Shown piece after piece: positions 1 through 64,000 of a stretch of 64,000 nt of DNA. The notes under the pieces were generated by a model. The model had not been told where the DNA came from. It worked only from the letters and a program-made list of their open reading frames with translations, and did not search any database. Location: NCBI GenBank assembly GCA_028287505.1, contig JAQBPN010000019.1, positions 62,001-126,000 on the forward strand, in the 5' to 3' direction. How positions within the stretch are numbered: position 1 is the stretch's first letter; every line of letters begins with the position of its first letter. The position numbers and the translations under genes were made by a program. Origin of the DNA: Fibrobacterota bacterium. GTDB lineage: Bacteria > Fibrobacterota > Fibrobacteria > UBA11236.

Positions 1-217
1 CGACGTTCCCGTGGAAGGCGGCGACGTCCGCGCCGGATTTCCTGAGCAGGTTCTCCAGGGAAGCCGTGTCCGGGGCCTTGGTCTCCGAATCGGTGTCATG
101 GGCGGGCGCGGGGGCGGTTGCCGGGCCGGTGGCGAGGTCGCCGTCGGCTTTCCCGGAACAGGCCGCCAGTAGCGCACAGGTTACCAAGGCCGCCGCGGCG
201 GACATGAGCTTTCCCAA
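1..217 (-). CDS. Lipoprotein of unknown function, N-terminal part only
   Basis: The reading frame enters from the left edge and begins on the minus strand at a TTG (217), with AAGGGG five bases upstream; an in-frame ATG lies four codons later at 205. The TTG start is preferred because it has the Shine-Dalgarno and adds a lysine before the hydrophobic stretch. The first ~20 residues form a lipoprotein signal ending in a good lipobox (LLAAC, then SGK), so the mature protein would be anchored by its cysteine. An Ala/Pro/Thr-rich linker and a short helical stretch (SLENLLRKSG) follow before the window ends. No family can be named. It lies 145 bases downstream of the epimerase gene on the same strand and may share its transcript. 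Confidence 0.6.
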   Translation of the reverse strand, partial: MGKLMSAAAALVTCALLAACSGKADGDLATGPATAPAPAHDTDSETKAPDTASLENLLRKSGADVAAFHGNV

Positions 218-361
218 CGGAACCCCTTGTTCGCCGCGGGCGGATGCGGCGGATATGATTATTCGGGGTGGCGGCGGATTTGAACAAGAAAAGCCAAAGT
301 TCCGGCGGGGCGGAGAGCGCGAAAGACGGAAAAACGGCGTTTGAGGGGTTTAGGGCAGGGG

Positions 362-1393
362 CTAAACCCCGTAGTACCCGCGGTACCAGTCCACGAAGCG
401 GCCGATGCCGGTCTCCACGGACGTGGCCGGTTTGAAGCCTACGTCCCGCATCAAATCCGCCACGTCCGCTTCCGTGGACGGCACGTCGCCGGGCTGCAGG
501 GGGAGGAGATTGAGCTGGGCCTTTTTGCCCAGCTTGGCCTCCAGCACGCGGATGAAATGCATCAGCTCCACCGGCGCGCTGTTCCCGATGTTGTAGATGC
601 GGTAGGGCGCGGCGGCCGTGGAGGGATCGGGGCGGTCCGAATCCCAGGCGGGATCCGGCTTGGGTATCTTGAAGGTTACCCTGTAGACGCCTTCCACGAT
701 GTCGTCCACGTAGGTGAAGTCGCGCTTGTGATGCCCGCCGTTGAAGACGTCGATGGGTTTGCCCGCCAGGATGTTGGCCGTGAACTTGAACAGGGCCATG
801 TCCGGGCGGCCCCAGGGACCGTACACGGTGAAGAAGCGGAGCCCCGTGGTGGGAATGCGGAAGAGGTGGCTGTAGGTATGCGCCATCAGTTCGTTGGATT
901 TCTTGGAGGCGGCGTACAGGCTGAGGGGATGATCCACGTTGTCGTGGACGGAGAAGGGCATGCGGGTATTGGCTCCGTAGACGGAGCTGCTGGAGGCATA
1001 GGCCAGGTGCGCCACCGCATGGGCGCGGCAGGATTCCAGGATGTTGAGGAAGCCGACGATGTTGGCGTCGATGTAGGCGCGGGGATTCTCCAGGCTGTAG
1101 CGCACCCCCGCCTGGGCGGCCAGGTTCACCACGCGGGTGGGCTTGTGGGCGTCGAAGACGCGTTTGACGGCCGCCGCGTCCTCAAGGGCGGCCTGCTCGA
1201 ATACGAAGCCCGGCAGTTTGCGGAGTTGATCCAGCCGCGCCTGCTTCAGCTTGGGATCGTAGTAGTCGTTCAGGTTGTCCAGCCCGGCCACCTTGTGTCC
1301 GCGCTCCAGGCAGACCTTGGCGAGGTGGAATCCGATGAACCCGGCGGCGCCGGTGATGAGCAGGGTTTCTTGGGGCATGGCTTGGCTTTTCAT
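362..1393 (-). CDS. NAD-dependent UDP-sugar epimerase (UDP-glucuronate 4-epimerase-like)
   Basis: Extended short-chain dehydrogenase/epimerase of 343 residues, a usual length. The N-terminus has the Rossmann motif TGAAGFIG, which binds NAD. Further on come the YASSSSVYG strand and the catalytic YAASK (Tyr-x-x-x-Lys), then the epimerase signature [17 protein letters not shown], which is typical of UDP-glucuronate/UDP-galacturonate 4-epimerases. The likely reaction is C4 inversion of a UDP-uronic acid or UDP-HexNAc acid in the cytoplasm. It sits 32 bases downstream of the UDP-HexNAc dehydrogenase gene in the same direction, a dehydrogenase-epimerase pairing common in capsule and O-antigen precursor pathways. 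The start could also be the ATG at 1378 (MPQETLL); neither has a clear ribosome site. The exact substrate is inferred. Confidence 0.87.
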
Positions 1394-1425
1394 TCTATCG
1401 GGTGCGTGATCGATGGACGCCCGGC

Positions 1426-2721
1426 CTAGAGCCTCCAGAGTACGATGCCCGGAGGCGTCTTTTCCCTGGGGAGCAGGTTCTTGATGTCCGTGACCACGCC
1501 CTTGCCGCCCTTGAGCAGGCGCTTGGGAAGATCCCAGCCTTCGCGCTTGAACTGTTCGTGCGCCACGGCCAGGACCACGCCCACGGCCGGCTTCAGCTTT
1601 TCGACGGGGACGAGGGTCACTCCGTATTCATGCTTGGCTTCCTCGGGATAGGCCTGCGGATCGGTCACCTGCACTTCGAACCCGAAGGTCTCCAACTCGC
1701 TCATGATGTCCACCACCTTGGTGTTGCGGATGTCGGAGACGTTCTCCTTGAACGTTAAGCCCAGGATCGTGATCACGGGTTTGGCCCCGTCGAAGTTCAC
1801 GCCCCCCAGCTTGAGGATCTCCTTGGTCATTTCGCGCGCCACGAAGCGGCCCATGCTGTCGTTGATGCGGCGGCCGGCCAGGATCACCTGGGGGATATAG
1901 CCCACCTGCTCGGCTTTGTGCGTGAGGTAATAGGGATCCACGCCGATGCAATGGCCGCCCACCAGTCCCGGCTGGAACTTGAGGAAATTCCACTTGGTGC
2001 CGGCCGCGGCCAGCACGTCGCTGGTGTCGATGCCGATGCGATGGAAGATGAGGGACAATTCGTTCACCAGGGAGATGTTGAGATCCCGCTGGGTGTTCTC
2101 GATCACCTTGGCGGCTTCGGCCACCTTGATGGAGGACGCTTTGTAGACGCCGGCGGTGACCACGCTCGAATACATCTCGGCCACTATCTCCAGGGTCTCC
2201 GCGTCCATGCCGGAAACCACCTTGGTGATCTTGGTGAACGTGTGCTCGTGGTCGCCGGGATTGATGCGCTCGGGGGAGTAGCCGACCTTGAAGTCCACGC
2301 CGCATTTCAGGCCGGATTCCCGTTCCAGCACGGGCACGCATTCGTCTTCGGTGGTTCCCGGGTACACGGTGGACTCGTAGACCACGATGGCGCCCTTCTT
2401 GAGGTTGCGGCCCACGGTGGTGGAGGCCTTGAGCAAGGGGGTCAGGTCCGGACGGTTGGCGTTGTCCACGGGAGTGGGGACGGTGACGATGACGAAATCG
2501 GCTTCCTTGATGCGGGCGGCATCCAGGGTCCAGTCCACGGAGGACTTGGCGATCTCCTCGGAGGCCACGTCATGGTTGCGGTCGATATGGCGTTTCAATT
2601 CGTCCACACGCTGGGGGTTCACATCAAAGGCGATCACTTTCTGTACTCTGCCGAAAAACACGGCGATGGGCATACCCACGTACCCCAGGCCTACAACTGC
2701 GATTTGACGATTTTTGCTCAT
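1426..2721 (-). CDS. UDP-N-acetylhexosamine 6-dehydrogenase (WbpA/WbpO/TviB type)
   Basis: Nucleotide-sugar dehydrogenase of 431 residues. It has an N-terminal NAD-binding motif ([13 protein letters not shown]), a central domain with the PGTTED loop and the active-site segment [12 protein letters not shown] carrying the catalytic cysteine, and a C-terminal UDP-binding domain with [16 protein letters not shown]. This form of the cysteine loop marks the UDP-GlcNAc/UDP-GalNAc dehydrogenases (WbpA, WbpO, TviB) rather than UDP-glucose dehydrogenase. It should oxidise C6 twice to give a UDP-HexNAc uronic acid. The start is set at the ATG at 2721, because AAGGA lies seven bases upstream of it but directly abuts the alternative ATG at 2727. 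The epimerase follows downstream. It is divergent from mrp. Confidence 0.9.
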
Positions 2722-2807
2722 CCCCATTTCCTTTCCGAAACCGATGCCGTATGGACCCTTGTAAAACGTTCCAGGTCACGGCTTTCGCTAAGATAATTTA
2801 GAGAAGC

Positions 2808-2813
2808 TATATT
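2808..2813 (+). promoter_or_regulatory. Candidate -10 box for mrp
   Basis: TATATT ends 13 bases before the mrp ATG. Transcription from about 2820 would leave only about six untranslated bases, and no Shine-Dalgarno is visible in front of the ATG. No clear -35 hexamer was found. Confidence 0.4.
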
Positions 2814-2826
2814 TTACCACCCAACC

Positions 2827-3942
2827 ATGGCTATAATCACCGAAGACCAAGTTTTGAACGCATTGCGGGTCGTGCAGGACCCGGACTTGCACCGCGATAT
2901 CGTGGACCTCGAATTCGTGAAAAACCTCCGCATCGAGGCCGGCGCCGTCAAATTCGACGTCCAGCTCACCACGCCCGCCTGCCCGGTCAAGGAAGACCTG
3001 AAAGCCCAGGCCATCGAGGCCGTCAACGCCATCCCAGGGGTCACCTCCGTGGACGTAACCATGACCGCCCAGGTCCCCAAATCGGCTTCCGGAAAAAAGA
3101 CCGAACATCTTAAGGATGTGAAACACATCATTGCGGTCGCCTCCGGCAAGGGCGGCGTGGGCAAATCCACAGCCACCGCCAACCTGGCGGTCGCCCTGGC
3201 CCAGACCGGCGCCTCCGTGGGGGTCCTCGACGCGGACATCTACGGTCCTTCCATGAGCATGATGTTCCAGGTCAAGGAAGCTCCCGTGCTGGACGACAAA
3301 CAGAAACTGCACCCCGTGGTGGTGAACGGAATCAAAATCGTCTCCATGGCCATGTTCGCCGACGACGAAAAACCCGTCATCTGGCGCGGCCCCATGGTCT
3401 CGCAGATGATCCAGAACTTCGTCCACAACGTGGTCTGGGGCTCCCTGGACTACCTGCTCATCGACATGCCCCCGGGCACCGGGGACGTCCAGCTGACCTT
3501 GACCCAGAGCGCCCCCCTCTCCGGCGGCGTCATCGTGACCACGCCCCAGGACGTGAGCGTGCTGGACGCGAAAAAGGGCTTGAAGATGTTCCAGAAGGTA
3601 TCGGTGCCCGTGCTCGGCATCATCGAGAACATGAGCTATTTCATTTGCGACAATTGCGAGAAGAAGCACTATATCTTCCGCCAAGGCGGCGGCCGGCGTA
3701 TTTCCCAATCCTTGGGGCTGCCCTTCCTGGGCGAAATCCCCCTGGAACCGGAAGTGGCCGTGGGCGGCGATGCGGGCGTTCCCATCGTGGAAAAGAATCC
3801 GGCTTCGGCTTCGGCCAAGGCTTATCGGGACATCGCCGGCTTCATCGCCCAGGAACTCTCCATCCTCAGCGTTTCCCAGTCGGGCGTGCTCGCCGATTTC
3901 GACTATACCTGGGACACCCTTCCCCGGGCCAAGTCCGCCTGA
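2827..3942 (+). CDS. mrp: Mrp/NBP35 family Fe-S cluster carrier ATPase
   Basis: This P-loop ATPase of 371 residues carries iron-sulfur clusters and delivers them to target proteins in the cytosol. Residues 1-80 form an MIP18/DUF59 domain (DPDLHRDIVDL). The deviant Walker A motif GKGGVGKST is at about 107-115, the Walker B-like DMPPGTGD near 213-220, and the cluster-binding CxxC pair at Cys274 and Cys277. Length and order fit full-length Mrp/ApbC. The next gene, starting seven bases after the stop, is a DUF971 protein, a frequent partner of Fe-S assembly genes. The first ATG after the -10 box is taken as the start although it has no ribosome-binding sequence. Confidence 0.95.
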   Translation: MAIITEDQVLNALRVVQDPDLHRDIVDLEFVKNLRIEAGAVKFDVQLTTPACPVKEDLKAQAIEAVNAIPGVTSVDVTMTAQVPKSASGKKTEHLKDVKHIIAVASGKGGVGKSTATANLAVALAQTGASVGVLDADIYGPSMSMMFQVKEAPVLDDKQKLHPVVVNGIKIVSMAMFADDEKPVIWRGPMVSQMIQNFVHNVVWGSLDYLLIDMPPGTGDVQLTLTQSAPLSGGVIVTTPQDVSVLDAKKGLKMFQKVSVPVLGIIENMSYFICDNCEKKHYIFRQGGGRRISQSLGLPFLGEIPLEPEVAVGGDAGVPIVEKNPASASAKAYRDIAGFIAQELSILSVSQSGVLADFDYTWDTLPRAKSA

Positions 3943-3949
3943 AAACACT

Positions 3950-4321
3950 ATGAACAAGGTAATCGCCCCTATCGCCATGTTCCGCAAGGACCCGGATATC
4001 CTGGGTGTCCGGTGGAACGACGGCTCCGTTTCCGAATTCCACACCCGTTTTCTCAGGTCTTCCTGCCCCTGCGCCGCGTGCGTGAACGAGTGGACGGGCG
4101 AGAAGATGTTGGATGAAAGCCGCATCCCCGCGGACATCAAACCCGCGCGCCTGATGGCCGTGGGCCGCTATGCCATGGCCATCCATTGGAGCGATGGCCA
4201 CAAGACCGGCATCTACAGTTTCGACTATTTGAAGAAGCTCGAACCGGGGGTTCCGCTGCGCGAAGCCCTGGGCGAAACCGCCGGCGGACCGGTGGTTTCA
4301 CGGGATAAACCCGCAACCTGA
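3950..4321 (+). CDS. DUF971 (GBBH-like N-terminal domain) protein
   Basis: Small protein of 123 residues starting at an ATG seven bases after the mrp stop. It matches the DUF971 family, also called the gamma-butyrobetaine hydroxylase-like N-terminal domain: a beta-rich fold with the pattern LGVRWNDGSVSEFH near residues 18-31, a cysteine cluster CPCAAC at 39-44, and MAIHWSDGHKTGIYSFDYL toward the C-terminus. The same domain binds zinc in eukaryotic carnitine hydroxylases. In bacteria the free domain is often next to mrp, which suggests a role in Fe-S or metal handling, but no reaction is established. Co-transcription with mrp is very likely given the spacing. Confidence 0.85.
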   Translation: MNKVIAPIAMFRKDPDILGVRWNDGSVSEFHTRFLRSSCPCAACVNEWTGEKMLDESRIPADIKPARLMAVGRYAMAIHWSDGHKTGIYSFDYLKKLEPGVPLREALGETAGGPVVSRDKPAT

Positions 4322-4343
4322 CCCCCCGGGAGGCTCCCGCCAT

Positions 4344-4372
4344 TTGACAGGATCGTTACCACCCCGCAAAAT
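4344..4372 (+). promoter_or_regulatory. Candidate sigma-70 promoter upstream of the sigma factor gene
   Basis: A perfect TTGACA (4344-4349) is followed after 17 bases by CAAAAT (4367-4372). The resulting leader of about 110 bases contains two short dyads, CCCC/GGGG around 4362-4376 and CCCCC/GGGGG around 4380-4397, which could fold in the RNA. There is no experimental support. Confidence 0.4.
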
Positions 4373-4489
4373 GGGGCACCCCCTTGCTTATCGGGGGAAG
4401 CGTTTGCGGCCCCGAAACGGCAAGGGCTTGAGCGTACTGGACTTAGAATTGTAGATTGAGTGGACTGTTTTTGAATCGGAGTCATCCTT

Positions 4490-5320
4490 TTGGTCGATCA
4501 GAACGAACAGCTTTATTTCCGGGATCTCTACCGGCATGCCATCATCACGCCGGATGAGGAAAAGGATCTGGTCGGCCGCATCAAGCGGGGCGATTCCAAA
4601 TCCATGCACCGCCTGATCCTGGGCAATCTCCGCTTCGTCGTTTCCATCGCCCGCCGCTATCAAGGCAAGGGACTCTCCCTGCTGGAGCTGATCAACGAAG
4701 GCAATCTGGGTCTCTACAAGGCCGCCAAACGCTACGATCCCTCCCGCGAAGTGAAGTTCATTTCCTACGCGGTATGGTGGATCCGCCAATCCATCCAGAA
4801 GGCGCTCTTCGAGCAGGTGGGCGCCGTGCGCGTGCCGCCCAACAAGCTCGCCATGGTCAATCGTTTCAAGAAGGCCCTGGTGCAAAACGGCGGCGATTAC
4901 GAGAAGACCATCGCGCTCCCGGAATTCGTGGACTACGAGCAGGAAATCGCCGAGATCATGGAAAAGATCGCGGACGTGTCCCTGAATGCCCCGCTCGGGG
5001 CCGAGAGCGACGGACGCGATCCCGTGACCACGCTCATGGACGTGCTCGGCAACGAAGGCAACCAGGAGCCGGACAACGAGAAGGCCGAGCTCTCCCGCGT
5101 CATCGATTCCGTGCTGGGACAGATGTCCGAGCGCGAGGAGAAGGTGCTGCGCATGTACTATGGGATCAACTATTCCCGCGAGTTCACCCTGGACGAAATC
5201 GGCAAGGAACTGAAACTGACCCGCGAGCGCGTGCGTCAGATCAAGAACAAATCCCTGCGCAAACTCCTCCGCTCCAAGGAATCCAAAGACAAGCTGATGC
5301 CCTTCGTTCAAGAGAACTGA
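4490..5320 (+). CDS. RNA polymerase sigma factor, sigma-70 group 1/2 (short RpoD-like)
   Basis: Sigma-70 protein of 276 residues that directs RNA polymerase to promoters. It lacks region 1.1. Region 2 is near-canonical (NLRFVVSIARRYQ, LLELINEGNLGL, KFISYAVWWIRQSI at about 40-105), region 3 follows, and region 4 has the helix-turn-helix LTRERVRQIKNKSLRKL near the C-terminus. This short layout resembles the primary sigma of FCB-group bacteria, but whether it is the housekeeping factor here cannot be decided from the window. Translation starts at a TTG with CGGAG eight bases upstream. A possible promoter and leader hairpins precede it. It is a single gene, followed by a repeat-rich intergenic region. 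Confidence 0.9.
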   Translation: MVDQNEQLYFRDLYRHAIITPDEEKDLVGRIKRGDSKSMHRLILGNLRFVVSIARRYQGKGLSLLELINEGNLGLYKAAKRYDPSREVKFISYAVWWIRQSIQKALFEQVGAVRVPPNKLAMVNRFKKALVQNGGDYEKTIALPEFVDYEQEIAEIMEKIADVSLNAPLGAESDGRDPVTTLMDVLGNEGNQEPDNEKAELSRVIDSVLGQMSEREEKVLRMYYGINYSREFTLDEIGKELKLTRERVRQIKNKSLRKLLRSKESKDKLMPFVQEN

Positions 5321-5351
5321 ACGGATCCAATCCCCTGTATAGGTCGGGCGT

Positions 5352-5367
5352 ACGGCATCCCTGCCGT
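5352..5367. repeat. Short hairpin after the sigma factor gene
   Basis: ACGGCA, four-base loop, TGCCGT: a perfect 6-bp stem 30 bases past the stop codon. It lacks a T tract, so it is only a weak terminator candidate. Confidence 0.3.
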
Positions 5368-5384
5368 CAATAGCTGCCCGCCTA

Positions 5385-5460
5385 GGCGTCGGGCGTTAAG
5401 AAAAAACCGAAACCAGGTTAATTAACGCTCCAATCCGATTTTTTCTTTACGCCCGACGCC
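5385..5460. repeat. 22-bp inverted repeat with 32-base spacer
   Basis: The left arm (5385-5406) and right arm (5439-5460) are reverse complements over 22 bases with one mismatch. The GC-rich part (GGCGTCGGGCG) lies outside and an A6/T6 part inside, the opposite order to a standard rho-independent terminator. The CGCCCGACGCC core recurs at about 5482-5497. A perfect GGCACG/CGTGCC hairpin (5463-5477) and a GACG/CGTC dyad near 5497-5507 follow. The block fills the space between the sigma factor gene and the TPR gene. Confidence 0.6.
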
Positions 5461-5505
5461 CAGGCACGCTTCGTGCCGGGTCGCCCGACGCCCGACGACG
5501 GAGCG

Positions 5506-5535
5506 TCGACTTCAGTGAACCTCTTATTCTATACT
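5506..5535 (+). promoter_or_regulatory. Candidate promoter for the TPR membrane protein
   Basis: TCGACT (5506-5511) and TATACT (5530-5535) are separated by 18 bases. The -10 box ends seven bases before the ATG at 5543, so the transcript would be leaderless or nearly so. Confidence 0.4.
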
Positions 5536-5542
5536 TAACCCC

Positions 5543-7363
5543 ATGCAGGAACGACGCGTGCTGGACCGGCGTATGCAGCCGCAGGCTCGGAAGACTCCGA
5601 TGCTTCCTTTCCTGGTCTTGGCCTCCGTATTGGGGGCGATGGCCGGCTTTTCCCTGTCCCTGGTCCTGAACACGGGCTCGGTGAGACTCCGGGAATCCCC
5701 TTTCAGTACGGACATACACAAGAGCATTCTCAAGGGACGCGACTTCAGCGGCGTAAAGGAATTGGGCGGGTTGCCGGATTCCGATCGGGGAAGATTCTCC
5801 AAAAGCCTGCAGCTGGCCCTGGCCGGAGCGGGCCCCCAGGCCCTGGACGAACTCGCCGCGCTCCGCAAACAGCATCCCTCGTTCTGTCTGGGCCAGGGCC
5901 TTTCCGCCCTTATCGAGATGGGTGCGCTGGGCCCCGCGGATCCGCTTGCCGACGGCAAACGAACTCCGGAAGTGGAAGCCGGCACCAGCCTGGATGTGCA
6001 AAGCGCCCTGCAATCCTGCCTGGCGCAGGATACCAGCCATCCCTGGGTGCACTATGTCGCCGGCCGGTGGTTCGAAAAGACCCGCCGCTTCGATTCCGCG
6101 GAAGCCCATTACCTGAAGGCCATCAAGGCCGCGCCCCAATTCGCCTATCCCTACATCGCCTTGGGACGCCTGCATCTGGAGGAAGGCGATACCCGGACCG
6201 CCAATCTCAATTTCCGCACCGCCATCGGCCTGATGGAATCCGCTCCGGAGAGTTACGAACCCGGCAAACGCATGGCCATACCCGTCACCGAAAGCGTGCC
6301 CTATGATCTGCTCGCAACCCTTTTCTACCAGACCGGCGCGGAAGACAGCGCGCGCATGGCCTTGGAATACGGAGAGGAAAAAGGCCTGAAAACCGATCGC
6401 ATGATCCTGGTGCAAGGCTGGCTCTGGGAATCGCGCGGCTTCCTGAACAAGGCGGATTCCGTCTACCGCGCCCTGCAGGCCAGGGATCCCGGCAACCCCG
6501 CGTATGCCGAGGCCGTCGCCACCCTGGGATGGAAACCCCAAAGCCGGAACGCGGCCAGGGACACATCATCCGGCGCCCGCCCCGCCGATGCCGAAGCCGT
6601 CTTCGCAATCTCTTTGCTGGATCCCCTGGCCCGGCAGAACACCCGCAACGCCCCGCTCTGGATGGCCCTGGGCCAAGCCTATTTCCGCCGCAACCTGTAC
6701 GGCATGGCCACGGAATGCTTCGATTCCAGCCTCAAATACGATCCCCAGCTTCCGGGCCTTTCGGAAAAACGCGACATCGCCTACCAAGCCCTCATCCGCC
6801 AATCCGTTCCCGCCCGGGCCGTGCAAAGGTCCATCAATAAACCCCTGCCCCCATCGGCGGATGAACAGGCCCCGGTCGTCATCCCCGGCAGCATAGCCCT
6901 GCTCGGCACCTACAGCGTTCCCTGGGGCAGCACGCAGACCCAGGTGCGCCAAGCCTATCCCAAAAAGGATTTCCACACCCTGCCCAACGGCAATCTGATG
7001 GACAGCTTCCTGCAGGAGGGCGTGCGCCACGAATACCTGCTGGCCTTCAAGCAAGGCAAGCTCTGGGGCATCCGCGTCTACGTGACCGACAGCGCCGGCG
7101 TTTCCGGCGATCTCTTCGGGCGCATCATCCGCACCAAAGCCAAGATTTCCGGGGAAGGCCGGGGCACGGGCGAAGCCAAATGCACGGGCTTCAAGAGTTT
7201 CCAGGGCGCCATCTGGGAAAACGACGACACCTTCGAGTTCATGGCCCAGTTCGAAGGCGAAATCCACCGCGTCCGCCTCGCCCGCATCGGCCGCGAGTTC
7301 CTGCCGGAAGACCGCCGCCTCTGCGACCTGGTCGCCTACCTGCGCGAAGACTCCTGGAAATGA
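5543..7363 (+). CDS. Membrane-anchored TPR protein with unknown C-terminal domain
   Basis: Protein of 606 residues. A basic N-terminus (ERRVLDRR) precedes one membrane segment at about residues 20-43, so the bulk is probably periplasmic. Residues from about 168 onward carry tetratricopeptide-like helices (WVHYVAGRWFEKTRRFDSAE, then YIALGRLHLEEGDT) that normally mediate protein contacts; more degenerate repeats reach about residue 420. The last ~150 residues (from GTYSVPWGSTQTQVRQAYP) form a separate, mostly beta domain that I do not recognise. No enzymatic motif is visible. There is no ribosome site in front of the ATG; a -10 box is seven bases away. The gene stands alone, and a function cannot be assigned. 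Confidence 0.8.
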   Translation: MQERRVLDRRMQPQARKTPMLPFLVLASVLGAMAGFSLSLVLNTGSVRLRESPFSTDIHKSILKGRDFSGVKELGGLPDSDRGRFSKSLQLALAGAGPQALDELAALRKQHPSFCLGQGLSALIEMGALGPADPLADGKRTPEVEAGTSLDVQSALQSCLAQDTSHPWVHYVAGRWFEKTRRFDSAEAHYLKAIKAAPQFAYPYIALGRLHLEEGDTRTANLNFRTAIGLMESAPESYEPGKRMAIPVTESVPYDLLATLFYQTGAEDSARMALEYGEEKGLKTDRMILVQGWLWESRGFLNKADSVYRALQARDPGNPAYAEAVATLGWKPQSRNAARDTSSGARPADAEAVFAISLLDPLARQNTRNAPLWMALGQAYFRRNLYGMATECFDSSLKYDPQLPGLSEKRDIAYQALIRQSVPARAVQRSINKPLPPSADEQAPVVIPGSIALLGTYSVPWGSTQTQVRQAYPKKDFHTLPNGNLMDSFLQEGVRHEYLLAFKQGKLWGIRVYVTDSAGVSGDLFGRIIRTKAKISGEGRGTGEAKCTGFKSFQGAIWENDDTFEFMAQFEGEIHRVRLARIGREFLPEDRRLCDLVAYLREDSWK

Positions 7364-7409
7364 GCGACGAGGCGTCGCTTGAGGAGAAATCGTCTTTGAC
7401 GATTTCTCC
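7364..7409. repeat. Two adjacent perfect hairpins between genes
   Basis: GCGACG-AGG-CGTCGC (7364-7378) starts right at the TPR stop codon. It is followed by a perfect 12-bp stem with a TTT loop, GGAGAAATCGTC/GACGATTTCTCC (7383-7409). The second could end transcription or protect mRNA; a T tract is missing. It also hides the ATG at 7410. Confidence 0.6.
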
Positions 7410-7439
7410 ATGGAAACGCCCATGAAGGGCGGCAAACAA

Positions 7440-8285
7440 ATGTTGTCGCGCGTGCTTCTCACCGGCGCCAGCTCCGGCATCGGTCTCGCCACCGCCACTC
7501 TCCTCGCCGCCCGCGGCTACCGCGTGGTCGGCACCACGCGTCATCCCGAAGCCGTCCGCAAACGTCTGGAAAGCGAACGCGGTTCGCCGCTTCCCTTCGC
7601 CCTCATCGGAATGGATCTCACCGACCCCGCATCCGTCGAACACGGCTACGCCCAGGCCGAATCCATGCTCGGCGGCATCGACATCCTCATCAACAACGCC
7701 GGCCAAGGCGAACTCGGGGCCGTGGAAGACACCCCCCTCGCCGACAGCCGCGCTCTCTTCGAAGTCAATTACTTCTCCGTGGTCCGCCTGGCGCAGTTGG
7801 CCATCCCGGCCATGCGCGCCCGCGGCTCCGGCGTCATCCTCAACATGGGCTCCATCGTCCACGATTTGCAATTCCCGTTCAAAGCCCAATACTGCGCCAG
7901 CAAATCCGCCCTCACCGGATTCTCGCTCTCCCTCCGCTACGAACTCCATCCCCACCGCATCCGCGTCCACATCCTGGAGCCCGGTTGGGTCCGCAGCGAA
8001 TTCCACAACCGCCTCCGCCCCGTTCTCAAGGACGGAAGCCCCTACGCCCCCCGCCTGAAACCCTTCCTGGACTTCACCCGCGACAGCGACCCCAACATTC
8101 CCGACGGCCCGGCCGTAGCCCGAATCATCCTCGCCACCCTGGAAAATCCAAAGGCCCCAGTCCGCATCCCCGTAGGCAACGAAGCCAAAAAATTTCGCCT
8201 CGCCCGGAGATTCCTCAGCAACGCCATGCTTGACCGCATCCTTCTCCGCAAGCTCGCCCAAAAGGGCGATCAAGCCCCGCTGTAA
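7440..8285 (+). CDS. Short-chain dehydrogenase/reductase (classical SDR)
   Basis: Cytosolic NAD(P)-dependent oxidoreductase of about 281 residues. It has the cofactor motif TGASSGIG at the N-terminus, NNAG, the active-site serine in NMGSIV, and the catalytic YCASK (Tyr-x-x-x-Lys), followed by LEPGWVRSEF. This order is that of classical SDRs, and the longer C-terminus resembles the retinol dehydrogenase-like branch. The substrate cannot be inferred. I place the start at the ATG at 7440, which puts the Rossmann motif directly at the N-terminus and has AAGGG ten bases upstream. Earlier ATGs at 7410 and 7422 are in frame but 7410 is flush against a strong hairpin. No functional link with its neighbours is evident. 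Confidence 0.88.
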   Translation: MLSRVLLTGASSGIGLATATLLAARGYRVVGTTRHPEAVRKRLESERGSPLPFALIGMDLTDPASVEHGYAQAESMLGGIDILINNAGQGELGAVEDTPLADSRALFEVNYFSVVRLAQLAIPAMRARGSGVILNMGSIVHDLQFPFKAQYCASKSALTGFSLSLRYELHPHRIRVHILEPGWVRSEFHNRLRPVLKDGSPYAPRLKPFLDFTRDSDPNIPDGPAVARIILATLENPKAPVRIPVGNEAKKFRLARRFLSNAMLDRILLRKLAQKGDQAPL

Positions 8286-8342
8286 CCGGGACGTTACGAC
8301 CCCGCCGCCGGGAGCCCATCGGAACCGGACCATCTCACGGAG

Positions 8343-9314
8343 TCACTCCAAATGCTTCCTGATCTCCTGGGAAGCCTGCAACATGGCCGACCGCGTCCCC
8401 GGAACCTGGCTCAAAGGATTGAGCATGCCGAAATCGTGGATCATGCCGTCATACCGCGCGACCGCCACGTCCACGCCCGCGGCGTCGAGCTTCCGCCCGT
8501 ATGCTTCCCCTTCATCGCGCAACGGATCGAACTCGGCGACCTGGATCAAAGCCGGAGGCAGCCCTTCCAATTGCCGGCTCGTGGCCTGCAGGGGCGAAGC
8601 GTGGATATCCTTCCTCTGCTTGGCGTCCTTGGCATAACTGTCCCAGAACCACTTCATCATGTTCCTGGTAAGGAAATGCCCTTTCGCGAACTGCTTGTAA
8701 GACGCCGTCTCGAAGTTCGCGTCCGTCACCGGCCACATCAACAACTGGAACCGGATCCGGGGACCTCCCTTTTCCTTGGCCATCAGTGCCGTCACCGCGG
8801 CCATATTGCCTCCGACGCTGCTCCCCGCCACCGCCAGCCGGCTCCCGTCCACGTTGATTTCCTTGCCATGCTCGGCCACCCACTTGGTGGCGGAATAGGC
8901 CTGGTTGAGAGCCGTTCCATACGGCGCCTCCGGGGAGCGCGTATAATCCACGTATACCGCCACCGCTCCCGACCCCGCGACCAGGTCCCGTATCATGCGC
9001 TCATGGGTCGGATAATCCCCGATCACCCATCCACCTCCATGAAAAAACATGAACACCGGAAGCTCCCGGCCATCTCCCGCCGGGCGCACTATGGTCAACC
9101 GGATCTCCTGCCCATCCGCCTGGATGATCTTCTCCAAAACGTCGGCCTTGGCCAGGTTCACCTTGGTATTCTTCTGAAGGTTCGACAAAACATCGCGGGC
9201 CTCCGTCGGACTCAGCTCCTCCATGGGCGGCCCCCCGCCCGCCTCCAAATCTTCGAGAAACTTCTGCGTGATTCTCTCAACACCGGCACTGATCGTCGAA
9301 GCAGCTGTTGCCAT
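8343..9314 (-). CDS. Alpha/beta hydrolase, HSL-like esterase/lipase family
   Basis: Hydrolase of 323 residues related to hormone-sensitive lipase-type esterases. The oxyanion-hole motif HGGGW is at about 92-96 and the nucleophile elbow GSSVGG near 164-169 with the likely nucleophile Ser166; the family usually has GDSAGG. Downstream are the acid in EFDPLRDEG and the histidine in IHDFGML. It should cleave carboxylic esters, in the cytoplasm since no signal peptide is seen. The start is fixed by AAGGAG seven bases before the ATG at 9314; the frame stays open far upstream only through a purine-rich repeat. It is a single gene, convergent with the SDR. Confidence 0.9.
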   Translation of the reverse strand: MATAASTISAGVERITQKFLEDLEAGGGPPMEELSPTEARDVLSNLQKNTKVNLAKADVLEKIIQADGQEIRLTIVRPAGDGRELPVFMFFHGGGWVIGDYPTHERMIRDLVAGSGAVAVYVDYTRSPEAPYGTALNQAYSATKWVAEHGKEINVDGSRLAVAGSSVGGNMAAVTALMAKEKGGPRIRFQLLMWPVTDANFETASYKQFAKGHFLTRNMMKWFWDSYAKDAKQRKDIHASPLQATSRQLEGLPPALIQVAEFDPLRDEGEAYGRKLDAAGVDVAVARYDGMIHDFGMLNPLSQVPGTRSAMLQASQEIRKHLE

Positions 9315-9407
9315 GGCACGACTCCTTGTTTTAGCGGTGATGGCAAAACGAATTCCAAAAGCCCTGTTGAAATAATCTTTTCCCACCCCCCATAGCAAGC
9401 CCCCCGG

Positions 9408-9469
9408 CTCCTCTGCTCTCCTCCCCTCTGCTCTCCTCTCTTCTCTTCTCTTCTCCTCTTTCCTCTCCC
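9408..9469 (+). repeat. Polypyrimidine tract
   Basis: Of 62 bases only two (9415 and 9430) are purines, and 9431-9469 is an unbroken 39-base pyrimidine run. CTCTGCTCTCCTC occurs twice with a 15-base period (9411-9423 and 9426-9438). The tract lies about 100 bases upstream of the hydrolase start and would be GA-rich in its leader. Confidence 0.75.
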
Positions 9470-9517
9470 ACCCCCCGAGTCCCACCGCGGGCAGTCTTAC
9501 GCCCCCGCACCCAGACG

Positions 9518-9572
9518 CGACCCACCTGTCCAACCCCAATCGACCCACCTCCCACAACTCCACGCGACCCAC
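9518..9572 (+). repeat. Three CGACCCAC repeats
   Basis: CGACCCAC occurs at 9518-9525, 9541-9548 and 9565-9572, at steps of 23 and 24 bases. The surroundings are almost free of G on the plus strand, so this may be compositional rather than a set of binding sites. Confidence 0.35.
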
Positions 9573-9749
9573 GAACGCACACGCCACCAACCTCTTCTCC
9601 CCAAACCCAAACGCCCAACCTCCTCCGCCAAAAACCGGTCGAACCAAGTCTTGTCCCGAACGGAGACGTCGATCGCAGAGAGTCTCCGTGTTCACCCGTC
9701 GCGGATCCCACGGTCTGATTGCTGGCGGTAGAATGGTACGTGGGGCTCA

Positions 9750-9982
9750 GGGCGCGGCCGGGGCGGGGGCCGGGTCCGAATCAGGCGGAGGTGGGAGAGC
9801 AGGAAGGTCGGCGGAGCGCGCGCGAGACCTTCTTCCTAAAGACAACAATGGGCAAACCGGCTAACGGGCTCGCGCGCGCCGAGACAGCACAGAACCGATC
9901 CGCCCACCGGACGGAAGACTCGCAGCAACCGAAGCTCTCCCGCCGCAGCCGTCCGGAACCGGCCCCCGCCCCGGCCGCGCCC
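9750..9982. repeat. Large nested inverted repeat
   Basis: The arms 9750-9778 and 9954-9982 are reverse complements over 29 bases with one mismatch, including a perfect 24-base core of GC-rich sequence. Inside are a second perfect pair, GCGCGCGCGAG (9816-9826) and CTCGCGCGCGC (9869-9879), and a shared GGGAGAGC/GCTCTCCC. No transposase frame fits in the 175-base spacer. It may be a MITE-like remnant or a structured RNA. Confidence 0.7.
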
Positions 9983-10017
9983 GGCGCTCCGCATCCGGGA
10001 AAAAGCTCCTCTTCAGA

Positions 10018-10653
10018 CTAGGTAGCGTGTTCAATGAACCACGCCGGCTCCTCCACGAACAACCCCTCCACCCGATCCCAATCCACCAGCTTCCACCAGG
10101 TATCAACCCATTGCGCCCGCTGGTTCTTCCACTTCAGGTAGTAGGCGTGCTCCCACAAATCGACCATCAGAAGCGGCTTTTCCCGTTTGCTGATGGGGCT
10201 ATCCTGGTTCGGCAGATTCATGATCAGCAGCTTCCCTTCCTGATCCTGCGTCAGGAAAGTCCAACCGCTTCCGAACAGATCGAGCGCCAGGGCCGTGAAC
10301 TTCTTCTTGAACTCGGCGAAGGATCCGAACTCGTTCCGGATCGCCTCACCGACCTTGCCTCCCGGCTCGCCGCCCTTGCCGGCGGCCATCAGGGTCCAGA
10401 ACAGGCTGTGGTTGGCGTGGCCGCCGCCATTGTTGAGGATGGTCTGCCGGACGCCCGAAGGCAGAGCATCGGGATCCATCAGCAGTTCTTCGACGGTCTT
10501 GTCCGCCAGGGCGGGAATGCCTTCGATGGCCTTGTTCAGTTTTTCCACGTAGGCGGCGTGATGCTTGCCATGGTGGATTTCCAGGGTGGCCTTGTCATAG
10601 AACGGCTCCAGGCCGTTGGTGGGATAGGGAAGGGGGGGCAGGGTAAAAGCCAT
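10018..10653 (-). CDS. sodA: Superoxide dismutase, Mn/Fe family (Mn type)
   Basis: Full-length enzyme of 211 residues that converts superoxide to oxygen and hydrogen peroxide in the cytoplasm. The four metal ligands are visible: His27 (LEIHHGKHH), His82 (GGGHANHSLFW), and Asp165 and His169 (DLWEHAYY). Gly77/78 before the second histidine and Gln150 in LPNQDSPI are the pattern of manganese enzymes rather than iron enzymes. The ATG at 10653 has GGAG seven bases upstream. A -10-like TAAAAT and a 16-bp dyad lie in the upstream region and may control it. It is monocistronic as far as can be seen. Confidence 0.95.
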   Translation of the reverse strand: MAFTLPPLPYPTNGLEPFYDKATLEIHHGKHHAAYVEKLNKAIEGIPALADKTVEELLMDPDALPSGVRQTILNNGGGHANHSLFWTLMAAGKGGEPGGKVGEAIRNEFGSFAEFKKKFTALALDLFGSGWTFLTQDQEGKLLIMNLPNQDSPISKREKPLLMVDLWEHAYYLKWKNQRAQWVDTWWKLVDWDRVEGLFVEEPAWFIEHAT

Positions 10654-10686
10654 GGTAAATCTCCGGTCTTTGGGAAATGAAGGGAC

Positions 10687-10702
10687 TTATCTGTTAAGAT
10701 AA
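10687..10702. promoter_or_regulatory. Operator-like dyad upstream of sodA
   Basis: TTATCT-GTTA-AGATAA is a perfect 6-4-6 inverted repeat 34 bases upstream of the sodA start. It lies between the gene and a possible -10 box (TAAAAT, minus strand, 10731-10726). Its position suits a repressor site; the regulator is unknown. Confidence 0.4.
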
Positions 10703-10725
10703 AGGCCGGGGATGGGAGGGGCAAT

Positions 10726-10731
10726 ATTTTA
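10726..10731 (-). promoter_or_regulatory. Candidate -10 box for sodA
   Basis: TAAAAT on the minus strand, about 70 bases before the sodA start and just upstream of the dyad. No clear -35 box was found. Confidence 0.3.
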
Positions 10732-10759
10732 GACTGGGGGGTGAAGGGAAAGAAAGCGG

Positions 10760-10777
10760 CCGGATTCGGGAATCCGG
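10760..10777. repeat. Palindromic hairpin between sodA and the cytochrome gene
   Basis: CCGGATTC-GG-GAATCCGG, a perfect 8-bp stem. It could end transcripts coming from the cytochrome gene on the minus strand, but has no run of T after it. The rest of 10654-10907 shows nothing else beyond the sodA control elements. Confidence 0.35.
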
Positions 10778-10907
10778 ATTGGATCATCGCGAAAATCCCG
10801 GATTGTCGGTTTTTCCCGCCGGTCGACGCGAGGCCAAGGTTTTGCTTAAAAGGCCGGGTTAACGGAACGGTGCGGGACCGGCGTGCGGGAAAGCGGCAGG
10901 CCCGGAA

Positions 10908-11264
10908 TCAGGGCGCGGCCAGGTAGGCTTGGATATCCTCGACGTTGGCTTCCGTGAGGGGAAGTTTCACCATGATTTTGGTGGCGCGCTTGGGGGTGTA
11001 ACCGGGAGGATACTCCCCGTGGAGCACGCGGGCTTTGACCAGGTCCAGGCCGGAACCCTTGATGGCCGGGCCCAGGGACCCGTCCAAGGCGGGATTGGCG
11101 TTGTGGCAGGCGATGCAATTGGACAGGTAGAGCCCCCGTCCCATCTGCACTTTGGGGTCCGCGTTGGCGTCCTTCTTGTTACAGGCGGTCCAGCATTCCA
11201 GGCAGGCGGCGCACAGGGCCGCCGCCATCAGGAAGGTCCGCAGCGAAGGCAAGAACCTGATCAA
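10908..11264 (-). CDS. Small c-type cytochrome, probable lipoprotein
   Basis: Protein of 118 residues with a single haem-binding motif CIACH and a methionine-containing C-terminal half (KIMVKLPLTEANVEDIQAYLA), the layout of a class I monohaem cytochrome c. The N-terminus is a signal (MIRFLPSLRTFLMAAAL) ending near WTAC-NKK. The cysteine suggests lipidation although the lipobox is imperfect. It starts at a TTG that overlaps the stop of the upstream membrane-protein gene by four bases (TTGA), which points to coupled translation. It probably takes electrons from that membrane protein. PuuD-type proteins carry such a domain fused at their C-terminus. Confidence 0.8.
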   Translation of the reverse strand: MIRFLPSLRTFLMAAALCAACLECWTACNKKDANADPKVQMGRGLYLSNCIACHNANPALDGSLGPAIKGSGLDLVKARVLHGEYPPGYTPKRATKIMVKLPLTEANVEDIQAYLAAP

Positions 11265-11971
11265 TGGTGCAGGATCACTTCCGAAAGGACGTAGAAGACC
11301 ACGGCCAGGAGCAGACCGTAGTGGATCACTCCCGAAACCTTTTCGATAGGCTTGGTGGTGGGACCCTTGTCGGCCAACAGGGCGTTGGCTTCGATGAGGC
11401 CCACGAGGACCAGGACGATGAGGAGCCAGAGGCCGACCCTTCCCTCGTCCACGCGGATGGTGAGATGGCTGGCGGCTCCCATGAAGAACAACAGGGGCAC
11501 GGAGAGCAGGGTGTTGGTGCGCGAGGCCAGGAAGGCGCGGCGGGCCAGGGCGGGAAGGTTTTCCACCTTTTCCCCGTTGGCGGAGGCGATGACCTTCTTC
11601 TGACGGGGCCAGATGACGAACCAGACGTTGAACCACATGACGGAGCCCATGATGGCGCCGGTCAGGATGGTGGCGGCCCAGGAGCTGTTGAAAAGGGCCG
11701 AACCCGCGGGACCCGCCTGGCCGAATTTAATCGCGATGATGATCCAGCCGGTGAAGAAGGTGCCCATGGCGCCGTAGCGGAAGTAGAAAAGGGCCTTGGG
11801 AACCAATCCCTTGGTGGCCTCGGTCTTGGTGGCCGCGTCGGCCTTGGCGAAGAAGGGGCCTTGCACGAAGTTGAAGTACCACAGCATGCCGATCCAGGCG
11901 ATACCGAAGATGAAGTGTCCCCACCGCAGCAGGAAAAGCAAACCGTCCAGATTGAAAAGTGCCCATTGCAT
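11261..11971 (-). CDS. PuuD-like (urate hydroxylase, DUF989) integral membrane protein
   Basis: Membrane protein of 236 residues with about six to seven hydrophobic helices. It matches the membrane domain of the PuuD/DUF989 family: LLFLLRWGHFIFGIAWIGMLWYFNFVQGPF near the N-terminus, FRYGAMGTFFTGWII, GSVMWFNVWFVIWPRQKKVI, and ARRAFLASRTNTLLSVPLLFFM. Conserved histidines and tryptophans in these segments suggest haem or redox use. The start at 11971 is well supported by GGAGG six bases upstream. The cytochrome c part found fused in PuuD is here a separate overlapping gene. No urate-degradation gene is in the window, so urate as substrate is doubtful. Confidence 0.82.
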   Translation of the reverse strand: MQWALFNLDGLLFLLRWGHFIFGIAWIGMLWYFNFVQGPFFAKADAATKTEATKGLVPKALFYFRYGAMGTFFTGWIIIAIKFGQAGPAGSALFNSSWAATILTGAIMGSVMWFNVWFVIWPRQKKVIASANGEKVENLPALARRAFLASRTNTLLSVPLLFFMGAASHLTIRVDEGRVGLWLLIVLVLVGLIEANALLADKGPTTKPIEKVSGVIHYGLLLAVVFYVLSEVILHH

Positions 11972-12071
11972 AATACGCCTCCGCTTTTTTACGAAGTGAA
12001 AAATATAAGCATTTAGCGGTCCCTTGCGACAATTCGACATGGGACGGATCGCCCGCGCCGTGAAAAGGCGC

Positions 12072-12116
12072 TATAATTCAATCATGACCGCCCATCGTGC
12101 CCGAAAGGTCGAATAG
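12072..12116 (+). promoter_or_regulatory. -10 box and 10-codon upstream frame before dprE1
   Basis: TATAAT at 12072-12077 is followed six bases later by an ATG (12084) opening a 10-codon frame (MTAHRARKVE) that stops at 12116, four bases before the GTG of dprE1. It could be a leader peptide translated from a leaderless mRNA and coupled to dprE1, or a chance frame in a short leader. Confidence 0.3.
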
Positions 12117-12120
12117 TAAC

Positions 12121-13503
12121 GTGACCGTAAGCTTGCATACGGCGGAAACCCGGCCGCGCGCGGTGCTTTCAGGTTGGGGACGCTATCCCAGCATGATGGC
12201 GGAGCAAGCCGCACCCGGATCCCTGGGAGAAATCCCCGCTTTGATCGGCCAGGCCTATCTGCCCCGCGGACAGGGACGCAGCTATGGAGACGCTTCCCTG
12301 CCCGCCTCAAACCATCTCGCCGTCAATTCCTACCGGCTTGATAGGTTCCTGTCCTTCAACCCCTTCTCCGGGGTGGTGGACGCGGAAGCGGGCGTTACTT
12401 TGCATGCCATCCTCCGCATCGCCGTCCCGCGCGGGTTCTTTCTTCCCGTCACCCCGGGCACCATGTTCGTCAGCCTGGGGGGCGCCATCGCCAGCAACGT
12501 GCATGGCAAGAACCACCATCACTCGGGATCCCTGGAGCATTTCATCCTGGAGCTGGAAGTGGCCACGCCGTCCGGCACCTTCGTCTGTTCGCCCGATGCG
12601 CATCCGGAATTGTTCCGCGCCACGGTGGGGGGCTACGGTCTGACCGGGTTCATCACCCGCGCCAGGTTGCGCCTCAAGCCCATCGAAACGGCCCAGGTCG
12701 ATTGCCTGCGCCTGCGCGCTCCCGGGCTCGATTCCCTGTTCGCCCTTTTGTCCAAGCACGATGCCGGCTTCGAATACTCGGTGGCGTGGCTGGACACCCT
12801 GGCCCGGGGGCGGCATCTGGGGCGCGGGGTCCTGATGCTGGGGAACCACGCGCCGCTGGCCGGTACCGAGCGCGACGCCGCGGGCGGGGAGAAATCCGCC
12901 GCCCTGATGCATGCGGAAGCCCGCAAGTTCAAAGTGCCGTTCGCCATGCCGCGCGCGCTCCTCAACCGGCCTTTCCTTTCCGCCTTCAACCGGGCCTTCT
13001 ACCGTTTTTCCCGCAACGGGAAATCCCGGGAGGGCTTCGAAGGATTCTTCTATCCCCTGGACCGGATCCGGGATTGGAACCTGCTCTACGGAAAACCCGG
13101 CTTCTTCCAATACCAATGCGTGATTCCCGATCCGCGCGGCGAGGACGGCATCGCGGCCGCCCTGGCATTCCTGAGCGGGAACGGCCTGGGGGCATTCCTT
13201 TCCGTGCTCAAGCGCTGCGGGGACGACCAGGTGATGTTGCCGTTCTGCAAGCGCGGCTACACCCTGGCGCTGGACATTCCCTTCCGGGGCAAGGAATCCC
13301 TGCGCCTGCTCGATCGCCTGGACGCGTTGGTGCTCACCTACGGCGGCAGGGTGTATCTGACCAAGGATGCGCGCCTCAGCGCGGAAACCTTCCGGGCCAT
13401 GTACCCGGAAAGCAAAGCCTGGATGGAAACTGTCCGGCGTTACAATCCCTCGGCCACGAGCAATTCGCGCATGGCGGAAAGGCTGGAGCTATGGACGGCA
13501 TGA
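12121..13503 (+). CDS. dprE1: FAD-dependent oxidoreductase, DprE1-like (decaprenylphosphoryl-ribose 2'-oxidase)
   Basis: Protein of 460 residues, the length of mycobacterial DprE1. It has the FAD-binding segments RGQGRSYGDA, PVTPGTMFVSLGGAIASNVHGKNHHHSGS and TVGGYGLTGFI, then FFYPLDRIRDWN, PGFFQYQCVIP and VYLTKDARLSAETF with the conserved substrate-site lysine. It should oxidise the 2'-hydroxyl of a polyprenylphosphoryl-ribose. The position of the mycobacterial benzothiazinone-target cysteine (NICVDFP) reads TLALDIP here, so that cysteine is absent. The GTG at 12121 is chosen over 12097 because a -10 box lies at 12072 and AAAGG precedes it at a longer distance. The next gene overlaps and encodes the DprE2-type reductase. 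Confidence 0.9.
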   Translation: MTVSLHTAETRPRAVLSGWGRYPSMMAEQAAPGSLGEIPALIGQAYLPRGQGRSYGDASLPASNHLAVNSYRLDRFLSFNPFSGVVDAEAGVTLHAILRIAVPRGFFLPVTPGTMFVSLGGAIASNVHGKNHHHSGSLEHFILELEVATPSGTFVCSPDAHPELFRATVGGYGLTGFITRARLRLKPIETAQVDCLRLRAPGLDSLFALLSKHDAGFEYSVAWLDTLARGRHLGRGVLMLGNHAPLAGTERDAAGGEKSAALMHAEARKFKVPFAMPRALLNRPFLSAFNRAFYRFSRNGKSREGFEGFFYPLDRIRDWNLLYGKPGFFQYQCVIPDPRGEDGIAAALAFLSGNGLGAFLSVLKRCGDDQVMLPFCKRGYTLALDIPFRGKESLRLLDRLDALVLTYGGRVYLTKDARLSAETFRAMYPESKAWMETVRRYNPSATSNSRMAERLELWTA

Positions 13504-14261
13504 CCGGAGCCGGGCCCGCGCACTCCGCCAAGGCGGGCATCGTCCTGTTCGGGGCCACTTCCGGAATCGCGCGCGCCGTGGCAGCGCGTTTCGCGGCCGC
13601 GGGGGAATCCCTGATCCTGATCGGCCGGGACGGGGCCGCCCTGGAGGCCATGGCGCTGGATCTGGAAAAGACCCTGGGAGCCAAGCCCGCCTGCATCGTA
13701 TGGGACGTGCTGGATTTTCCGGGCCATGCCGCGCGGTTCCGGGCGCTCACCACGGTCCATTCGCTCAAAGGCGTGTTCATGGCCGCCGGTATATTGTTTC
13801 CCCAGGACGAGTGCGATCGCGATCCGGAAAAGACCCGCCTGACCCTGGAAACGAACCTGACGGGACCGGCGGTCATCCTGGACATGTTCGCCGGGTATTT
13901 CCGCCAGCGGGGATCCGGCTTCATCAGTTGCGTGTCCTCGGTGGCGGGCGATCGCGGCCGCGGCAAGGTTTTGGCATACGCCGCGGCCAAGGCGGGCCTT
14001 TCGGCTTATCTGGCGGGACTGCGCCACCGTTTGGCGGGAACCGGCGTGTTCGTGCAGACCGTCAAGCCTGGATTCGTGCGCACGCGCATGGCCGCGGGCG
14101 TGAAAAGCCGGTTGATGGCCGAACCGGACCGGGTGGCCCTGGACATCACCACGGCCATCCGCGATAGGCGCGAAGTGATCTACACGCCCTGGATCTGGAA
14201 ATGGATCATGCTGATCATCAAGTCCATTCCCGCCCCCGTCTTCCGCAGGCTGAAGCTGTGA
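13491..14261 (+). CDS. dprE2: SDR reductase, DprE2-like (decaprenylphosphoryl-2-keto-ribose reductase)
   Basis: Short-chain reductase of 256 residues, close to the 254 of mycobacterial DprE2. The cofactor motif is GATSGIARAVA near the N-terminus, SCVSSVAG carries the active-site serine, and YAAAKAG is the Tyr-x-x-x-Lys site; TVKPGFVRTRM follows. A hydrophobic C-terminus (WIWKWIMLIIKSIP) may touch the membrane, fitting a lipid-linked substrate. With the upstream oxidase it would turn polyprenylphosphoryl-ribose into the arabinose epimer through the 2-keto intermediate. The start overlaps the oxidase gene by 13 bases (ATG at 13491, AAGG eight bases before); the ATG at 13500 in an ATGA overlap is the alternative. 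Confidence 0.88.
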   Translation: MDGMTGAGPAHSAKAGIVLFGATSGIARAVAARFAAAGESLILIGRDGAALEAMALDLEKTLGAKPACIVWDVLDFPGHAARFRALTTVHSLKGVFMAAGILFPQDECDRDPEKTRLTLETNLTGPAVILDMFAGYFRQRGSGFISCVSSVAGDRGRGKVLAYAAAKAGLSAYLAGLRHRLAGTGVFVQTVKPGFVRTRMAAGVKSRLMAEPDRVALDITTAIRDRREVIYTPWIWKWIMLIIKSIPAPVFRRLKL

Positions 14262-14277
14262 ACGCGGGGAGGCGCGA

Positions 14278-15171
14278 GTGAGCGGAACGTCTCCGCGCGG
14301 GACCGCGCGGGCCCTGGTTCGCCTGGCCCGTCCTTCCCATTGGATCAAGAACGCGTTCGTGTTGGCGGGCGTGTTCTTCGCCGAAGATTGGAAGGAGACG
14401 GGAACGCTCCTGTTGGCGGGCGCCGCCTTCGCCGCCTTCTGCCTGGCGGCCAGCGCCGTGTATTGCGTCAACGACGCGCTGGACGTGGAAGAAGATCGGG
14501 CGCATCCCCGCAAGCGCGGCCGCCCCCTGGCCGCGGGCGAGATCTCCCAGAATGCCGCTTACGCCTTCGCCTCCGCGCTGGCCGCGGGAGCCTTCGGCCT
14601 CAGCCTTTACGCGGGCCCCCGTCTCGCCGTGTGTCTCATCGCCTATGCCGCCGTGAATCTCCTGTATTCCCGAGGCCTCAAGCGCCTCGTGCTGGTGGAT
14701 GTTTTCTGCATCGCCTCCGGATTCATCATACGCCTTCTGGCGGGAACCTGGGGAATAGGCGTGGAGCCTTCCCAATGGTTCCTGTTGTGCACGCTGAACC
14801 TGAGCCTGTTCCTGGGATTCTCCAAACGCTACGCGGAATTGATCGACGGCCAACGTCCCCTGGAGGAAAAGCGCGCGGTGCTCAAAAGCTATTCGCCGGA
14901 ATTCCTGCGCGTGCTTCTGGCCATCACCCTGGCGGCCACCCTCATCACCTACGGGCTATACACAACCAGTCCCCGCACCTTGCAGGTGCACGGAAGCGCG
15001 CGCCTGATCTACACCCTGCCCATCGCCACTTTCGGCCTGTTCCGTTACCTCTACCTGGTGATGGAAAAGGGCTACGGCGAAAACACCGTCGCCGACATGC
15101 GCAAGGATCCCGCTATGCTGATCATCTGCATCGTATATGCGGCGGCCGGCGTCCTGTTGTTGGGATACTGA
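14278..15171 (+). CDS. UbiA prenyltransferase, decaprenyl-phosphate phosphoribosyltransferase-like
   Basis: Integral membrane enzyme of 297 residues with about eight to nine hydrophobic helices. The aspartate-rich active-site motif NDALDVEEDRAHPRKRGRPLAAG is that of the UbiA branch that adds 5-phosphoribose from PRPP to polyprenyl phosphate (Rv3806c type), as is RPSHWIKNAFVLAG near the start. A second acidic loop is YAELIDGQRP. It would make the precursor that a phosphatase and then DprE1/DprE2 convert to the lipid-linked arabinofuranose donor; no phosphatase gene is adjacent. The GTG start has GGGGAGG five bases upstream. It lies 16 bases after dprE2, so the three genes form one operon. Confidence 0.88.
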   Translation: MSGTSPRGTARALVRLARPSHWIKNAFVLAGVFFAEDWKETGTLLLAGAAFAAFCLAASAVYCVNDALDVEEDRAHPRKRGRPLAAGEISQNAAYAFASALAAGAFGLSLYAGPRLAVCLIAYAAVNLLYSRGLKRLVLVDVFCIASGFIIRLLAGTWGIGVEPSQWFLLCTLNLSLFLGFSKRYAELIDGQRPLEEKRAVLKSYSPEFLRVLLAITLAATLITYGLYTTSPRTLQVHGSARLIYTLPIATFGLFRYLYLVMEKGYGENTVADMRKDPAMLIICIVYAAAGVLLLGY

Positions 15172-15258
15172 ACGGATCCTTCTTTGCCCCGACCGCGGTA
15201 GAATTTATCTTCACTAGGTTGCCAGCCTGCAAAGCTTCACCCCGCAAGGGAGTTCCGG

Positions 15259-16368
15259 ATGATTCATATCTACAACCCCGGCCTGCATCAGGCCTGCCGG
15301 GAGTTTCTGGAGAATTCCCCCGGGGCCGATTATGGCCACGATCCGGCATGGACGGACGTGATCCGGGAAGCCTACGATAAGGAAGCATTCATCCTGGTCC
15401 GCACCGATCCCGACACCGGCGAAGTCCGCGGCATGGCGCCCGCCTGCTACCTGGCCTCGGCCGGCTTCGGAAAGAACCTGGTATGCCTGCCCTATCTGGA
15501 TTACGGCGGCATCCTGGCGCGGGATGCGGAAACGGAGGATTTGCTGCGGGACAGATTGCTCGCCGAGGCGCGCTCGCGCCGGGCCAAGCTGGAGATCCGC
15601 AGCCGGAATCCATTGTGCGGGCTCCCCGCGCCCAAGGATGAAAAGGTCTCCATGATCCTGCCGTTGAGCGAAGAGGACGGGATCCTGGCGACCGGCGCGG
15701 ATTGGAGCGGCATCCGGGAAGGCGTGGCTTGGGGTCCGGAAGGTGCGGCGGCCGCGGACGCCTATTGGAAGAGCCTGGACGCCAAGGTGCGCAACCAGGT
15801 GCGCAAGGCGGAGAAATCCGGAGTGACGGTCCTTTGGGGCCGGCAGGAACGCCTGGACGATTTCTACGGCGTCTTCTGCGTGAACATGCGCGATTTGGGA
15901 TCGCCCACCCATGCGCGCGGATTTTTCGAAGCCGTGTTGCGCCATTTCCCCGGAGCCCGCATAGGCACCGCCCATCGCGAGGGAAAATGCATAGGCGGCC
16001 TGATCCGCATCCTGTGGAAGAACGAAGTGGCCATTCCCTGGGCCTCGACCTTGAAGGAGGAGCGCGTCCACTGTCCCAACAACGCGCTCTATTGGGAGAG
16101 CATCCGCTTCGCATTCGAACAGGGTTGCCGGCGGGTGGATTTCGGCCGCAGCACCCGCGACGAGGGGACCTACCGGTTCAAAAAACAGTGGCAGGCCCGG
16201 GAGCTACCTTTGTATCGTTATCAATTCGATGAGAAGGGACGTTTTCTTGAACAGTCTTGGCACATTTCCCAGGGGAAGCTAGGTTGGACCCGCAACATAT
16301 GGGCGAAACTCCCCCTGAAGCTGGCCAATTCCCTGGGACCGATGCTGCGGGGCAGCATCTCGGCGTAA
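15259..16368 (+). CDS. FemAB-like protein, PEP-CTERM/exosortase-associated (copy 1)
   Basis: GNAT-fold protein of 369 residues of the FemAB-related family found with exosortase and EPS genes. The shared core is LDAKVRNQVRKAEKSG, a D-F-Y-x-V-F-x-x-N-M-R-D-L-G-S-P segment, IPWASTLKEERVH, NNALYWESIRFAFEQ, VDFGRST and GTYRFKKQW. FemAB enzymes move an amino acid from tRNA to a cell-wall or protein acceptor; what this branch transfers is unknown. A paralogue lies at 27358-28392. Compared with it this copy has an insertion of about 20 residues (around 145-165) before the conserved core. TAGAAT at 15198-15203 might be its -10 box. The VanZ gene overlaps its 3' end. Confidence 0.87.
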   Translation: MIHIYNPGLHQACREFLENSPGADYGHDPAWTDVIREAYDKEAFILVRTDPDTGEVRGMAPACYLASAGFGKNLVCLPYLDYGGILARDAETEDLLRDRLLAEARSRRAKLEIRSRNPLCGLPAPKDEKVSMILPLSEEDGILATGADWSGIREGVAWGPEGAAAADAYWKSLDAKVRNQVRKAEKSGVTVLWGRQERLDDFYGVFCVNMRDLGSPTHARGFFEAVLRHFPGARIGTAHREGKCIGGLIRILWKNEVAIPWASTLKEERVHCPNNALYWESIRFAFEQGCRRVDFGRSTRDEGTYRFKKQWQARELPLYRYQFDEKGRFLEQSWHISQGKLGWTRNIWAKLPLKLANSLGPMLRGSISA

Positions 16369-17672
16369 ACGGCGGCCATGGCCCCGGCGATGTAACCGTT
16401 CCCCGCAAAAGCACTGCGCGCCTGCTCTGGGCGCTCTTCTCCGCCTTCGTGGTCTACGGCACCACCTTTCCATTCAAGTTCAATCTGGACTGGCACGGAT
16501 TCATCGCCGAAACCCATCGCATCAATTGGCGCGTGTTGGGGGGCGTCGAGGGCAACCTCATCGTTTCCGACATCATCCAGAACATCCTGCTCTTCATCCC
16601 TTTCGGTTTCCTGGGCTACTTCTCGCTCATCTATAAGCGATCCAGCGCGAACAAGATCCGCATCGTGCTGGCGGGCGCGGTCCTGAGCGCGTCGGTGGAA
16701 TTCCTGCAGATTTTCTCACCATCCCGGTATCCGGCCTTGTCCGATATCGTCTTCAACACCCTGGGCACCGCCATAGGTCTGGCCTTGGGGGTGGCGCTGA
16801 AAAAATCCGTGCTCGATTTCAAATCGAATCCCATCGCCCGGCGGTTCCTGGACGCGGAATCGGCCTTTCCCTCCCTGGTGTTTCTCATCCTGGTGGTGGC
16901 GGGTTGCTGGGAGCCCTTCGATTTCTCCCTGGACTTGGGCGTGGTGTGGGGCCATGTCAAACCCCTGATCACGCATCCGATCCGCTTTACCCGCCCCGAC
17001 GACGATATGATCAATTTCATCCGCTACCTGCTGACCACCCTGTTCGTGTGCCGGATGGCCAGGGAATCGGGCATCCGCCGTCCGGTCCTGGCGGGATCGA
17101 CCCTGATGGCAATCCTGGCGGTGGGGTTGGAAGCCTCCCAGGTCATCATCCAATCCCGATCCCCGGAGGTTCAGGATGCCCTGGTCGCCTTGGCCGGCGT
17201 ATGCGGCGGAGCCGTGGCATTCTTTTTCCCCCCGTTCCACCGCCGTCCGGGGATGTGGACGGCCGCAGGCGGCCTGGCCATCTTCATCGCCGCCGCGCTG
17301 AACGCGTTCTATCCGTACGACTTTTCCTCCCGCTACTCCGGTTTCAACTGGATGCTGTTTCTGCCGCAATACGAACGGACCACCTTCGCCTCCCTGAGCG
17401 ATTTCGTGGAAAACGCCATGGTCTTCTTCCCGGTGGGATTCCTGCTGGGCTACTTCTATCCGCGCATCCGCCCCTCGCTGGTGGCCGCTCTGGCGGCGGG
17501 AGCCATGGCCTTTGCGCTGGAAGTGGTCCAGGGTTACGTGCCGGGACGTTACTCCGATGTTACGGATGTGCTGGGCGCAATGCTGGGCGCCTTGGCGGGA
17601 GGCCTGGCCCTGACCCGGGGTTGGCCGGCCTTCCGGGAATACATGCGGCAGGATGAGGACAGCCAGGTATGA
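16284..17672 (+). CDS. Tandem VanZ-like membrane protein
   Basis: Membrane protein of about 462 residues with two VanZ-like units. The first (LLWALFSAFVVYGTTFPF through SDIIQNILLFIPFGFLGY to EFLQIFSPSRYPALSDIVFNTLG) and the second (YPYDFSSRYSGFNWMLF through SDFVENAMVFFPVGFLLGY to EVVQGYVPGRYSDVTDVLGAMLG) repeat the same order of motifs. VanZ proteins are linked to envelope stress and teicoplanin resistance and occur in exosortase loci; the mechanism is unknown. The start is uncertain: a TTG at 16284 has AGGGGA seven bases upstream, an ATG at 16299 has no such site, and both overlap the FemAB gene. The 3' end overlaps lhgO by ATGA. Confidence 0.8.
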   Translation: MDPQHMGETPPEAGQFPGTDAAGQHLGVNGGHGPGDVTVPRKSTARLLWALFSAFVVYGTTFPFKFNLDWHGFIAETHRINWRVLGGVEGNLIVSDIIQNILLFIPFGFLGYFSLIYKRSSANKIRIVLAGAVLSASVEFLQIFSPSRYPALSDIVFNTLGTAIGLALGVALKKSVLDFKSNPIARRFLDAESAFPSLVFLILVVAGCWEPFDFSLDLGVVWGHVKPLITHPIRFTRPDDDMINFIRYLLTTLFVCRMARESGIRRPVLAGSTLMAILAVGLEASQVIIQSRSPEVQDALVALAGVCGGAVAFFFPPFHRRPGMWTAAGGLAIFIAAALNAFYPYDFSSRYSGFNWMLFLPQYERTTFASLSDFVENAMVFFPVGFLLGYFYPRIRPSLVAALAAGAMAFALEVVQGYVPGRYSDVTDVLGAMLGALAGGLALTRGWPAFREYMRQDEDSQV

Positions 17673-18871
17673 AGAAAACCGACATTCTGATCACGGGCGG
17701 AGGCATCGTAGGCTTGGCCACGGCCTGGCGCCTGTTGCAACGCCATCCCGGACGCAAGGTACTGGTCCTCGAAAAGGAAGGCGGCGTGGCGCGCCATCAG
17801 ACGGGCCACAACAGCGGCGTCATCCATTCCGGCATCTACTACAAGCCCGGCAGCTTCAAGGCCAGATTGTGCCGGCGCGGCTATACGGAAATGGTCGCCT
17901 TCTGCCGCGAAAACGGATTGCCCCACGATATTTGCGGCAAAATAGTCGTCGCCGTTTCGGAGGCGGAGCTGCCGCAATTGGAAACGCTTCGCCAACGCGC
18001 GGAAGCCAACGGCCTCCAGGGCGTGACCCTGCTGGAGCGCGGGGGCATGGCGCGCTTTGAGCCCCATGCCGCGGGACTCAAGGCCCTGCACGTGCCCGAG
18101 ACCGGAATCGTGGACTATGTGAAGGTTTCCGAAAAACTGGCGGAGAAGGTCCGGGACCTGGGAGGCGAAATCCTCCTGAGCCGCCGGGTGGAATCCCTGC
18201 GCACCCTGCCCGGCGAGAAGATCGTCACGGCCGGGGACGCGGAATACGGCGCCGCCTTCTTCATCAATTGCGGCGGATTGATGAGCGATCGCGTGGCGTG
18301 GCTGGACGGAGTCGATCCGGGCCTGGCCATCGTCCCGTTCCGGGGCGAGTATTACGATTTGGACGCCACCGGCCGCTCGCTGGTCAGGAACCTCATCTAT
18401 CCGGTGCCCGATCCGGCCTTTCCCTTCCTGGGGGTGCATTTCACGCGCATGATCGGGGGCGGAGTGGAATGCGGGCCCAACGCGGTGCTCGCATTCAAGC
18501 GCGAGGGATACAAGAAGACGGACGTGAATCTCAAGGACATGGCGGAGGTGCTGGCGAATCCCGGTTTCCGCAAACTGGCCGGGAAACATTGGCGCATGGG
18601 CCTGGGGGAGTTCCACCGCTCCTTCTCCAAAGCCGCTTTCGTAAAAGCCTTGCAAAGACTGCTCCCCGACGTGCAGGGTTCCATGCTGACCCCGGCGGGC
18701 TCGGGCGTGCGCGCGCAGGCGTTGCGGCGCGACGGTTCCCTGGTGGACGATTTCGCATTCGCGGAAGGGACGCGCAGCCTGCACGTCCTCAACGCGCCTT
18801 CGCCCGCGGCCACGGCCTCCCTGGCCATCGGCGAAGAGATCGCGGACCGTTACGCCAAGATGACGGGCTGA
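17669..18871 (+). CDS. lhgO: L-2-hydroxyglutarate oxidase (LhgO)
   Basis: FAD-dependent oxidoreductase of 400 residues in the DAO superfamily. The N-terminal dinucleotide motif ITGGGIVGLATAW is followed by ARHQTGHNSGVIHSGIYY and KPGSFKARLCRRGY, both diagnostic for LhgO, then the C-terminal TPAGSGVRAQALRRDGSLVDDF. The enzyme oxidises L-2-hydroxyglutarate to 2-oxoglutarate and passes electrons to the membrane quinone pool, clearing a by-product of malate dehydrogenase-like side reactions. The ATG overlaps the VanZ stop (ATGA), so the genes are translated in tandem, although no functional tie between them is known. Confidence 0.92.
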   Translation: MKKTDILITGGGIVGLATAWRLLQRHPGRKVLVLEKEGGVARHQTGHNSGVIHSGIYYKPGSFKARLCRRGYTEMVAFCRENGLPHDICGKIVVAVSEAELPQLETLRQRAEANGLQGVTLLERGGMARFEPHAAGLKALHVPETGIVDYVKVSEKLAEKVRDLGGEILLSRRVESLRTLPGEKIVTAGDAEYGAAFFINCGGLMSDRVAWLDGVDPGLAIVPFRGEYYDLDATGRSLVRNLIYPVPDPAFPFLGVHFTRMIGGGVECGPNAVLAFKREGYKKTDVNLKDMAEVLANPGFRKLAGKHWRMGLGEFHRSFSKAAFVKALQRLLPDVQGSMLTPAGSGVRAQALRRDGSLVDDFAFAEGTRSLHVLNAPSPAATASLAIGEEIADRYAKMTG

Positions 18872-19054
18872 TCGGCCAGGATCCGGCCTCCCGTTTCCGG
18901 CGAATTTTCTTTCACCACCCCCGCCCGCAAACCTTATTTTCTTCCATGTATAGCGCTCCGGTAAAGTAAACCGGCGGATCCCGCTCGGAGGGGCTGCCGC
19001 AACATATCTGTGTGGATCCCGCGGAAACCTTCCCGGGGAACCAGGGGAATCGCC

Positions 19055-20788
19055 ATGTCGAAATCGAAATTGTTCGCCCTAGGTCTTTTGTTCCTGATAC
19101 CCAAGGTGGAAGCCAAATTTACCGCGGCCGATTGCCCGGACGTCAAGGACGGCGAATTCCGCTATAGCACGCTCGTCACCCGGGACCAGGATACCAGTCT
19201 CAACGAGCCGCTCAAGCTGGCCACCGCCCTGCGCGACGACGGCAAGGTGGACGTGTACTTCATCGAACGCCACGGCAAGGTGAAGCGCTGGAGCGCCGGG
19301 GGCGCCACCGTCACCACCCTGATCGGGCTGGACACCTGGACCGATTCCAAGGACAAGGTGGACAGCACGGGGCCCGATGCCGAAACGGGGTTGGAAGGCA
19401 TCGCCCTCGATCCGGATTTCAAGGTGAACCACCGCCTCTATCTGCGCTACGAGCCCTGGAGCAAGGAGGTGTACCGCATTTCCCGCTTCGAGGTGCAGGG
19501 CGATTCCATCCCGCTCTCCTCGGAGAAGGTGCTGCTGGAGATCCCCTATGTGCGGGAGCATACCCATAAGCAGGCCATCGTACTGGGGGGCGCGGGCATG
19601 GCCTTCGATCCGGACGGCAACCTTCTCATCCCCATCGGCGCCAACACCGAGCTGTCGCCCTCGGTGAACGAGACGTACCGGGATTTCAGCGCCGAGTATA
19701 CCTCGTCCAACCTGCGCAGCCTGCGCGGGGCCATCCTGCGCATCCATCCGGACGACTCCCCCATGGGCTACTCCATTCCCAAGGACAATTTCGGCGAGTA
19801 TTGGTCCGCCTGGTTCAAGCAACAGGGGAAGGAAGCCCTCGCCTCCGACTATGCGGATACCGCCAAGGTGAAGCCGGAGATCTACGTCAAGGGCGTGCGC
19901 AACCCCTATTCCATCACGGTCGATCCCGTGCGCGGCTGGGTTTCCTGGGGCGAGTTCGGGCCCAACCGCATGGGCGTGACGCGCATCGAGGAAAACAACC
20001 TCATCACCCATCCCGTATACGGCGGCTATCCCTATTGGGCGGGAAAGCAAGAGCCGCTCCTGACCGGCCTCAAACCCTGGACCGATATGGGCCTGGATCC
20101 CAAGGCTCCGGTGAACAGCTCGAAGTGGAACGAAGGGCCCAAGGAATTACCCCCGGCCGACACCCCCCTCTATGCCTATAGCGCCTTCCTCAACAACGGG
20201 TTCCTGGTGGGCAACCATCCCGTGGTCGGGCCGCTCTACCACTATGATCCCGCGTCGCCTTCCGGCGTGAAGTTCCCGCCGCATTTCGACAAGGCCTGGT
20301 TCCTGGCCGAGCGGAAGACCAAAAGCGTGCGCGTGCTGCAACTGGACGAGACGGGATCCTTCGTCATCGATTCGGCCATGGTGACCACGTCGCAGGAACT
20401 CACCCGGCCCCTGGACCTGGAGCAAGGCGCCGACGGGGCCCTCTACGTGGTCGACTATGGCGATGGATGGCACAGCAACGGGCCGGGAATGCATATCGGC
20501 AGGATCGAATACACCGGTTCCTGCCACCCCGGGGTCGCGACCACGGGCGCCGGGGTCCGCAACCGCGCCGCCGCGCCGCGCATCCGCGTATCGGCCCAGT
20601 CCATCGACGTGCGGGAACCGGGACCGCACATCATCCGCATCTACGATTTCACCGGCCGGGAGATCCGGATTCTGCGCGGCGACGGGCCCATGTCCCATCC
20701 TTTGCCCAAAGGCAGGGACAAGGGCATCTTCTTCGTGACGGTGGAACTGGCCAAGGCGATGCATACCTTTACCTTGACGGATCTCTAA
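19055..20788 (+). CDS. Secreted glucose/sorbosone dehydrogenase-like protein with sorting tail
   Basis: Protein of 577 residues with a cleavable signal (MSKSKLFALGLLFLIPKVEA). The body is a six-bladed propeller of the PQQ-type soluble glucose dehydrogenase/sorbosone dehydrogenase family: GLEGIALDPDF, GGAGMAFDPDGNLLIPIG, YVKGVRNPYSITVDP, WGEFGPN and LDLEQGADGALYVVDYGD. The last ~70 residues (IRIYDFTGREIRIL to the end) resemble the Por/T9SS-type C-terminal secretion domain. It may oxidise or bind sugars outside the cell; retention of the PQQ-binding residues was not checked. The start at 19055 has AGGGGA about seven bases upstream; a GTG at 19010 is rejected for lack of a signal sequence. Confidence 0.85.
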   Translation: MSKSKLFALGLLFLIPKVEAKFTAADCPDVKDGEFRYSTLVTRDQDTSLNEPLKLATALRDDGKVDVYFIERHGKVKRWSAGGATVTTLIGLDTWTDSKDKVDSTGPDAETGLEGIALDPDFKVNHRLYLRYEPWSKEVYRISRFEVQGDSIPLSSEKVLLEIPYVREHTHKQAIVLGGAGMAFDPDGNLLIPIGANTELSPSVNETYRDFSAEYTSSNLRSLRGAILRIHPDDSPMGYSIPKDNFGEYWSAWFKQQGKEALASDYADTAKVKPEIYVKGVRNPYSITVDPVRGWVSWGEFGPNRMGVTRIEENNLITHPVYGGYPYWAGKQEPLLTGLKPWTDMGLDPKAPVNSSKWNEGPKELPPADTPLYAYSAFLNNGFLVGNHPVVGPLYHYDPASPSGVKFPPHFDKAWFLAERKTKSVRVLQLDETGSFVIDSAMVTTSQELTRPLDLEQGADGALYVVDYGDGWHSNGPGMHIGRIEYTGSCHPGVATTGAGVRNRAAAPRIRVSAQSIDVREPGPHIIRIYDFTGREIRILRGDGPMSHPLPKGRDKGIFFVTVELAKAMHTFTLTDL

Positions 20789-20806
20789 GGGGGGGTGGAA
20801 CTGTGA

Positions 20807-20827
20807 GGCCGGTCTGTGGGACCGGCC
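20807..20827. terminator. Hairpin between convergent genes
   Basis: GGCCGGTC, five-base loop, GACCGGCC: an 8-bp perfect stem 18 bases after the dehydrogenase stop and before the end of the facing ugd gene. It lacks a clear T tract on either strand. Confidence 0.4.
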
Positions 20828-20919
20828 GAGCCGGTTCTCCGGTTCCGTGGGCGCGGCAGGGGGCAAGGCCGCGTCCGCGGAACCCATCCGATTCATCTGA
20901 TTCGAAGCGTTCGCGGTCT

Positions 20920-22413
20920 TTACAACCCAATCCCCTCGTAGATCCTGAAGTGTTCCTTCTCCAGCATGCGCCGGCCGTCGATGAACACGGGGGCATCCTG
21001 CGCGTTACCTGCGTCGAGCAGGGTGGGGAGGCGCCGGAACTCATGCCAGCGCGTGACCAGAACGATGCCGCGGGCGCCGGCAACCGCCTCCTCCAGGGTG
21101 CGGCAAAGCTTTACCTTGCCTTCGAACAGGGCTTGGGCGCGATCGGCTTCCGAGTCGTCCCGGGTCTGGGCGTCCGGTTCCCCGGAATAGGCGGGGTTTT
21201 GATCTTCCCAGGCGGCCGGTTTCGCGGTGTTCGTCTGCGTACGGCCCGTCACCACCAGGGCGGCGTTGGCCACCGCCGGGGAGAGGGAGGCGGCCGGCAC
21301 CAGGGCCGGGTCGAAGGCGGACACGCGGGCGCCCCGGGCCAGGAGATCCCGGATGATGGGAATGGCGGGGGATTCCCGCATGTCCGAAGTCCCGGGGCGG
21401 AACGCCAGTCCCAGGACGGTGACGGGCACTCCCCGCAGGTCCGGGATGTGTTTTTCCAGCAACCTGGTGATGCGGGCCGGTTGGCCGAGGTTGGTGTCCC
21501 GCACCGATTCCAGCACGCGCATGGACGCGCCCGCGGTTTTGCCATGGGAGATGAGCGCGCTGATGTCCTTCATCAGACAGCTTCCGCCGAACCCGCAACC
21601 CGGCACCAGGAAATCCGCGATGGGAGCGGGATCGGCCTTTCCCGATGCCGTTTCCGCGCTCAGGTATTTGCCGCTCTGCACGCCTTTGATCACGTCCATC
21701 GCATCCACCCCGCCCAGGGTGGCGCACAGGTTGGCGATCTCGTTCGAGAAGGAGATCATGGTGGCCAACAGGGCATTGGAGGTGTATTTGATCATCTCGG
21801 CCGTGCGGCAGTTCACGGCGATGCGCTCCACCCCCGGGAATACGTCGTACATCTCTTCCAGGGCCTTGAGGCTCCGGCGATCGATGGCGCCCAGCACCAG
21901 GCGATCGGGCCGCATGAAGTCGTCCACCGCTTCGCCCTCGGTGAGGAACTCCGGATTCATGCCCACGCCGAAGCCTTCTCCGGCGAGCTTGCCGGATTCC
22001 TTTTCCAGGATCGGGAGCACTTCGTTTTCCGTGGTGCCTGGGACCACGGTGCTCTTGATCACCACCATGTGCCAGGTGTTCTTCTCCCGCAAGGCCCGGC
22101 CGATGGCCGCCGAGGCCTCGCGGATCTGGGTGAGATCGATGGCGCGGCCGTCGAACGGCGTGCCTACGGCCACCAGGGTGAGATCGGTTTCCTGCACGGC
22201 CGCCATGAGGTCGGCCACGGCTCTGAGGCGGTTGCCGGCATTGCGCCGCAGCAGCGGCCCCAGGCCGCGTTCATGGATGGGCGGCACGCCCGCGTTGATG
22301 CTTCTCACCTTGCGCGCGTCCAAATCGACGCAGACCACTTTGTGGCCCTTCTCGGCCAGACAGGCCCCTGTCACCAACCCGACATAGCCCGAACCGACGA
22401 TTGAAATACGCAT
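20920..22413 (-). CDS. ugd: UDP-glucose 6-dehydrogenase (copy 1, with insertion)
   Basis: Enzyme of 497 residues that oxidises UDP-glucose to UDP-glucuronate with NAD. It shows IVGSGYVGLVTGACLAEKGH at the N-terminus, VVPGTTENEVLP, MNPEFLTEGEAVDDFM, EMIKYTSNALLATMISF, the catalytic cysteine in VPGCGFGGSCLMKD, and LGLAFRPGTSDMRESP. It is about 50 residues longer than its paralogue at 49751 because of a polar, low-complexity insertion at about residues 376-427 (TNTAKPAAWEDQNPA). The ATG at 22413 has GGAGG five bases upstream. It is monocistronic and divergent from the cysteine-rich gene. UDP-glucuronate would feed the neighbouring glycan genes. Confidence 0.93.
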   Translation of the reverse strand: MRISIVGSGYVGLVTGACLAEKGHKVVCVDLDARKVRSINAGVPPIHERGLGPLLRRNAGNRLRAVADLMAAVQETDLTLVAVGTPFDGRAIDLTQIREASAAIGRALREKNTWHMVVIKSTVVPGTTENEVLPILEKESGKLAGEGFGVGMNPEFLTEGEAVDDFMRPDRLVLGAIDRRSLKALEEMYDVFPGVERIAVNCRTAEMIKYTSNALLATMISFSNEIANLCATLGGVDAMDVIKGVQSGKYLSAETASGKADPAPIADFLVPGCGFGGSCLMKDISALISHGKTAGASMRVLESVRDTNLGQPARITRLLEKHIPDLRGVPVTVLGLAFRPGTSDMRESPAIPIIRDLLARGARVSAFDPALVPAASLSPAVANAALVVTGRTQTNTAKPAAWEDQNPAYSGEPDAQTRDDSEADRAQALFEGKVKLCRTLEEAVAGARGIVLVTRWHEFRRLPTLLDAGNAQDAPVFIDGRRMLEKEHFRIYEGIGL

Positions 22414-22493
22414 GGTTCCTCCGCCCGAAAGCCCCATTTCATTCGATAAAAACCATTTTGGAATCCGCGGGTGCAAATGGAATATCGTTGGGC

Positions 22494-22520
22494 TTGCGGG
22501 CCGGACCGGGGGAATATTAT
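22494..22520 (+). promoter_or_regulatory. Weak promoter candidate for the duplicated Cys-rich gene
   Basis: TTGCGG (22494-22499) and TATTAT (22515-22520) are separated by 15 bases, shorter than optimal. A start near 22528 would give a leader of about 60 bases. Confidence 0.25.
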
Positions 22521-22588
22521 TTCAAGAGTCGGCCGTCCTCCACGCTCGCCGTCCCCCTCCAACAATCCCTGGAAAGCCGGTTACCCCG

Positions 22589-23629
22589 ATGAACACAAGC
22601 GATATCTCCAAGTTGCGCCTGGGTCTCAAAGCGGGCGAATGGATCGTGGTCCGATCCAAGGAAGAAATCCTGGCCACGCTCGATGCCCGCTCCCGCCTGG
22701 ACGGCATGCCTTTCCAACCCGAGATGTTTGCCTATTGCGGGAATCTCTATCGGGTACACAAGGTGGCGCATAAGACCTGCGACACCGTCGATAAGACCGG
22801 CAGCCGCAGCGTCACGGATTCCGTGCACCTGGAGGGAGTCCGTTGCGACGGTTCCGGGCATGCCGGCTGCCAGGCGCGATGCCTGATTTTCTGGAAGGAA
22901 GCCTGGCTGCAAAGGGCCGCCGGCCCGCGCAAGCCGATAGCCCACCCGGACGCGTCCCTTTGCACGGAAGCCGCGGTCCGCTCGGCGACGGTTGCGTCCG
23001 GGGAAGATCCCTCGGATCCGGATCCCACCTGGGTCTGCCAGACTACGGCGCTTCCCGAAATGACCAGGCCTCTGAGATGGTGGGACCTCCGTCAATACAT
23101 CAAGGATGTCCTGACCGGGAACCACAAAACCTGGAGCATCATCAAGATGCTCTGCTTCGGGTCCTTCCGGGTCCTGCTCCGGGTTCTGAACCGGATCGGA
23201 ATCGGGGACCGGTTTGCGCTTAACGGATACGATGCCTTCCAGAAACTGCGCGGCGGCAGGCCGTATCCGCATGCCACCGGCGTGATCCCCCTGGACCAAC
23301 CCACGCCCAAGGGCGTCCTCAATCTCCGGGCCGGAGAAACCGTCGAGGTCAAATCGTCCGAGGAAATCCGGGCGACCCTGAACGTGAGCGGACGCAATCG
23401 GGGCATGTGGTTCGACCAGGAAATGGTGAAATTCTGCGGCAACAGATATACCGTCGAACTCCGGGTCGACCGCCTGATCGATGAAAAGTCCGGAAAAATG
23501 CTGGTGATGAAGAATCCCTGCATCCAACTGCAAGGTGTAACCTGCCAAGGGGAATGCACCTCCGACCGGCTCGGATGCCCTCGCGCCATCAATGCCTATT
23601 GGCGTGAGCTTTGGCTGAATCGCGTATAA
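22589..23629 (+). CDS. Conserved cysteine-rich protein with an internal duplication
   Basis: Protein of 346 residues, probably cytoplasmic. The same ~100-residue unit appears twice. The first copy (about 12-109) has VRSKEEILATLDARSR, EMFAYCGNLYRV, LEGVRCDG and FWKEAWLQR; the second (about 244-346) has VKSSEEIRATLNVSGR, EMVKFCGNRYTV, LQGVTCQG and YWRELWLNR. Each copy carries a comparable set of cysteines (Cys50, 64, 86, 94 and 98 against Cys283, 311, 319, 323 and 330), which suggests bound metal or a cluster. Single-unit proteins of this kind occur in other bacteria as hypothetical proteins in polysaccharide loci. The ATG at 22589 begins MNTSDIS. I cannot assign a function. Confidence 0.78.
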   Translation: MNTSDISKLRLGLKAGEWIVVRSKEEILATLDARSRLDGMPFQPEMFAYCGNLYRVHKVAHKTCDTVDKTGSRSVTDSVHLEGVRCDGSGHAGCQARCLIFWKEAWLQRAAGPRKPIAHPDASLCTEAAVRSATVASGEDPSDPDPTWVCQTTALPEMTRPLRWWDLRQYIKDVLTGNHKTWSIIKMLCFGSFRVLLRVLNRIGIGDRFALNGYDAFQKLRGGRPYPHATGVIPLDQPTPKGVLNLRAGETVEVKSSEEIRATLNVSGRNRGMWFDQEMVKFCGNRYTVELRVDRLIDEKSGKMLVMKNPCIQLQGVTCQGECTSDRLGCPRAINAYWRELWLNRV

Positions 23630-23799
23630 ATTCTGTTTCAGGGGGAGCAACCGGAATTTTACCCCCTGGAAAAACCCCGGAATAAAGGAATCCGACGGAA
23701 AGCCCCAAATAAGGACTTGATCATGGCTGGTTTAAACTTTGTTTAGTGAGTAATTCCTGGCCCTATGGCTTGGACCTTGAATAACGGAACGAATCGGAC

Positions 23800-24606
23800 A
23801 TGGAACCAGGATTGATGACGGACATGGAAGTACAGCCATCCCTTGGGGACGGCCCCAGGCCGGATCTGTCCGAGTACCGGGAATCGGCGAGAGAGCAGGA
23901 ACGCATCCGGAATCTGTTCCACCTCCTGCCCGGCAAGGGAGGATCGGCGCTCGACATCGGCGCCAGGGACGGATACCTTTCCCTCCGCCTCACCGAGCGC
24001 TACGCCTCGGTGACCGCCTTGGATCTGGAAAAGCCGGAGATCAATCATCCCAACGTCGCTTGCGTCCAGGGCGACGTCGTTTCCATCGCTTCCGAGGACG
24101 GCAATTTCGACCTGGTCCTGTGCTCGGAAGTGCTCGAACATATCCCTCCGGCGCTGCTCCCCAAAGCGTGCGCGGAAATAAGCCGCGTTTCCCGGGGCCA
24201 TGTCCTTATCGGCGTGCCGTTCAACCAGGACACCCGCTACGCGCGGACCACCTGCCCGGACTGCGACGGCAAGAATCCCCCCTGGGGCCACGTGAACTCC
24301 TTCGATGAGAAAAAACTCCGTTCGCTGTTCCCGGGAATGCGGGTCCAAAGCATAGACTACGTGGGATGGAACCGGGAAAGGACGAATGCCTTCTCCGCAT
24401 TCCTCATGGATTTCGCCGGCAACCCCTTCGGGACCTATAATCAGGAAGAAGGGTGCATCCATTGCGGATCAAAGCTGGCGCCTCCGGAATTCCGGAACCC
24501 GGCCCAGCGTTTGGCGAGCTTCATCGGACACATGGTCATGAGAGTCCAATCCCTGCTGTTTCCTCCCCAGCCGAATTGGATCCATATCCTCTTTTCGAAG
24601 ATCTGA
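23800..24606 (+). CDS. Class I SAM-dependent methyltransferase with two CxxC pairs
   Basis: Protein of 268 residues. The SAM-binding motif SALDIGARDGYLS is near residues 49-61, VTALDLEKPE is the acidic loop, and FDLVLCSEVLEHI is motif IV at about 103-115. Cysteine pairs at Cys152/Cys155 (CPDC) and Cys219/Cys222 (CIHC) probably hold a structural zinc. The acceptor is unknown; a sugar or lipid-linked glycan is likely from the setting. Several ATGs (23800, 23815) are possible starts and none has a convincing ribosome site. It lies 170 bases after the Cys-rich gene in the same direction; that gap shows no obvious signal. Confidence 0.83.
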   Translation: MEPGLMTDMEVQPSLGDGPRPDLSEYRESAREQERIRNLFHLLPGKGGSALDIGARDGYLSLRLTERYASVTALDLEKPEINHPNVACVQGDVVSIASEDGNFDLVLCSEVLEHIPPALLPKACAEISRVSRGHVLIGVPFNQDTRYARTTCPDCDGKNPPWGHVNSFDEKKLRSLFPGMRVQSIDYVGWNRERTNAFSAFLMDFAGNPFGTYNQEEGCIHCGSKLAPPEFRNPAQRLASFIGHMVMRVQSLLFPPQPNWIHILFSKI

Positions 24607-24743
24607 CGCTTCTCGGCGACGGCCGTTACGGACGATACATTTATTCCCACTAATAAATCCCTTTTCCTTTGTCGTCGACGGCGGAAAAACCCATTTTGAT
24701 CCCAACCAGGGAGCCATTGCTCCCGCCCAAAAGGCTTAAGCCC

Positions 24744-25259
24744 ATGAACACTCGAATGCTCCCCACCGCCGTCAGATCAGCCGCTCTGGCGGGGCTTCTC
24801 TTCGCTGCCGGCAGCCATGCCGATCCCATCCGGTTCATGTCCGTCCTCTCCGATCTCAAAAACGGACCGGAACGGGAATCCCCCTTCGATTGGAAGGTCA
24901 ATCCGCTTCTCGGGGACGGGAAGGCCCAGCGATCCGCGAACCATTTCTACCAGGGCTTCCGCGATTGGCGGGACGGGAAGGATGCGCCTCTCCCCGGGTA
25001 TCACGGAAGCTACGGTTCCCTGGAGTCGCTCGTAGGTTGGGGTTTCGGCCAAACGGGCAAGGGCGAAGGATTGTCCTGCTTGCGGGACGAACCGCTCCTT
25101 ACCAATGGGGATCGCGATGGGGATCGTCGCGGCCGCGGCAACAACCCGGGCGAAGCGCCCATCGGCGATCAGACTCCCGCGGTTCCCGAACCCACCACGG
25201 CCCTGCTTTTTGCCGGCGGCCTGCTGGGAATCTTCGCCTTCACCCGCCGCAAGGCCTGA
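24744..25259 (+). CDS. PEP-CTERM sorting-signal protein (short)
   Basis: Secreted protein of 171 residues. An N-terminal signal (LPTAVRSAALAGLLFAAGSHA) is followed by a polar, Asp/Arg/Gly-rich body and a classical PEP-CTERM tail: PEP at residues 148-150 (VPEPTT), a hydrophobic stretch (LLFAGGLLGIFAF) and the basic end TRRKA. Such tails are cut by exosortase, here encoded at 60207-61100. The body has no recognisable domain, though it contains a DRDGDRRGRGNN segment. The ATG at 24744 has AAAAGG about nine bases upstream. Its place just before the polysaccharide export gene suggests that it is made together with the exopolysaccharide. Confidence 0.88.
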   Translation: MNTRMLPTAVRSAALAGLLFAAGSHADPIRFMSVLSDLKNGPERESPFDWKVNPLLGDGKAQRSANHFYQGFRDWRDGKDAPLPGYHGSYGSLESLVGWGFGQTGKGEGLSCLRDEPLLTNGDRDGDRRGRGNNPGEAPIGDQTPAVPEPTTALLFAGGLLGIFAFTRRKA

Positions 25260-25316
25260 ACGCGGACCCTGAGGTTCGCATCCCCTCCCGGCACCCCCCA
25301 TCCGGTTACGGAACCG

Positions 25317-25340
25317 CGTATCCGGTGCGTTTTGGATACG
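25317..25340. repeat. Hairpin downstream of the PEP-CTERM gene
   Basis: CGTATCC, ten-base loop, GGATACG: a 7-bp perfect stem 58 bases past the stop. It may be a weak terminator. Confidence 0.25.
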
Positions 25341-25415
25341 GGAAGGTTGTAGGCTCCCCCCCAATTTCCTAGCTTTTGAAGCCATCCACGGGACATACCC
25401 GATGAAGGTAGCTGC

Positions 25416-26141
25416 ATGTTTGATCTGAACGATACTTGGCTTCCTTCCAGAAGCGGCCGTTTCCGGATCGGAAAAGCGCTCGCCATCTCCGCTCTGCTTG
25501 CGATATCGGGATTATCATCGGCCCGGGCCGATGAGCTTCCCACCGCCCCCCATGATGACCGCTTTGTCGCGGGCGAGGCCATGTCCATCACGGTTCCCTT
25601 GGATACCGGGGCATTCCTGAACGGCGGCTACGCGGTGGACTCCGCCGGGTTCGTCGACCTGCCCGTGCTGGGCCGTTTGCAGGTGGCGGGCAAAACCCGC
25701 GATCAGGTGGAGGAATACCTGGTGGGCAAGCTGTCCAATTACCTCAAGGACACGCATGTCCGGGCCGTACCCGCCATCCGGCTCACCTTGCTGGGGTTTT
25801 GGACCCACCAAGGACAATTTTATATCAGTCCCAATACCACCGTGTGGGAGGCGGTTTACCGGGCGGGCGGGATAGGCGGCGATCGCAATCTGGACAAGGT
25901 CAAGGTGATGCGGGGCGAAAAGGATCTGGATGTTTCCCTGTTGAATGAATATTCCAGCGGGCGGACCTTGGCGGCGGCGGGAATCCGTTCCGGGGACATC
26001 TTTCTCATTCCCATCCCCAGGGACAATACCGGCGGATGGTACTGGTTCAAGGAAGGCCTCACCGCCACGGCGCAAATCGCCACCGTGGTCGGGACCGTTC
26101 TCACCGCCTACATCACTTATACGGTACTGGACCGCCGCTAG
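25416..26141 (+). CDS. Polysaccharide export protein (Wza/SLBB family)
   Basis: Protein of 241 residues with an N-terminal signal (ALAISALLAISGLSSARA). The poly-export domain covers the next part (GGYAVDSAGFVDLPVLGRLQVAGKT, then EEYLVGKLSNYLKDTHV), followed by an SLBB-like segment (ISPNTTVWEAVYRAGGI) and a C-terminal membrane helix (TAQIATVVGTVLTAYITYTVL). It should help form the periplasmic/outer-membrane channel for exopolysaccharide. It lacks the lipobox cysteine of classical Wza. AAGG precedes the ATG. Its usual partner, a Wzz-type co-polymerase, is encoded at the far right of the window. wecB follows 45 bases downstream. Confidence 0.87.
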   Translation: MFDLNDTWLPSRSGRFRIGKALAISALLAISGLSSARADELPTAPHDDRFVAGEAMSITVPLDTGAFLNGGYAVDSAGFVDLPVLGRLQVAGKTRDQVEEYLVGKLSNYLKDTHVRAVPAIRLTLLGFWTHQGQFYISPNTTVWEAVYRAGGIGGDRNLDKVKVMRGEKDLDVSLLNEYSSGRTLAAAGIRSGDIFLIPIPRDNTGGWYWFKEGLTATAQIATVVGTVLTAYITYTVLDRR

Positions 26142-26186
26142 CTGAAGAGCGTCCCTTTCGGTTTTGCGTCGTCAGCGAGGAAGCAC

Positions 26187-27293
26187 ATGTTCAAGGTCGC
26201 ACTGGTCTGCGGGGCCCGCCCCAACTTCATGAAAATCGCTCCCGTACTCGCCGCCATCGGGAAGTCGGGACGGATAACGCCTTACCTCGTCCACACCGGC
26301 CAGCACTACGACGAAAAGATGTCCCAGTCCTTCTTCGATGTGTTGCGCATTCCGCGGCCGGACGTCGATTTGGGAGTGGGTTCCGGCAGCCATGCGGAGC
26401 AGACCGCCAAAATCATGGTCGAGTTCGAGAAAGTCTGCCTCCGGGAAAAGCCCCTGATGGTGGTGGTGGTGGGGGACGTCAATTCCACGCTGGCCTGCGC
26501 CATCGTGGCCAAGAAGCTCTGGATCCCGGTGGCCCACGTGGAAGCGGGCCTCCGCTCCGGGGACATGCGCATGCCGGAAGAGATCAACCGCATCGTCACC
26601 GATTCCATCAGCGATCTTTTCTTCACCACCGAACCGGAGGGAAACGAGAATCTGCTCCGCTTCGGAGCGGATAAGGACCGGGTGCACTTCGTGGGGAACG
26701 TCATGATCGACTCGCTGCTGCAAAACCGGGAAGCGGCGGAAAAGATCCCCGTTCTGGAAGAGATGGAGGTGGAGAGCGGCAAGTACTGCCTGGTGACCAT
26801 GCACCGCCCTTCCAACGTGGACGACCCGGAGGTGCTGGGACCGCTGCTAGACGTCTTCGCGAAAATCCAGGAGAAGATCAAAATCGTTTTTCCCGCCCAT
26901 CCCCGGACCATGTCCATGATCGGGAAATTCGGATTCTCGGATAAGATCAAGAAAATGACCCGGGTCCGTTTTTGCGAGCCCCTGGATTATCATCGTACGT
27001 TGAAGCTCAACGCCCATTCGCGCTTCGTCATGACGGACTCCGGCGGGCTGCAGGAAGAGACCACGGCCCTGGGAATCCCCTGCCTCACCATCCGGGAGAA
27101 TACGGAGCGCCCGGTTACGGTCACCATAGGCACGAACGAAGTGGTGGGCTCATCCCCGGAAAAAATCCTCCTGGCGGTGGATCGCATTCTCGCCGGGAGC
27201 TGGAAAAAGGGCGGCATGCCGGAAGGCTGGGACGGCAAGGCCAGCGAGAGGATCGTCTCCATCCTGGAATCCTTCCTCGGGAAAGCGCGCTGA
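26187..27293 (+). CDS. wecB: UDP-N-acetylglucosamine 2-epimerase (non-hydrolysing)
   Basis: Enzyme of 368 residues that interconverts UDP-GlcNAc and UDP-ManNAc in the cytoplasm. Motifs in order: GARPNFMKIAPV, HTGQHYDEKMS, GDVNSTLAC, HVEAGLRSGDMRMPEEINR, TMHRPSNVDDP, and the C-terminal TDSGGLQEETTALGIPCLTIRENTERPVT. Length and residues match full-length WecB. GAGGA lies seven bases before the ATG. It follows the export gene and precedes the second FemAB gene in one direction. The product would supply ManNAc or a ManNAc-derived sugar for the glycan. Confidence 0.95.
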   Translation: MFKVALVCGARPNFMKIAPVLAAIGKSGRITPYLVHTGQHYDEKMSQSFFDVLRIPRPDVDLGVGSGSHAEQTAKIMVEFEKVCLREKPLMVVVVGDVNSTLACAIVAKKLWIPVAHVEAGLRSGDMRMPEEINRIVTDSISDLFFTTEPEGNENLLRFGADKDRVHFVGNVMIDSLLQNREAAEKIPVLEEMEVESGKYCLVTMHRPSNVDDPEVLGPLLDVFAKIQEKIKIVFPAHPRTMSMIGKFGFSDKIKKMTRVRFCEPLDYHRTLKLNAHSRFVMTDSGGLQEETTALGIPCLTIRENTERPVTVTIGTNEVVGSSPEKILLAVDRILAGSWKKGGMPEGWDGKASERIVSILESFLGKAR

Positions 27294-27357
27294 CATGGGC
27301 GCTTCCACGGCGATTGACGGGCTTGGCGCGGGGTAATCGAGGGTGCCGGAAGTTTCC

Positions 27358-28392
27358 ATGACGGAAGAAATGGGCCCCGATATGGATGCCGCCTATCGCG
27401 CATTCGTGGAGTCCTCCCCGCGGGCGGATTATTGCCACGATCTCGCCTGGCGCGAGGTCATCAGGGAAACCTACGGGTTACGGTCCTTCTACCTCGTCGA
27501 TCTGGCGCCGGGCTCCCGGGAAATCCGCGGGGTGGCTCCGGCCTTTTTCCTGAAGGGGATCCTGTCGCGCGGGCAAATCGTTTCCCTGCCTTTCCTGGAC
27601 TATGGCGCGCCCCTGGCCGCCGACGCGGACAGCGAACGGCGCCTGGTGGATCGGTTGCTGCGGGAGGCCGGGCGCAAAGGGATGCCCTTGGAAATCCGTT
27701 CCCGCCAGCCGCTGGAATCCCTTCCCTCCGCCGCGAACGAAAAGGTGTCCATGGTCCTGGAGCTGGGCGGCAAGGATCGGGAGGCCTACTGGAAGGGATT
27801 GGACGCCAAGGTCCGCAACCAGGTACGCAAGGCGGAAAAATCCGAAGTCTCCGTTCTCTGGGGCCGGGAGGAGAGACTGGACGATTTCTACTCCGTCTTC
27901 ACCGTCAATATGCGGGACCTGGGATCTCCCGTGCATTCGCGGACGCTCTTCGCCAGCCTGCTCAAGCATTTTCCCGGCGCGCAGATCGGCACCGCGCACC
28001 GCGGGGGACAATGCATCGGCGGCCTGGTCCGGGTGCTTTGGAAGCGGACCCTGTACATACCCTGGGCTTCCACGTTGAAGGAGCACCGCATCCATTCCTC
28101 CAACAATGCCATGTATTGGGAGAGCATCGCGTTCGCCTTCGAGCGGCAGTGCGAACGCGTCGATTTCGGCAGGAGTTCCAAAGGCGAGGGAACCTACCGG
28201 TTCAAGCAGCAGTGGGAAGCCGGGGAGTTTCCCTTGTGCTGGTACCAGTTCGGCGCGGACGGCGTCCGCAAGGAACAGGTGGAACATCTGGCTTCCGGAA
28301 AGCTGAAGATGGCGGCGCTCGCCTGGTCGCGGCTTCCCTTGCCGATGGCCAATCTGCTGGGGCCCGCGTTGCGCGGAAAATTGTCGGCATGA
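27358..28392 (+). CDS. FemAB-like protein, PEP-CTERM/exosortase-associated (copy 2)
   Basis: Protein of 344 residues, paralogous to the one at 15259. It shares GRGV/APAFF-type N-terminal strands, LDAKVRNQVRKAEKSE, the N-M-R-D-L-G-S-P segment, IPWASTLKEHRIH, NNAMYWESIAFAFE, VDFGRSS and GTYRFKQQW. It lacks the ~20-residue insertion of copy 1. By family it is predicted to transfer an aminoacyl or acyl group to an envelope acceptor; the actual reaction is not known. I set the start at the ATG at 27358 because GGAAG lies five bases upstream; the GTG at 27343 is a poorer candidate. It sits 27 bases before the methyltransferase gene. Confidence 0.87.
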   Translation: MTEEMGPDMDAAYRAFVESSPRADYCHDLAWREVIRETYGLRSFYLVDLAPGSREIRGVAPAFFLKGILSRGQIVSLPFLDYGAPLAADADSERRLVDRLLREAGRKGMPLEIRSRQPLESLPSAANEKVSMVLELGGKDREAYWKGLDAKVRNQVRKAEKSEVSVLWGREERLDDFYSVFTVNMRDLGSPVHSRTLFASLLKHFPGAQIGTAHRGGQCIGGLVRVLWKRTLYIPWASTLKEHRIHSSNNAMYWESIAFAFERQCERVDFGRSSKGEGTYRFKQQWEAGEFPLCWYQFGADGVRKEQVEHLASGKLKMAALAWSRLPLPMANLLGPALRGKLSA

Positions 28393-28419
28393 AGGACAGG
28401 GCCTTCAAGGAGAACAGGC

Positions 28420-29412
28420 ATGGCTGATCATCTGGACTGGGGCCGGGAATCCGATCCGGCGGCTTTGCGCGGGCTGTTGCGTTGTCCGGTCTGCAAGGAA
28501 CCTCTGCGGTTGGGATCGGAATCGGCCGTCTGCACGGCAAGCGCTTGCGGCGCCAGCTTCCCGGTGGCCAGGGGCATCCCCATATTGATCAACGAAAAGG
28601 CCAGCCTTTTCAGCCCCGCCGGCATCCTGGCCCAGGACGATGGCGGCCCCGGTCCCTCCAAGCCCCGCTTCTGGCGGAAATGGGAAAGCCGGATCGTCCC
28701 GTCCATCAGCAAGAACTGGATGGCCGAAAGGAATTACCGCCGGTTCTTCGAGGCGTTGCGCGCCAAGGGCGGCGTCCCCATGATCCTCATCATCGGCGGA
28801 AGCACCGTCGGAGAGGGGCTGGGACGCTATCTGCGCGATCCCGCCTTCCGCTTCGTGGAATCGGACATCTATTTCGGGCCCCGGACCGGCCTCATCAGCG
28901 ACGCCCACGACATTCCCTTCGCGGACAACGCTTTCGACGGAGTCATCATCCAGGCCGTGATCGAATACATGGTCGACCCCGAGCGCGGCGTCCGGGAAAT
29001 CCACCGGATCCTCAAAACCGGGGGGATGGTCTACAGCGAGACCCCCTTCATGGCCCAGGTGCACGGCGGCAGGTACGATTTCAACCGCTACTCCCATCTG
29101 GGGCACAGGCGCCTGTTCCGCGGCTTCACGGAGACCGCCAGCGGCCCGGTCAACGGCCCCGGCATGGTCCTGGCGTGGTCCTGGAAATATTTCCTGATGA
29201 CCTTCTTCGCCGGGAAAAGGGCGCGCAGCCTGGCCCATCTCTTCGCCCACTTCACGGCGTTCTGGCTGAAGTACCTGGACGGTTACCTGATCACCAAACC
29301 CGGCGCATTCGATTCCGCCCTGGGATACTTTTTCATGGGCGAAAAATCCGCCTCCGTGCTTCCCGATCGGGAACTGATAGAAGGGTATCGCGGGCTGTGG
29401 GAGCTCCGGTGA
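28420..29412 (+). CDS. Methyltransferase with N-terminal Trm112-like zinc ribbon
   Basis: Protein of 330 residues. The first 50 residues form a Trm112-type zinc ribbon with Cys22, Cys25, Cys38 and Cys43 (LRCPVCKEPL, then CTASACG) and ARGIPILIN after it. A class I methyltransferase domain follows: ILIIGGSTVGEGLG as the SAM motif, ISDAHDIPFADNAFDGV, and EIHRILKTGGMVYSETPFM. The fusion is common in surface-glycan gene clusters, but the acceptor is unknown. It lies between the FemAB and deacetylase genes with short gaps (27 and 25 bases), so the three are probably one transcript. Confidence 0.87.
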   Translation: MADHLDWGRESDPAALRGLLRCPVCKEPLRLGSESAVCTASACGASFPVARGIPILINEKASLFSPAGILAQDDGGPGPSKPRFWRKWESRIVPSISKNWMAERNYRRFFEALRAKGGVPMILIIGGSTVGEGLGRYLRDPAFRFVESDIYFGPRTGLISDAHDIPFADNAFDGVIIQAVIEYMVDPERGVREIHRILKTGGMVYSETPFMAQVHGGRYDFNRYSHLGHRRLFRGFTETASGPVNGPGMVLAWSWKYFLMTFFAGKRARSLAHLFAHFTAFWLKYLDGYLITKPGAFDSALGYFFMGEKSASVLPDRELIEGYRGLWELR

Positions 29413-29437
29413 CCGGCCCGCGGGAGTTGCCCGGATC

Positions 29438-30505
29438 ATGAGTCCGCTGAAAGGCGTTTTCCTCGGCGTTTGCAGAAGCGCCGGACTGTTCCGGATCGCG
29501 CGTCTCCTGACCCGCCGATCCTTGCGGATCCTCTGCTACCATGGCTTCTCCTCCCGCGACGAGCATGAGTTCCGCCCCCAGCTTTTCATGAAGCCGTCCA
29601 CCTTCCGGGCCAGGCTGGCCTATCTCAGGGACGCCGGCTATCCGGTGCTGGACCTGGGCCGGGCCCTGGAGGGACTCCGCCAGGGTAACCTGCCGGTCAA
29701 CCCGGTGGTCATCACCGTGGATGACGGCTTCCGCAACGTCCGCGCCCTGGCGTTGGGCATCCTCGGGGAATTCTCCTTTCCCGGCACGGTTTACGTGACC
29801 ACTTATTATGTGGAGCGCAACCATCCGGTTTTCCGCCTGGCCGTGCAATACATGTTCTGGAAGTCCGGCAAGGCGCAGGCCGATTTGGAAAAAGCGGGAT
29901 TGCCGGCGGAGGCGGCCGCCTTGGGCAAGGCATCGGCCGGGCCTTGGGACATCATCGCCTACTGCGAAAAGGAATGCAGCGAAGAGCGCCGCGTGGAAAT
30001 CCTGCGCGTGCTGGGGAGCCACTTAGGCGTCGACGCGGCCGATTTGGAAAAAGCCGGGACCTTGACGCTCATGGACGCCGGAGAAGTGGCGGAACTGCTG
30101 GGAAAGGGCGTGGATATCCAGTTGCACACCCATCGGCATCGCCTGCCCGATGACAAGGCGGGATTGGATAGGGAGATCCAGGACAACCGCCGGGTCCTGA
30201 CGGCATTGGGCGCCAAGGGGCTGGATCATTTCTGTTACCCAAGCGGGATCTGGTCGCGGCCCCAGTGGCCCATGCTGGCCGCCCTGGGAGTCCGCAGCGC
30301 CACCACCTGCGAACCGGGTTTCAACTATCCGGACACGCCCCCCATGGGGCTGCGCCGTTTTCTGGACAGCGAAGCCATCGCCCAGATCGAATTCGAGGCC
30401 GAGCTTTCCGGCTTCCTGGAAATCATGCGCAAGCTGACGGGGAAATCGGCGCGGACGGCCGCATTGGCCTCCTCGGGCGGCGGCAACCCCAAGACCGGGG
30501 CTTGA
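29438..30505 (+). CDS. Polysaccharide deacetylase family protein
   Basis: Protein of 355 residues with a NodB-homology domain. LRILCYHGF and VVITVDDGFRNV carry the metal/base aspartates, VDIQLHTHRHRLP holds the H-x-x-x-H-like metal site, and HFCYPSGIWSR is the Tyr-Pro-x-Gly substrate motif. A long insertion (about 120-205) between the first two motifs is seen in glycan-cluster members. It should remove acetyl groups from N- or O-acetylated sugars. No signal peptide is evident, so it may act on cytoplasmic or membrane-linked intermediates. It is the last gene of the run before the facing asnB. Confidence 0.87.
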   Translation: MSPLKGVFLGVCRSAGLFRIARLLTRRSLRILCYHGFSSRDEHEFRPQLFMKPSTFRARLAYLRDAGYPVLDLGRALEGLRQGNLPVNPVVITVDDGFRNVRALALGILGEFSFPGTVYVTTYYVERNHPVFRLAVQYMFWKSGKAQADLEKAGLPAEAAALGKASAGPWDIIAYCEKECSEERRVEILRVLGSHLGVDAADLEKAGTLTLMDAGEVAELLGKGVDIQLHTHRHRLPDDKAGLDREIQDNRRVLTALGAKGLDHFCYPSGIWSRPQWPMLAALGVRSATTCEPGFNYPDTPPMGLRRFLDSEAIAQIEFEAELSGFLEIMRKLTGKSARTAALASSGGGNPKTGA

Positions 30506-30564
30506 TCAGGTAGAGCAGGCAGCGGGCGGCGCTCATGCCACCTTCACGCTGCATCAAGCCACCA

Positions 30565-32427
30565 TCAAGCCGCGAACGTGCGGTACCACTCTTCCAGCAC
30601 CAGCATCTGCCATAACTCCCGGTGGTAGTCCGCCTTGCCGTTGCGATGATCGGCGAGCATGGTGGAGACCAGTTTTCCATCGAAGATGCCCCGCTGCCGG
30701 AAGGCGGCGGATTCCAGCACGTCGGAAGCGTAGCCCGCCATGGTCCCTTGGAACATGGTTTTCAAGGGCGTGGGGAAGCCCACTTTCTTCCTCGCCAGGA
30801 TCTCCGGGGGCAGGCGCCCCGCCATGGTTTTTTTCAGGATGAACTTTTTGCTGAAGCCGTGGATCTTGTATTTGACGGGCAGCGCGGCGCAGAATTCCAC
30901 CAGGCGGAAATCCAGGAACGGGCAGCGCAGTTCCAGGGACGGGGCCATGCTCATCTTGTCGGCCTTGGTCAGCAGGTTGTCCACCAGCCAGGTCTTGGTA
31001 TCGAAGTACAGCATCTTGTTCAGCACGTCCCGGATGGCGGGGTCATGGAAGCGCGACGCGAACGCGTCCAGCCAGGCGGGGTCCATGCGGGCGCGGAAAG
31101 GTTCCGAGAAGGCCCGGTCCATCCACTCGCGGCCGCGGAAATCCACCCCGAAGTAGCCCCGCTCCAGAGGCAGGTCCGCCAGGGCGTCGTATTTGTCGAG
31201 CTTGCGTATGCCCAAGGGCTTGAAGAGCAGGCGGGAGAGGCCCTTGCGGACGAAGCGCGGGATCTTGCGGTACCGGTCTATGACGCGCATGTAATTGTAG
31301 ATGTCGTAACCGCCCAGCATTTCGTCCGCCCCTTCGCCGGAAAGCACCACGGTGACATGCTTGCGGGCCAGCTTGGCGATATGGTACAGCGGGATGGCGG
31401 AAGCCTGGGTGATCGGTTCTTCCATGTGCCGGATGTAGTGGGGAATGGAGTCCTGGAACTCCTGCTGGGAGAGCATGATCTCGTGGTGTTCGGTGCCGAA
31501 GTGGCGGGCCACGATGCGGGCGTAGGCGGTCTCGTCGTATTCCTTGCCCAGGTCGAAGGCCACGGAAAAGGTCTTGAGGCGCGCGCCGTTGCCGCTGAGC
31601 ATGGAGACCACGGTACTGGAGTCCAGCCCTCCGCTCAGGAAGATGCCCAGGGGCACATCGCTGCGCAGCCGCAGCTTGATGGCGTCTTCCAGCAGGTTGT
31701 TGAACTCGGGAAGATAGGCGGCCATGCCCCGATCCCGTTCGGGCCGGAACTGCAAGGACCAATAGGAACCCGTTTCCACCTTGCCCCCCGCGTCCACGCG
31801 CAGGAAGTGTCCGGGCGCAAGCTTGCGGATGTGCTTCATCAGGGTGTCTTCGCCGGGGATATAGCCGAAGGCCATGTAGGCCTGCAGGTGATCCTCGGAA
31901 ATGGAGCGGTCGATCCCGGGAATCTCCAGCAAGGCTTTCAGTTCCGACGCGAACGCGATGCCGTCGGCGGTCAGGGTGTAATACAGGGGCTTCTTTCCCA
32001 AGCGGTCCCGGGCCAGGAAAAGGGTCTTGTCCTTCTTGTCCCAGACGGCGAAGGCGAACATGCCGTTGAAATGGCCCAGGCAACCGGCGCCGAGTTTTCC
32101 GTACATGGCCAGCAGCACTTCCGTGTCCGAGTGGGACGCGAAATCCCGGTCCCCGGGGAAATGGGCCGCCTTGAGTTCCAGGTAGTTGTAGATCTCCCCG
32201 TTGAAAACCGTAACGTATCTGCCGTCATGGCTGGACATGGGCTGATGGCCCCGGGGAGACAGGTCGAGAATGCTCAGCCTGCGATGGACCAGTCCCAGTT
32301 CCGCTTCCGCGAAGAGGCCGCCGTCATCGGGACCGCGATGCACCATGGTGTCCCGCATGGATGTCAGCAGGGATTCTTCGGCGGGTTTGCGCGTCCTGAA
32401 ATTGAAAATGCCGGCTATTCCGCACAT
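30565..32427 (-). CDS. asnB: Asparagine synthetase-like glutamine amidotransferase (exosortase-associated type)
   Basis: Protein of 620 residues. The N-terminus is a class II glutaminase domain with nucleophile Cys2 (MCGIAGIF), HRGPDDGG, and FNGEIYNYLEL. The C-terminal half is the ATP-pyrophosphatase synthetase domain with the PP-loop LSGGLDSST and LSGEGADEMLGGYD. AsnB uses glutamine, ATP and aspartate to make asparagine. Members in exosortase/EPS loci are thought to amidate sugar carboxylates instead, which would fit the uronic acids made nearby, but this is inference. It follows two GT4 genes on the minus strand, 28 bases after the nearer one. Confidence 0.9.
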   Translation of the reverse strand: MCGIAGIFNFRTRKPAEESLLTSMRDTMVHRGPDDGGLFAEAELGLVHRRLSILDLSPRGHQPMSSHDGRYVTVFNGEIYNYLELKAAHFPGDRDFASHSDTEVLLAMYGKLGAGCLGHFNGMFAFAVWDKKDKTLFLARDRLGKKPLYYTLTADGIAFASELKALLEIPGIDRSISEDHLQAYMAFGYIPGEDTLMKHIRKLAPGHFLRVDAGGKVETGSYWSLQFRPERDRGMAAYLPEFNNLLEDAIKLRLRSDVPLGIFLSGGLDSSTVVSMLSGNGARLKTFSVAFDLGKEYDETAYARIVARHFGTEHHEIMLSQQEFQDSIPHYIRHMEEPITQASAIPLYHIAKLARKHVTVVLSGEGADEMLGGYDIYNYMRVIDRYRKIPRFVRKGLSRLLFKPLGIRKLDKYDALADLPLERGYFGVDFRGREWMDRAFSEPFRARMDPAWLDAFASRFHDPAIRDVLNKMLYFDTKTWLVDNLLTKADKMSMAPSLELRCPFLDFRLVEFCAALPVKYKIHGFSKKFILKKTMAGRLPPEILARKKVGFPTPLKTMFQGTMAGYASDVLESAAFRQRGIFDGKLVSTMLADHRNGKADYHRELWQMLVLEEWYRTFAA

Positions 32428-32455
32428 AAGGTTCCTCGGCCCGCGCGGGGCGCCG

Positions 32456-33610
32456 CTATCCCACCCAATCGAGGACCGTAAGCGCGTTACGGTTCCAATT
32501 GAGCTTTTCCAGGGTGGTTTTCTTGGCCGCCGCGCCGATGTCGGCGATCCGTCCGGGGCTGCGGAACAAGCCCTCCAGCGCTTGCGCCAGGGATTCCCGG
32601 GAATCGGAATCGAACAGGCATCCGTCCACGCCGTCCGTGATGAGGTCGCGGATGTTGGCGGTGCCGGGGGCCACCACGGCTTTGCCCATGGCCATGTATT
32701 CCACGATTTTCATGGGAGAGGCGTAGAAGGTGGCCTTGGGACTCACGGCCGCGTCGAAAAGGGCGATGTAGCGCGGGATGTCATCGTGGCGCACCCGTCC
32801 CGTGATGGTTACCCTGCCCCGCAGGCCCAGTTTTTCGATCAAGGCTTCCAGTTCCTGGAGGATGGGGCTGTCGCCCACGAGCAGCAGGTGCAAGGGTTGC
32901 GGGTATCTGCCCTCCAAGGCGACGAAAGCCTCCATCAAAAGATCGATCCCGTGCCAGGGCCGCATGATGCCGACGAAACCCACCACTCCGGCGCCGGGGG
33001 CGATGCCCAGTTTTTCCCGCAGGCCGGAATCCGGCGCGACGGAGGCGGCGAAGCGCGCGAGGTTGACTCCGTTGGGCACCACATGGACCTTGGAAGCGGG
33101 GACGCCGATGGAGACGAGGTATTCCTTGAGCGGCGTGGACACCACCAAAGTGCGGTACGCGTTGGCGCAGATCCACTTTTCCAGGGCGTGGGCGATGCGG
33201 CGGAATATCAACCGTTCATCCGGCTGTTGCGAGCGCTCCAGGGCCAGGGGGGAATTCACCTCCAGCACCACGGGCACGCCCGCCAGCTTTCCCAGCAGCA
33301 CGGCCGAAGCGTTGAAAGTAATGTAACGGTCGTAGATGAAATCGGGCTTCAGCTTGCGGACCAGGCGCAGCAGGGCCAGGAAGGCGGCGGCATTGTACCC
33401 GATTTCCAGGAACTCGAAAAAGGCGCGCGGCAGGAGTTTCTTGATGCGCTCGGCCCAGGTGCGGGTCTGGCTCGCCTGCCCGGTCTTTTCGCCCACCGGG
33501 GAAAGGACGGAAACATCGTGACCCAGATCACGGAATGCGGCGATCATTTCCTTGACGTGGATTCCCTCGGCGCCGTCGCCCAAGGTCCGATGGTGATAGA
33601 TAATCTTCAC
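32456..33610 (-). CDS. Glycosyltransferase family 4 (GT-B)
   Basis: Protein of 384 residues. The N-terminal acceptor domain begins KIIYHHRTLGDGAEGIHVKEM; the C-terminal donor domain has VVPNGVNLARF, GFVGIMRPWHGID and the EX7E-type region (AAVSPKATFYASPMKIVEYMAMGKAVVA). It should transfer a sugar from a nucleotide donor to a lipid-linked glycan at the inner face of the membrane. The GTG at 33610 overlaps the stop of the upstream GT gene (GTGA), so the two are translationally coupled. Donor and acceptor are unknown. Confidence 0.88.
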   Translation of the reverse strand: MKIIYHHRTLGDGAEGIHVKEMIAAFRDLGHDVSVLSPVGEKTGQASQTRTWAERIKKLLPRAFFEFLEIGYNAAAFLALLRLVRKLKPDFIYDRYITFNASAVLLGKLAGVPVVLEVNSPLALERSQQPDERLIFRRIAHALEKWICANAYRTLVVSTPLKEYLVSIGVPASKVHVVPNGVNLARFAASVAPDSGLREKLGIAPGAGVVGFVGIMRPWHGIDLLMEAFVALEGRYPQPLHLLLVGDSPILQELEALIEKLGLRGRVTITGRVRHDDIPRYIALFDAAVSPKATFYASPMKIVEYMAMGKAVVAPGTANIRDLITDGVDGCLFDSDSRESLAQALEGLFRSPGRIADIGAAAKKTTLEKLNWNRNALTVLDWVG

Positions 33611-34824
33611 GCGGTCTTTCCGGTTCCGGCGGAGGCCGGGGACATGAATCCCAGGAGCGCGGACAGTGCGTTCCGGCCGCACCAATCCCAATCCTGCCCC
33701 TTCATTTTCCCAAAGATATATTCAGAATCCCATGTTATCGACAGAGCCTGGGAGATCCGGGCGGGAAAATCCGATCCCGCCGGATCCGCCATGATTCCCA
33801 GGCGCGCGTCCTCCAGCATGTCCCGGATGCCTCCCACCGCAGTGGCCACCACGGGCCGGCCGCATGCGAGGGCTTCCAATACCACGTTGGGGCATCCCTC
33901 CGAGGCCGACGCCAGACAGAAACAATCGCACGCGGAATACCACGGGACCAGGTCCGCGGGGGCGATCTTTCCCAGGAACCGCACGTGACCCGAAAGGCCG
34001 TGGCGCTCTATGGAAAGGCGGATCTTTTCGAGGTAGGCCTGGCCGCCCTCCGGATCCGGCTCGCCCACTATAAGGAGCACCGTGTCCGGAAATTCCCGCA
34101 AAACGGAAGGGAGCGCGTCCACCAACAGGTGGAAACCCTTTCCCGGACTCAGCCTGCCCACGCTGAGGAGAAGCTTCCCTTCGGCCTTGAGCTTGAGCGC
34201 GTTGCGTGAAGCCGCCCGATCCAAAGGGTGGAAGCGCTTTGCGTCGATGCCGTTGGGAACCGTTTTGATCCGGTCCGGGGCGATGCCGGCCTGGACAATC
34301 GCCTTTTGGCGCAGCTCTTCGCTGACGGCTATCACGCCGGCGGCCCGGCGCAGGCACAGGCGTATGAGAGCCTCCCGCAGCCGGCCCTGTCCCTCGTAGA
34401 AAGCCTCGTGCCCGCGCAGGGTGATGACGAACGGTTTTCCGAAGCAAAAGCCCAGGATGGCGGCGGCGAATCCGTCGGGAAAGGTCCAGTGCACGTCGAG
34501 AACCTCCGCGTCCCGGACCAGGCCGCGGGTTTCCGCGTCCAGGAGCAAGGCGATTGCCTGGCTGACCGCGGTCAGAACATGCAAACCCGGAAGAATGGGG
34601 AATCGGGGATGGAGGACCGCGAGATTTCCGTGGGATTGCCGTCTCTTCACATCGCGGTTACGCGCGTAGCGCGGGAATAGTCTTTGCAATGGGAACCAGG
34701 GGATGGGGGAAACGACCTTCACGTCCGCGTGGTGCCCCATGTGGCGGACCCGTTCCAGAACGAACAGGCCCTGGGTATCGTGGACATTGTTCGGGAAAAG
34801 ATGACTAAAGGCGAGAATCCTCAC
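33607..34824 (-). CDS. Glycosyltransferase family 4 (GT-B)
   Basis: Protein of 405 residues with the two Rossmann lobes of GT4. It has FVITLRGHEAFYEGQG and AVSEELRQKAI in the N-terminal half, and then TVPNGIDAKRFHP, LLSVGRLSPGKGFHLLVDAL and SASEGCPNVVLEALACGRPVVATAVGG in the donor-binding half. The latter contains the E-x7-E pair. It is a retaining enzyme by family; sugars are unknown. The GTG start at 34824 has no ribosome site but TATATT lies nine bases upstream on the minus strand, so the mRNA may be leaderless. It is the first gene of the minus-strand run GT4-GT4-asnB and is divergent from a GT2 gene. Confidence 0.88.
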   Translation of the reverse strand: MRILAFSHLFPNNVHDTQGLFVLERVRHMGHHADVKVVSPIPWFPLQRLFPRYARNRDVKRRQSHGNLAVLHPRFPILPGLHVLTAVSQAIALLLDAETRGLVRDAEVLDVHWTFPDGFAAAILGFCFGKPFVITLRGHEAFYEGQGRLREALIRLCLRRAAGVIAVSEELRQKAIVQAGIAPDRIKTVPNGIDAKRFHPLDRAASRNALKLKAEGKLLLSVGRLSPGKGFHLLVDALPSVLREFPDTVLLIVGEPDPEGGQAYLEKIRLSIERHGLSGHVRFLGKIAPADLVPWYSACDCFCLASASEGCPNVVLEALACGRPVVATAVGGIRDMLEDARLGIMADPAGSDFPARISQALSITWDSEYIFGKMKGQDWDWCGRNALSALLGFMSPASAGTGKTA

Positions 34825-34832
34825 AATAGCGC

Positions 34833-34838
34833 AATATA
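34833..34838 (-). promoter_or_regulatory. Candidate -10 box for the GT4-GT4-asnB operon
   Basis: TATATT on the minus strand ends eight bases before the GTG at 34824. No -35 match was found. Confidence 0.35.
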
Positions 34839-34923
34839 CTCAATGAAAGACCTTTTCCCCGAAAATCGGACATTCCCGCGCGCCCAAGAAAGGATTGCTG
34901 CCGGATTCGATTGGAGGTATATT

Positions 34924-35955
34924 ATGCGGGCTCCCCGCCCCCTATGGACGGGCCAACCCGGTTTCAATAAAGACATGCCTCCCGATATAAGCTTCGTGAT
35001 CTTATCCTGGAACTCCGCCCACTTCCTGGACGGCTGTCTTAACTCGTTGCAAACGGATCTGTCCGGCTCGGGTCTTACCTATGAAGCCATCCTCATCGAC
35101 AACGGATCCAAGGACGGGTCGCTCGAGAAACTGAGGTCCTTCCAACGGGAAGGCCATCCCCTGGTGGTGATTCCCCTGGGACAGAATACCGGCACCACTT
35201 TTTCGCGCAACATAGGTTTGCGCATGGCGCGCGGAAAATACATCTGCATCCTGGATTCGGACATCGTGTTCTGCGAAGCGAATACGATGAAGAACATGAT
35301 CAAGGTGCTGGACCGGGAGCCGCGCGCCGGAATCATCTCCCCCATGTTGCGGTATCCCTCGGGCAATCACCAGAAATCCTTCGACACCTTCCCCAGCATC
35401 CAGAACAAGCTGAAGCGCCTTTTCTTCCTCCGGAAAATGGAGCAGTTCGAAGGCCTCCAGCAATTCCATGCGAAGAACCTGATCCAGGTCGATTACACCA
35501 TCAGCGCCTTCTGGCTGTTCAACCGCGGGCTGATGGACGCCATCGGATTGCTGGACGAACGCATTTTCTACGCTCCGGAAGACGTGGACTATTGCCTCAG
35601 GAGCTGGCTGGGCGGTTACCCGGTGATGTTCTGCAGCGAGGTCAAAGTCATCCACCTGGCCCAGGAAATCAGCCGCAAGAAACCGTTTTCGAAATCCGCC
35701 TGGCGGCATTTGCAGGGGTTGGCCTATTTCTTCGGCAAGTACCGCTATTGCTTCCGCAGCGTCGAACTCCACCGGCGCATCCAGGCCGCCGTGGCCGCCA
35801 AGGATAAGGCCCTCCTGGCGCAAGTGGAGCGGGTCATCGAAGTCGCGGCCAAGCCGGCGGTCAGCGCAGCTACCGTGGCCACCGCCGTCGACGCGCCCTC
35901 CGCCCCTTCCGAAACCTTGGCGTCCACCGCCAAGGATACCACGTCGCCCGGTTGA
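34924..35955 (+). CDS. Glycosyltransferase family 2 (GT-A, rhamnosyltransferase-like)
   Basis: Protein of 343 residues. The GT2 fold begins ISFVILSWNSAHFLDGCLNSL; IDNGSKDGS is the nucleotide-binding strand, and ICILDSDIVF carries the DxD-type metal site. ISAFWLFNRGLMDAIGLLDERIFYAPEDVDYCLR is the acceptor region with the ED-V-D motif typical of WbbL-like rhamnosyltransferases. A long Ala/Thr-rich tail follows the catalytic domain from about residue 310 and looks unstructured. The ATG at 34924 has GGAGG six bases upstream, which excludes the longer frame. The next GT gene overlaps it (TTGA). Confidence 0.88.
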   Translation: MRAPRPLWTGQPGFNKDMPPDISFVILSWNSAHFLDGCLNSLQTDLSGSGLTYEAILIDNGSKDGSLEKLRSFQREGHPLVVIPLGQNTGTTFSRNIGLRMARGKYICILDSDIVFCEANTMKNMIKVLDREPRAGIISPMLRYPSGNHQKSFDTFPSIQNKLKRLFFLRKMEQFEGLQQFHAKNLIQVDYTISAFWLFNRGLMDAIGLLDERIFYAPEDVDYCLRSWLGGYPVMFCSEVKVIHLAQEISRKKPFSKSAWRHLQGLAYFFGKYRYCFRSVELHRRIQAAVAAKDKALLAQVERVIEVAAKPAVSAATVATAVDAPSAPSETLASTAKDTTSPG

Positions 35956-37349
35956 CCGCGAAGATCCTGCGGATGGCACTCCCGGAAGCGAAGCGAAAAG
36001 GCCGGGCCGTAGTCCTCGCCTATTTCTTTCCACCCATGACTTCCATCGGATACCAGCGTCCGCTCCGGTTGTGCAACCATCTCAGCCGGAACGGCGTGGA
36101 TGTCACGGTGTATGCCGGCCATCCGGCATGGGCTCCCATCCAGGAGAAGCCGGATACCCGGTTGAATGGATTGATTGATGCGCGGATCGAGGTGCTGCGG
36201 ATTCCTTCCCTGCACCCCATCCAATGGGCCTTGAACCTGCGCGCGGATTTGCTGGCGCCACGTCGTGCCGCCCAAGAAGCGGCACAAGGGGCGGCGCAAG
36301 GGACGTCCCGGGCGGATGCCGCGGCGGGACCTATCAAGCGGCGGCCCTCGTTGCTGGTCCGGTTGGTGGACGCCATCCTCCCCTCCCTATCCGTACCCGA
36401 TCGCTATTGGGGGTGGGTGTTCACCGTGCTCCCCATCCTGCTCTTGCGGATATTATGGCGCAGGCCGGATTGCATTTTCGCCACGGCGCCTCCCTGGACG
36501 CCTTTGGTGCTCGCGACCCTGGCGGGAAGGCTGACCGGCGTTCCCGTCTACGTGGATTATCGCGACCCCTGGAATTTCAATCCCTATCATAAGGGCCCGC
36601 GCAACCGTCTGTCCCTGCGCCTGGAAGCCTGGGTGCTGGAGCATGCGCGGGGCATTCTGACCAATACCCAATCGATGGCGGAATGCTACGCCCAGGCCTT
36701 TCCCAGGCATAGCGGAAAAATCACGGCGGTCTATAACGGGATCGATGCCGCCACGGTGGCGCAGATGAACGCTCTGCGCGCCGCGAGCGTCAAGAAGACG
36801 GGCCCCTTCACGGTAAGCCATATCGGAACCTTGTATCGGCACCGCATGCCCGCGCGCTTGGCGGACGTCCTTGCGGAAGCGGCCCGTTCGTGGAAGGGCG
36901 AGCGGGGGATCCGTTTCCGGTTCGTCGGCTGGGTCGAGGACACGGAAGTCATCCGCGCCGCTTTCGCTTCGCGCGGTTGCGCGCACATGCTGGAACTGGC
37001 GGGACAATTGCCCGCCTGGGAAGCCCGGCAGGAACAGATGGGTGCGGATGTCTTGCTGCTTTTGCAAAGCGGGACGGCCCTGCAGATTCCGGCCAAGGTG
37101 TTTGAATATGCCCTGGCGGAAAAACCCCTGCTCTGTTTCGCCGATGCCGGATCCGAAACCGGCCAGTTGGTCGAAAAGTACGAATTGGGAATGCTGTGTA
37201 CCGACGAAGTAGAGTTTGCGCCGGTGTTGCAATACCTCGAGGAAATCCTCAAGAATTCCTGGCAATTCCGCAAACTCCAGGATTTCATGCGCGATTTTGA
37301 CGGAGAAAAACACAGTCGAAGCATGGCTGAACTCTTGTTTCCCAAATGA
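35952..37349 (+). CDS. Glycosyltransferase family 4-like
   Basis: Protein of 465 residues. It starts with AVVLAYFFPPMTSIGYQRPLRL, typical of WbuB-like GT4 enzymes, has VDYRDPWNFNPY and an ILTNTQSMAECYAQAFP segment, then VYNGIDAATV, SHIGTLYRHR and a donor-binding tail (LQSGTALQIPAKVFEYALAEKPLLCFAD). An Ala-rich stretch at about 98-118 is probably a linker. The TTG at 35952 overlaps the previous stop; the ATG at 35973 is a plausible alternative start. It should add one sugar to the glycan; the specificity is unknown. Confidence 0.85.
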   Translation: MTAKILRMALPEAKRKGRAVVLAYFFPPMTSIGYQRPLRLCNHLSRNGVDVTVYAGHPAWAPIQEKPDTRLNGLIDARIEVLRIPSLHPIQWALNLRADLLAPRRAAQEAAQGAAQGTSRADAAAGPIKRRPSLLVRLVDAILPSLSVPDRYWGWVFTVLPILLLRILWRRPDCIFATAPPWTPLVLATLAGRLTGVPVYVDYRDPWNFNPYHKGPRNRLSLRLEAWVLEHARGILTNTQSMAECYAQAFPRHSGKITAVYNGIDAATVAQMNALRAASVKKTGPFTVSHIGTLYRHRMPARLADVLAEAARSWKGERGIRFRFVGWVEDTEVIRAAFASRGCAHMLELAGQLPAWEARQEQMGADVLLLLQSGTALQIPAKVFEYALAEKPLLCFADAGSETGQLVEKYELGMLCTDEVEFAPVLQYLEEILKNSWQFRKLQDFMRDFDGEKHSRSMAELLFPK

Positions 37350-37490
37350 TGCAAATGCTATATGATTGATGGAAAAAAGGAATTTGAGCTTTCCCGTAAG
37401 CCCCTTATATTCTTGAGGCTGGAGAAGTTTTAGGTTGAATTCGCGTTTCTTCCGCTATACAATAACCGGGTGTCCTTGCCGGGAGTCAAA

Positions 37491-38807
37491 ATGTTAAACA
37501 AAAACCATCATCATCGCCTCTGCATCGCTTCCCTCGCCTTGGCTTTGACCGTTGGAGCAGCCGCCGCGGCCGAAGCCATGAAATTCCTCGACTTTGAAGG
37601 TACAGCCATCCCGAAGAACCATGCCGGCGAGTTCTATCCGGACCAGTACACGGGTGAAGGCGGCGAAGCCAAGATCAATCTCAATCTCCCCACGGTGCAG
37701 GATCTGTTTTTCGACAAGCGCGTCGACTTCGAAGTGACCAAGGGCACCTTGTATGCGGAGTTCAACGCGCACAATGCCGACGGCACCCGGGGTTTCGCAC
37801 GGGAATACGTCCCCACCCCCTCAGCCTGGAAATTCAACACCTACAATCGCCTGAGTTTCTGGATGAAGAATCCCGTCAACGGCGCCGTCATGGCCAAGGA
37901 CGGTACGGGAAGCATGGAGTTCGGCACATATACGAAACAGGTGCAGAACGCCGACGATCACAGCGATGAGGCCGGAGGCGGCCATTGGTACCACATCTTC
38001 AACCTGCCCAACACCAACACCTGGACGCGCATCATCATCAATACGCATCCCCATCACTTCCGGGGAAACAACGGCGGAACCGAGGAAGGCAACCAGCCGC
38101 ATCCCACCGATGAGCCCAACTACAATTACTTCGACGCGCTGACGCGCTTCTACATCAATGAAACGCATACCGGCGCCACCGCCGCTTCCATCAAATACGA
38201 ATTCGACAACTTCGAATTCTTCCAGGAGCCCTATCCGGAAAACGACGAGCAGATCTACTCCATCGCCGCGACCTATGTGGCCGCGGAGGACAAGATCGTC
38301 ATGACCTGGTCGCGGGACAAGGATGAGAACACCGTGAAGCAGGAAATCCGGTACTCCACCAAGAACATCCACGAGATCGGTTGGGCCGCCGCCACGCCCG
38401 CCCCCAACGGCATCATCACGCCGCCGGGATGGCAGGGTTACAATGGAATGGTCTATACGGTCACCGGACTGAAGCCGACCGGAACCATCTACATCGCCAT
38501 CAAGCCCCAGAACTCCGAACTCTTTTCCCAGGTCGCCCTCAACGTCTCCGGAACGGCCGCCATCCGCTTCGATGCCCCCGCCACCCGGCATATCACCCTG
38601 AACCAATGGTCGGCCGCGGAACCGGGCGCCGGCTTGACGGTTCTGGACGCCTCGGGACGGAAGGTCTTTCTGGGACGGTTATCGGAATACCTGTCGCACG
38701 ACGCCATGAGCGGAACCGCGAAAGCCGCGGGCGCGAACCTGGTCTACAGGATTGAAAACACCCAGGGCCGGGATCTCTGGACCGGAATGATTCCTTCCCT
38801 GCATTGA
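37491..38807 (+). CDS. Secreted protein of unknown family, long paralogue with C-terminal tail
   Basis: Protein of 438 residues with a signal peptide (LCIASLALALTVGAAAAAEA). The body of about 320 residues is nearly the same as that of the next gene: FEVTKGTLYAEFNAHNADG, FNTYNRLSFWMKNPVNGAVM, GGGHWYHIFNLPNTNTWTR, THPHHFRG and TRFYINETHTGA, a beta-rich pattern that suggests a carbohydrate-binding sandwich but matches no family I can name. The last ~100 residues form an extra segment with VLDASGRKVFLGRL, reminiscent of a Por/T9SS-like secretion tail. The ATG at 37491 has GGGAG about five bases upstream. The repeated His/Asn/Trp motifs could bind metal or sugar. Confidence 0.82.
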   Translation: MLNKNHHHRLCIASLALALTVGAAAAAEAMKFLDFEGTAIPKNHAGEFYPDQYTGEGGEAKINLNLPTVQDLFFDKRVDFEVTKGTLYAEFNAHNADGTRGFAREYVPTPSAWKFNTYNRLSFWMKNPVNGAVMAKDGTGSMEFGTYTKQVQNADDHSDEAGGGHWYHIFNLPNTNTWTRIIINTHPHHFRGNNGGTEEGNQPHPTDEPNYNYFDALTRFYINETHTGATAASIKYEFDNFEFFQEPYPENDEQIYSIAATYVAAEDKIVMTWSRDKDENTVKQEIRYSTKNIHEIGWAAATPAPNGIITPPGWQGYNGMVYTVTGLKPTGTIYIAIKPQNSELFSQVALNVSGTAAIRFDAPATRHITLNQWSAAEPGAGLTVLDASGRKVFLGRLSEYLSHDAMSGTAKAAGANLVYRIENTQGRDLWTGMIPSLH

Positions 38808-38811
38808 TGCC

Positions 38812-38827
38812 GGCCGGCTGATCGGCC
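38812..38827. repeat. Hairpin between the two secreted paralogues
   Basis: GGCCG, six-base loop, CGGCC, four bases after the stop of the first copy. It has no T tract directly after it, so it is a weak terminator at best. Confidence 0.3.
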
Positions 38828-38921
38828 CCCACTCCGCGCATAATTGCTAATTTTCCCGGTTCCGGATCTCCGGAAGCGGGACACGCCCCGATTCCGGCCA
38901 CGCGATATTCGCAAGGTCAAA

Positions 38922-39971
38922 ATGCGATTGGTCCCACTTCTCCTAGTCCCGTTCCATCTCCTGCTGGCTTGGAGCGCCGTGTCCGCGCAGGAGCGCCAGA
39001 TGTTGGCGGACTTCGAGGGCGCAACCCTTCCCAAGAACAAAGCCGGAAATCCATATGTCGGCCAATACGAAGGGGAGGGAGGCCGGGCCAAGGTAAGCCT
39101 GGTCAAAGGCGACGGCATCGCCGGCGGCGCCTGCGTCCAATTCGAGGTGACCAAAGGCACGTTGTACGCCGAGTTCAACGCCCACAATGCCGACGGCAGC
39201 CGCGGCTTCGCCCGCGAGTACGCGGCCAATCCCTCCGGATGGAAGTTCAACACCTACAACCGCCTGGGTTTCTGGATTAAGAATCCCGTCAACGGGGCGG
39301 TCATGGCCACCAACGGCACCGGCAGCCTCGAGTTCGGGACCTATATGAAACGGGTGGACAACGCCGATACCCACAGCGACGAGGCGGGAGGCGGGCATTG
39401 GTACCACATTTTCAATCTGCCCAACACCAACACCTGGACCCGCGTCATCATCAATACCCATCCCCATCACTTCCGGGGGAGGGAGGGCGGCTTCGAGGAG
39501 AAGAACCAGCCGCACCCCACGGATGAGCCTGGTTACGGTTACCTTGACGCCCTGACGCGTTTCTATATCAATGAAACGCATACCGGCGCCGGCGCGGCCT
39601 CCATCAAATACGAATTCGACAACTTCGAATTCTTCCGCGAGCCCTATCCGGAGAACGATGAACAGGTCTATTCCATCGCCGGCACCTGCGTGCCCGCGGA
39701 GAACCGGTTCATCCTCACCTGGTCGCGCAATAAGGATGAGAACGCCGTGAAACACGAAGTACGGTACTCCGCCCGGAACATCCACGAGATCGGCTGGAAC
39801 GCCGCAACGCCCGCCCCCGGGGGGATCGTCACTCCGCCCGGATGGCAAGGGTACAACGGCATGATCTATTCGGCCGTTTTGAAAAAGGTTACCGGGCCGG
39901 TGTATTTCGCCATCAAACCGGAGAACTCGAAACTTTTTTCGCAGATTTTGATCCAAGTCCCGCAGGGATAA
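38922..39971 (+). CDS. Secreted protein of unknown family, short paralogue without tail
   Basis: Protein of 349 residues with a signal (LVPLLLVPFHLLLAWSAVSA). It is a tandem copy of the preceding gene: the same order of motifs with few changes (FEVTKGTLYAEFNAHNADG, GGGHWYHIFNLPNTNTWTR, TRFYINETHTGAGAASIKYE, FDNFEFFREPYPENDEQVY). It ends at SQILIQVPQG, about where the first copy goes on into its ~100-residue C-terminal tail. There is no PEP-CTERM motif. Without the tail it may be periplasmic or released rather than attached. AAGG lies about six bases before the ATG. It is 115 bases downstream of its twin, in the middle of the glycan cluster. Confidence 0.82.
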   Translation: MRLVPLLLVPFHLLLAWSAVSAQERQMLADFEGATLPKNKAGNPYVGQYEGEGGRAKVSLVKGDGIAGGACVQFEVTKGTLYAEFNAHNADGSRGFAREYAANPSGWKFNTYNRLGFWIKNPVNGAVMATNGTGSLEFGTYMKRVDNADTHSDEAGGGHWYHIFNLPNTNTWTRVIINTHPHHFRGREGGFEEKNQPHPTDEPGYGYLDALTRFYINETHTGAGAASIKYEFDNFEFFREPYPENDEQVYSIAGTCVPAENRFILTWSRNKDENAVKHEVRYSARNIHEIGWNAATPAPGGIVTPPGWQGYNGMIYSAVLKKVTGPVYFAIKPENSKLFSQILIQVPQG

Positions 39972-40015
39972 GCGATTTTCATGATGGGGACGGGGATCAC
40001 GGAAAGGAATTGCCA

Positions 40016-40864
40016 GTGCCGGTAGCCATGGACGGGAGCGCGGGCCGCAGCCCGGAACAATTGAGAGAGCAGTATGAGGTGGAGAGGCGGCTCGCCACCC
40101 GCCTGAAAGGCGCGACCCGGGAGGAACGGAAGTCCCTTTACGGTTCCGTCTACGACGAGCTTTTCAAAAGCGTGCCCCATCATCCCCAGCTCACCCGCAA
40201 GGAAAACGCGGAGCAGGAGATGCGGCAGGGCCTCATCCACGGGCTCGCGGAACTGCTCGCGCGCTTCGTGGACGCGGATACCCGCTTCCTGGAAGTGGGC
40301 GCCGGGGATTGCCAGCTGTCCCTGCATGTGGCGCGCAAGGCCAAACAGGTCTTCGCTCTGGACGTCTCCGAGCAGATCAGCCGGAACGAGGCGGTGCCCG
40401 CCAATTTCAAACTCATCCTTTCCGATGGGTGCAGCGTGCCCTTGGATCCGGCCTCCCTCGACGTGGCTTTCAGCCACCAGCTCCTCGAGCACATCCATCC
40501 GGAGGATGCTTTGGAGCAGCTCCGGAACGTCCATGCCGCCCTGGCCCAGGGCGGATATTACATCTGCATCACGCCCAGCAGCTTCTCCGGGCCCCATGAC
40601 ATCTCCAAGTATTTCGAAGATGTGCCGGGCGGATTCCACCTCAAGGAGTATTCCACCGCGGAGCTGGTGCGGGTCTTCAAGGAGGCGGGCTTCACCCGGT
40701 TCCGGACTTTCTTCTGGTCCAAGGGGATATTGCTGCGGATACCGGTGGGACCCATATTGGCCGTCGAGGCCCTGATGGGACTGTTTCCGCGCTCTTGGCA
40801 GAGGAGGCTGGCCTCCGGCTATCCGCTGAACCGGATCCTGGGAAATTTCATCGCGTCGAAATAA
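40016..40864 (+). CDS. SAM-dependent methyltransferase (Methyltransf_11 type)
   Basis: Protein of 282 residues. A helical N-terminus (EQLREQYEVERRLATRLK, then YDELFKSVPHHPQL) precedes the SAM-binding motif FLEVGAGDCQLSLHVA, VFALDVSEQI, and DVAFSHQLLEHIHPEDALEQL. The C-terminal part (EYSTAELVRVFKEAGF) is typical of enzymes acting on sugars or lipids in glycan clusters. The GTG at 40016 is chosen because AAGGA lies seven bases upstream; the ATG at 40028 has none at a proper distance. It is 44 bases after the short secreted paralogue and faces the O-antigen ligase gene across a cluster of hairpins. Confidence 0.87.
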   Translation: MPVAMDGSAGRSPEQLREQYEVERRLATRLKGATREERKSLYGSVYDELFKSVPHHPQLTRKENAEQEMRQGLIHGLAELLARFVDADTRFLEVGAGDCQLSLHVARKAKQVFALDVSEQISRNEAVPANFKLILSDGCSVPLDPASLDVAFSHQLLEHIHPEDALEQLRNVHAALAQGGYYICITPSSFSGPHDISKYFEDVPGGFHLKEYSTAELVRVFKEAGFTRFRTFFWSKGILLRIPVGPILAVEALMGLFPRSWQRRLASGYPLNRILGNFIASK

Positions 40865-40869
40865 CGGAT

Positions 40870-40916
40870 TTCGGAAGCGGACTTCCGAAGCTTCTTCGGA
40901 AGCGGGCTCAGCCCGC
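40870..40916. terminator. Three consecutive hairpins between convergent genes
   Basis: TTCGGAAG/CTTCCGAA (40870-40889), GCTTC-TTCG-GAAGC with a stable UUCG tetraloop (40890-40903), and GCGGGC/GCCCGC (40902-40916) follow one another just past the methyltransferase stop. The third contains the stop codon of the facing gene in its loop. A short T run (TTTT) follows on the plus strand at 40919. This is a likely bidirectional terminator. Confidence 0.6.
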
Positions 40917-42197
40917 GGTTTTGCGCGCGCGCGCCTTCTCCTGCACCAGCGACCGGAGCTTGGGATAAGCCGCCATGTAGTTGGCGTAGAAACCGGCGCC
41001 CACCGCCATAATGGCCCAGAGGAATTCCCAATACGGTTGGCTGAGGAAGGTCAAGGCCGCGCAAACGCCCACGATGGACGCCATCAGGGAGAGGGCGATG
41101 CTGGAGGCCCGTTTGTCCCCCACGGCGAGCGCGGCCGAGCTGAGCCGCTTGAGATTGAAGCAGACCGTGCCGATGACGGCGAGGAAAAGCGCCAGCCCCA
41201 CGAAACCGGTCTCGACGCTGCTCTTCATCCACACGTTATGGGGATTGTGCCGGTCGTTGGTGTACTCGTAGTATCCGTCCAGCCAGCAATAGGGGCCCAT
41301 GCCGAAGATGGGGTGATCCAGGCTGCCCGACCAGGCGGCATGCATGAGGAGCATGCGGTTTTGCGCCGACTCCTCGGTCTGTTGCGCGCCGATTTGGACG
41401 GTTTCCATGCGCTCGTAGAAGGACTTGGGCGCGAAGAAGAGGGCCAGGGAGACGACGACGGCCATCACCGTGAAGTCGCGGATTTTCCGCCGCGACATGA
41501 GCATGAGATAGAGGATCCCGAGGACCCCCAGGGCCACGGCGGCTCCGCGGGACTGGGAGAACGCGATGGAGGACAGGGAGATCACCAGGAAGGCCGCGAA
41601 CCCCAGACGCCCCCAAACCTTGAAGCGCCAACGATAGTTGAAGATGAAGTAGATGCAGAAAGGAAGGTATCCGACGGTGGCGGCGGCGACTTCGTTGTTG
41701 TCCGTCATCTGCCCGCCCTCGATTTCGAGGTAGGGATAGCTCCCGTGGAGAGGGCCCAGGACGCCGGCGGCGGCGGCCCAGATTCCCACGGAGAACATCA
41801 GGGTGAGCATGAGCATCTCGGCGTCGAACTTGGACTTCACGAACTGCGAGATGATCATCATGGGAATGAGATATTTGAGGATCATGACGAACCCGGACCA
41901 GGCGGAAGGGTAGGGCGAGAGAAAGGTGCATACGAGAATCCACGCAAGGAAGACGAGAGTGAGGATTACGAAGTGGTTCGCCCGGAGGTGGATTCTTCCG
42001 CGGTACGCATGATAGCCGAACGCGACCAGCAGAACACCTTGGGCATACAGGGCGAGGGGATACTCGCCGTAACGGTAGGCGAAGGTGAGGGGCTGGAAGA
42101 TGTCGTGCCAGAGGAAAAGGCAGGCTGCGAACACCGGCTCCAATGCCGCTGCGACGGTTCCCACTGCGACGCATAAGAGAACCAGCAGCAACCGCAT
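40908..42197 (-). CDS. O-antigen ligase/polymerase-like membrane protein (exosortase-associated O-ligase type)
   Basis: Integral membrane protein of 429 residues with about ten to twelve helices. Its N-terminus (FAACLFLWHDIFQPLTFAYRYGEYP) and the periplasmic segment GPYCWLDGYYEYTNDRHNPHNVWMKSSVETGF match the PEP-CTERM-associated O-glycosylation ligase family. The large loop with the HNxxxxx-E-T-G pattern is the Wzy_C/WaaL active region. It should polymerise glycan repeat units or ligate them to an acceptor in the periplasm. The ATG at 42197 has no Shine-Dalgarno, but TATAAT lies ten bases upstream on the minus strand. Ligation to PEP-CTERM proteins is a family-level proposal, not shown. Confidence 0.85.
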   Translation of the reverse strand: MRLLLVLLCVAVGTVAAALEPVFAACLFLWHDIFQPLTFAYRYGEYPLALYAQGVLLVAFGYHAYRGRIHLRANHFVILTLVFLAWILVCTFLSPYPSAWSGFVMILKYLIPMMIISQFVKSKFDAEMLMLTLMFSVGIWAAAAGVLGPLHGSYPYLEIEGGQMTDNNEVAAATVGYLPFCIYFIFNYRWRFKVWGRLGFAAFLVISLSSIAFSQSRGAAVALGVLGILYLMLMSRRKIRDFTVMAVVVSLALFFAPKSFYERMETVQIGAQQTEESAQNRMLLMHAAWSGSLDHPIFGMGPYCWLDGYYEYTNDRHNPHNVWMKSSVETGFVGLALFLAVIGTVCFNLKRLSSAALAVGDKRASSIALSLMASIVGVCAALTFLSQPYWEFLWAIMAVGAGFYANYMAAYPKLRSLVQEKARARKTAG

Positions 42198-42207
42198 GGT
42201 AGGGTGT

Positions 42208-42213
42208 ATTATA
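42208..42213 (-). promoter_or_regulatory. -10 box for the O-antigen ligase gene
   Basis: A perfect TATAAT on the minus strand ends ten bases before the ATG at 42197. A start site seven bases on would leave about three untranslated bases. Confidence 0.45.
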
Positions 42214-42227
42214 GAAATTTAGGGCCC

Positions 42228-42256
42228 TGCACAGTAGATTGCGCATGATCTATACT
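42228..42256 (+). promoter_or_regulatory. Candidate promoter for the GT4 gene at 42265
   Basis: TGCACA (42228-42233) and TATACT (42251-42256) are 17 bases apart, eight bases before the ATG. Together with the minus-strand box it forms a compact divergent promoter region. Confidence 0.45.
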
Positions 42257-42264
42257 TGCTGGGC

Positions 42265-43398
42265 ATGAAAGTCCTCCACCTTTTGGACACCCTTGCCATG
42301 GGCGGCAAAGAGACCTTCACGATGAGCCTTGCCGGCGCCCAGCAGGGAGCCGGGATGCATGCGGGTCTGGCCACCTTCGATCCGGGAAACGCCTTCGAAG
42401 GGGAGCTCCGCGAACTGCAACTGCCCTGGTGGCGCTTCTCCCGCAAGGGCGCGCTGGATTGGTCGCTCGTCGCATCCCTGCGGAAACTGGTGGCCGACGA
42501 GGGATTCGCCCTGGTCCATTGCCACGGCGAGAACCCCGCCATGTACGGCGCCCTCGCGGTGGCCGGCCGGCCCATCCCGCTGGTGGCCACCATCCACAGC
42601 GGCGATCGCGACGGCATACGCCTCATCATCAAGATCCAGAACCGGTTCACCTACCTCCGGACGAACAGCATCGTATGCGTTTCGGACTCGATCCGGGACA
42701 GGCTCATCCGCAAGGAGTTCGCCCCGGCGGGAAAGATGACCACCATTTTCAATGGTGTTACGCCGCCCCGCAGGCCCGAAGCCGATCAAGCGGCCCGGCT
42801 CCGCGGCGAGCTCTCCGTGGGTCCCGGCAATCTGGTGGTCGCCTGCATCGGACGCCTGCACCCGGTGAAGAACCATCTGCGCTTCCTGGAAGCGTTCGCG
42901 CAGGCGCGGGCCGCCGAGAGCGGGCTGGTCCTGCTGATGGTCGGTGACGGGCCCCTCCGGGAGGAGGTGGCCGCCAAGGTCGGCGCCTTGGGGATCGAGG
43001 CTTCCGTGCGGCTTCTGGGCACGCGCAAGGATGTGGGCCACATCCTCGCCATCTCGGATATTTTCGCCCTGCCGTCCCTGAACGAGGGGCACTCCATCTC
43101 CCTGCTCGAGGCCTGCAGCTTCGGGAAATCCATCCTCGCCAGCAACCGCGGCGGGAATCCCGGCATCGTTTCCCACGGGAAGTCCGGATTGCTCGTGGAG
43201 CCCGGAGATACGGAAGGCATGGCCGGGGCCCTGATCCGGCTGGCGAAAGATCCGGATCTGCGGAAGTCCCTCGGGGCCGAAGCGTCCAAGGTCTATCGGG
43301 AAAGATTCAGCATGGAGCGATGCCTGGGGGAATACACCCGGCTCTATGCCCGGCTCTCGCCCGCTTTCTCCGCCATCGCAAGCGGAATGCAAGCGTAA
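42265..43398 (+). CDS. Glycosyltransferase family 4 (GT-B)
   Basis: Protein of about 377 residues. It begins KVLHLLDTLAMGGKE, the glycine-rich loop of GT4 acceptor domains, with VHCHGENPAMYG and VSDSIRDRLI after it. The donor domain has IFNGVTPPRRP, CIGRLHPVKNHLRFLEAF, LLMVGDGPLREE and LPSLNEGHSISLLEACSFGKSILAS with the E-x7-E pair. The ATG at 42265 is used rather than the TTG at 42256, since the -10 box would overlap the latter. Retaining transfer of an unknown sugar is predicted. It is followed by the first flippase gene. Confidence 0.89.
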   Translation: MKVLHLLDTLAMGGKETFTMSLAGAQQGAGMHAGLATFDPGNAFEGELRELQLPWWRFSRKGALDWSLVASLRKLVADEGFALVHCHGENPAMYGALAVAGRPIPLVATIHSGDRDGIRLIIKIQNRFTYLRTNSIVCVSDSIRDRLIRKEFAPAGKMTTIFNGVTPPRRPEADQAARLRGELSVGPGNLVVACIGRLHPVKNHLRFLEAFAQARAAESGLVLLMVGDGPLREEVAAKVGALGIEASVRLLGTRKDVGHILAISDIFALPSLNEGHSISLLEACSFGKSILASNRGGNPGIVSHGKSGLLVEPGDTEGMAGALIRLAKDPDLRKSLGAEASKVYRERFSMERCLGEYTRLYARLSPAFSAIASGMQA

Positions 43399-43437
43399 CT
43401 CCGCGCCGTATTGTAAACTATTTCGACGCATGAGGCC

Positions 43438-43449
43438 TTTTCCGGAAAA
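43438..43449. repeat. 12-bp palindrome in the leader of the flippase gene
   Basis: TTTTCCGGAAAA, a perfect palindrome 40 bases after the GT4 stop and 116 before the next start. It may be a regulator site or chance; nothing else stands out in 43399-43564. Confidence 0.25.
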
Positions 43450-43564
43450 ACGAAAGCCCGAAGCGCGCCCTCCAGTCCTTGACGGCGCATCCGTTCTGGC
43501 CGGAACGCGCGCAGAGAGCTAGATTTCCCCCTCTCCGAACTCCCGGAATCCTCCAGTCGAATAT

Positions 43565-45064
43565 ATGTCCGGTAATTTCATCCAAATGCTGAAGCACTCC
43601 TCCATCTACGGGGTGTTCAACATTCTCAGCCGCGTGATCGGTTTCCTGATGATCCCGGTCTATACGCGTTTTCTTTCCCCGTCGGACTACGGCACCATCG
43701 AGCTGCTTGATCTGACCGGCTACATCGCCGCCATGTTCATCGGGCTCAGCCTGAGCAGCGCCATCACCCGGTTCTATTACGAGTACGCGGAGGAAGGGCA
43801 GCGCAAGCTGATGGCCTCCACGTCGCTGCTGTTCGTGGGCGCCGTGGCCATGGCGGTATGCCTGGCCCTCATCCCCGCCGGCGGGTTGTTCGCCCGCTCC
43901 CTGTTCGGGGCCGCCGGCAATCCGGTCTACTTCCGGATCATTTTCGCCACCCTGTTCTTCCAGGCGCTCATCGAAGAATGCCTGGTGCTGCTCCAGGTGC
44001 GGCAGCAATCCCTGGTGTATGCGGTCTTCTCCACGTTGCGCCTGCTGCTGGGGCTCTCTCTCAACATCCTCTTCGTGGTCCATTTCAAGATGGGCGTCTA
44101 CGGGATCCTCTACAGCGGGCTGATCACTTCGTCGCTGGCGGGGATCTACATCTATTCGAAAACCCTGGTCGGATTCGGCATCGGTTTCTCGACGGCCGAG
44201 CTCGGCAAGCTCATGAAGTTCGGACTTCCGCTTTTCCTGGCGGGTTTCGGCCCGTTCATCCTCACCTTCTCGGATCGCTATTTCCTGAACCACTACGCCC
44301 CCCTCTCCGAGGTGGGCATCTACGCGCTGGCCTACAAGATCAGCATGCTCATCTCCGTGCTGGTCACCAACCCGTTCATCACCACCTGGGGGCCGAAGCG
44401 TTTCGAGATCGCCAAAAAACCGGACGCCAAGGAATTCATCGCGCGGGTATTCACCTACTACTGCCTGGTCATCTTCATTTTCGCCTTGGGTCTGTCCATG
44501 ATGGCGGGGGAAATCCTGCAAATCGTGGCGGGCCCATCCTTCCGCTCCGCCGCGCGCTTCATCCCCATCCTGGCGGTGGGATATATCTTCGCCGGATGCT
44601 ATTACCATTTCAACTACGGAATCTTCCTGATGAAGAAGACGTTCTACGCGACCTGGATCTGGGCGGGCGGCGCCGTGGTCAATATCATCCTCAACTATTT
44701 CCTCATCAGGGCGTACCATGGAATGGGGGCGACCCTGGCCACCTCCATTTCCTTCCTGTTCATTTCGGTGGTGACCTTCACGGTCTCGCAGCGGCTCTAT
44801 CCCATTCCCTTCGAGTTCGGCCGGATCGCCAAGCTTGCCTTGGCCATTCTGCCGGTGTACCTGGCCGCCCGCCTGCTTCCCGCCCTGCATCCCGTGGCCG
44901 CCATCGCCATCAAGACGGGGTTGTTGGCCATGTACCCCGCCTTGCTTTATGCGACGGGATTCTTCCGCAAGGATGAAATCGCGGGCATGGCCTTACTCCT
45001 CTCCAAGGCCAGGGATTTCCGGACCCTGGCCGCGGCCAGATTCAGGGCCGGCGCCGGAAAATAG
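43565..45064 (+). CDS. Oligosaccharide flippase (Wzx/MATE-like, copy 1)
   Basis: Integral membrane protein of 499 residues with about twelve to fourteen helices. It has the polysaccharide-transporter N-terminus (IYGVFNILSRVIGFLMIPVYTRFLSPSDYGTIELL), FYYEYAEEGQRKLMASTSLLF and the middle part FGLPLFLAGFGPFILTFSDRYFLNHY, all of the RfbX/MVF group. It should flip lipid-linked repeat units across the inner membrane. A second, only distantly similar flippase is encoded at 53937. The ATG at 43565 has no strong ribosome site. It lies between a GT4 and a GT2 gene. Confidence 0.9.
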   Translation: MSGNFIQMLKHSSIYGVFNILSRVIGFLMIPVYTRFLSPSDYGTIELLDLTGYIAAMFIGLSLSSAITRFYYEYAEEGQRKLMASTSLLFVGAVAMAVCLALIPAGGLFARSLFGAAGNPVYFRIIFATLFFQALIEECLVLLQVRQQSLVYAVFSTLRLLLGLSLNILFVVHFKMGVYGILYSGLITSSLAGIYIYSKTLVGFGIGFSTAELGKLMKFGLPLFLAGFGPFILTFSDRYFLNHYAPLSEVGIYALAYKISMLISVLVTNPFITTWGPKRFEIAKKPDAKEFIARVFTYYCLVIFIFALGLSMMAGEILQIVAGPSFRSAARFIPILAVGYIFAGCYYHFNYGIFLMKKTFYATWIWAGGAVVNIILNYFLIRAYHGMGATLATSISFLFISVVTFTVSQRLYPIPFEFGRIAKLALAILPVYLAARLLPALHPVAAIAIKTGLLAMYPALLYATGFFRKDEIAGMALLLSKARDFRTLAAARFRAGAGK

Positions 45065-45081
45065 CGGGCCAGGGCGGCCCG
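45065..45081 (+). terminator. Hairpin after the flippase gene
   Basis: CGGGCC, five-base loop, GGCCCG, right after the stop codon, followed by TTT and, 14 bases on, by TTTTT. A possible weak terminator. Confidence 0.35.
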
Positions 45082-45136
45082 TTTCCCGAAAAATCTTTTT
45101 GGATTGCCGGTCCGATACGAATTTATTTTCGGATCC

Positions 45137-46015
45137 ATGCCGCGACAACGCAAGGTTTCCATCGGCATGCCGGTCCACGACGGCGGGAATCACCTTCACA
45201 AGGCGATGGAATCGCTGCTGTCGCAAACCTATTCCGATTTCGAACTCGTCATCTGCGACAACGCGTCGGGGGATGGCACGGAGGACATCTGCCGCGCCTT
45301 CGCGTCCCGGGACAAGCGCGTCCGGTACCACCGCCATCGGGAGAACGTCGGGGCCGGGCGCAATTTCCGCGAAGTGTTCGCCAGGTGCCGGGGCGACTAT
45401 TTCAAATGGGCGGCCCATGACGATGTGTACGACGCTACCTATCTCGCCCGCTGCGTGGAAGTCCTGGAAAGCCGCCCCGATGTGGTCCTGGCCTACAGCA
45501 AAACCATCCTCATGGACGCGGGCGGCCGGGAGATAGCGAAATACCAGGACCGCTTCAACCTCGATCGCCCCCTGCCGTCGGTCCGCTTCCAGGACCTCCT
45601 GACCCACCTCGGATTCTGCCATGCCGTTTTCGGCCTCATGCGCTCAAGGGTCCTGGCCGGAACGCGCCTGATGGGCAGCTACATGGCCGCGGACATGGTG
45701 CTGCTCGCGGAAATGGCCATGCTGGGGCGCTTCGTGGAGCATCCCGAATACCTGTTCCACCGCAGGCTGCACGCCGCAGCTTCGGCGCAGGCGAATCCGG
45801 ACCCGAAGTCCCTGTCCGTCTGGTACGACCCCGCCAACAAAGGGGTGCCGCCCATGAAACGTTCGCGGATGCTGGTGGAATACCTGCGGGCCATTTCCCG
45901 GGTGCGCATGCCGCTGCCGGAAAAGCTGAAATGTTACCTGCAGATGGCCCGGTGGTCCTCCTGGTGGCGGCGGGACATAGGAGCCGAGATGCGGACCTCG
46001 CTTTTCAGCCAGTAG
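45137..46015 (+). CDS. Glycosyltransferase family 2 (copy A)
   Basis: Protein of 292 residues. The GT2 fold starts VSIGMPVHDGGNHLHKAMESLL, then ICDNASGDGTEDICR, RVRYHRHRENVGAGRNFREVF and YFKWAAHDDVYD, where HDD is the metal-binding DxD-type site. The C-terminal part (LARCVEVLESRPDVVLAYSKTILMD) is shared with the GT2 at 56492, so the two are paralogues. Donor and acceptor are unknown. The ATG at 45137 has no clear Shine-Dalgarno. A good hairpin with a T6 run follows the gene. Confidence 0.87.
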   Translation: MPRQRKVSIGMPVHDGGNHLHKAMESLLSQTYSDFELVICDNASGDGTEDICRAFASRDKRVRYHRHRENVGAGRNFREVFARCRGDYFKWAAHDDVYDATYLARCVEVLESRPDVVLAYSKTILMDAGGREIAKYQDRFNLDRPLPSVRFQDLLTHLGFCHAVFGLMRSRVLAGTRLMGSYMAADMVLLAEMAMLGRFVEHPEYLFHRRLHAAASAQANPDPKSLSVWYDPANKGVPPMKRSRMLVEYLRAISRVRMPLPEKLKCYLQMARWSSWWRRDIGAEMRTSLFSQ

Positions 46016-46033
46016 GCCGCCCGGCGCCCGAGG

Positions 46034-46065
46034 GGCCGCCAGGTCCCGATCGATCGGCCTTTTTT
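46034..46065 (+). terminator. Rho-independent terminator after GT2 copy A
   Basis: GGCCG (46034-46038) pairs with CGGCC (46055-46059); a CCGATCGATCGG palindrome lies inside the loop, and TTTTTT follows directly (46060-46065). Confidence 0.5.
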
Positions 46066-46196
46066 CCATCCCTACGTTACCAACCGGTGCCGCGGGTTTA
46101 TCTCAAGAGCCTGAGAAAGACCCGGATGCGAGTCGCTACGGATAATATATTTTTAAGCCACAAGATCGAGTGCGATAGTGCGAAGGAGCTGGAAAC

Positions 46197-47447
46197 ATGG
46201 CCGGAACAACCGAAGCGATCAAGGGCCTCTGCCGTTTTTGCAAGACCCCCCTGGAAACGACCCTGGTGGACCTGGGGATGTCGCCGCTATGCCAGACCCA
46301 CCTGGAGGCGGCGGAGCTGAATCAGGGAGAGGAGTTCTTCCCCCTCAAAACCTTCATCTGCGAAAAATGCCTGCTGGTGCAGCTGCATGAATACGTGACT
46401 CCGGACAAAATCTTCACCGAATACGCCTACTTCTCGTCGTTCGTGGACACGCTGCTCCGCCTGGCGGAGAAATACGCGGATGCGGTCACTACCAGGTTCG
46501 GGCTCGGCCCCAAGAGCAAGGTGATCGAGGTGGCCAGCAATGACGGCTATCTGCTGCAATACTTCGTCCGCAAGGGCATACCGGTGCTGGGCATCGAGCC
46601 CGCCGCCAACGTGGCCAAGGCCGCGGAACAGAAAGGCGTCCCTTCGCTGGTCCGCTTTTTCGGAGTCCAGACCGCCAAGGACCTGGTCGCCCAAGGCGTG
46701 CAGGCGGACCTGCTGTTGGGCAACAACGTGCTTCCCCACGTTCCCGATCTCCATGATTTCGTCGGCGGTCTCAAGATCCTGCTGAAAAAAGGCGGCGTCA
46801 TCACCATCGATTTCCAGCATCTGATGCGGATGATGGAAGGGAACCAATTCGACACTATTTACCAGGAGCATTTCTCCTACTTATCCCTCACCTTCGTCAA
46901 AAAGCTGTTCGCCCATTACAGTCTTACCCTTTTCGACGTCGAGGAGGTCCCCACCCACGGCGGTTCCCTGCGCATATTCGCCAGGCACTCGGACGAGTCC
47001 GGCCCCGTGGAGCCTCGGGTGGCCGCCATGCTCGCCGTCGAGGAGAAGGCGGGCATGAACACTCTGGCCCATTACCAGGCCTTCGAGGCGCGGGTCAAGG
47101 AAACCAAGTACAAGCTGTTGGATCTCCTCATCCAGGCCAAGCGGCAAGGCAAGTCCATCGCGGGTTATGGCGCGGCCGGCAAGACGAACACCTTGCTCAA
47201 CTACTGCGGCATCCGCTCGGATTTCATCGACTACACCGTCGATCGCAATCCCTACAAGCAGGGCAAATTCCTCCCGGGGACCCATATCCCCATCTACCCC
47301 CCCGATCGCATCCGGGAGACCAAGCCCGATTATCTTTTCATCGGACCGTGGAATCTGGTTACCGAGATCATGGAACAAACAGCCTATATCCGCGAATGGG
47401 GCGGAAAATGGATTGTCCCCATCCCGGAAGCCCGGATATTTCCTTAA
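46197..47447 (+). CDS. Sugar C-methyltransferase (zinc-binding, NovU/TylC3 type)
   Basis: Protein of 416 residues with the three-part layout of C-methyltransferases. First comes a zinc-binding N-terminus (CRFCKTPL and CEKCLLVQL), then a SAM domain (VIEVASNDGYLLQYFVRKGIPVLGIEP, LLLGNNVLPHVPDLHDFV), then a C-terminal domain with HGGSLRIFARH, GYGAAGKTNTLLNYCG and DRNPYKQGKFLPGTHIPI. Such enzymes add a methyl group to carbon 3 or 4 of a keto-deoxy sugar nucleotide. AAGGAG lies about eight bases before the ATG. It opens the modification block that runs to 53895 and lies after a terminator. The sugar made is not known. Confidence 0.9.
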   Translation: MAGTTEAIKGLCRFCKTPLETTLVDLGMSPLCQTHLEAAELNQGEEFFPLKTFICEKCLLVQLHEYVTPDKIFTEYAYFSSFVDTLLRLAEKYADAVTTRFGLGPKSKVIEVASNDGYLLQYFVRKGIPVLGIEPAANVAKAAEQKGVPSLVRFFGVQTAKDLVAQGVQADLLLGNNVLPHVPDLHDFVGGLKILLKKGGVITIDFQHLMRMMEGNQFDTIYQEHFSYLSLTFVKKLFAHYSLTLFDVEEVPTHGGSLRIFARHSDESGPVEPRVAAMLAVEEKAGMNTLAHYQAFEARVKETKYKLLDLLIQAKRQGKSIAGYGAAGKTNTLLNYCGIRSDFIDYTVDRNPYKQGKFLPGTHIPIYPPDRIRETKPDYLFIGPWNLVTEIMEQTAYIREWGGKWIVPIPEARIFP

Positions 47448-47571
47448 AAGAAGGGGATTTTCAAAGGGATGCGCTTTTTGATTTCTTTTCGGCCCGGGAA
47501 AGGCAATATTTCGGAATAGCCATAGCCGTTTGCCCTTGTAATTCGCCTGTAATTGCCATCCGGTTTGGAAC

Positions 47572-47577
47572 TATAAT
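47572..47577 (+). promoter_or_regulatory. -10 box in the gap before the oxygenase-like gene
   Basis: A perfect TATAAT lies 108 bases before the ATG at 47686, with no convincing -35. The 238-base gap holds nothing else that I recognise. Confidence 0.35.
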
Positions 47578-47685
47578 TAGGACCTATCGGGCAATGGACA
47601 CGGGCATCCGGAGCGGCGCGGGTATTTTCGGAACGGTATGCGCCGGGATGCGTCCCGCACGCCAGGAAAAGGAGAGGTTTTCCCC

Positions 47686-48612
47686 ATGAACACGATCCAA
47701 ATCGATCCCGGGCTTACAGAGGAGCAACGCCGAAAACAGATCTACAAGGGCCAGATCATGGTTCTCTCCCCTACGCCGGGATCCCTGCAGCTGTGCGCCT
47801 TCGCCAGGGAGTTGCTGGTCCAGGGGTTCGGCGGATTGGATCCGCAGAAAGCCCATGAGACCCTGCCGGTGGAAAAATACGCGGAGATCCTCGCGGTAGT
47901 CAAACCGAAATTCATCCATCATCCGGAATCCAAGCGCCTGCTCCGCGTCATCGCCGCGGAAACCGGCCATGATCTCGCGAACACCTACCTGGATACCCCG
48001 CGCCTGCGCTCCGCCGCGCCCCATGACTATCTGCGATTCGGGATCGCCTACGCATTCCATCCGCACCGGGACACCTGGTACTCGGCGCCCTTCGCCCAGG
48101 TCAACTGGTGGATGCCCGTCTATGAATTCGAATCCGGGAATTCCATGGCTTTCCACCCCAGGTACTGGGACAAGCCCGTGCGCAACAGTTCCCGGAACTA
48201 CAACTACCAGGATTGGAACGAAGGGCCGCGCCAGAACGCGGCCGCGCATATCAAGTCCGACACGCGCGAACAGCCGAAGCCGGAAGAAGAAGTGGAAATG
48301 GAACCGCAATTGCGGATTGTCTGCCCGGTGGGCGGCATCATCCTTTTCTCGGGAGCCCAGTTGCATTCCACCGTCCCGAACGCCACCGGAACCACGCGGT
48401 TCAGCATCGATTTCCGCAGCGTGAACATCGAGGACGTCCGATCGGGCCGGGGCGCGCACAACATCGACTCCCAGTGCTCGGGCACCGCCATGGTCGACTA
48501 CATGCGCGGATTGGACATGACGCCGATGCCCGATGAGCTTATCATTAAGCACTTGGCGCCGGGGTACAAGGAAAAGACCCTGGGCACCCAGGAAAAGATC
48601 AAGGCGACTTGA
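47686..48612 (+). CDS. Putative 2-oxoglutarate/Fe(II) oxygenase-like protein
   Basis: Protein of 308 residues with a jelly-roll pattern. HPHRDTWYSAPFAQVNWWMPVYEF contains an H-x-D pair, and LHSTVPNATGTTRFSIDFR provides the distal histidine and a 2-oxoglutarate-binding arginine; this is the facial triad arrangement of phytanoyl-CoA-dioxygenase-like enzymes. It would hydroxylate or oxidise a substrate, here probably a sugar or sugar nucleotide. There is no signal peptide. The ATG at 47686 has AAGGAG and GAGAGG upstream. The epimerase gene follows after 29 bases with its own Shine-Dalgarno, so the two are co-transcribed. The oxygenase assignment rests on motifs only. Confidence 0.75.
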   Translation: MNTIQIDPGLTEEQRRKQIYKGQIMVLSPTPGSLQLCAFARELLVQGFGGLDPQKAHETLPVEKYAEILAVVKPKFIHHPESKRLLRVIAAETGHDLANTYLDTPRLRSAAPHDYLRFGIAYAFHPHRDTWYSAPFAQVNWWMPVYEFESGNSMAFHPRYWDKPVRNSSRNYNYQDWNEGPRQNAAAHIKSDTREQPKPEEEVEMEPQLRIVCPVGGIILFSGAQLHSTVPNATGTTRFSIDFRSVNIEDVRSGRGAHNIDSQCSGTAMVDYMRGLDMTPMPDELIIKHLAPGYKEKTLGTQEKIKAT

Positions 48613-48641
48613 GCCAACCGGCTCGCAATCAGGAGAGAACC

Positions 48642-49751
48642 GTGACCGAGACCGCACGCGATATCGTAGACAAGGACCTGTCCTATCTTTGCCAGAATCT
48701 GCGCGAAGAATTCGGGAGCATGGGGGGCAAACGCCTGCTCATTGTGGGGGGCGCGGGCTTCCTGGGCTATTACCTGATCCAGTCGGTCCTGTTCTGGAAC
48801 GAAACCGAAGGCGCCGCCAAGCCCATCCGCGTCACCGTGTACGACAATTACATCCGCGGGGTGCCGCAGTGGTTGTCCGGATTGAAGGGCAATCCCAACC
48901 TGACCCTGGTGACCCAGGATATCTCGCAACCGCTTCCCGCGGATATGCCGGACTTCCAATACATCATCCACGCGGGATCGATCGCCTCTCCGGTCTACTA
49001 CCGCAAATATCCCATCGAGACCATGGACGCGAACGTGGGCGGTCTCCGCTCCCTGCTGGAATACGCCAAGGGACGGGTCAAGGCGGGCAAGGCCTTCGAT
49101 GGGTTTCTGTTCTACTCCAGCAGCGAAATCTACGGGGACCCCACCCCGGATTTCATCCCCACGCCGGAAACCTACCGCGGCAATGTCTCCTGCACCGGCC
49201 CCCGCGCGTGCTACGATGAGTCGAAGCGCTATGGCGAAACCCTGTGCGTCAACTTCATGCAGCAGCACGGCCTGCCCATCAAGGTGGCCCGGCCTTTCAA
49301 CAATTACGGGCCCGGCCTCAAGATCACGGACACCCGCGTGCTGCCGGACTTCGCCCGCGACGTATTCGCCGGCCGGGACATCGTCATGCGCTCGGACGGC
49401 AGCCCCAAGCGCACGTTCTGCTACGTGGCCGACGCCGTGGCGGGATATTACAAGGTCCTGGTCAAAGGCCGCCCCGGGGAAGCCTACAACATCGGGATCG
49501 AGAAGCCGGAGATTTCCGTAGCGCAATTGGCCGATACGGTGGCCGCCATCGGCCGCGACCTGTTCGGCTACAAAGGCAAAGTGGTCCGCAAGGTGGACGC
49601 GGACTACCTGGTGGACAATCCGGAACGGCGCCAGCCCATCATCACCAAGGCCCGCCAGGAGCTGGGCTACAATCCCACCATCCTGGTGGACGAAGGCCTG
49701 CGGCGTTCCATGGTCTGGTATTCCGGCAACCGCGAGGCCACGGAGGCCTGA
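48642..49751 (+). CDS. NAD-dependent sugar epimerase/dehydratase/decarboxylase
   Basis: Extended SDR of 369 residues. The Rossmann motif is IVGGAGFLGYYL; then come YDNYIRG, IHAGSIASPVYYRKYPIETMDANVGG, FLFYSSSEIYGDP, CYDESKRYGE (catalytic Tyr-x-x-x-Lys) and ARPFNNYGPGLKITD. The segment SIASPVYYRKYP with ESKRYGE is typical of the UDP-glucuronate decarboxylase/dTDP-glucose dehydratase side of the family. It may act on the product of the dehydrogenase encoded directly after it. The GTG at 48642 has AGGAG six bases upstream; a TTG at 48609 is rejected. Its stop overlaps the next ATG by one base. Confidence 0.87.
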   Translation: MTETARDIVDKDLSYLCQNLREEFGSMGGKRLLIVGGAGFLGYYLIQSVLFWNETEGAAKPIRVTVYDNYIRGVPQWLSGLKGNPNLTLVTQDISQPLPADMPDFQYIIHAGSIASPVYYRKYPIETMDANVGGLRSLLEYAKGRVKAGKAFDGFLFYSSSEIYGDPTPDFIPTPETYRGNVSCTGPRACYDESKRYGETLCVNFMQQHGLPIKVARPFNNYGPGLKITDTRVLPDFARDVFAGRDIVMRSDGSPKRTFCYVADAVAGYYKVLVKGRPGEAYNIGIEKPEISVAQLADTVAAIGRDLFGYKGKVVRKVDADYLVDNPERRQPIITKARQELGYNPTILVDEGLRRSMVWYSGNREATEA

Positions 49752-51085
49752 TGAAGATTTCCATCATGGGGACCGGCTACGTGGGGCTGGTCACGGGAGC
49801 CTGCCTGGCGGAAAAGGGACACGAAGTCTCCTGCATCGATTTGGACGCGGGCAAGGTCGATCGCATCAACCGCGGCGAGTCGCCCATCTTCGAGAACGGC
49901 CTGGACGCCTTGCTGACCCGCAACATCGGCAAGCGGCTCCGCGCCACCGTCGACGCCAAGGCGGCGATTCTGGCGTCCGACATGACCATGATCGCGGTGG
50001 GCACGCCCTTCGACGGCGAGCGCATCGATCTCCGTTTCATCCGCGCCTGCGCCCAGACCATCGGGGAGGCCATCAAGGCCAAGCCGTCCTATCACGTGGT
50101 GGTGGTGAAGAGCACGGTGGTGCCCGGGACCACGGACGCGGTGGTGCTTCCCATCCTGGAAGAGGCTTCCGGCAAGCGCGCCGGGAAGGACTTCGGAGTG
50201 GGCATGAATCCCGAGTTCCTCACCGAAGGCGAGGCCGTCAGCGACTTCATGGAACCGGACCGGATCGTCTGCGGCGGCATCGACGATCGGACCTGCGACG
50301 CCCTGGAGGCCCTGTACGCGGCCTTTCCGAAGGTACCGAAGCTGCGGACCAACAACAGCTCGGCGGAAATGATCAAGTATTCCTCCAACGCCCTGCTCGC
50401 GAACCTGATCTCCTTCTCCAACGAGCTCGCCAATCTGGGCGCGGCCCTGGGGAATATCGATACCGTGGAGGTGATGCGCGGCCTGCATCTCAGCCGCTAT
50501 CTGAGCCTGCCGGACGGGACCGGCGGCCTGAAGTTCCCTCCCATCAACTCCTTCATCATGGCCGGCTGCGGTTTCGGCGGCAGCTGCCTGCCCAAGGACG
50601 TGAGCGCCCTGATCGCCCATGGCAAATCCATCGGCGTGCCCATGGACATGCTCCAGGCCTCGCTCAGCGTCAACGGCCGCCAGCCCGATCAGATCTTCCG
50701 GCTTTTGGGCAAACATTTCCCTTCCCTGAAGGACAGGCGCATCGCCGTGCTGGGGCTTTCCTTCCGTCCCGATACCAACGACATGCGCGAATCCCCCGCC
50801 ATCCCCATCATCCGCAGGCTGCAAAAAGAGGGCGCCGTGGTCACGGCATTCGATCCGGCCGCCGCCGAGGAGGGCAAAGCGATTTTCGGCGCCGGGCTCC
50901 GCATCGCCCCTTCCCTGGAGAAGGCCCTGGAAGGATGCGAAGCCGTCGTCCTGGTCACCCGCTGGAAGGAATTCGAGAAGGTGCCGGCCTTGATCTCCGC
51001 CCTGTCGCCGCAGCCCGTGCTGGTGGACGGAAGACGCATGCTGGACAAGAAATCGGTGAAACGCTACGAGGGCATAGGACTTTGA
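49751..51085 (+). CDS. ugd: UDP-glucose 6-dehydrogenase (copy 2)
   Basis: Enzyme of 444 residues, the usual length. Motifs are MGTGYVGLVTGACLAEKGHEVSC, VGTPFDGERIDL, VVPGTTDAVVLP, MNPEFLTEGEAVSDFME, EMIKYSSNALLANLISF, the catalytic cysteine in MAGCGFGGSCLPKD, and LGLSFRPDTNDMRESP. Unlike the copy at 20920, it lacks the ~50-residue insertion. Placed directly after the epimerase/decarboxylase gene (TGATG overlap), it would supply UDP-glucuronate to that enzyme, for example for UDP-xylose or UDP-apiose-like products. It continues into the DUF4910 gene after 19 bases. Confidence 0.94.
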   Translation: MKISIMGTGYVGLVTGACLAEKGHEVSCIDLDAGKVDRINRGESPIFENGLDALLTRNIGKRLRATVDAKAAILASDMTMIAVGTPFDGERIDLRFIRACAQTIGEAIKAKPSYHVVVVKSTVVPGTTDAVVLPILEEASGKRAGKDFGVGMNPEFLTEGEAVSDFMEPDRIVCGGIDDRTCDALEALYAAFPKVPKLRTNNSSAEMIKYSSNALLANLISFSNELANLGAALGNIDTVEVMRGLHLSRYLSLPDGTGGLKFPPINSFIMAGCGFGGSCLPKDVSALIAHGKSIGVPMDMLQASLSVNGRQPDQIFRLLGKHFPSLKDRRIAVLGLSFRPDTNDMRESPAIPIIRRLQKEGAVVTAFDPAAAEEGKAIFGAGLRIAPSLEKALEGCEAVVLVTRWKEFEKVPALISALSPQPVLVDGRRMLDKKSVKRYEGIGL

Positions 51086-51104
51086 CTTTCAGGATGGGCG
51101 CCGC

Positions 51105-52451
51105 ATGGATCTCAAAGGACTGAAGACCGCCCTGGGCGAAAACGATCCGGGCGCAGCCATGCACGCCCTGGCTTCCAGGCTTTACCCGCTGTGCCGGAGC
51201 ATCACCGGAAACGGCGTGCGGCAGACGCTCGGCATCCTCAAAGAAACCCTGCCGCTCACATTGAGCGAAGTCCCCACCGGCACCCAGGTCCTCGATTGGA
51301 CCGTGCCCCGGGAGTGGAACATCCGCGATGCCTATATCAAGGACTCGCGCGGGAACCGCGTGGTGGATTTCCAGGCCCACAACCTGCATGTGGTGGGTTA
51401 TAGCGTTCCCGTCCACGCCAAGATGCGCCTCGAGGAGTTGCGGCCCCGCCTGCACTCGCTGCCGGACAAGCCCGATTTCATCCCCTACCGGAACTCCTTC
51501 TACAAGGACGACTGGGGATTCTGCCTCACCCACAAGCAATTGCTGGCGCTCAAGGACGACGAGTACGAGGTCCGCATCGATTCCGCTTTGACGGACGGCA
51601 ACCTCACCTACGGAGAGATTACGTTGCCCGGAACGAGCCGGGAGGAAATCCTCATCAGCTGCCACGTCTGCCATCCGTCCCTGGCCAACGACAACCTGTC
51701 CGGCATCGCCGTGGCCCAGCACCTGGCCCGTTACCTCTCCAAGGTCCCGCATCTCTATACCTACCGAATGCTGTTCCTGCCGGTCACCATAGGCGCCATC
51801 ACCTGGCTGGCCCGCAACGAAAACGATCTGGGCCGCGTCCGGCATGGGCTGGTGCTCAGCCTGCTGGGCGATTCCGGGCCCATGACCTTCAAGCGCAGCC
51901 GCAAGGGCGATGCCGCCGTGGACCGCGCCGCCGCGCACGTGCTCAAGCACGCGGGCAAGGGCGGACGCGTCGAGGACTTCATCCCCTACGGATACGATGA
52001 ACGCCAGTTCTGCTCTCCCGGATTCGACCTTCCGGTGGGGTGCCTGATGCGCACGCCCCACGGCCGTTTCCCCGAGTACCACACTTCCGGCGACAACCTG
52101 GCTTTCATCAAGCCGGAAAACCTCGAGGATTCCCTGGCCACCTGCCTGGCCATCCTGGAGGTGCTGGAACACGACGGCGTCTTCGTCAATCTTAACCCCA
52201 AGGGCGAACCGCAATTGGGCCGCCGGGGCCTCTACCGCGCCATGGCCGATAGGACGGACGGGGACTGGAACGAGATGTCCATGCTGTGGGCGCTCAACCT
52301 GGGCGACGGGAAACACTCCCTGCTGGACGTGGCGGAGCGGTCCGGCCTGCCTTTCGGCAACATATTCAGGGCCACGGAAGCCTTGCGCGCGTGCGGCCTC
52401 ATGGCTTCGGCCGATGGTTTGGAAAAACATAACCGGGAGAACGGGAAATGA
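51105..52451 (+). CDS. DUF4910/DUF2172 aminopeptidase-like protein with winged helix
   Basis: Protein of 448 residues. The central part is a zinc-peptidase-like fold of the DUF4910/DUF2172 group: ILISCHVCHPSLANDNLSGIAVAQ carries the H-x-C-H-P-S-L-A-N-D-N metal site, ERQFCSPGFDLPVGCLMRTPHG and EYHTSGDNL follow. The C-terminus (HSLLDVAERSGLPFGNIFRATEALRACGL) looks like a winged helix. The start MDLKGLKTALG is an ATG 19 bases after the ugd stop. Such genes are regular members of glycan clusters beside cytidylyltransferases and PIG-L proteins, but the reaction is not known; an amide or N-acyl bond in a sugar intermediate is a fair guess. It overlaps the next gene by ATGA. Confidence 0.85.
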   Translation: MDLKGLKTALGENDPGAAMHALASRLYPLCRSITGNGVRQTLGILKETLPLTLSEVPTGTQVLDWTVPREWNIRDAYIKDSRGNRVVDFQAHNLHVVGYSVPVHAKMRLEELRPRLHSLPDKPDFIPYRNSFYKDDWGFCLTHKQLLALKDDEYEVRIDSALTDGNLTYGEITLPGTSREEILISCHVCHPSLANDNLSGIAVAQHLARYLSKVPHLYTYRMLFLPVTIGAITWLARNENDLGRVRHGLVLSLLGDSGPMTFKRSRKGDAAVDRAAAHVLKHAGKGGRVEDFIPYGYDERQFCSPGFDLPVGCLMRTPHGRFPEYHTSGDNLAFIKPENLEDSLATCLAILEVLEHDGVFVNLNPKGEPQLGRRGLYRAMADRTDGDWNEMSMLWALNLGDGKHSLLDVAERSGLPFGNIFRATEALRACGLMASADGLEKHNRENGK

Positions 52452-53236
52452 AAGTTGTATTGTTCTGCGGCGGACTGGGAATGCGATTGCGCGAGTTTTC
52501 CGAAAACACCCCCAAGCCCATGGTCCCGATCGGATATCGTCCCATCATCTGGCATCTGATGAAGTACTACGCGCATTTCGGCTACAAGGAGTTCATCCTC
52601 TGCCTGGGCTACCGCGCCGATCTGATCAAGAACTATTTCATCAACTACAACGAATGGCTCTCCAACGATTTCGTCCTGAGCGGGGACGGTTCCACCAAGA
52701 TGCTCAATACCGACATCCATGATTGGAAGATCACCTTCTGCGAAACGGGCGTCAGTTCCAACATCGCCCAACGCCTGATGGCCGTGCGCGAGCATCTCCA
52801 AGGCGAAGAATATTTCATGGCCAACTACGCCGACAACCTCTGCAGCATGCACCTGCCGAGCCTGGTCGACTTCGCCATGGAGCGGAAAAAGGTGGCCTGC
52901 CTGCTCAGCGTCACGCCCGCCCAGACCTTCCACTCCGTGGACATCGACAAGGACGGAAGGGTCAAGGGCATCCATGACATGACCCAGACGGGCCTGGTCA
53001 TCAACGGCGGATTCTTCATCCTCCGCAAGGACATCTTCGACTACATCCGCCCGGGCGATGAACTGGTGCATGCGCCGTTCGGCCGCCTGATCGAGAAGGG
53101 CGAGCTGGTTTCCTACCGGTACGACGGATTCTTCGCGGCCATGGACACCTTCAAGGAGCGCCAACACCTGGAAGATCTCTTCACCAAGGGCAACGCCCCT
53201 TGGGAAGTCTGGAAAACCCCGGCAGTCAAGGCCTAG
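52448..53236 (+). CDS. rfbF: Glucose-1-phosphate cytidylyltransferase-like nucleotidyltransferase (RfbF)
   Basis: Protein of 262 residues that matches RfbF over its full length. It has FCGGLGMRLREFSENTPKPMVPIG (nucleotide-binding loop and signature lysine), IIWHLMKYYAHFGYKEFILCLGYRADLIKNYFINY, and VNGGFFILRKDIFDYI. RfbF makes CDP-glucose from CTP and glucose-1-phosphate, the entry to CDP-dideoxy and branched sugars. The usual next enzyme, CDP-glucose 4,6-dehydratase (RfbG), is not in the window, so either the epimerase at 48642 takes that role or another sugar phosphate is used. The ATG overlaps the upstream stop (ATGA). Confidence 0.9.
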   Translation: MKVVLFCGGLGMRLREFSENTPKPMVPIGYRPIIWHLMKYYAHFGYKEFILCLGYRADLIKNYFINYNEWLSNDFVLSGDGSTKMLNTDIHDWKITFCETGVSSNIAQRLMAVREHLQGEEYFMANYADNLCSMHLPSLVDFAMERKKVACLLSVTPAQTFHSVDIDKDGRVKGIHDMTQTGLVINGGFFILRKDIFDYIRPGDELVHAPFGRLIEKGELVSYRYDGFFAAMDTFKERQHLEDLFTKGNAPWEVWKTPAVKA

Positions 53237-53241
53237 CCACG

Positions 53242-53895
53242 ATGCTGCGACTCGGCCTTTCCAAACCGGACGGTTCCCCGCTCCGCATCCTGTGTCTGGG
53301 CGCCCATTGCGACGACATCGAGATCGGCTGCGGGGGCACGGTGCTCCGGCTTATCGAAGAGCATCCCACCGCGGAATTCCACTGGGTGGTCTTCAGTTCC
53401 AATCCCAAGCGCAAGGCGGAGGCCCAGGCCGCGGCGGAGCAATTCCTGAAGGGCGCGGCCCGCAAGGAGATCCGCATCCTGGAATTCCGGGACGGCTATC
53501 TGCCCTACAGCGGGGCTTTGGTGAAGGATGCCTTCGAAGCGTTGAAGAAAGACGTCTCCCCGGACCTGATCCTCACCCATTACCGCCAGGACCTCCACCA
53601 GGACCACAGGCTGGTTTCCGATCTGACCTGGAACACCTGGCGCGACCAGCTCATCCTGGAATACGAAATCCCCAAGTACGACGGCGACATGGGCATTCCC
53701 AACCTGTTCGTCCCCGTGAGCGGGGAACAGGCCGCGCGCAAGGTCAAGGCCATCCTGGAAGGCTATCCCACCCAGAAGGGCAGGCAATGGTTCGAGGAAG
53801 ACACCTTCTATTCCCTGATGCGGCTCAGGGGCATGGAAGCGAATTCCCCTTCCCGCTACGCGGAAGCCTTCCACGGCAGGAAGTCGGTGCTTTGA
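53242..53895 (+). CDS. PIG-L family deacetylase
   Basis: Protein of 217 residues. LCLGAHCDDIEIGCGGTVL contains the AHxDD zinc and base motif of PIG-L/LmbE deacetylases (the usual P is C here), THYRQDLHQDHRLVSD carries the distal H-x-x-H zinc site, and FYSLMRLRG follows. These enzymes remove acetyl groups from N-acetylated sugars or sugar conjugates. It begins at an ATG five bases after the rfbF stop with AAGG upstream, so it is made with that gene. The substrate is probably the nucleotide-linked or lipid-linked sugar of this block. The Wzx-type gene follows after 41 bases. Confidence 0.9.
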   Translation: MLRLGLSKPDGSPLRILCLGAHCDDIEIGCGGTVLRLIEEHPTAEFHWVVFSSNPKRKAEAQAAAEQFLKGAARKEIRILEFRDGYLPYSGALVKDAFEALKKDVSPDLILTHYRQDLHQDHRLVSDLTWNTWRDQLILEYEIPKYDGDMGIPNLFVPVSGEQAARKVKAILEGYPTQKGRQWFEEDTFYSLMRLRGMEANSPSRYAEAFHGRKSVL

Positions 53896-53936
53896 TCCCT
53901 TCTCCGCACTGATGGCGCTCCTTCTCCTGGCCGGCC

Positions 53937-55478
53937 ATGTTCAATAAAGGTCTTTACCTCAAGAATATCATCTTCAACTGGGGCGCTTTCCTCGTCGCCA
54001 TCGGAATCGGGTTTTTCCTTTCGCCCGTAATCGTGAAACAGCTCGGCGACGGACGTTACGGGCTGTGGTCCCTGGTAGTGACCTTCACCACCTATTTCGG
54101 CTACCTGGATCTGGGCATCCAATCGGCGGTGGGCCATTATGTCGCCCGCCATCTGAGCGATGAGGACGCCTCCCAGCTGGAGGCCAAGACCAATTCCGCC
54201 CTCTCCACGCTTTCGGTCCTGGGCATGCTCGCGCTCCTCTCCGTCTTCGTCGCCTCCCTGTTCTTCTCGCGCTTCTTCCACGTCCAGGCCGACGCCGTGT
54301 CCGGCGTCCGCGTTTCCCTGGTGCTGATGGGTTCGGTCATGGCGTTGAGGCTGCCCCTGTCGGTTTTCTCGGCCGTGCTGGCGGGAGCGCAACGGTTCGA
54401 CATCATCAGCGGGATTTCCCTGTCGGTGAAACTCCTCAACGCGGCCTTGGTGGTCCTGGTCCTGAAAACGCACCATGGCCTGATGGGGTTCGCCATCGTG
54501 GTGTCTTCCACCCAGCTGCTGGAGAACCTGGCGCTGGCGTACGCCGCCCGCAAGATCGTGCCCGGAATCCGCTTCCGCCCCTTCGCTTTCCAACGCCGGG
54601 CCTTCGTCGAGCTGTTCCATTACGGCATCTTCAACTTCCTCATCAACCTCTTCGGCCAGGGATGCGCCGTTTTCGGGACCTTCCTGATCGGGCACAAGGT
54701 GGCGGCGGAGGCCGTCACTTTTTTCTCCATCGGTTCGGAACTGATGCCGTACATGGGAGGGCTCGTCAGCGCGGTCTCCATTCCCCTGCTGCAGATAGTG
54801 ATTCCCATGGATGTCCATTCCGACCTGGCGGCCATGCGGGAGCTGCTCCTGACCGGCACGCGCTATCTCTTCGCGCTGGTCTGCCTCATCGGCCTCAACC
54901 TGGTGGTGGTGGGTCCCGACTTTCTGGCCCAGTGGATGGGCGCGAAATACCTGGACCCGCGCCCCTATGGTTCGAGCGGCACCGTGCTCATCCTGCTGAC
55001 GTTGGCCAACGTGGCGGCCCTGTCCTCGGCGGTGGCCCAGCAAATCCTTTTCGGCCGGCGCAAAAACAAGCTCTTCGCGGCTTTCACCGTCGTCGAGACG
55101 ATTTCCACCATCATCCTGGCCTTGCTGCTGGTTCCCCGCTGGGGCATCCTGGGAGTGGCCGTGGCCTCGCTGGTCCCGATGGCGGTTTGCGAAGGCATCA
55201 TCATCCCCGCTCTCACGGCCGCGCAAGTGGGATCCAATCTGCTGCGCTATTTCCGCGCGGGGATCCTCCCCAACCTGATGGTGGCCGTCCCGGTTTTCCT
55301 TGCCTCCAAAGCCCTGATGCCTTATATTCCGGGATGGGGTTGGGGGAAAATCTTCCTTTCCTTCACCTTGGTCTCCGTCATGCATCTCTCCGCGTCCGCT
55401 TTTTTCCTGATCGATGGTGAACACCGGAGGCAATTCCTAAGTCAAATCACGAGCAGGCTGGCGTGGGGCAAAACATAG
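53937..55478 (+). CDS. Oligosaccharide flippase (Wzx-like, copy 2)
   Basis: Membrane protein of 513 residues with about twelve to fourteen helices of the polysaccharide-transporter group. Its features include FNWGAFLVAIGIGFFLSPVIVKQLGDGRYGLWSLVVTFTTYFGYLDLGIQSAVGHYVAR at the N-terminus and GTFLIGHKVAAEAVTFFSIGSEL in the middle. It is a second transporter of lipid-linked repeat units beside that at 43565, which suggests two glycans or a substrate-specific pair. It follows the PIG-L gene on the same strand. The gap after it carries a promoter candidate, so a new transcript starts at 55.5 kb. Confidence 0.9.
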   Translation: MFNKGLYLKNIIFNWGAFLVAIGIGFFLSPVIVKQLGDGRYGLWSLVVTFTTYFGYLDLGIQSAVGHYVARHLSDEDASQLEAKTNSALSTLSVLGMLALLSVFVASLFFSRFFHVQADAVSGVRVSLVLMGSVMALRLPLSVFSAVLAGAQRFDIISGISLSVKLLNAALVVLVLKTHHGLMGFAIVVSSTQLLENLALAYAARKIVPGIRFRPFAFQRRAFVELFHYGIFNFLINLFGQGCAVFGTFLIGHKVAAEAVTFFSIGSELMPYMGGLVSAVSIPLLQIVIPMDVHSDLAAMRELLLTGTRYLFALVCLIGLNLVVVGPDFLAQWMGAKYLDPRPYGSSGTVLILLTLANVAALSSAVAQQILFGRRKNKLFAAFTVVETISTIILALLLVPRWGILGVAVASLVPMAVCEGIIIPALTAAQVGSNLLRYFRAGILPNLMVAVPVFLASKALMPYIPGWGWGKIFLSFTLVSVMHLSASAFFLIDGEHRRQFLSQITSRLAWGKT

Positions 55479-55480
55479 CC

Positions 55481-55509
55481 TGGACGCCAAAAATGTAAGT
55501 GCGTATACT
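55481..55509 (+). promoter_or_regulatory. Candidate promoter for the aminotransferase-GT2-pyruvyltransferase operon
   Basis: TGGACG (55481-55486) and TATACT (55504-55509) lie 17 bases apart. The leader to the ATG at 55584 would be about 68 bases. Confidence 0.45.
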
Positions 55510-55583
55510 TTTGGTCAGTCCGATCGTTTCCGGGCAGGCCCTTTTTCCGTTCCGAAAGCAAACAACGACTCCGAGGGACTCCG

Positions 55584-56495
55584 ATGGCTCAGCTGCAAAA
55601 ACCACCGTTCGTTTTCATGGGCGGCCGCATCACACCTTGGGACGATGCCAAGATCCACGTGGCGGCCGAAGCGCTCATCCGCGGCATCAGCGTTTTCGAG
55701 GGGCTGAAAGGTTATTGGCGGCATGACGGCGGCTCCTTCGGCCTGCTCGCGCTCCGGGAGCATTATGAAAGGCTTCAGCGTTCGGCCATGCTGCAATACC
55801 TCCCCTTCACCATGGGCTATGAGGAATATGCCGCCGCCTGCACCACCTTGATCCGGAAATTGATCGACAAGAACCGCGACCTGTGGATGCGTACCACCCT
55901 GTTTTCGATGGAAGGCCAATGGGGCGAGGCCACGGTCACGGACCTGGTCATCACCTCCTACCACCAGGACAAGAAGATGCCGGATCCCGTGGATCTGGGG
56001 ATCAGCACCTGGCAGCGCGCATCGGACACCTCCTTGCCGGCCCGCATCAAGTCCGCCGCCAACTATCAAATCGGCAGGTTGGCCCGCATCGAGGGAAGGC
56101 GCCAGGGATTTTCCGACATGATCATGTTGAACGCGGCCGGACGGGTCTCCGAGGCCAGCGCATCCTGCGTGCTCATGGCGCGCAAAGGCAAAGTGATTAC
56201 GCCTCCCGCCAGCGAAGGATGCCTGGAAAGCATCACCGTGGACATCATCGAGGGCCTGTGCAAATCCCTGGGCATCCCCTTCGAACGCCGTCCCATCGAC
56301 CGCACCGAACTGGCCGTCGCCGATTCCATCTGCCTGGTGGGCACGGTGATGGAAATGGGCCGCGTCCGCAAACTGGAATCCCGCGATTTGCCGGTTTCGG
56401 ATCCCGTATTCGATGCCATTTCGAAAGAATTCTACGCATGCCTGCGGGGCCTCAAATCCCATCCTTCCGTCCAGTTGACTCCGGTAAGCCTGTGA
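55584..56495 (+). CDS. Class IV PLP aminotransferase (branched-chain aminotransferase-like)
   Basis: Protein of 303 residues with fold-type IV features: HVAAEALIRGISVFEGLKGY at the N-terminus, the PLP-lysine in PARIKSAANYQIGRLA, and VSEASASCVLMARKGKVITPPASEGCLESITVDII, the region of the glutamate that contacts the cofactor nitrogen and of the phosphate cup. It is the length of IlvE/DAAT enzymes. Branched-chain, D-amino acid or aminodeoxychorismate activity cannot be separated by motif alone. Its place as first gene of a glycan operon suggests that it makes an amino acid or amino group for glycan decoration. GAGGG lies seven bases before the ATG. Confidence 0.87.
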   Translation: MAQLQKPPFVFMGGRITPWDDAKIHVAAEALIRGISVFEGLKGYWRHDGGSFGLLALREHYERLQRSAMLQYLPFTMGYEEYAAACTTLIRKLIDKNRDLWMRTTLFSMEGQWGEATVTDLVITSYHQDKKMPDPVDLGISTWQRASDTSLPARIKSAANYQIGRLARIEGRRQGFSDMIMLNAAGRVSEASASCVLMARKGKVITPPASEGCLESITVDIIEGLCKSLGIPFERRPIDRTELAVADSICLVGTVMEMGRVRKLESRDLPVSDPVFDAISKEFYACLRGLKSHPSVQLTPVSL

Positions 56496-57397
56496 GTTCT
56501 GGCGGGAATCCGCTGGTATCCATCGGGATGCCCATTTACAACAGCGAAAGGCACCTCCGCCAGGCCCTCGATTCGCTGCTGGGCCAAACCCTCCGGGACT
56601 TCGAACTGATCGTTTCCGACAATGCCTCGACGGACGGCACCGGGGCCATCTGCGCCGAGTACGCGCAACGAGACAAGCGCGTCCGCTATATCCGGCAGGA
56701 ACGGAATATCGGAGCCCCCCGCAATTGGAATGCGGTCCTGCATCCGGCGCGGGGCGAGTTCTTCAAGTGGGCCTCCGGCAACGATTATTGCTCCCCGGAT
56801 TCGCTGGCCCTTTGCGTGGAGGCCATGCAGCGTGAACCCGATATCACCCTGTGCTATGGCCATACGGAGCTGATCGACAACGACGGCAACTCCCTGGGCG
56901 CATATCCGGGCGATCTGGATATCAACGACCCCCGCCCCAGCGACCGGTTCAAGAAACTCCTCAACGGTGTGGGACTCAACAACGCCCAGCAAGGGGTCAT
57001 CCGCACCTCCGTCCTGCGGCGCACGGGACTCGATCGCCTCTATCCGGGCGGGGACATCCCGTTGATGTCCGAACTGGCCCTGTACGGCCGCCTGACCCTG
57101 CTCCCGGGCGTCATGCTGTATCGCCGGTTCTCGCCCGATACCGTCATGGCCATGCGCAGTCCGGCCGAGGTCACCCTCATCTACAATCCGCAGGCCAAAA
57201 AGCAGGCCGGTTTCCTCCGCGTCCGCTTCCACTGGGACAACTTCACCAGCATACTCCGGGCCCCCATCTCCTACTCAGAAAAGCTCCGCGCCCTGGGCAT
57301 CGCCGTCAAATACGCCGCGTGGGACCGGGAAAAGCTGTGGGGCGAAGTCCGCTTCCTGTGGGCCTCTACGCCGTCTTCGACTTCGATGCGGCCATGA
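56492..57397 (+). CDS. Glycosyltransferase family 2 (copy B)
   Basis: Protein of 301 residues, a paralogue of the GT2 at 45137. It shares VSIGMPIYNSERHLRQALDSLLGQT, VSDNASTDGTGAICAEYAQRDKRVRYIRQERNIGAPRN and EFFKWASGNDYCS, where the usual HDD/DDD metal site reads G-N-D, so one acidic residue is missing. Later parts (LALCVEAMQREPDITLCYGHTELIDNDGNSLG) also match. The GTG at 56492 overlaps the aminotransferase stop (GTGA) and its own end overlaps the pyruvyltransferase start. A sugar transfer to the glycan is likely; activity with the altered site should be considered uncertain. Confidence 0.84.
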   Translation: MSSGGNPLVSIGMPIYNSERHLRQALDSLLGQTLRDFELIVSDNASTDGTGAICAEYAQRDKRVRYIRQERNIGAPRNWNAVLHPARGEFFKWASGNDYCSPDSLALCVEAMQREPDITLCYGHTELIDNDGNSLGAYPGDLDINDPRPSDRFKKLLNGVGLNNAQQGVIRTSVLRRTGLDRLYPGGDIPLMSELALYGRLTLLPGVMLYRRFSPDTVMAMRSPAEVTLIYNPQAKKQAGFLRVRFHWDNFTSILRAPISYSEKLRALGIAVKYAAWDREKLWGEVRFLWASTPSSTSMRP

Positions 57398-58635
57398 ACC
57401 GCCCCCCGCGCATCGGCCTCTTGGGCCCTTACGCCAGCGCGAACCTGGGAGATACGTCGGTCCAGGTGGCGGTGATGGATACCCTGAAGGAGCGGTTGGG
57501 CCCCGTCCGGTTCCTGGGCATCTCGACCAATCCGGCCGACGTGGCCCGGACACACGGCATTTCCGCAATCGCATTGTCCGGTGAACAGCCCCGGATCGAT
57601 CCGGTAGGAGCCGATGGTCCGGAGACCGGGATGGCATCAGGCGATGAAGGAAACGGCGGAAGCGGATTTTCCCCTTGGCTTCCCAGGCGCCTGGACAGCC
57701 TGCGGCGCATCCATCGCACCACGGCGTCCTTGGATTTGCTGATCATTTCCGGCAGCGGCCAGATAGACGATTTTTGGGGCGGCGCTTGGGGCCACCCCTT
57801 CCGCATGCTGGCCTGGAGCGCCAGCGCCCGGCGGCAAAGAGTCCCCGTCGCCGTTCTCGGAGTGGGCGTGGACGAATTGCACACCCGTCTGGGAGCCTGG
57901 TTTTCCATCCGCGCCCTGCATTTCGCCCAGTTCCGGGCGTTCCGGGACAAGGGATCCCTGGATCGGCTTCTGGGTTTGGGGCTCAAGGCGCCCAGCATGG
58001 TTTGCCCGGACCCGGCGTTCGGCCTGAAGCCGCCCGCTCCCCTTCCAGGCTCCGGATCCCGCCCGCCCTATGCCATCGTCAGTCCCATCGCGCGTGACGC
58101 GTGGCCGGGGGCCGAGGACGGGGTGTACGAGAATTATCTGCACACGCTCGCCAAGGTCTCGGAACACCTGTTGGAAAAGGGTTTGGACTTGCGGTTCGCC
58201 TGCTCCCAGACGCGCATGGACGTTCCCATCGTGGAACGCATCAAAAAGAAAATGACCGCCGCCGCGGCCGGGAAATGCCTCCTGGAACCGATCGTAAGCG
58301 TGGAAGACTATCTGAGAGCGGCCGGTCCCGCGGAAGTGGTCATCGCCTCGCGGCTGCATGCCGCCATCCTCGCCTTTGTCGCGGGCGCTCCCGTGATCAC
58401 CTTGGCGGATACCAGGAAGGTCCGGGTCCTGATGCAGGACATGCAGCTTCAGGAATTCTCCCTGGACCTCCGCGCCGCCGGGCCGGAAGCGGCTCTGGCC
58501 GCAATCGATGCCGCCTTATCGCGGCGGGAGAACATCAGGAAGCATATCGCGGGATTGCAGGGCCGCTTGCGCTCCGATCTGGCTTCGACCTACGATCAGT
58601 TGCTGGCCTCCGTCTTCCCCAAAAAAAGCCAATAA
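57394..58635 (+). CDS. Polysaccharide pyruvyl transferase family protein
   Basis: Protein of 413 residues. GLLGPYASANLGDTSVQVAVMDTL at the N-terminus and the C-terminal VVIASRLHAAILAFVAGAPVITLADTRKVRVLMQDM are the hallmarks of the polysaccharide pyruvyl transferase (CsaB/WcaK-like) domain; LLIISGSGQIDDFWGGAWG and VPVAVLGVGVD lie between. Such enzymes put a pyruvate ketal from phosphoenolpyruvate on a sugar, adding negative charge. A Gly/Pro/Ser-rich stretch (about 75-100) is probably disordered. The ATG overlaps the GT2 stop (ATGA). A strong terminator follows. Confidence 0.88.
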   Translation: MNRPPRIGLLGPYASANLGDTSVQVAVMDTLKERLGPVRFLGISTNPADVARTHGISAIALSGEQPRIDPVGADGPETGMASGDEGNGGSGFSPWLPRRLDSLRRIHRTTASLDLLIISGSGQIDDFWGGAWGHPFRMLAWSASARRQRVPVAVLGVGVDELHTRLGAWFSIRALHFAQFRAFRDKGSLDRLLGLGLKAPSMVCPDPAFGLKPPAPLPGSGSRPPYAIVSPIARDAWPGAEDGVYENYLHTLAKVSEHLLEKGLDLRFACSQTRMDVPIVERIKKKMTAAAAGKCLLEPIVSVEDYLRAAGPAEVVIASRLHAAILAFVAGAPVITLADTRKVRVLMQDMQLQEFSLDLRAAGPEAALAAIDAALSRRENIRKHIAGLQGRLRSDLASTYDQLLASVFPKKSQ

Positions 58636-58664
58636 AAAAAGCGGAGGGTTTCCCCTCCGCTTCT
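58634..58664. terminator. Bidirectional rho-independent terminator
   Basis: GCGGAGGG-TTTC-CCCTCCGC (58641-58660) is flanked by an A7 run on the left and TTCTT on the right. It sits between the convergent pyruvyltransferase and PEP-CTERM genes and suits both strands, better for the minus strand, where the A7 gives T7. Confidence 0.75.
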
Positions 58665-58691
58665 TATCCGAATATTTCGGTTCTTAATTAA

Positions 58692-59405
58692 TCAGGCCTT
58701 CTTGCGACGGGCAGCGAAGACCAGGCCGACCAGGCCCAAGCCCATCAGTCCCATGGTGGTGGGTTCGGGAACGGGCTGTACCGATTCCACCATCACGACC
58801 ATATCGTTGAAGTCGTTGTCGCCGCCGACCACGTCTTCCCAGGCCAGAACGTATTCGTTGGGGTTCCAGGTGCCGGTGCCGGCGCCGGGCAGCTTGACCA
58901 CGTCGTTCTCACCCTGGAAAGCGACCATGTGATCTGCAGCGCCGGAGTTGAGGGCGAAGTCGGAGTAGAAAGTGCCGCCGGCTCCGGAAAGGAAGTAGCC
59001 GAAGGTGTTGCCGCTGAAAACGACTCCGGTGTTGCTGAAATTCTTTTCAACCACGCCGAGATCGGAGATGGAAATGGCCACGCCCGCACCGGCGGTCGCG
59101 CTGCCGTCGAACAAGGTCACTTTCTTTGAGGGGTCATAGGCATCGTAAATGCCGAAGGTGTTGTTTCCGGCATTGCCGGCCAGCTCGATGATCATGCGGG
59201 AGATGGAGCCGCCCGTGGCCGTGAGCTTCCAGTACAGGTCAGGGTTGACCTGGTCCGTGTTCACGTTTACGCTGCTGGTTCCGCCTACGGTGATGCTGTT
59301 GAGCACGTTCTGCAAGCTGGTTTCCGGACCGTTGTTGATAACGGTGGCGAAGGAGCTGGCTGCGAGGGCCAAGGTGCCGATGGCGCTGAGTTTCAAAATA
59401 TTCAT
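58692..59405 (-). CDS. PEP-CTERM sorting-signal protein with DUF4114-like domain
   Basis: Secreted protein of 237 residues with a signal (LKLSAIGTLALAASSFA). The body is beta-rich and ends in a DUF4114-like segment (EYVLAWEDVVGGDNDFNDMVVMVE), whose Asp/Asn cluster may bind calcium. The C-terminus is a classical PEP-CTERM: PEP from residue 213 (VPEPTT), the hydrophobic MGLMGLGLVGLVFAA and the basic RRKKA. It lies 163 bases downstream of epsI on the same strand, the nearest substrate of the exosortase. AAGG is nine bases before the ATG. Codon use is less GC-biased than in neighbouring genes. Confidence 0.92.
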   Translation of the reverse strand: MNILKLSAIGTLALAASSFATVINNGPETSLQNVLNSITVGGTSSVNVNTDQVNPDLYWKLTATGGSISRMIIELAGNAGNNTFGIYDAYDPSKKVTLFDGSATAGAGVAISISDLGVVEKNFSNTGVVFSGNTFGYFLSGAGGTFYSDFALNSGAADHMVAFQGENDVVKLPGAGTGTWNPNEYVLAWEDVVGGDNDFNDMVVMVESVQPVPEPTTMGLMGLGLVGLVFAARRKKA

Positions 59406-59568
59406 TAGTGCAAGCCTTTCGAAGTGTCGTCGACTGTACCTTAAGCGAAGCCCATGCCAGTGGAAAAGGGCCTTTTCGATGGAAAAGTAAGTGTCGATTC
59501 AGGGGTAATGTAAAGGAATCCGGCAGACGGGGTATTTTTTTACAGCTAAACCGCCATTTTCCAAGGAA

Positions 59569-60210
59569 TTAGGGCAGGTTTTTCTCAAGTTCGGGAAGCA
59601 GAAAATGCGTGAAATCCTCGATTCTGACCTGAATTTGCTGCTGGGTTTCTCCCCTTCCCTCGGGAGTAAGAAGCCGGACCAGGGAGGCTCCCTGATGTTT
59701 TTCGCCAACCAGTCCCCCCAAAAACATCAAAAGGCTGGATTGCAGGTATTTGGCCGTATAGGTGTTGCCGATCTTGTACCAATAGCAGACCCACTGCCTG
59801 TGGTCCCGGATGTCGATGGATATCAGTTTGGCTGCTACACGTTTGCCGTCCAATTCCGTATCTCCGATGCTTCCCACCAGGGCCCCCGCCCCGCGGAGGC
59901 AGGCTTCCTGGGCATGCGCCGATTTGCGGCTGCTATGGGCGATGTAAGCGACGATCAATTCCATGTAGTTCTGGCCGTTGGAGTAGGTCCGTTCGATGAT
60001 GTCGCTGGTTTCCAGTCCCTTGATTTCCCCGGCGGACGCCTGCCGCTCTTCCACCAGCTGCCAGGAACCGATGGTGTTGGGAATATTGCGGGTCAGTTGC
60101 GTCACCCCCTGGAGCGATTGCCGGAACAGCACCAGATTGGACAGCCCGGCCGAAATGCCCAGCAGGAGCAAGGCCGCCAGCGTCCAAACCCACCGGGCGT
60201 TGCGGGTCAT
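59569..60210 (-). CDS. epsI: EpsI family exosortase-associated protein
   Basis: Protein of 213 residues. After an N-terminal membrane helix (VWTLAALLLLGISAGLSNLVLF) comes the EpsI domain: IPNTIGSWQLVEE, IIERTYSNGQNYMELIVAYIAHS, SAHAQEACLRGAGALV with the conserved His/Cys, and WVCYWYKIGNTYTAKYL. EpsI accompanies or is fused to exosortases and may act with them in the periplasm; its exact role is open. The ATG at 60210 overlaps the exosortase stop by ATGA, so the two are translated together. The longer open frame upstream in this register lies inside the exosortase gene and is not used. Confidence 0.9.
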   Translation of the reverse strand: MTRNARWVWTLAALLLLGISAGLSNLVLFRQSLQGVTQLTRNIPNTIGSWQLVEERQASAGEIKGLETSDIIERTYSNGQNYMELIVAYIAHSSRKSAHAQEACLRGAGALVGSIGDTELDGKRVAAKLISIDIRDHRQWVCYWYKIGNTYTAKYLQSSLLMFLGGLVGEKHQGASLVRLLTPEGRGETQQQIQVRIEDFTHFLLPELEKNLP

Positions 60211-61100
60211 CGGGATCCCCGCGAGGCCCTGGCCGCCTGAACCCGGTCCATGAGCACGCCGGCCAGGTAAAGGCACGTGAACGCGGCGATGAAAATGACG
60301 GACCCGGTGAACAGATGCAGATCCCAGGACCCTACTAGTGGGCGGAACACCGTGGCCGACCCCAGGCCCATGACCAGACAGGAAACCAGGAAAATGCGGA
60401 TGCCGTTTCCGATCACGGCCGCGGGGATGGCCATCAACAGGATCGCCGAGACGTGGAATCTGCCCTTTTCCCGGACCAGCCATGCGTAAAGGACGCTGAG
60501 CGAAAGCAGGGCGAGCAGACTGCGCAATCCGGAGCAGACGTCCCCGACTGCCAATTTTTCGTTCTGGAAAACCATGCTGGAGCCTTGGCGGATGGCCGGC
60601 AGTCCTATCAGGTTCAACAGCCCGGTGGCGAAATCGGCGGCGATGAGCTTCAGGGAGAAATTCATCTTGCTGATGACGAATTCGGGAGGGGGGACCATGA
60701 ACAGCAGAAAGACTATGGGAAACCAGACCACCTTGGCCATGGGCATGCCGAATTGCAGCAGGACGATCCCAAGCAGGGCCAGAACCAGGGTCATTCCGGA
60801 AATGGACGAGACATCCGCCATGCCCGCCACCAGATGGATCAGAATCGCGACGGCCAGGACAAAAAAACCCAGAACGGATCCGGACCGCGGTACCCGCCGG
60901 ATCTTTTCCCGATCCAGCCAAAGGAGAAACAGGGAGATGGGGACGATGAGCCAGCCGTGGGCCATATAGGACTCCGGTTCATCCCAACGCTCGACCATCC
61001 ATTTCAGGGTGGGGAAATAGTTCGCGATCAACAGGACGGAGAACGCGATCCAGGCGATGGGCTGCAGCAGCCGGGGTTTTACGAGATCACTTTTGCGCAA
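60207..61100 (-). CDS. xrt: Exosortase (PEP-CTERM processing transpeptidase-like)
   Basis: Integral membrane protein of 297 residues with about eight helices. The catalytic residues of the family are present: Cys189 in VGDVCSGLRSLLAL, Arg235 in GNGIRIF, and His262 in SWDLHLFTG. It recognises and cleaves PEP-CTERM tails such as those of the two proteins at 24744 and 58692. The start appears to be a TTG at 61100 with GGAAAA about six bases upstream; it overlaps the end of the TPR gene by 14 bases, and no ATG is near. Gene order TPR-xrt-epsI on the minus strand is the core exosortase operon. Confidence 0.93.
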   Translation of the reverse strand: MRKSDLVKPRLLQPIAWIAFSVLLIANYFPTLKWMVERWDEPESYMAHGWLIVPISLFLLWLDREKIRRVPRSGSVLGFFVLAVAILIHLVAGMADVSSISGMTLVLALLGIVLLQFGMPMAKVVWFPIVFLLFMVPPPEFVISKMNFSLKLIAADFATGLLNLIGLPAIRQGSSMVFQNEKLAVGDVCSGLRSLLALLSLSVLYAWLVREKGRFHVSAILLMAIPAAVIGNGIRIFLVSCLVMGLGSATVFRPLVGSWDLHLFTGSVIFIAAFTCLYLAGVLMDRVQAARASRGSR

Positions 61101-62994
61101 GCAGTTTTTCCGCGTCCTTGCGTTCTTCGAACGGCGCCTTGCTGGCCAGGGCGGATTCCAGGTATTTCCGGCCTTCCTCGTTCTTGCCGCCCTTGATCAA
61201 TATGTAAGCCATGTGGTATTGGAAGGCGGGATAGTCGGGCACCATATCCAAGGCGCTCCGGATCTGCTTTTCCCCTTCCTCGGCCTTTCCATTCATGGCC
61301 AGGATCCATCCGATGGTATCCATGATGCGCGGGTCCTGGTTCCTGGCCGCTTTCAGCTTGTCCAGATAGGGCGCCGCCTTTTCCAGGTTCGCCTGGCCGA
61401 TGCCGTATTCCCACGCCAGATTGTTCAAAGCCACCGTGTTCCCGGGGTTGAGCGCCAGCTCCCGAAGGTAATACTGCGAGGCTTTGGTTTTGTCCTTCTT
61501 CACCCAGTACTCCGCAAGCGTGGTGTTGATGCCTTGCAGTTTGGGGTATTCCCTGGAAAGCTTTTCCGCCAGGGCCATGGCCTTGTCGCTCTGGCCGGAT
61601 CTGGTGAGCAGTTGCAGCAGGGCCACCTTGTGCGTCAGGGTCGGCTTTTCCAAAGCGGCCAGGACCTTGGCCGCTTCGGCGGCATTTCCCACGCCGCTGA
61701 GTTCGGCGACATACAGGGTGGCGGCCAGCTCGCTGCGGGGCCAGCGTTTGTGGAGGTCCTGGGCGGCCTGGAAAGCCCAGAAATCCTGGTGGTTGACGCT
61801 GTAATAGTTGAACAGGGCCCATTGCCCGATGAACTCCTTGTCGGGAAGCATCTGGGCCATGAATTCATTGAGGGATTTCCGCAAACTGTCCGGCTGTTCA
61901 TTGATGAAGTCCGTGGCCTTGTTGTCCTGACCGATGGCCAGGTAGGCCGCGATCAGCGGGGGCATGAGCGTGGGACGCTTGTCCGTGATCTGCATGGTCT
62001 TCAACGCCTCCAGGGCGCGGGCCGGGTTCAGATTTTTCATGTGCAGGTAATAGATCATGTTCGCCGAGCTCATGCGCGCGGCCGGGGACGCTTCGCCCAT
62101 CGACTTGTAGACTTCGATGGCGGAATCGTAGAAGCCGCCTTTCACGTGGACGATGGCCAGCTCGGAAAGGGCCTGCAGGTTGTCCGCGGTGGCTTCCCTG
62201 TATGCCGAAAGCGCCTGCTTCGCTTCCGGCAGGCGGTTGGCCAGCGAGTACAGCCTGGCTTTGCGGATCTGCAGGGCCTGGAGTTGATCCGGGTCCGCGT
62301 CTTTCCAGGCATCCAGCGCCGATTGGGCGGAATCGATGTTGCGGTCCTTCAGGTAGCTGTCGATCATCAACAGGCGGGCCCGGGAATTCTTGGGATTCTT
62401 GGAGAGGATCCGGCCCAGGAAATTCCTGCTTTCCACGACCCGGCCCTGCTGGACCAGTACTTCCGAGAGGGGAAGCAGGGCCCGGACCGAATCCGGGTAC
62501 TTTCCGTACAGGTAGCGCAGTTGCTCCTCGGCCAAATCGAGCCTTCCCTGTTTGGCTCTTACGTTGGCCAGGAGAATGCGCGCGGGAAAATACCAGGGAT
62601 CCGTTTCCAAAGCCGAATTGATGGCTTCGAAAGCGGTTTCCGTTTCGCCTGCCTGGAAGGCGAGTTGGGCGAGGATGATTTTGCCTTCTTTGTTGGCGGG
62701 GTGCTCTTTCACGAACATCTTGGTGTTGCGCAGGGCTTCCTGGGTATTTTTGTCCTGGAGATTGACGCGGTTGGTCAGGTCCAGGACTTCCAAATCCGCA
62801 TAGGGAGTGTAGCCGCCCTGCGCGTCGTAGGCCTTCTCATATTCCAGCCGCGCGGCGGTGAGATTGTTCTCTTGGGCGTAGAGGCGCGCCTTGATCATGT
62901 GTTTGGCATGGCGTTTTGCGGGAAGGTTTTGCCACACCACGTAGGCGGCGACGGCAAGCAAGGGTACGATCAATGAGAACAGGAGTTTTTTCAT
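61087..62994 (-). CDS. PEP-CTERM system TPR-repeat protein
   Basis: Protein of 635 residues with an N-terminal membrane helix (LLFSLIVPLLAVAAYVVW) and then TPR units to the end: ARLYAQENNLTAARLEYEKAY, GKIILAQLAFQAGETETAFEAINSAL, ARILLANVRAKQGRLDLAEEQL and others, at least ten. It matches the TPR proteins that go with exosortase/EPS loci, although a lipobox cysteine is not evident here. It is probably a periplasmic scaffold for secretion or glycan assembly. I take the ATG at 62994 (MKKLLFS); a GTG at 63003 is the alternative. It is the first gene of the xrt operon and is divergent from the Wzz-type gene. Confidence 0.9.
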   Translation of the reverse strand: MKKLLFSLIVPLLAVAAYVVWQNLPAKRHAKHMIKARLYAQENNLTAARLEYEKAYDAQGGYTPYADLEVLDLTNRVNLQDKNTQEALRNTKMFVKEHPANKEGKIILAQLAFQAGETETAFEAINSALETDPWYFPARILLANVRAKQGRLDLAEEQLRYLYGKYPDSVRALLPLSEVLVQQGRVVESRNFLGRILSKNPKNSRARLLMIDSYLKDRNIDSAQSALDAWKDADPDQLQALQIRKARLYSLANRLPEAKQALSAYREATADNLQALSELAIVHVKGGFYDSAIEVYKSMGEASPAARMSSANMIYYLHMKNLNPARALEALKTMQITDKRPTLMPPLIAAYLAIGQDNKATDFINEQPDSLRKSLNEFMAQMLPDKEFIGQWALFNYYSVNHQDFWAFQAAQDLHKRWPRSELAATLYVAELSGVGNAAEAAKVLAALEKPTLTHKVALLQLLTRSGQSDKAMALAEKLSREYPKLQGINTTLAEYWVKKDKTKASQYYLRELALNPGNTVALNNLAWEYGIGQANLEKAAPYLDKLKAARNQDPRIMDTIGWILAMNGKAEEGEKQIRSALDMVPDYPAFQYHMAYILIKGGKNEEGRKYLESALASKAPFEERKDAEKLLAQK

Positions 62995-63097
62995 GGGCGC
63001 CACAGTGGGTTAAATGGTATGTTTATCCGAAGAGCCCACCGGGAAATGAGCGGAAATTCAGGCCTTCAAAATTAATATTTATCTTTCCCTATTGTAA

Positions 63098-64000
63098 ATG
63101 AGCCCCAGCACTTCCTCCTCCGATGAATACCACGTGGGGGAAATGGAGGAGTTATCCTCCACCCCACGTAAAATACCCTCTCTTGCCAGCCTATTCCATA
63201 TCCTTTGGCTCAGGAAATGGGTCGCCATAATCGCATGGCTCGTGATCGCCATCCCGGTGGGCGTGACTCTTTCCATTTTCGATCTCCCCAAATCATACTA
63301 TGCCACCACGGTCATGCGCTTTCCGGAGGTGATCGGGGCCCAAACCAACGTGATGCGGGACGTGGCCATCACCCAGGGGCAGAGCATCATCAGCATCCTG
63401 AACAGCTTCCAGGTGCTCGACGGCACCATCCGCAAGCTCGGAATGCGGTTGCGCATCACCACTCCGGAAGCGTTCCAAAAGGACATTTTCAGGAAACTCG
63501 AATATAGCGAAGGCCTGGGGTTGGGCACCTATTCGATAAACCTGGAAAAGGGCCTGAAGGCCACCATCAGCTATAAACCTCCCAGCGGGAGTTCGGAATA
63601 CAAAATCTACAGCGGCCCGGTCCAAAGCGAGGGCAAGCTGTCCATGCCCGGGCTGGAAATGGAGTTGACCCAGGAGTTCCTGTCCGGGGTCAGGGGAAAC
63701 CGGGTGGATTTGAAATTCAGCGAGTTCGATGAAGCGTTCCGGGACCTGCGGAAAAGCATGACCGCCCGGCCCCTGGGAGGCGGAAATTTCGAAATCCGCC
63801 TGAAGGATCGGGACCCCTGGATGGTGGCGGAGATCCTGAACACCTTGCAGAAGCAGTTCCTGGACGTCTATTACGGCACGACGGAAGTGCAGGACGTGGG
63901 CATCCTGGTCCAGATGGAAAAGGATCTGGACCTGGCGAAGGAGAAGCTGGAAAAAAGCCAGGACGAACTTTCCCACTATTACGCCGATCACCCCGAACTC
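63098..64000 (+). CDS. Chain-length determinant (Wzz/GNVR-type) protein, N-terminal part
   Basis: The first 301 codons are in the window. A polar cytoplasmic N-terminus (SPSTSSSDEY) precedes a membrane segment (KWVAIIAWLVIAIPVGVTLSIF). Next comes the Wzz periplasmic part (YATTVMRFPEV, VMRDVAITQGQSIISILNSFQVLDGTIRKLG), and a coiled-coil helix starts near the end (QMEKDLDLAKEKLEKSQDELSHY). Such proteins set polysaccharide chain length and, with a Wza-like channel such as the one at 25416, form the export machine. The second membrane segment and any kinase domain lie beyond the edge. The ATG at 63098 has no ribosome site; in-frame GTG 63134 and ATG 63143 are alternatives. Confidence 0.85.
   Translation, partial: MSPSTSSSDEYHVGEMEELSSTPRKIPSLASLFHILWLRKWVAIIAWLVIAIPVGVTLSIFDLPKSYYATTVMRFPEVIGAQTNVMRDVAITQGQSIISILNSFQVLDGTIRKLGMRLRITTPEAFQKDIFRKLEYSEGLGLGTYSINLEKGLKATISYKPPSGSSEYKIYSGPVQSEGKLSMPGLEMELTQEFLSGVRGNRVDLKFSEFDEAFRDLRKSMTARPLGGGNFEIRLKDRDPWMVAEILNTLQKQFLDVYYGTTEVQDVGILVQMEKDLDLAKEKLEKSQDELSHYYADHPEL
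63132..63169 (+). repeat. Nested hairpin in the 5' coding part of the Wzz-type gene
   Basis: ACGTGGGG (63132-63139) pairs with CCCCACGT (63162-63169), and inside it GGAGGA-GTTA-TCCTCC (63145-63160) forms a second stem. Both are perfect. The structure begins 34 bases after the ATG and could slow or regulate early translation. Confidence 0.5.

Follow-up and report, generated by a model that had tools for sequence, protein, structure and literature searches.

The DNA analysed here, a 64-kb window from a genome that named relatives place in the class Fibrobacteria, phylum Fibrobacterota, carries on its forward strand, at positions 12097-15171, three tightly coupled genes. Their products are an FAD oxidase of DprE1 type, a reductase of DprE2 type and a polyprenyl-phosphate phosphoribosyltransferase with the UbiA fold (Table 1). 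The dprE1 and dprE2 open reading frames share 13 bp and ubiA begins 16 bp past dprE2. The same gene order is found in the readable trio loci from other genomes of the host family. In mycobacteria, the decaprenylphosphoryl-arabinose pathway, which supplies the cell wall of tuberculosis bacteria, comprises UbiA/Rv3806c, Rv3807c, DprE1, DprE2, Rv3789 and the Emb/Aft transferases, and a search of the PDB returned mycobacterial DprE1, DprE2 and DPPR synthase as the top solved relatives of the three products. The preliminary description of this DNA had matched three coupled genes to the mycobacterial donor-making enzymes, and HMM scores, PDB matches, conserved residues and collinear loci all agree with it. 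The sequence evidence establishes what the three enzymes are, that their genes are coupled and that they are conserved.

Table 1. Genes of the trio and of the adjoining downstream string, in window coordinates.
Gene	Product	Position	Strand	Basis
dprE1-like	FAD-dependent polyprenyl-phosphoryl-beta-D-ribofuranose 2'-oxidase	12097..13503	+	NF053785, PDB DprE1, conserved residues
dprE2-like	NAD(P)H SDR, 2'-keto-erythro-pentofuranose reductase	13491..14261	+	NF053786, PDB DprE2, motifs, adjacency
ubiA-like	Polyprenyl-phosphate 5-phosphoribosyltransferase (DPPR synthase type)	14278..15171	+	NF008977, NF008978, PDB 8j8j, residues, trees
femAB-type	FemAB/GNAT-type protein, XrtA/PEP-CTERM-associated family	15259..16368	+	TIGR03019 218.9 bits (cut-off 260), PF13480
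vanZ	Double VanZ-domain membrane protein, about 8 TM	16299..17672	+	PF04892 E 4e-34, two stretches
lhgO	L-2-hydroxyglutarate oxidase-type FAD enzyme	17669..18871	+	NF008726 552.8 bits, cut-off 299

The dprE1 frame opens with a GTG codon, and position 12121, where the preliminary description began, is another in-frame GTG; relatives start closer to the LSGWGR motif and the real start may lie at 12121 or further on. The product matches NF053785 with an E-value of 3e-103 and 346.3 bits, under the curated cut-off of 500, a shortfall that restricts the formal name and not the function; the runner-up FAD family among the NCBIfam models reaches 37 bits. The match to the solved DprE1 (E 5e-68) covers residues 12-465 of 468. 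In a tree built by a quick method, the oxidase clusters among other DprE1 proteins. Residues H136, K138, Q340 and K423 are invariant across 84 DprE1 sequences. A different picture is offered by Cys387, to which benzothiazinones attach covalently in mycobacteria and whose equivalent here is Ala391 (window 13267-13269); the site was located in the alignment by its motif and by what we take to be its position in the mycobacterial enzyme. Among the 84 sequences, this position holds Ala in 78, Thr in three, Ser in two and Cys in the mycobacterial sequence only. Since the non-mycobacterial DprE1 proteins examined almost always have Ala at this site, covalent DprE1 drugs are expected to be selective for mycobacteria.

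The reductase scores 149.6 bits against NF053786 (cut-off 250), and the top NCBIfam model for this frame is the generic PRK07102 with 252 bits, under its own cut-off of 267. Among solved structures it comes closest to mycobacterial DprE2 (E 2e-24, residues 17-255), with the second-ranked SDR ten orders of magnitude behind at 3e-14. A GATSGIA cofactor motif and a YxxxK motif (YAAAK) can be read in the sequence. The first rank of a generic SDR model and the missed DprE cut-offs would suit a reading in which there is no D-arabinofuranose pathway and the trio is of general use: the first enzyme an oxidase of sugars, the second a generic SDR, the third a prenyltransferase of quinone type. Against this, the ubiA product lies above the cut-offs of two decaprenyl-phosphate phosphoribosyltransferase models (NF008977, 250 > 234; NF008978, 229 > 207), while the haem O synthase model reaches 38 bits and the NCBIfam MenA models gave no match. 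It resembles the solved DPPR synthase 8j8j (E 6e-37), keeps the NDxxDxxxD and KRYAE motifs, and shares N65, D66, D69, D73, R152, K183 and R184 with all members of a set of 60 UbiA sequences including the Mycobacterium tuberculosis enzyme. In trees, its partners are dprE1-linked UbiA proteins, the closest being those of Nitrosomonadales (locus L032) and Moraxellaceae (L048 and L063) with supports of 98/91 and 96/93; Escherichia coli UbiA and CyoE fall outside, and E. coli MenA forms a very long branch whose placement is unstable. A quinone or haem prenyltransferase is ruled out by the model scores and the trees, and the grouping with menaquinone or haem O enzymes that the preliminary description had set as its counter-case did not appear. 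The general-purpose interpretation is further opposed by the PDB ranking, headed by the mycobacterial enzyme for each of the three proteins, and by the repeated occurrence of these same families side by side in about 20 phyla, counted over the best 80 of at least 570 loci. We regard it as largely refuted and give it almost no credence.

Downstream of the trio, the femAB-type gene is probably co-transcribed with it. This gene adjoins the trio in four of the six own-genus loci and is displaced in genome G002; none was found in the 12-kb contig of G001, nor beside the trio in the second genus of the family, g2. The vanZ gene, whose true start probably lies somewhat downstream of 16299, is close to the trio in all six own-genus loci, with 55-71% identity. 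The lhgO gene is probably metabolic and outside the pathway; its start overlaps the vanZ stop and its neighbourhood is kept in the six own-genus loci, with no obvious link to glycan synthesis. In genus g2, the trio is separate from femAB-vanZ-lhgO and adjoins nucleotide-sugar genes in G006. As the sole other integral membrane protein of the string, conserved in six genomes of the genus, the double VanZ protein could be thought to substitute for a missing flippase or transferase acting on the donor made by the trio. We consider this improbable: no vanZ lies beside the trio in g2, VanZ proteins are not known to us to act as glycosyltransferases or flippases, and the AlphaFold model (mean pLDDT 51.5) is too poor for a fold search.

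Encoded in the window are Wzx, Wzy_C and nucleotide-sugar dehydrogenases together with an exosortase locus, and in the host's own genus the trio lies within a long polysaccharide region on a single contig. The exosortase locus itself is near-complete (window 58692-63003, continued at G000:C99:127555-131168 of the own genome) and comprises an exosortase (TIGR02602, above cut-off), EpsI, a PEP-CTERM target protein and a PrsT-like TPR protein; homologues of PrsK and of the PEP-CTERM response regulator are found directly to the right of the window.

The preliminary description had listed a dedicated phosphatase and an arabinosyltransferase as missing from the window, and next to the trio they are indeed absent. 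An HAD profile built from related dprE1 loci gave one strong match in each of eight host-family genomes. The own genome has a single match, an HAD-IB protein whose gene occupies positions 16203-17159 of the contig that bears the trio, 57 kb upstream of dprE1; trio and HAD gene also share a contig in G003, G004 and G006. The protein is orthologous across the host family, its gene has that of a priming sugar transferase (PF02397) nearby, and it resembles the broad subfamily TIGR01490 below its cut-off. Because the similarity is to such a broad group, a 5'-phosphatase role is only a guess, and the protein is put forward as the likeliest candidate and as a candidate only. PAP2 phosphatases, the class that the preliminary description had proposed to look for, occur six times, none linked to the trio. 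The HAD-IB gene and a DUF4954 gene form a divergent pair (G000:C99:14210-17159) that is conserved near PF02397 in two genera.

The arabinosyltransferase was sought with several profiles. The Emb family (PF04602) is missing from the eight host-family genomes, the Corynebacterium glutamicum control being positive. In the own genome, no match was found to an AftB-like profile (A5), to PMT_2, which does occur in relatives, or to a Bacteroidota GT-C profile (A4) that comes without a positive control, and the search with an f5 membrane domain, described below, gave no convincing match. GT87 gave one weak own-genome match away from the trio (C117:90202) and is present in three of eight family genomes. 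When GT-C and HAD profiles were run with hmmsearch against all open reading frames of the 161-kb contig, HAD alone was found. As for the flippase, Wzx-type proteins are encoded in the window and six PF03706 proteins are encoded apart from the trio, with no assignment possible among them. Because the own-genome searches found none of the GT-C types seen with DprE1 in other phyla, the transferase of this Fibrobacteria family, and perhaps its flippase, could belong to a family not yet tied to arabinofuranose, although we hold this to be unlikely.

The enzyme assignments are well supported, as is the predicted product, polyprenyl-phosphoryl-D-arabinofuranose. From family identity and conserved residues, UbiA would transfer phosphoribose from PRPP to polyprenyl phosphate, giving polyprenyl-phosphoryl-ribose-5-phosphate; the lipid carrier is probably undecaprenyl. 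A phosphatase, most likely the HAD-IB protein, would take off the 5'-phosphate. On the same grounds of family and residues, DprE1 would oxidise the ribose at C2' and DprE2 would reduce it with inversion to arabinofuranose. A flippase would then carry the donor across the membrane, where a GT-C transferase would place D-arabinofuranose on the outside glycan as a periplasmic decoration. We infer the phosphatase, flippase, transferase and acceptor, as well as all of the chemistry. The surface polysaccharide is taken as the likeliest acceptor because the region encodes Wzx/Wzy functions and an exosortase/PEP-CTERM set. Taken as a whole, the best explanation, in which the trio makes the donor and D-arabinofuranose is added to a surface glycan, likeliest the neighbouring Wzx/Wzy polysaccharide, is very probably correct. 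Counted against it are the DprE1 and DprE2 scores under the curated cut-offs and the lack of a linked arabinosyltransferase.

The same donor could have its main acceptor elsewhere, on a pilin, a glycoprotein or a membrane lipid and not on the neighbouring polysaccharide. Pseudomonas adds it to its type IV pilin by means of TfpW (PMC11841053), and the Fibrobacteria trio is without a linked transferase and shifts context, standing apart from femAB-vanZ-lhgO in genus g2. In the own genus it is nevertheless embedded in the long polysaccharide region, a co-location that is weak evidence either way, and we hold such a different acceptor to be conceivable but doubtful. An arabinofuranose-bearing glycan in the host lineage is a fair prediction from the gene content.

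The distribution of the pathway was surveyed by running two DprE1 peptide patterns over about 85,000 genomes, each standing for one species. This species-level scan matched at least 584 stretches, at least 570 of them encoding DprE1 relatives. The mycobacterial DprE1 sequences that were compared fail to match either pattern, so the relatives found are mostly other types of DprE1. By record title, the best 80 of the at least 570 span about 20 phyla, including Bacteroidota, Pseudomonadota, Chloroflexota, Acidobacteriota, Bacillota, Myxococcota, Chlamydiota and Ignavibacteriota. In these best 80 loci (of at least 570), DprE2 is encoded at 73, adjacent at 70, UbiA at 56 and both at 53. HAD phosphatases recur as neighbours at 22 loci and PF03706 membrane proteins at 11, while three types of GT-C protein occur at 13, 5 and 3 loci; the third type resembles the solved arabinosyltransferase AftB (E 4.5e-13). 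The preliminary description had homologues outside Actinobacteria confined to a few settings, a view that these numbers contradict. The neighbourhoods follow the logic of the Gram-negative Araf-type pentofuranose systems, which were described as widespread in 2024, DprE1/E2 homologues being found where the glycan sugar is D-arabinofuranose, Araf (Kelly et al. 2024; PMC11127046). In the literature we found no report of the pathway in Fibrobacterota. With the gene set common in many phyla, the present locus adds a further case of a pathway already known and is no rarity.

Several described systems can be compared with it. With the mycobacterial pathway it shares the three donor-making enzymes, their catalytic residues and, by prediction, their chemistry, whereas the Fibrobacteria sequences have diverged, carry Ala391 for Cys387, and lack the Emb family and any linked phosphatase or SMR flippase. 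The three-component pentofuranose systems of Citrobacter O1/O2 (PMC11127046) have in common with it a PRPP-dependent polyprenyl phosphoribosyltransferase and, by prediction, the logic of an HAD-type phosphatase; in contrast, the Fibrobacteria UbiA of the host family is without a fused phosphatase domain and its cluster without an assigned flippase or GT-C. The Pseudomonas TfpW pilin system (PMC11841053) is likewise a Gram-negative case in which enzymes of UbiA/DprE type make a lipid-linked D-Araf donor. The gene order dprE1-dprE2-(HAD)-ubiA is shared with the Nitrosomonadales and Moraxellaceae clusters that also hold the closest UbiA relatives. There, dprE1, dprE2, an HAD phosphatase gene, ubiA and a PF03706 membrane protein gene are joined by a PMT_2-type GT-C, which is a complete donor-plus-transferase set; unlike them, the Fibrobacteria locus has no HAD gene between dprE2 and ubiA, no PF03706 gene and no PMT_2 GT-C. 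The wide spread of the cassette implies that the so-called mycobacterial pathway is a general bacterial one, of which the mycobacterial enzymes form one branch. Fibrobacterota joins the lineages predicted to bear surface D-arabinofuranose, and its genomes raise the question of which enzyme takes up the D-Araf donor.

Within the class Fibrobacteria, DprE1 is encoded in all ten host-family genomes searched, from two genera, and in two genomes of a further family, f5, with none in the searched genomes of f2, f4 and the sister family f3. The f5 DprE1 proteins are 41-42% identical and stand apart from those of the host family in the quick tree, where the closest outside neighbour of the host family is a 'Deltaproteobacteria' MAG assigned to Myxococcota. 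These two placements suggest that the trio genes were probably acquired separately by two Fibrobacteria lineages. In f5, an HAD phosphatase domain is fused to the N-terminus of UbiA, and this HAD-UbiA fusion differs from the stand-alone enzyme of the host family. Directly after dprE2, the f5 loci (L025:11800-14082 and L026:3051-5348) also encode a 5-formyltetrahydrofolate cyclo-ligase domain fused to a large membrane domain; this membrane part is 31% identical to a second f5 protein and belongs to no family that we could recognise.
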